Positions 1 to 14,047 of a stretch of DNA of 14,047 nucleotides are shown one piece after another. The stretch lies in the NCBI GenBank assembly GCA_026014905.1, contig JAOZHK010000205.1, positions 1 to 14,047 on the forward strand. The letters run 5' to 3'. The notes beneath the pieces were generated by a model that saw only the letters and a program-made list of their open reading frames with translations, did not search any database and had not been told where the DNA came from. The position numbers and the translations under genes were made by a program. The stretch is from Candidatus Bathyarchaeota archaeon (GTDB taxonomy: Archaea > Thermoproteota > Bathyarchaeia > RBG-16-48-13 > GCA-020355125). Positions within the stretch are counted from its first letter, which is position 1; each line of letters starts with the position of its first letter.

Positions 1-1
1 T

Positions 2-601
2 CGATGTGGCTATTGTTATAATAAAGACCTTGTTCTACACGCAGATCAACTGACAACTATTACTGAAAACTGGGTCTTGAATTTTTTAGAGACGCGCAAA
101 ACCTTTCTAGATGGTCTCTGTATCGGAGGGGGTGAACCTACTCTACACGATGATTTACCTAACTTCCTTATTCATGTCAAAAAGCTGGGATACGCCATTA
201 AACTAGATACTAATGGATCAAACCCAACTATGCTGCAACAGCTTATCAGCCGCCACCTCATCGACTACTGTGCCATGGATATTAAAGCGCCTCTCCAGAA
301 ATATGCGCAAGTCACAAGTGTGCCTGTGAATATCGCATCGATAAAACGAAGCATCAAGATCCTTAAAAAAGGCGATATTGATTATGAATTCCGAACCACA
401 GTAACACCGGAAATATTAACTCTTGAAGACATCACTGAGCTTGTGAGTGATCTACAAACTGCAAAACGGTATGTCATACAACAATTCGTACCCGGTCATA
501 CCTTAGATAACACATTACAACGTCAATACTCTGCTGAAACTCTCGAAGCCCTCCAGATCCAATTCGCTCCCTTTTTTCAAGAATGTCTCCTTCGCAGTTA
601 A
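2..601 (+). CDS. Radical SAM anaerobic RNR-activating protein (NrdG2-like), 5' truncated
   Basis: The reading frame is open from base 2 to the TAA at 599-601 (199 codons visible), so the gene begins outside the window. The first codons give RCGYCYNKDL, the last two cysteines (visible residues 2 and 5) of a CxxxCxxC 4Fe-4S/SAM cluster motif; the first cysteine is off the edge. The SAM-binding GGGEP follows at residues 42-46, then LDTNG (68-72), AMDIKAPL (91-98) and QQFVPG (160-165). This order matches the activating enzymes of anaerobic ribonucleoside-triphosphate reductase of the NrdG2 type. Such enzymes generate the glycyl radical in the reductase under anoxia, but the reductase is not in view, so the substrate is inferred. 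An internal TTG at 77 would exclude the cluster cysteines and is not the real start. Other small radical SAM activases (pyruvate formate-lyase activase-like) are the main alternative. Confidence 0.85.
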   Translation, partial: RCGYCYNKDLVLHADQLTTITENWVLNFLETRKTFLDGLCIGGGEPTLHDDLPNFLIHVKKLGYAIKLDTNGSNPTMLQQLISRHLIDYCAMDIKAPLQKYAQVTSVPVNIASIKRSIKILKKGDIDYEFRTTVTPEILTLEDITELVSDLQTAKRYVIQQFVPGHTLDNTLQRQYSAETLEALQIQFAPFFQECLLRS

Positions 602-675
602 CAGAATTTGCGCGCGAGTAAAATGGAGTGTGAATTATACAATAGTAATTCAGATTCTTCTTTCATAGATTTTTT

Positions 676-1818
676 ATGAAGAAACCAGGAGTTCACTACT
701 TAATTATGCAAAAACGCCCAATCACGCTTCTATCATTTACTGTCCTCTGGCTCATTTTATCCTTAGTACCGATCTCATGTTACGCTCAAAATTATGAATA
801 CTCATACAATCTGGGCCGAAATGGAGACTCAGTGATACTAAATCTTTCCATAACCCCATCTCTCTATGAATATTATCAAGAGAAACCCCATATCTCCACG
901 CCAGATCGATTTGCATCATTTGTGACGCCTTATGCTCTCGCCCAAGTGGCAGAGGATATACGGAGCATCTTCAACGCACCAGAAGACTATGCGAATGGTG
1001 TACTCATGCTTGTACACCAGATACCATACCAGATCGTGAATGAATCCAAATATCCCGTTGAAACACTTATCGAAAACAGAGGAGATTGTGATCTATTCTC
1101 CTATATTGCTGCATCACTCATCAAAGCACAATCACTTGAGGTCGTCTTATTCTACTATCAGCAAGAAAGCCATATGAATATCGGAGTATCTCTATCAACT
1201 CCGCCCGATGATGCTCGCACCGCGATATCTTATGTTGATCATGATGGGACTCGCTACTACATGGCGGAGTGCACGGGCGGAAACCCTGAGAATGGCTGGC
1301 GAGTGGGCGAGTGTCCTCCAGAGCTTCAAGGAGCTCAAGTGACTGTGATTGAGTTGGATAACTCTGAACAGACTGCACCTGGGCAGGTTTATTCATCTTT
1401 TGATTCCCTTGTGCCTTCTTCGATCACTCTCTCTTCAACTCCAAAATTTATCATTGAAGGATCGTCTGTAACATTACAAGGTCAAGTCACGATTCCGAAT
1501 CCGTCGGGGTCAGTCACACTATTCCTTGCTACACAAGATGACTGGTCAGTGATTGATACAACCAGTATTTCACCAGAAGGTATTTTTACGTTCTCATGGA
1601 GCCCAATGATCTGGGGACAAACATTAATGCGAGCAAGTTGGGCAGGAGACGCGCTTTATGCCGGGGCAGAAAGTGCGATTATCTCTGTCTTCGTTATACC
1701 AAAAATTGTAATTCTGGCAGGAATTGGGATAATTGTCCTGGTAGCGTTGTATGCTATTGTTGCTCTTAAGACACGGAATCGTCATGATACTGCACTTGAA
1801 TCCTACTCTTACATGTAA
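676..1818 (+). CDS. Secreted transglutaminase-like protein with Ig-like domain and C-terminal membrane anchor
   Basis: This is a 380-residue protein. Hydrophobic residues 17-33 followed by SCYAQ look like a signal peptide, so most of the protein should lie outside the cell. Residues about 100-205 resemble a transglutaminase/cysteine-protease core: Cys138 in GDCD, His166 in SHMNIGV, and an acidic residue in AECT (Glu198) where the family usually has Asp. Residues about 245-338 form an Ig-like beta-sandwich of the kind found in cell-surface proteins (TLSSTPKFIIEGSSVTLQG, then GDALYAGA). Residues 341-364 are a membrane helix followed by a short basic tail. The likely role is a surface enzyme or protein cross-linking or processing factor; the substrate is unknown. 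Start: the ATG at 676 is kept as the outer bound. The ATG at 706 gives a more compact signal peptide and is equally possible, with AGGAG 14 bases upstream. The gene lies 74 bases after the radical SAM gene and is probably independent of it. Confidence 0.8.
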   Translation: MKKPGVHYLIMQKRPITLLSFTVLWLILSLVPISCYAQNYEYSYNLGRNGDSVILNLSITPSLYEYYQEKPHISTPDRFASFVTPYALAQVAEDIRSIFNAPEDYANGVLMLVHQIPYQIVNESKYPVETLIENRGDCDLFSYIAASLIKAQSLEVVLFYYQQESHMNIGVSLSTPPDDARTAISYVDHDGTRYYMAECTGGNPENGWRVGECPPELQGAQVTVIELDNSEQTAPGQVYSSFDSLVPSSITLSSTPKFIIEGSSVTLQGQVTIPNPSGSVTLFLATQDDWSVIDTTSISPEGIFTFSWSPMIWGQTLMRASWAGDALYAGAESAIISVFVIPKIVILAGIGIIVLVALYAIVALKTRNRHDTALESYSYM

Positions 1819-1861
1819 ATCTATCCGAGTAAGCTCCTTTATTGCTTCTAAACAAGAATAG

Positions 1862-2293
1862 CTAATTATTGTGAAGCAGTTTTGATTGATTATAGGCTTC
1901 CCAATAAAAGGTTACAATACTGAATAGAAAGATGGCAATTGTGAATAGATCGCGGGTATTCCATGTGAATGGCCAAAAAAAGAGATAGGCTGCAAAGAGT
2001 CCTATAACAAAGGTTCCATAGATCACAAGGCGTGGCATCAAGGTTCCGCGGAGAATAATGAAGTTTCGGAGGATGTCTGTTTGTGCGACTTCGTTCACGC
2101 GATATTTGCCTGTGGGAGTTGTCTCGATTAATCCAAGGTCCACGAGTTTATTTACATGATATTGAGCAAGACTGGGACTGGAAAGTTTTAGCCCTCGCCA
2201 TATGTCGCGGACTCCTTGCGATTTTGAGGTGAGGATATAGAGGTAGACGTCCCATGTGGTCCCTCCAATTTTAGGGTTTGACATATTGGCCAT
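1862..2293 (-). CDS. Winged-helix protein with two C-terminal membrane helices
   Basis: The N-terminal half is a winged helix-turn-helix: TTWDVYLYIL as helix 1, then GVRDIWRGLKLSSPSLAQYH with the probable recognition helix, then the wing LVDLGLIETTPTGKYRV. The C-terminal half holds two hydrophobic segments, about residues 88-106 and 116-134 from the ATG used here. The protein is thus probably a membrane-tethered DNA-binding protein. It follows the beta-propeller gene on the same strand. The frame is open upstream to a TTG at 2326, which would overlap the propeller stop by 8 bases, but ATG at 2293 lies only about 25 bases after that stop, with GAGG just ahead; another ATG lies at 2284. The arrangement implies co-transcription and probable translational coupling. 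A natural hypothesis is that the outer propeller protein and this regulator form a sensor pair; no target is known. The fold call is firm, the role is inference. Confidence 0.8.
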   Translation of the reverse strand: MANMSNPKIGGTTWDVYLYILTSKSQGVRDIWRGLKLSSPSLAQYHVNKLVDLGLIETTPTGKYRVNEVAQTDILRNFIILRGTLMPRLVIYGTFVIGLFAAYLFFWPFTWNTRDLFTIAIFLFSIVTFYWEAYNQSKLLHNN

Positions 2294-2318
2294 CTTCCTC
2301 TTTGAGAATCGTATTTTG

Positions 2319-4208
2319 TTATCCAAGTTCGATGCTGGCTTGTTCGGTGAGATCGATTAGGCTATTGCATTGTACTTTGTTGCTTGAGATAGTATAGAGC
2401 GATTGACCGATATAGAGGCTTCTCTGAATGTAGTCAGGAGAGCTGAAGTATAATCCACTGTTCTGAAGGTCAGTAGCGTCAGTGAGGTGAGTGATTCGTC
2501 CGCGAAAGATGAGACCTTCACTTAGTGAGATGTGGAAGATATAAGCTCCCTGATAGGTAAAGTCACCGTGAGTGGATGGAGGAACTCCACCCGGATATTT
2601 TTCTTCATCAATTTCAGCGAGAAGAATAGGTAGAACGAGAAGATTTCGGGAACGATCAAATAGAAACGCTTTATGATCTCTGAGTACTGGTGAATCGGTT
2701 CCGCGGTCTCCGATCTCGAACTTTGTGACTTCTTTCGGGTGTTCGACATCGCTGACGTCAAAGATCGAGATCTTCACCCCTTGATACCAGGAGAAGTCTC
2801 CAGTTTCTGCTTCTATCGTTTCTTTGCCTATGCCAATTAAATGGGTTTCATCATATGGATGTAAGTAGTCTGAATATCCAGGTATTTTCAATTTTCCTAG
2901 TACTCGGGGGCTCGAAGCATCAGACAGGTCAATGACGAAAAGAGGATCCACTTTTTGGAATGTCACCAAGTAACAGCGGTTACCCATAAATCGAGCTGAG
3001 TAAATGTCTTCGTTGGGAGCAAGACCTTCAAGTCGCCCGAGAATCGTTAATTGTTTATTGAGAATGTAGACATTATTGGCGGTTCCATCGGAAGTTGCAA
3101 TCCGGAAGTTCTCGTTTTCATCCATTGAAAATTGGTTGAGAACAAAACCGGGGACGATACCATTCGCAGCGTAGTTAATACGACCTTCATCAATGTGTAA
3201 GCGGTGAATGTTTGTGCTGATGGTGGATATGTAGACAGGAGAAGTGAGGTAGATGTTCTGAGTTGAGACATAGATGCAAGACATAGCTCCGAGGAGATAA
3301 GTTTCGATAGTAGGGGCTTCATCTGATCGAAGAATATTCAGAGCAATGATTGTGGTAAAGAAATCATATGAGTCGGGGAATTCAGTGTAGTAGATATCAG
3401 AGGCCTCGATCACTTCCGTCCGATTATTAACTTCAACCACTGGGAGATTGACGTTTGTTTCATTGAAAAGCATCGCCGGCTCATTTACGATTACATATAC
3501 GTATTCTCCAATCATTCGGGCACTATAATAGAAGCCATCGACAGTAAGCTCGCATTCCAAGACCGGTACTTCTGGGATGGTGATGTCGTAAACTGAGATT
3601 TGGGTGGTACTACTTCTAGCATATGACTCATAAAGTCGGAAAACAGCTCCACCGGTTTCGAAGATGACAAGTTTATCCTCATTAATGAAGATGCCAGTTA
3701 CCGTCTGCTCCATCTCGATAATCGAAACGACCTCACTTTGCTCAGGCGGATACGCGCGAACTATGTAGATATTGTTATCCGAGACGATATAGAGAAAGGT
3801 ACCATCCGTTTTCACAATATCCGCTTCATCAACACCTTCAACTTGTATGTTTGTTCCCGAGTAGTCCACTCCCGATGCTCCACCATTCGTATCTTCTAGC
3901 GCCGCTTGGAACGGAACGATCCCACCCGGCGTCCTAAACCCAAAGTTACCTGACGGCCCATTCAACAGATCAATAAATTTATCATAAAGCGATTGCGGCA
4001 TGTCCGAGGGCCCTAATTTTAGAAAGTCCACTAACTCCTGTTGTGATGTAAAAGTCATCAACGGTTGATGTTGCATAAAATACGTATTGCCCAAATGCCA
4101 TAGGGCACCACCTAGAACGCCTCCGATAATCAGGGCGATGACAGCAGTAGAAAACAATTTTTTACGGCGGAATACGTAGCCATTTGGAACTGACGTTTGA
4201 ATAATCAT
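2319..4208 (-). CDS. Membrane-anchored beta-propeller domain protein (PF09826 type)
   Basis: This is a 629-residue protein. A basic N-terminus (FRRKKLFS) precedes one membrane helix at residues about 19-37, so the rest is extracellular. Residues 119-136, TNIQVEGVDEADIVKTDG, are the hallmark of the archaeal and bacterial 'secreted protein containing C-terminal beta-propeller domain' family (COG4880/PF09826). Repeated blade-like strands follow: DGTFLYIVSDNNIYIVRAYP, EDKLVIFETGGAVFRLY, RDHKAFLFDRSRNLLVLPIL. The function of this family is not established; it probably binds a ligand or partner at the surface. The ATG at 4208 has no Shine-Dalgarno site, but a TATA-like box lies about 28 bases upstream, so the mRNA is probably leaderless. 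The last codons overlap an upstream-extended frame of the following winged-helix gene, and the two form an operon. Confidence 0.9.
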   Translation of the reverse strand: MIIQTSVPNGYVFRRKKLFSTAVIALIIGGVLGGALWHLGNTYFMQHQPLMTFTSQQELVDFLKLGPSDMPQSLYDKFIDLLNGPSGNFGFRTPGGIVPFQAALEDTNGGASGVDYSGTNIQVEGVDEADIVKTDGTFLYIVSDNNIYIVRAYPPEQSEVVSIIEMEQTVTGIFINEDKLVIFETGGAVFRLYESYARSSTTQISVYDITIPEVPVLECELTVDGFYYSARMIGEYVYVIVNEPAMLFNETNVNLPVVEVNNRTEVIEASDIYYTEFPDSYDFFTTIIALNILRSDEAPTIETYLLGAMSCIYVSTQNIYLTSPVYISTISTNIHRLHIDEGRINYAANGIVPGFVLNQFSMDENENFRIATSDGTANNVYILNKQLTILGRLEGLAPNEDIYSARFMGNRCYLVTFQKVDPLFVIDLSDASSPRVLGKLKIPGYSDYLHPYDETHLIGIGKETIEAETGDFSWYQGVKISIFDVSDVEHPKEVTKFEIGDRGTDSPVLRDHKAFLFDRSRNLLVLPILLAEIDEEKYPGGVPPSTHGDFTYQGAYIFHISLSEGLIFRGRITHLTDATDLQNSGLYFSSPDYIQRSLYIGQSLYTISSNKVQCNSLIDLTEQASIELG

Positions 4209-4231
4209 GAGACAATAGTAGGAAGACTAGT

Positions 4232-4239
4232 GATATAAT
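4232..4239 (-). promoter_or_regulatory. TATA-like box of the beta-propeller operon
   Basis: On the minus strand the sequence reads ATTATATC, centred about 28 bases before the ATG at 4208. Archaeal transcription normally starts about 25-27 bases after the TATA centre, which puts the start within a few bases of the ATG and predicts a leaderless transcript. The position is read directly from sequence; activity is inferred. Confidence 0.55.
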
Positions 4240-4394
4240 CCTACGGATTTGAACGCCTGTTCTAAATCGTTGAACACAACATGATTTTTATAATCTGCAA
4301 CCTGACATGCCTATGTATATGCTACTCCAGATGACCCGATTCCAAGAGATTAGGTACACGCGAGCGGGTTGTTGGAGATGTCTATGCTAATGAG

Positions 4395-5285
4395 TTACAG
4401 CGCTTCAACTGCAATGCTTAAGTGACGAAGCTTATGAATAGCGACCTCATAACTAGCTCGTTGCGATTCTTCGATGAAAAGCGTACCAAACCCACAATCG
4501 GGCGTAAATATAATGTTGAGTCCATATTTTTTGGTTGCTTTCTTCATGAATGCGTGAATTTCTTCGACACTCTCGACAGTCATTTGTTTAGTGGAGACAC
4601 ACCCCATTGCTAATGTTTTCTCTTTCTTTTTTACATCGTTTGGTTTATATAGATTGAAGTTTTGAGGCGTATCGTGGTATTCATGGCTTAAGATATCAAG
4701 ATCAGTGTGAAGGAGTGTTTGCGCTAATAATGGCGAAATTCGCCCACATATGTGTGTTCCAACCAAGATGTCACCAAAGGAATTTCGAAGGTGATTAAAG
4801 GTTGAAATGACATCTTCTTCAGTGTATCCATAAAGGATTCGTCTTTTTCCAAAAATTAGACTTAATATGGGCTCATCGATAAATGCAAGCTGTGCGGTTT
4901 GACCAATCCTGTGACATGTTTCTTCTAAAAGCTTCGTGAACTCCGTGAGTTTCTGATTACGTAAAGGGGTCTGATACTGTTCTTTTGTCAGAAGATAAGA
5001 GCTAAGCGTGAAAGGTCCGGTGATACAGGCTTTTAATCGTACTTTCTCGAGGAGTTTATGGTTCTGAAGATATCGAACAGTCCATTCGAACGGTTCGACA
5101 CCGGGTGGGAGTATTCCTTGCTTTATGTCATGTAAAAATTGAGTCCCCATATCCTGTAGCTGCGGATAATTAGGAAAATCGATCTTTAACTTGATTAGGT
5201 CTTGGATGACTTTCTCTCGATTTTCTGGTGCGTCTTCAAGCGGGAAGCTGCCCATGGTTGCAGTATAGGGTCCACCAGTTAGCAT
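4395..5285 (-). CDS. Short MetE-type zinc methyltransferase (archaeal core methionine synthase-like)
   Basis: This 296-residue protein matches only the C-terminal catalytic barrel of cobalamin-independent methionine synthase; the N-terminal half of bacterial MetE is absent. The zinc ligands fall in the expected order: His178 and Cys180 in GTHICG, Glu202 in SHEYHD, and Cys264 in TPDCGFG. IDEP (136-139) and the N-terminal strand TATMGSFP also fit the UROD/MetE superfamily. Short archaeal proteins of this kind are known as core methionine synthases and take the methyl group from a corrinoid protein or another donor instead of polyglutamyl methyl-folate. Here it should transfer a methyl group to homocysteine or another thiol in the cytoplasm, but the donor and acceptor cannot be told from sequence. 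A TATA-like box 33 bases before the ATG suggests its own promoter and a very short leader. The acid-sugar dehydratase gene lies just upstream on the same strand. Confidence 0.85.
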   Translation of the reverse strand: MLTGGPYTATMGSFPLEDAPENREKVIQDLIKLKIDFPNYPQLQDMGTQFLHDIKQGILPPGVEPFEWTVRYLQNHKLLEKVRLKACITGPFTLSSYLLTKEQYQTPLRNQKLTEFTKLLEETCHRIGQTAQLAFIDEPILSLIFGKRRILYGYTEEDVISTFNHLRNSFGDILVGTHICGRISPLLAQTLLHTDLDILSHEYHDTPQNFNLYKPNDVKKKEKTLAMGCVSTKQMTVESVEEIHAFMKKATKKYGLNIIFTPDCGFGTLFIEESQRASYEVAIHKLRHLSIAVEAL

Positions 5286-5313
5286 TGTTCTCTTCTTTTG
5301 AATATGGCTGCAG

Positions 5314-5322
5314 GTATATATT
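5314..5322 (-). promoter_or_regulatory. TATA-like box of the MetE-type gene
   Basis: On the minus strand AATATATAC is centred about 33 bases before the ATG at 5285. It lies in the 80-base gap after the dehydratase stop, so the MetE-type gene probably has its own promoter with a leader of about 7 bases. Inferred from position and sequence only. Confidence 0.5.
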
Positions 5323-5365
5323 GTTGGGGCTTTTCAGTGTATCACTGCTCAGATGACGGTATGGA

Positions 5366-6526
5366 TCATATATTGTCTATCTTTACTATTTTGGCTTGAT
5401 CCAATTCCATTCCGAATCCTGGTCCATTGGGGATAGCAAAAAGACCTTTCTCAGGTTGTACCTTGGTTTTAAAGAAGTATTGATTGGCTGCGTTAAGTTT
5501 GGGGTTGAATTCTTGCAACGGGCAGGTACGCGGCTGCTGGCTAAAGAGGAGATGGATGTTCACAGGGACATCTTCGTTTGAGTGAGGGACTACCCATCGA
5601 CCGAAGGCAGATGCAAGGGCGCAGATCTTCTTCATCTCGGTGATTCCTCCAGCCCAAGAAGTGTCAGGCTGTAGAATTTGTGTTGCATCCTTTTCTATTA
5701 GGCTTTTGAATCCCCATCGTGTGTATTCATGTTCCATTCCTGCGATTGGGATGTTCGTTGCTTTGGCGAGTGTAGCGTAGCTCTCGAAATCGTCTGGGGG
5801 AAAAGGCTCCTCGAGCCAAAAGGGTTCATATCGTTCAATCCGATCGACTAATTTTAATGCATATCTCAGACTTGTGTTCATCATAACACGTCGAAAATCC
5901 AGCATGAGGTCAATATCGTACCCGACTGCATCTCGAAATGCCTTCACCATCTCAACATTTGCATTGAGTCCTTGGCTTCCATGTCGGTCGCTATAACTGA
6001 AATACCATTTCATAGCAGTGAAGCCATGTTCGGCCATTTCGATTGACCGTTTAGCGACTGAGGTGGGATGTGTATCAAACCCGAGCATTGCTGCATAAGC
6101 GCGTACGGTCTTACGAGTGGGGCCTCCAAGAAGGCGATAAATTGGTTCTTGTCGATATTTTCCACAGATATCCCACAGCGCAATATCCAGAAGTGATATG
6201 GCGATCATGCCGCTCCCTTTTCGATTATGAACAAGGTTTTGATACATTTTTTCCCAAAGCGCTTCAACGGCTAGAGGATCTTCATCGATTAAGCTGTCTT
6301 TTAAAATATGCTTGATAATATAAAGTGCGGCAGTATCTGTCAATGTCGCTGAGAGACCGTTTAATCCTTCATTGGTTTCAATCTGAACGTATCGTCGTTT
6401 TATTGTTCCTGGCGAACTGCCAGGCCACCCGACGTGCCCCCCTATTCCCGATACTGGTTCAAATAATGCAAGTTGAGGAATTCTCCCTCCAACTAACTCA
6501 AAAACCTTTACGTCTGTAATCTTCAT
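5366..6526 (-). CDS. Enolase-superfamily acid-sugar dehydratase (mandelate racemase subgroup, L-rhamnonate dehydratase-like)
   Basis: This is a full-length member of the mandelate racemase subgroup (386 residues from the ATG). Residue numbers here count from a TTG two codons upstream. An N-terminal capping domain is followed by the barrel. Metal ligands are Asp212 (DLMLD), Glu241/242 (WLEEPFP) and Glu267 (GMEHEYTRWGF). The His-Asp catalytic pair is His317 (VVPHSNE) with Asp290 (QPDTSWAGGITE), and Lys175 lies in AMKWYF. The KWYF and EHEYTRWGF stretches resemble L-rhamnonate dehydratase and its relatives, which remove water from an aldonic acid to give a 2-keto-3-deoxy acid. The exact sugar is not readable from sequence, and no aldolase or kinase of such a pathway is in the window. 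Start: GGGAG lies 7 bases before the ATG at 6526, which makes this ATG better than the TTG at 6532. Confidence 0.88.
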   Translation of the reverse strand: MKITDVKVFELVGGRIPQLALFEPVSGIGGHVGWPGSSPGTIKRRYVQIETNEGLNGLSATLTDTAALYIIKHILKDSLIDEDPLAVEALWEKMYQNLVHNRKGSGMIAISLLDIALWDICGKYRQEPIYRLLGGPTRKTVRAYAAMLGFDTHPTSVAKRSIEMAEHGFTAMKWYFSYSDRHGSQGLNANVEMVKAFRDAVGYDIDLMLDFRRVMMNTSLRYALKLVDRIERYEPFWLEEPFPPDDFESYATLAKATNIPIAGMEHEYTRWGFKSLIEKDATQILQPDTSWAGGITEMKKICALASAFGRWVVPHSNEDVPVNIHLLFSQQPRTCPLQEFNPKLNAANQYFFKTKVQPEKGLFAIPNGPGFGMELDQAKIVKIDNI

Positions 6527-6596
6527 GACCAATCTCCCAATCTAGACTCAACAGTTTGACTTTAAGTGCTTTATGATTCCGGTACGGTTGCAGGTA

Positions 6597-6629
6597 TCTA
6601 CAGAGATTTTTTGCTGTAGACGGTTCTAC
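6597..6629. repeat. Three-part inverted repeat (TCTACAG / CTGTAGA / TCTAC) between divergent genes
   Basis: TCTACAG at 6597-6603 and CTGTAGA at 6614-6620 form a perfect 7-base inverted repeat around a 10-base T-rich spacer. The second arm can instead pair with TCTAC at 6625-6629 (GTAGA-CGGT-TCTAC). The repeats lie between the dehydratase start and the small membrane protein gene, so they may be operator sites serving one or both. Function is inferred. Confidence 0.45.
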
Positions 6630-6673
6630 CTTAAACGTTATTAGCAGGTCGACACATTATACCCTTGTTCTTC

Positions 6674-6868
6674 ATGTACCGTATGAAGCAAAGAGAACTC
6701 TTTGACCGTTTCCTCCTCATGGGCACAGGCTTATTTTTAATTTATATTGGGCTACTGATCGGAGAAGAAGGATTCATCTGGGTGGGGATTGTGCTTGTTG
6801 GATATAGCGTCTTCTTATCACTTTTTCCTTCCCAAAAACCTGAGGACTCCGAATCTACTCCAAATTAA
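6674..6868 (+). CDS. Small two-helix membrane protein, unknown function
   Basis: This is a frame of 64 codons from the ATG at 6674 (a second ATG is at 6683, and a TTG at 6665 is also in frame). The product has a short basic-acidic head (MYRMKQRELFDR), two hydrophobic helices (FLLMGTGLFLIYIGLLI and GFIWVGIVLVGYSVFLSLF) joined by the turn GEEG, and a polar tail rich in Glu and Ser. This is the usual shape of a tiny integral membrane protein, so the gene is probably real although no family is recognised. No clear Shine-Dalgarno site is present; a TATA-like CTTAAACG near 6630 would give a leader of about 14 bases. The gene diverges from the dehydratase gene and converges on the permease gene with a 44-base gap. 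Confidence 0.55.
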   Translation: MYRMKQRELFDRFLLMGTGLFLIYIGLLIGEEGFIWVGIVLVGYSVFLSLFPSQKPEDSESTPN

Positions 6869-6912
6869 AGATCGTTTTCATCCTCGTTCATTTGAGATCC
6901 GCCGTAGGTTGC

Positions 6913-8517
6913 TTACTCGATATGTTCTAATTTCCTCTTACCTAGAAAAAGAAACCCAATACCTAATAACCAACTTAACAAGGCTTGAATCAACAGACTG
7001 TATGTCAAGTCTTCCACGGGCTCGGTGATCCGCCCACCGAGAGTTAAAAGAATTAGAGGTATCGCAAATAGACCAATCGATACGAATTCTACGATCAATA
7101 TGTTAACAAATAATCTCACTGACTTTGTGGAGAATGCGGGATTAAGGAGAAACAGGCCAAGGACAAATACCACGTAAGCCGCAATAATGAACATTAGCAG
7201 TCCGGTATTCGCAAATGATGTTAACAATGATGCGTTTTGAAGACTCAGAAGCATGGATGCTGCGGTAACGACTCCCACTATTGGGATAATGGTTAACCAG
7301 CTTTGGACTAACCGTGCCTTTATCAGTCGCTCCACTCCGTGAGGTGCTTTCTTGAAAAGGAAAAGGCTCTCTTTTCCTTGCACTGTCACTCCACCAACGA
7401 CCATGACTACAAGAATAGGAAAAATGAAGAGGGACATCATAAGCGCAATTGGCGGATCATCGGCACGATAGTTAGGCACAATGAAGACATTCATTAAAAA
7501 TAATAAACCAACCATATAAGCAATGTTTGACAGATTTTCGAGTCGTCGACTATAGTCTTTAAAAACGGATGTGACGAGGGTGCCAAACGCACCCTTTCCG
7601 CTAATTTGCTTCACTGCTTTATAGAATCTTCCATCAGGCTTCGCAATTGATGAAATGAAAGTAGTAGGTTCAAGGCTATAAGCACGCGTGGCGACACGTT
7701 TACCTAGCCCGAACACACCAATGAGAAACAAGCCCAGTCCAAGGAGTTTACCACCCACATCAATGGTTATTAATTCTAGGTTGCCAGGATGGGTTGCTAA
7801 CCATACAATGATTTCAGCTCCCCAAGAACTCGGGAGAATGTTGAGGAGAGAATGAATGACACCACCCGTTACAGGGTCTGCAAGAGCTTCAAATACCCCT
7901 CCAAACTGGATTGCATAGATTAACGCCACCATTGGCAATGCGATGATCATAGCGAGGGCACGACCAATATCTTTGCCTCGTGTGGATTCTCCTAATTGGG
8001 TTCGTAAAAGAGCAGCAATAAGGGTTCCAATCCAGAGTGCAGAAAGTGAGATCAAAATGAACACAACGATAATGATTCCAAATTGGAGTACATGAAGTTG
8101 CAACGATCGAAATAATGCAGAGAACGCTCCAGCTATCACTGCAATAATAATGACGTAGAAAGGCAATTCCCCAATAAATTCTCCAAACAGAACATCACTG
8201 GGGTTCATTGGGGCTGCAAGAAAAACTTCAAGATGTCTGGTTTGTTCTTCCCGCAGCGTATCGCTGATAGGGATCATGATCAGGTAGACAAAAACCAGGA
8301 ATAAGAGGACTTGCATCATTGTAACCGCAATTTGAGACAAAAGAAGAGATAAGAAATCATCGATAAATAGCTCAACAAAAGCTGGTGCAAGGAGGAAAGT
8401 AAAAATCGCAATAAACCCGCCGGCGATAAAAGGAAAATACGCCCGGATCTTCCTGATCCTGCTTGTTCGGATGCGATACTCGTTTTTTGCAATCACTAGC
8501 CATTTGGGATGATTCAC
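6913..8517 (-). CDS. ABC-2 type transporter permease, two fused halves
   Basis: This is a 534-residue, very hydrophobic protein with about twelve predicted membrane helices. The two halves look like repeats of one ABC-2 unit: RHLEVFLAAPMNPSDVLFGEF (95-114) has a counterpart in KESLFLFKKAPHGVERLIKA (382-401), each following two or three membrane helices. KNEYRIRTSRIRKIRAYF near the N-terminus likewise matches FKDYSRRLENLSNIAYMV (319-336). It should form the membrane channel of an exporter, but no ATPase is adjacent on either side, so its partner must be encoded elsewhere and the substrate is unknown. The start is GTG at 8517: an in-frame TGA lies just upstream, and GAGGAGGG at 8529-8536 sits about 11 bases before the GTG. 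A TATA-like TAAATACT near 8576-8583 would give a leader of about 37 bases. Confidence 0.85.
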   Translation of the reverse strand: MNHPKWLVIAKNEYRIRTSRIRKIRAYFPFIAGGFIAIFTFLLAPAFVELFIDDFLSLLLSQIAVTMMQVLLFLVFVYLIMIPISDTLREEQTRHLEVFLAAPMNPSDVLFGEFIGELPFYVIIIAVIAGAFSALFRSLQLHVLQFGIIIVVFILISLSALWIGTLIAALLRTQLGESTRGKDIGRALAMIIALPMVALIYAIQFGGVFEALADPVTGGVIHSLLNILPSSWGAEIIVWLATHPGNLELITIDVGGKLLGLGLFLIGVFGLGKRVATRAYSLEPTTFISSIAKPDGRFYKAVKQISGKGAFGTLVTSVFKDYSRRLENLSNIAYMVGLLFLMNVFIVPNYRADDPPIALMMSLFIFPILVVMVVGGVTVQGKESLFLFKKAPHGVERLIKARLVQSWLTIIPIVGVVTAASMLLSLQNASLLTSFANTGLLMFIIAAYVVFVLGLFLLNPAFSTKSVRLFVNILIVEFVSIGLFAIPLILLTLGGRITEPVEDLTYSLLIQALLSWLLGIGFLFLGKRKLEHIE

Positions 8518-8595
8518 AGACTCTCAATCCCTCCTCATATGAATACGCGCGAGATTAAGGGATGACTATGTTGACCAGTATTTAGCTAGCATAAT

Positions 8596-8637
8596 AAAAA
8601 GAATTATTAAAAAAAATTATGGTTGTTTGAAAAAAAA
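8596..8637 (-). terminator. Multi oligo-T terminator after hsp20
   Basis: Just past the Hsp20 stop, the minus-strand transcript meets two runs of eight T (from A runs at 8630-8637 and 8609-8616) and one of five T (8596-8600). No hairpin is needed. This is the known intrinsic terminator pattern of archaeal RNA polymerase, and it separates the heat-shock operon from the permease promoter. Confidence 0.75.
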
Positions 8638-8651
8638 GTTGAGAAGGCGGA

Positions 8652-9254
8652 TTAGTCGATGTTGATAGTCTCGCCTTTCGGAGCTTCTTTAGTCTTCTTA
8701 GTCAAGAGAACTTCAAGAACGCCGTTTTTATAGGTTGCTTTTGCGACTTTCGGATCTACTGGTTGTGGTAGACTGACTTCCTTGTAATACTTCCGCAGCT
8801 CACTGTCAACGGTTATCGTCAAAGCCGTCTCGGAGCAGTTCAATTTAATGTTTGATTTATCGACTCCGGGTACTTCAGCGAGGACGCGAATAGTGCCATT
8901 TTCGGAGATTGTGTCGACGAGGGGTTCGCGCTCTTCCCGTAACTCGAGGGAGGGTCGCTGACGTCCAAAGCGAGCTGGCTTGGAGGTAGGTCGAACATTT
9001 CCGAATTCACGGATTACAGGTTTCCCGTCTGGACCAACTTTCATAGAGTAACCGTACACGAAAGGTCCCATTTCCTTTATGGTGCCACCACTGGGCAGTT
9101 TTCGTTCTCGATACAGGTCTTTGGGAGCGTTATTAAGCATCTCTTGGACCATGTCGTCAAACATACGGTCGATTTCCTCAAATCCACGGAAACCAAAGAA
9201 AGGCATCCGTCTCCATCTTTTCATCCAGTGATCTGAGTCTTCGTCCCAGGACAT
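8652..9254 (-). CDS. Small heat-shock protein, Hsp20/alpha-crystallin family
   Basis: This 200-residue protein starts at the ATG at 9254. The N-terminal part is charged and aromatic (WMKRWRRMPFFGFRGF), followed by a Gly/Pro-rich linker. The alpha-crystallin domain spans about residues 110-187, with EVPGVDKSNIKL, ALTITVD and the diagnostic KNGVLEV. The C-terminus INI is the IxI motif that docks neighbouring subunits in the oligomer. The protein is an ATP-independent holdase that keeps unfolding proteins soluble in the cytoplasm. Start choice: GAGGTG at 9261-9266 lies six bases before this ATG, whereas a GTG at 9263 would overlap that site. The Shine-Dalgarno site overlaps the stop codon of the upstream regulator, so the two are one operon with probable translational coupling. 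Confidence 0.93.
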   Translation of the reverse strand: MSWDEDSDHWMKRWRRMPFFGFRGFEEIDRMFDDMVQEMLNNAPKDLYRERKLPSGGTIKEMGPFVYGYSMKVGPDGKPVIREFGNVRPTSKPARFGRQRPSLELREEREPLVDTISENGTIRVLAEVPGVDKSNIKLNCSETALTITVDSELRKYYKEVSLPQPVDPKVAKATYKNGVLEVLLTKKTKEAPKGETINID

Positions 9255-9259
9255 ATTTT

Positions 9260-10015
9260 TCACCTCTTATTTGTTCTTAGGGTATTTTTTATTCGTTGAA
9301 TGAAAGTCAGATATTCCCCAAGTATCTGCTTACCGATGGGAGTTAACGTGTATTCATTGCGGGAAAGTTCGTGGAGGAGGTTGCGTTCAAGGAGGTTGTC
9401 AAGGTTCTCGTAGACAAGTTTAGGATTGATGCGTAACCGATATTCTCCTTTACTCCGTGTCTGCTTGAGTAGTGGTATCAACATTTTAACTCGTGTTTGA
9501 TTAGTTAGGAGATTAATGAATTCAATAGCTTCTTGGAAGGCATCTTCGATCTCGTCGTCGATCCACGGAATCTGCTCAATTATGATTTTATCTGCGTATT
9601 GTTGTGGGATGTGATGTCGGATAGTCGTGGGATTTGCGGTAAACGGGTAGAGTAAGACAATTTTCACGTTATGGATGGAGGCTAAGAGCGCTAGTTTTTC
9701 CCGGTCGATGAGGGGCTTAGTCGTGTTACAGAACGCAAGAACGAATTCTCCGTCTCGCGTACCGCAGACATCGATTGGTAAGTTCTGAAGAGCGTTTTTC
9801 GTTTGAGGAACGTGCAGATTAGCGTTGATGAAAACCTGTTGACAGCCTTTGTCGATCAAGAGTCGGGCAGCACAGAATTTCTCGAGTAAACGAATCTCAG
9901 ATTCGTTTTGTCTAGTGAAAGCCTCTTTAAAGGCTTGATAGTTCACGATGTGGCGTAATTGTACTTCGTTCTCTGCTTTTGTCTGGAGTTTCAGAGGGGA
10001 TTGATTTTCTCCCAT
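9260..10015 (-). CDS. Heat-shock-type winged-helix regulator with nuclease-like N-terminal domain
   Basis: The protein has about 251 residues from the ATG at 10015; numbers here count from a TTG four codons upstream. The C-terminal third (about 170-245) is a winged helix: LLTNQTRVKMLIPLLKQ, then the putative recognition helix NPKLVYENLDNLLERNLL, then the wing ELSRNEYTLTP. The N-terminal part (about 45-130) has the layout of a PD-(D/E)XK-type fold: AARLLIDKG, IDVCGTRDGEFVLAFCN, then LASIHNVKIVLLYP. Asp86 is kept, but the E-x-K catalytic pair is replaced by Phe99 and Asn101, so it should bind and not cut. It lies directly upstream of hsp20, as HSR1 does in Archaeoglobus fulgidus. The palindromes flanking its TATA box suggest that it represses its own operon until heat or another stress. 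The DNA-binding role is well supported; the nuclease-fold reading is moderate. Confidence 0.85.
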   Translation of the reverse strand: MGENQSPLKLQTKAENEVQLRHIVNYQAFKEAFTRQNESEIRLLEKFCAARLLIDKGCQQVFINANLHVPQTKNALQNLPIDVCGTRDGEFVLAFCNTTKPLIDREKLALLASIHNVKIVLLYPFTANPTTIRHHIPQQYADKIIIEQIPWIDDEIEDAFQEAIEFINLLTNQTRVKMLIPLLKQTRSKGEYRLRINPKLVYENLDNLLERNLLHELSRNEYTLTPIGKQILGEYLTFIQRIKNTLRTNKR

Positions 10016-10017
10016 CG

Positions 10018-10034
10018 TGTTACCCAAAGTAACA
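10018..10034. promoter_or_regulatory. Operator 1 of the Hsp20 operon, palindrome over the transcription start
   Basis: TGTTAC-CCAAA-GTAACA is a perfect 6-5-6 palindrome. It begins 3 bases upstream of the ATG at 10015 and covers the predicted transcription start (about 10020). A protein bound here would block polymerase loading. The layout resembles the CTAAC-N5-GTTAG site known for A. fulgidus HSR1, with a different half-site. Confidence 0.75.
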
Positions 10035-10041
10035 TCGCGGG

Positions 10042-10049
10042 TTTATAAA
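10042..10049 (-). promoter_or_regulatory. TATA box of the regulator-hsp20 operon
   Basis: TTTATAAA is centred about 30 bases before the ATG at 10015, which predicts a leader of only about 5 bases. It sits between two palindromes whose centres are 32 bases apart, about three helical turns. Confidence 0.7.
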
Positions 10050-10066
10050 TGTTACGAAAGGTAACA
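10050..10066. promoter_or_regulatory. Operator 2 of the Hsp20 operon, palindrome over the BRE
   Basis: TGTTAC-GAAAG-GTAACA is a perfect 6-5-6 palindrome with the same half-sites as operator 1. It abuts the upstream edge of the TATA box, where TFB contacts the BRE element. Together the two sites bracket the basal promoter. Confidence 0.75.
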
Positions 10067-10165
10067 CCGCAATTATTATGAAACACTGCACAATATTCAC
10101 CCACGTAACCCTATGCAGTACAATTGTTGAAAACAACGAATGCGTAAGTGGTAACGAGATAATGC

Positions 10166-10171
10166 AAAAAA
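10166..10171 (-). terminator. T6 run after the DUF2153-like gene
   Basis: Six T residues follow the TAA stop of the DUF2153-like gene directly on the minus strand. They lie inside an 8-base inverted repeat (ATGCGTAA at 10140-10147, TTACGCAT at 10172-10179). A weak archaeal terminator is the simplest reading. Confidence 0.4.
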
Positions 10172-10519
10172 TTACGCATATATTCCTCGGGGGTCTTCTT
10201 TTTGATCAGAGCGTGAAGAGGACACTCGTATTTGCGGGATCTTGTTTTCGTGTCGCTTGGTGATGTCGATATCGTACTCGATGAAACTTCGTACAGTTTT
10301 TAAAAGTCCTTGTTCGATCGCTTTCAACTCATCTTCAGAGAATCGAGACATAAAATCGAGATTCTGAATCCAATCCCTCCAACCTACAACACTTCGGTCT
10401 AGCGCGTTAAGTGAAAAAATCATAGCATTAATGATTTCGAGGCGGTCCCGTTTCTTCTTGGCACTAAGCTTCTCAATAGTTTGTAAGACAGCTTGACTCT
10501 GATTTACCCATTCTGACAA
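10172..10519 (-). CDS. Small helical protein, DUF2153-like, unknown function
   Basis: This is a 115-residue, mostly helical protein. Its core, DRLEIINAMIFSLNALDRSVVGW followed by ENELKAIE-like spacing (actual residues EDELKAIEQGLL) and FIEYDIDIT, resembles the archaeal family DUF2153, which has no assigned function; this match is from memory and moderate. No ATG is available. A TTG at 10519 follows GGGGATTAAA, and a TATA-like TTATTAAAAA near 10550 would put transcription within a few bases of it. The C-terminal 25 residues are polar and basic (RHENKIPQIRVSSSRSDQK) and probably disordered. It follows tRNA-Cys on the same strand and precedes the heat-shock operon, with its own likely promoter. 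Confidence 0.72.
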   Translation of the reverse strand: MSEWVNQSQAVLQTIEKLSAKKKRDRLEIINAMIFSLNALDRSVVGWRDWIQNLDFMSRFSEDELKAIEQGLLKTVRSFIEYDIDITKRHENKIPQIRVSSSRSDQKEDPRGIYA

Positions 10520-10589
10520 TTTAATCCCCGAGTGTTTATGACGTGTTTTTTAATAACTTTTTTGGTTTTCCTTCCCTGTTCTCTTAAAA

Positions 10590-10665
10590 TGGAGCCGGGG
10601 ACTGGATTTGAACCAGTGTAGAGCCGGTCTGCAGCCGGCCGCCTCAACCTCTCAGCCACCCCGGC
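10590..10665 (-). tRNA. tRNA-Cys (anticodon GCA), CCA encoded
   Basis: The cloverleaf folds cleanly on the minus strand. The acceptor GCCGGGG pairs with CCCCGGC. The anticodon stem GCCGG/CCGGC closes the loop CTGCAGA with anticodon GCA. The T stem ACTGG/CCAGT closes TTCAAAT. The discriminator is U73, the cysteine identity base, and CCA is encoded at 10590-10592. Length is 73 plus CCA, with no intron. A short TTTT run follows the CCA. A TATA-like AAATTTATTA near 10721-10730 would start transcription near 10701, giving a leader of about 36 bases that contains a perfect hairpin. Confidence 0.95.
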
Positions 10666-10667
10666 GA

Positions 10668-10700
10668 GGTGCATAAGACAGCTTAGAGTACGTATGCACC
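10668..10700 (-). repeat. Perfect 8-bp hairpin in the pre-tRNA-Cys leader
   Basis: On the minus strand GGTGCATA and TATGCACC pair perfectly around a 17-base loop. The 3' arm ends two bases before the mature tRNA 5' end. The 5' arm begins at about the transcription start predicted from the TATA-like box. It may be a structured RNA leader or an operator in DNA; the sequence cannot tell. Confidence 0.6.
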
Positions 10701-10748
10701 CATAACGTTTCGGATTCTCCTAATAAATTTTATCAAAAATGCTTTGAG

Positions 10749-12056
10749 CTAGTCAGTAGTTCCTGAAGGCTTTGAGTGATACCGAACTGGAAAAACTGCA
10801 TAGACTTTACAACTCAAGAGAAGGAGGGTAACGTGATTATGTTCATCGGGAACATGAGCTTGACCTTCGATACAAGCACCAAAACCGAGGCAAGGGATAT
10901 CGATGAAGCGCTTAATACGTACTGCATCTGTGCCTCCTGTTAAAATTTTAAAAATGGGATTATTTCCCGTCACCTGATACACAGATTGGGAAAGAGTCCT
11001 TGCAAAGTGAGAATCGGGGGACTCATAATAGCCTGCTTTGTCACTGGCTCGTGGAAATTCGACCGTGATATCTGATATTTCAGACTCACGAACAAGGGAT
11101 AGTATGCGATCACGCACAAGCTGAGGCGTACACCCTGGTGTAAGTCGAATATCAAAGTAGGCTTCAGCATAATCTGGCACGACATTGTTTTTCACTCCAC
11201 CTGAAAGCAGGTTCAAAGTAACGCTTGGATATTGAAATAATTCTTCAATAGCTTCCCTATGTTCTGGCATATTGGAATCTTTTAATAAGTATTGAATTGT
11301 GTCGTCAAGGGTTGGTGCAAGCTCGCTTGGAATATCCAGTTGATATCGACCTATTTGCTTCACAAATGGAATTACTCCGAGTATTTTATCAAGTGCGTTC
11401 TCTCCAAGATATGGACGACTGCCATGGGCTGTTTTTCCTCGTGCGATAAGGCGGGTTCCAGCAATACCCTTACATCCAATGTCGATTGCGGGATTCGTCA
11501 ATGTCCCAGCGCTACCATCTCCGATAATGCAGAGATCTCCTTGAAGGATCTTTTTGTGTGCTAACCATCGTGCACCATTGATGCCACCCACTTCTTCGTC
11601 AGCAGTAAACCAAAAATCAATTTTGTTGGGTATTTGCTCTTGGGCTTTTAATACTCGTGCTGCTACGAGAGCAGCTGCGCAAGCCCCTTTCATATCACTT
11701 GCACCACGTCCCCAGATTGTGCCATCTGAGCTAATGTCTCCCTTATATGGTGGATGCGTCCAGTCTTCTAACTTCCCTTCGGGGACAACATCAAGGTGAC
11801 CCACCCACGCGATATGGCTAGGTTGTGGGGCTGTTGGAGTGTTAGGTATTTGTGCAACAATGTTTGGTTTCGTTGAATCTTTTGCGTGAATTGTGGTCTT
11901 AATTCCCACTTGATCACAATATTCACGAATAACTTCGACACACTCTACTGTGCGTCCTGCAGGGTGGGCTGATGAGCACTGGATGAGTTTTGAGCAGAGT
12001 TGAAGCAGTTCATCTCGATATCGATCGATTTGGGCCATAATAGTATTAACTGACAT
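10749..12056 (-). CDS. M20 family zinc metallopeptidase/deacylase (ArgE/DapE/CPG2 type)
   Basis: This 435-residue protein has the complete M20 di-zinc centre: His87 and Asp89 (GHLDVVP), bridging Asp121 (GRGASDMKG), general base Glu154 and ligand Glu155 (TADEEVGG), Asp180 (IIGDGS), and a late His401 (QAHVPDEH). His211 in AHGSRP lies in the lid domain, which reaches across the dimer. Family members remove acyl groups or C-terminal residues from small peptides and amino acids (acetylornithine, succinyl-diaminopimelate, folyl-glutamate). The substrate is not readable here, and no arginine or lysine synthesis genes are adjacent. The ATG at 12056 is well placed: GAGGAA at 12062-12067 ends five bases upstream, and a TATA-like CTTAAATA at 12102-12109 gives a leader of about 24 bases. 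It appears to be a single-gene unit followed directly by the tRNA-Cys promoter. Confidence 0.92.
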   Translation of the reverse strand: MSVNTIMAQIDRYRDELLQLCSKLIQCSSAHPAGRTVECVEVIREYCDQVGIKTTIHAKDSTKPNIVAQIPNTPTAPQPSHIAWVGHLDVVPEGKLEDWTHPPYKGDISSDGTIWGRGASDMKGACAAALVAARVLKAQEQIPNKIDFWFTADEEVGGINGARWLAHKKILQGDLCIIGDGSAGTLTNPAIDIGCKGIAGTRLIARGKTAHGSRPYLGENALDKILGVIPFVKQIGRYQLDIPSELAPTLDDTIQYLLKDSNMPEHREAIEELFQYPSVTLNLLSGGVKNNVVPDYAEAYFDIRLTPGCTPQLVRDRILSLVRESEISDITVEFPRASDKAGYYESPDSHFARTLSQSVYQVTGNNPIFKILTGGTDAVRIKRFIDIPCLGFGACIEGQAHVPDEHNHVTLLLLSCKVYAVFPVRYHSKPSGTTD

Positions 12057-12101
12057 TGAAGTTCCTCATATAGGTCAATGGTACTACCTAGTCTCTCGCT
12101 C

Positions 12102-12109
12102 TATTTAAG
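12102..12109 (-). promoter_or_regulatory. TATA-like box of the M20 peptidase gene
   Basis: CTTAAATA on the minus strand is centred about 50 bases before the ATG at 12056. The predicted start near 12080 gives a leader of about 24 bases that carries the GAGGAA ribosome-binding site, so this is a leadered mRNA. Inferred from position. Confidence 0.45.
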
Positions 12110-12151
12110 AACTCAGACCTAGATCCCACATGTAACAGGTGCATGTGTGCA

Positions 12152-13096
12152 CTACTCAAGGGCGATACTAGTTATAATTAGGTTAAAGTCAAATTGTTCA
12201 ATATCCACTAATTGAGCTGAGGTATTGAGCGAGATTGTGACTTGGATGATTGTGTTAGGTTCGATGAGTGTTCCATTATAATTCCAGGTCACTGTGATTA
12301 GGTGTTGAGCTTCTTGGGGTGCCCAGTCAGTTGTATTCAACAGGAGTTGACAGTTGACATTGCCTACGTGTTGAAGGTAAATAATTTGTTGTGCTTGGTC
12401 GTCTGGGTAGACGATACCCCAATCAATGCTTGTAACTTCTCGAGTCGTTGCGGTATCGAAATAAACACCGAGATTGACACTGGCTGTAATCCCGGTTGAG
12501 CTTGTGATTCGTTGGTCTGAGATATTTTGAGCTGATTCTTGAGGTTGCGCAAAGTCTTGGGTGAAGTATTGTTGATTAAAAAGGAAACCGAAGGCGTAGG
12601 AAGAGGATGAAATCAGGAGCATAATGATAACAAAAAAAACGAAGACGTTTTTCATAGATCCCCAGTGTCTGGTTGGTAGAGATGTTGCTGGGCTCTGATT
12701 AGATGGCACTTGGCGTCGAGACTCAAAGGGAATAGGGTTCAGGAATGATTGGATTTCCGCGATTTCTGAAGAAATGTGTCCCATTTTCTCATTAAAAAGT
12801 TGCGTTAAACTATTTCTCGTGGCTGTCAATTCATCAAGTTGAATGATTTGTTGATTGTTAGAGAGTTGCTGTTCCAATTGGGTCATTCTATTGCTGTATT
12901 TGGTCAATAGTTGGCTGTGGGCGTGTTCTCCAATTTGACCCGCTGTCTGGGCATGATCGATTTGAGTGAGAGCATGTCCAACAATAGTTTTTTCATAGCT
13001 AAGGATCCGCGTATGTTTCTTAACAGTATCCAACTTGTTACATGGGGTAGAACGGCTACCGTTAACAAACTGATTTGAGTCTTTAGCTGGGGGCAT
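12152..13096 (-). CDS. Coiled-coil, single-span membrane protein with extracellular beta-sandwich domain
   Basis: This 314-residue protein has no recognised family name. Residues 1-30 are polar and basic. Residues about 35-118 are helical with Gln/Leu/Glu heptad-like spacing (NRMTQLEQQLSNNQQIIQL) and probably form a cytoplasmic coiled coil. A Pro/Ser-rich linker leads to one membrane helix at about 149-171. The outer part (about 200-314) is beta-rich: SIDWGIVYPDDQAQQIIYLQ, then LLLNTTDWAPQEAQHLITVT, then TIIQVTISLNTS. This pattern recurs in archaeal surface proteins and looks like an Ig/CARDB-type sandwich. Without an N-terminal signal, the order coil-membrane-sandwich suggests a type II protein linking cytoplasm and surface. 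The ATG at 13096 has a TATA-like CTTTTATT about 29 bases upstream and no clear Shine-Dalgarno site, so a leaderless mRNA is likely. Confidence 0.78.
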   Translation of the reverse strand: MPPAKDSNQFVNGSRSTPCNKLDTVKKHTRILSYEKTIVGHALTQIDHAQTAGQIGEHAHSQLLTKYSNRMTQLEQQLSNNQQIIQLDELTATRNSLTQLFNEKMGHISSEIAEIQSFLNPIPFESRRQVPSNQSPATSLPTRHWGSMKNVFVFFVIIMLLISSSSYAFGFLFNQQYFTQDFAQPQESAQNISDQRITSSTGITASVNLGVYFDTATTREVTSIDWGIVYPDDQAQQIIYLQHVGNVNCQLLLNTTDWAPQEAQHLITVTWNYNGTLIEPNTIIQVTISLNTSAQLVDIEQFDFNLIITSIALE

Positions 13097-13120
13097 GGAA
13101 GGAGATTATTTGCATTATTG

Positions 13121-13129
13121 AATAAAAGT
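13121..13129 (-). promoter_or_regulatory. TATA-like box of the coiled-coil membrane protein gene
   Basis: ACTTTTATT on the minus strand is centred about 29 bases before the ATG at 13096, which puts the predicted transcription start within a few bases of the start codon. Inferred from position. Confidence 0.45.
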
Positions 13130-13212
13130 AAGTTATGAATCCGATACCCACAATACTAATCTGAATGTCTCACACGGATTACGGTTTCATTGGTGGTGGG
13201 AACTCTTTGTTG

Positions 13213-13596
13213 CTATGCTTTTTCTATTCGAATATCTTCGCCACTCCGAGTTCGTCGGAAGATGGTAGCGTCTCCACTGACTCGTCCAAAGACGTTGACA
13301 GGACTGGCAGCTCGCGGTTTTGCACTTGTGCTCGCAGGTGTACGTCCAAAAAAGATGCAAAATCCATTTCCTGGAGGCCAAAAGGCTAAATCTCCCACTT
13401 CAACTTCTTCATGGGCTTTTTCCACGGTCACGGCTACAGGAATACTGAAATAAATTTCGTCGCCCCATCTGTTTGCTCGACCGCGGATAGGTAGTGTGTC
13501 GAGAATAGCTTGAGCAGTGATCGGGTTTTTTTCGAGAGTGATTTCGGCTGGAACATATCCTGTGCTCGAAGTGAAAATTTTGATTTTTACTGCCAT
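13213..13596 (-). CDS. Cyclophilin-fold protein (COG2164/DUF369-like)
   Basis: This 127-residue protein matches the small archaeal and bacterial cyclophilin-like beta-barrel family. Supporting segments are the first strand VKIKIFTSS, ILDTLPIRGRANRWGDEIYFSIPV, the loop GDLAFWPPGNGFCIFFGRTP, and NVFGRV near the end. The barrel resembles cyclophilin, but prolyl isomerase activity is not established for this family, so a ligand-binding role is equally likely. Start: GAGAGGT at 13602-13608 ends five bases before the ATG at 13596, which makes this start better than an ATG at 13611 that precedes the Shine-Dalgarno site. The gene diverges from the second winged-helix regulator, and their shared 153-base control region carries several palindromes, so the regulator may act on it. 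Confidence 0.85.
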   Translation of the reverse strand: MAVKIKIFTSSTGYVPAEITLEKNPITAQAILDTLPIRGRANRWGDEIYFSIPVAVTVEKAHEEVEVGDLAFWPPGNGFCIFFGRTPASTSAKPRAASPVNVFGRVSGDATIFRRTRSGEDIRIEKA

Positions 13597-13648
13597 TCCA
13601 AACCTCTCCATTATTGATTAGTTATCTGCACAACAACTTTATTTTCTT

Positions 13649-13664
13649 AGTGCTTCAAAGCACT
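13649..13664. promoter_or_regulatory. Palindrome upstream of the cyclophilin-fold gene
   Basis: AGTGCTT-CA-AAGCACT is a perfect 7-2-7 palindrome. It lies just upstream of a TATA-like AAATAAAG (near 13640) that would drive the cyclophilin-fold gene with an 18-base leader. The position fits an activator or repressor site; the binding protein is unknown. Confidence 0.5.
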
Positions 13665-13680
13665 TTGCATCTGTTGTAGC

Positions 13681-13696
13681 TAACTGGTGCTAGTTA
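13681..13696. repeat. Inverted repeat TAACT-N6-AGTTA
   Basis: TAACT at 13681-13685 and AGTTA at 13692-13696 are perfect inverted arms. They lie just upstream of the TATA box of the second regulator, over its BRE side, and share the AGTTAC/GTAACT character of the other operators in this window. The site is short and its function uncertain. Confidence 0.4.
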
Positions 13697-13703
13697 CATA
13701 ATA

Positions 13704-13711
13704 TTTATATT
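13704..13711 (+). promoter_or_regulatory. TATA box of the second winged-helix regulator gene
   Basis: TTTATATT is centred about 42 bases before the ATG at 13750. The predicted transcription start near 13733 falls inside the second of two palindromes and leaves a leader that contains GAGGT. Confidence 0.6.
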
Positions 13712-13738
13712 ACCATAAGGTAATTACCTTTGGGTAAT
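13709..13738. promoter_or_regulatory. Double palindromic operator of the second regulator
   Basis: ATTACC-ATAA-GGTAAT (13709-13724) and ATTACC-TTTG-GGTAAT (13723-13738) are two perfect 6-4-6 palindromes that overlap by two bases, with centres 14 bases apart. They begin at the 3' edge of the TATA box and cover the predicted transcription start. A further GGTAA at 13741-13745 overlaps the ribosome-binding site. Autorepression by the gene that follows is the simplest reading. Confidence 0.72.
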
Positions 13739-13749
13739 GAGGTAAGCGT

Positions 13750-14047
13750 ATGACTCTTCGCCTCCAAATCGTACGTGATGACGAAATCATCTTTGATCTA
13801 CCACTCACCCCAACAGATGGGTTAATTAATGCCTTGGACGATGAACTCGAAACTTTTGAAGACGATTTCCACCAACTATCAAAGATCTTCACCGCCCTCT
13901 CGAATGAAACTCGATTATTAATGATGAAACACCTCATCGAGCAACGGCGACGCGCTATCAACTTCAGTGATTTCATGAAAGACTTGGGGCTGAATCCAAA
14001 ATTAGTCTGGGAGAACACAAAAAAGTTGAGAGCCGGAGGATTACTGA
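13750..14047 (+). CDS. ArsR-like winged-helix regulator, 3' truncated
   Basis: The frame is open from the ATG at 13750 to the window edge (99 codons), so the C-terminus is missing. The ATG is supported by GAGGT at 13739-13743, six bases upstream. The first 30 residues are beta-prone (LRLQIVRDDEIIFDLPL) and precede an acidic helix (DDELETFEDDF). The winged helix begins with LSKIFTALSNETRLLMMKHL, the usual ArsR/heat-shock regulator helix, then NFSDFMKDLGLNPKLVWENTKKLRAGGLL with the putative recognition helix. NPKLVWEN (82-89) repeats NPKLVYEN of the Hsp20 regulator in this window, so the two are probably paralogues with related DNA targets. The double palindrome just upstream suggests autoregulation. 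Downstream targets are outside the window; a chaperone gene could follow but this is a guess. A minus-strand frame over the same bases is a shadow. Confidence 0.82.
   Translation, partial: MTLRLQIVRDDEIIFDLPLTPTDGLINALDDELETFEDDFHQLSKIFTALSNETRLLMMKHLIEQRRRAINFSDFMKDLGLNPKLVWENTKKLRAGGLL

Follow-up and report, generated by a model that had tools for sequence, protein, structure and literature searches.

The two palindromes in front of the regulator-hsp20 operon of this Candidatus Bathyarchaeota archaeon are very probably operators of the adjacent regulator, which would act as an autorepressor and, in some lineages, would also control a heat-shock-like regulon of protein quality control. The window, i.e. 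the whole analysed stretch of 14,047 nucleotides, contains exactly two copies of TGTTAC-N5-GTAACA, which start 32 bp apart and have the TATA box TTTATAAA between them (Table 1). The initial annotation had described them as perfect palindromes with identical half-sites and centres 32 bases apart, flanking the TATA box of the operon with one copy over the BRE and the other over the predicted start. This description held at the positions given in Table 1, with the upstream copy locked to the TATA box. The start, which we take from general archaeal TATA-to-start distances, presumably lies at about 10018-10023, inside the downstream palindrome. As the ATG of the regulator starts 2 bases beyond this palindrome, the transcript probably has little or no leader. 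The operon runs leftward with the regulator first and hsp20 second, and their frames overlap. The closest relatives of the window were found in Candidatus Bathyarchaeota genomes with protein identities of 57-60%.

The palindromes stand out against shuffles of the window. A third exact copy of TGTTAC-N5-GTAACA was not present in it. When up to three mismatches were allowed, 8 matches were obtained compared to 5.4 expected, so that just the two exact copies stand out. None of 300 dinucleotide shuffles of the window yielded an exact TGTTAC palindrome. The window has one pair of 6-N5-6 palindromes with equal arms and less than 60 bp apart, whereas the 300 dinucleotide shuffles had none.

Table 1. 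Features of the window and genes carrying the operator in related genomes (window positions unless a locus or genome is named)
Feature	Location	Strand	Remarks
hsp20 small heat-shock protein gene	8652-9263	-	GTG start overlaps the end of the regulator gene; NF041800 archaeal Hsp20, 171 bits (cut-off 140)
Regulator gene	9260-10015	-	251 aa, ATG at 10015; N-terminal domain and C-terminal winged helix
Putative downstream operator, over the expected transcription start	10018-10034	-	perfect palindrome TGTTAC-N5-GTAACA, TGTTACCCAAAGTAACA
TATA box TTTATAAA	10042-10049	-	read from the sequence; same offset from the upstream operator in relatives
Putative upstream operator (BRE side)	10050-10066	-	perfect palindrome TGTTAC-N5-GTAACA, TGTTACGAAAGGTAACA; abuts the TATA box
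Short gene of the archaeal DUF2153 family	10172-10519	-	next gene upstream of the operon's promoter
tRNA-Cys(GCA) gene	10590-10665	-	upstream of the operon
Two palindromes ATTAC-N6-GTAAT	13709-13724, 13723-13738	+	right after TTTATATT (13704-13711)
Sister-type regulator gene	13750-14047	+	137-aa class, LNPKLVWEN; runs off the end of the window; 56% identity with the L152 protein (99 residues)
Regulator gene behind the site	all nine chosen genomes		
hsp20-type genes behind the site	G031, G032, G033, G034, G037, G038, G039		
Thermosome gene behind the site	G032, G033, G034		
cdc48 behind the site	G004		
dnaK behind the site	G031		between grpE and dnaK-dnaJ
HExxH protein gene behind the site	G031, G032, G033, G034, G037, G039		
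HExxH gene copies	L003 5730-6215, L004 3332-3826, L165 2278-2763, L103, L107, L133, L134, L137, L141		preceded by the operator or located in the operon of the regulator

The promoter was compared among relatives of the regulator. A first contig scan gave four loci, all of which contained the palindrome. A profile search then matched 74 out of 256 genomes of the class. Of these, 29 were strong carriers (best E 5.6e-30 or better), and the other 45, which matched mainly over the winged helix, had a best E of 6.9e-13 or weaker. In 398 genomes drawn from the phylum, 38 were matched, with one new strong carrier (G298) outside the 256. The final set comprised 30 promoters, namely the window and 29 relatives whose regulators were 29-60% identical over the matched part. 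Left out were L005-L015 (duplicates of one genome), the second copy G008:C28, L039 (G013; gene interrupted by N, twin site present), L040 (G031; the longer stretch L105 was used instead) and L041 (sister type, see below). Loss or degradation of the palindromes in relatives with the same operon would have refuted the initial annotation; the comparison did not refute it, as each of the 29 carried at least one and 26 carried two, some of them imperfect. Including the window, 30 of 30 promoters had a palindrome, 27 of them two and three a single one. A single mismatch is present in one of the sites of L016, of L037 and of L038. The upstream sites of L001 and L002 have a 6-base spacer, and that of L002, read by eye since it was not scored by the script, also has one mismatch. 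The upstream GTTAC lay at a distance of 16 from the TATA-like hexamer in 28 of the 30 promoters and of 17 in both promoters with the 6-base spacer (L002 by eye).

In the 18 aligned twins with 32-bp spacing, the arms and TTTATA formed the best-conserved columns. Within a 53-nt core, the window was 76, 72 and 64% identical to L001, L002 and L016, respectively, compared to 45-49% in the 200 nt beyond it, which is the level of shuffled sequence. The gene after the regulator was hsp20 in 20 of the 30 loci (cut by the contig end in L002) and cdc48 in six; the remaining loci showed the gene of an HExxH protein (two), an HExxH gene followed by cdc48 (one) or a contig end (one). Three changes of the partner gene sufficed on a tree of 28 regulators, which is the minimum for four classes.

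Twin sites and regulator occurred together. The strict twin pattern (17 bases between the sites, up to 2 mismatches) was present in 20 of the 256 class genomes, all of them within the 29 strong carriers, and in none of the 227 others, while its reversed control was found in 2 of the 256. Exact arms with a gap of 5-35 were found in 23 of the 256 genomes, again all carriers, with one genome for the control. Both patterns together covered 25 of the 29 strong carriers. In G001, G002, G003 and G034, a 6-base spacer, a mismatch or the presence of just one site kept the promoter from matching either pattern. The twin pattern is absent outside regulator carriers. Fisher p-values for this co-occurrence were below 1e-22, but these are too small because the genomes are related and their independence is thus overstated.

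Nine genomes were chosen to look for further genes with the operator: seven that form one part of the carriers (G031-G034 and G037-G039) plus G003 and G004, which had provided early loci. As to the choice of the seven, one-mismatch sites were above the control in six of them (G038 alone had 6 compared to 7). The exact motif GTTACYNNNRGTAAC was found 36 times in the nine genomes compared to 6 times for its reversed control, and all 36 sites precede genes for the regulator, hsp20-type proteins, thermosome, Cdc48, DnaK or the HExxH protein (Table 1). The identities of hsp20, thermosome, cdc48, grpE, dnaK and dnaJ were assigned by Pfam. A version with a 4-base spacer gave 2 sites compared to 8 for the control, which indicates that the N5 spacer matters. 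With one mismatch, 44 sites were counted in the seven genomes compared to 19 for the control. The other 21 carriers searched showed no such excess (70 compared to 115), so the system looks local there, with no sign of a wider regulon. In G001 and G002, a search with exact arms and spacers of 4-6 likewise gave just their own promoter sites; one-mismatch sites amounted to 1 compared to 6 for the control in G001 and to 2 compared to 1 in G002.

Five promoters of other genes have twin sites as well, with spacings of 32 bp (three), 30 bp (one) and 20 bp (one). Single sites lie upstream of the TATA box for hsp20 of G032 and G033, and downstream of it for the thermosome genes of G032, G033 and G034 and for hsp20 of G034, G038 and G039. 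In G031, four promoters (L102, L103, L104 and L105, preceding hsp20, HExxH, dnaK and regulator-cdc48 genes) all have twin operators spaced 30-32 bp. The twin operator at L111 2333-2381 (G004) stands before cdc48 with a leader of just over 160 bp and without a regulator in between. The regulator may have been lost from this spot, given that relatives have it there. Palindromes in L142 and L143, which lie at the same place within one long reading frame of G038 and G039 and have a 4-base spacer, look like chance. A TGTTAC-N6-GTAACA palindrome in G003 (L144 2037-2054) was not counted as an operator of the regulator either; it ends 18 bases before the gene of an ArsR-type regulator and more probably serves that gene.

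The HExxH protein has mostly about 162 aa. Its copies align with each other and all nine contain HEYLH, while no match over the cut-off was obtained for the copies scanned against Pfam, NCBIfam and PDB. Judged by its motif and its place behind the operator, it is likely a metal-dependent stress protein. A lipoyl synthase-like gene (Pfam LIAS_N, Radical_SAM) was observed just upstream of the operator and the HExxH gene in three genomes (L133 2397-3281, L134 1283-2179 and L141 2030-2920).

The regulator itself consists of an N-terminal domain (residues ~1-154) and a C-terminal winged helix (~156-250) with the highly conserved stretch INPKLVYEN. As the winged helix filled the structure search with the whole model, the N-terminal domain was modelled and searched on its own. 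In this model, it resembles the PD-(D/E)XK nuclease fold. The signature D...(D/E)-X-K was not found, and the lysine usual for the fold is missing, with no lysine conserved in the regulator alignments. D82 is invariant, and the expected place of (D/E)XK, which was set by judgement, reads CNTT, CETT, CQTA, CSAS and similar. In G031, the regulator has 117 aa and comprises the winged helix only, together with the same operators. This could be a truncated gene; if it is intact, the motif tracks the winged helix and the match to the operator does not require the N-terminal domain. A PDB sequence search with the single regulator protein gave no match, and the family profile matched hsRosR alone with an E of ~1, although such a search could miss a remote homologue. 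A structure of Phr exists, and up to an E of 1 the profile matched no Phr chain in the PDB.

A mode of action can be proposed from this arrangement. Under normal conditions, a dimer of the regulator would sit on each palindrome. The upstream dimer would lie over the TFB recognition element next to the TATA box and block the entry of TFB, the downstream dimer would cover the start region and block the loading of the polymerase, and both blocks together would keep the regulator-hsp20 operon low. Heat or unfolded protein would inactivate the repressor, so that Hsp20 and fresh repressor would be made together, and the fresh repressor would then end the response. In some related lineages, the scheme may extend to cdc48, thermosome, dnaK-dnaJ, further hsp20-type and HExxH genes, before which the same operator stands. 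Single sites on either side of the TATA box fit repression from either place, with a double lock in the regulator's own promoter. Autorepression through operators over the BRE and the start, as suggested by the initial annotation, gained strong support from the comparison, since the arrangement is conserved in relatives, locked to the TATA box, confined to carriers of the regulator and marks chaperone genes in some genomes.

The same annotation had placed both operators on one face of the helix. This agrees with the 32 bp of the window (3.05 turns), which was also the most frequent spacing among the 30 promoters (32 bp in 18, 32.5 bp in L001 and L002, 34 bp in three, 36 bp in two, and 30 and 31 bp in one each). 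As spacings of 30, 31, 34 and 36 bp exist, placement on the same face is no rule, and 34 and 36 bp do not agree with it. We consider the chances about even that the 32 bp simply reflect the geometry of the core promoter from TATA box to start and not a contact of two dimers on one helix face. The offset of the upstream site to the TATA box is constant and it is the distance of the downstream site that varies, up to 36 bp, i.e. 3.4 turns and near the opposite face. On the other hand, the spacing is exactly 32 bp in 18 of 30 promoters, and the spacings of the five additional twins include 20 and 32 bp, which are about one turn apart. That the upstream palindrome is an activator site recruiting TFB, with repression left to the downstream one, appears unlikely. 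Its locked distance to the TATA box would suit such a role, and PMC5937170 describes an archaeal regulator that recruits TFB, but both sites have the identical motif, and the single sites found upstream of the TATA box in some promoters and downstream of it in others fit one sign of control.

An autorepressor on these operators may also respond to a signal other than heat, such as oxidation, a metal or a ligand sensed via the N-terminal domain, with the chaperones being part of a wider proteotoxic response. Such a signal is conceivable, if rather improbable. C96 is invariant in both regulator alignments (34 and 23 rows), and the winged helix finds its best structural matches among HxlR-type regulators, some of which are redox sensors. 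The observed targets are, however, chaperone and Cdc48 genes and not redox genes, and the G031 version with the winged helix only argues for an operator match that is independent of the N-terminal domain. Action of the palindromes in RNA, as hairpins or as an RNA thermometer, is highly improbable and was set aside because of their positions. Although they can fold, their arms comprise only 6 bp, the upstream palindrome precedes the TATA box and cannot be within the transcript, and the downstream one would mostly lie at or before the expected start.

A second regulator gene at the right end of the window encodes a sister type, and the two palindromes before it are presumed to be its operators (Table 1). 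One genome therefore seems to contain both operator codes. The sister set comprised 20 stretches, 17 from the 45 genomes with weaker matches and three second matches (G001, G217). A protein with LNPK[LIT]VWEN, mostly of ~137 aa, was present in 18 of them, and all 20 had one or more [AG]TTAC-N6-GTAA[CT] palindromes close to the gene. The layout of the window recurred among these relatives. Where scored, the upstream palindrome starts 17 bases before a TATA-like hexamer in most cases and ends one base before it; downstream palindromes mostly start 7 or 21 after the hexamer. Similarity to hsp20 near the gene was detected in 17 of 20 stretches (tblastn with an E limit of 0.01; some matches were weak). 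Like the main family, the sister regulators are mostly located beside hsp20-like genes with operators around the TATA box. In contrast to it, they have no N-terminal domain, their half-site is mostly ATTAC with a 6-base spacer, and often three palindromes are present.

According to the account in PMC9133787, HSR1 and Phr are the only two archaeal heat-shock regulators. HSR1 of Archaeoglobus fulgidus is described there as binding CTAAC-N5-GTTAG before its own gene, which forms an operon with hsp20, and is proposed to keep the transcription machinery away until heat sets in. Likened by this published description, the window shares a presumably autoregulatory gene with hsp20 downstream in the operon and an N5 palindrome upstream. 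It differs by having two operators that flank the TATA box and by the half-site, which is GTTAC instead of CTAAC with three of five bases equal. With up to 2 mismatches allowed, the HSR1 motif had no match in the window, nor did its exact form occur in 168 loci, and the palindromes were therefore not assigned to the HSR1 operator class. The comparison with HSR1 drawn in the initial annotation consequently stands for layout and N5 spacing and less so for the half-sites. Phr of Pyrococcus furiosus is presented in PMC9133787 as autoregulated and as a repressor of hsp20 whose binding at the start site keeps the polymerase off the TBP/TFB complex. It shares with the window system the presumed autorepression and the site at the start; its 29-bp site overlaps the start, and the description given there mentions no partner on the BRE side, where the window has an additional operator.

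As to family relations, PMC5852551 places HSR1 and Phr in arCOG01684, argues that this family is ancestral and possibly common to all archaea, and names Cdc48 as a target. Membership of the window family is hence possible and, if confirmed, would lower its novelty. Two traits of arCOG01684 were found: a palindromic operator in the own promoter, by sequence in 30 of 30, and an operon of the regulator with hsp20 and/or cdc48. Compared to winged helices of the HVO_A0261_N, HxlR and ArsR types, the window protein remained below the Pfam cut-off (17.9 compared to 35 bits) and its winged helix is C-terminal. The Phr and HSR1 regulons are summarised in PMC10653856 as lacking thermosome genes, whereas in some lineages here the site stands before thermosome and dnaK genes. 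Overall, the system would work like HSR1 and Phr by analogy, without being identified as HSR1. For Crenarchaeota, PMC10746257 states that no heat-shock regulator is known, and a literature search for a heat-shock regulator or repressor of Bathyarchaeota gave nothing on the subject, as judged by titles and the start of abstracts.

Taken further, and only tentatively, the system may be a Bathyarchaeia repressor that combines a dead nuclease-like sensor domain with a winged helix and acts on a promoter with two locks, at BRE and start, the upstream operator lying within the TFB site. In some lineages, the switch of one operon would have grown into a regulator of thermosome, Hsp70, Cdc48, Hsp20 and the HExxH protein, possibly with sensing by the invariant cysteine. 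If this is true, heat-shock-type regulators would extend beyond Euryarchaeota, whereas the overviews in PMC9133787 and PMC10653856 name none outside that group. Phr and HSR1 are both from Euryarchaeota, and the operator code described here is conserved in another archaeal class. It offers a concrete and cheap test of chaperone gene control in Bathyarchaeia, including thermosome and Hsp70 in some lineages, and the natural series of promoters with one site, two sites and spacings of 30-36 bp could separate the blocking of TFB from that of the polymerase. The code also singles out the unannotated HExxH protein as a likely stress protein of these archaea.
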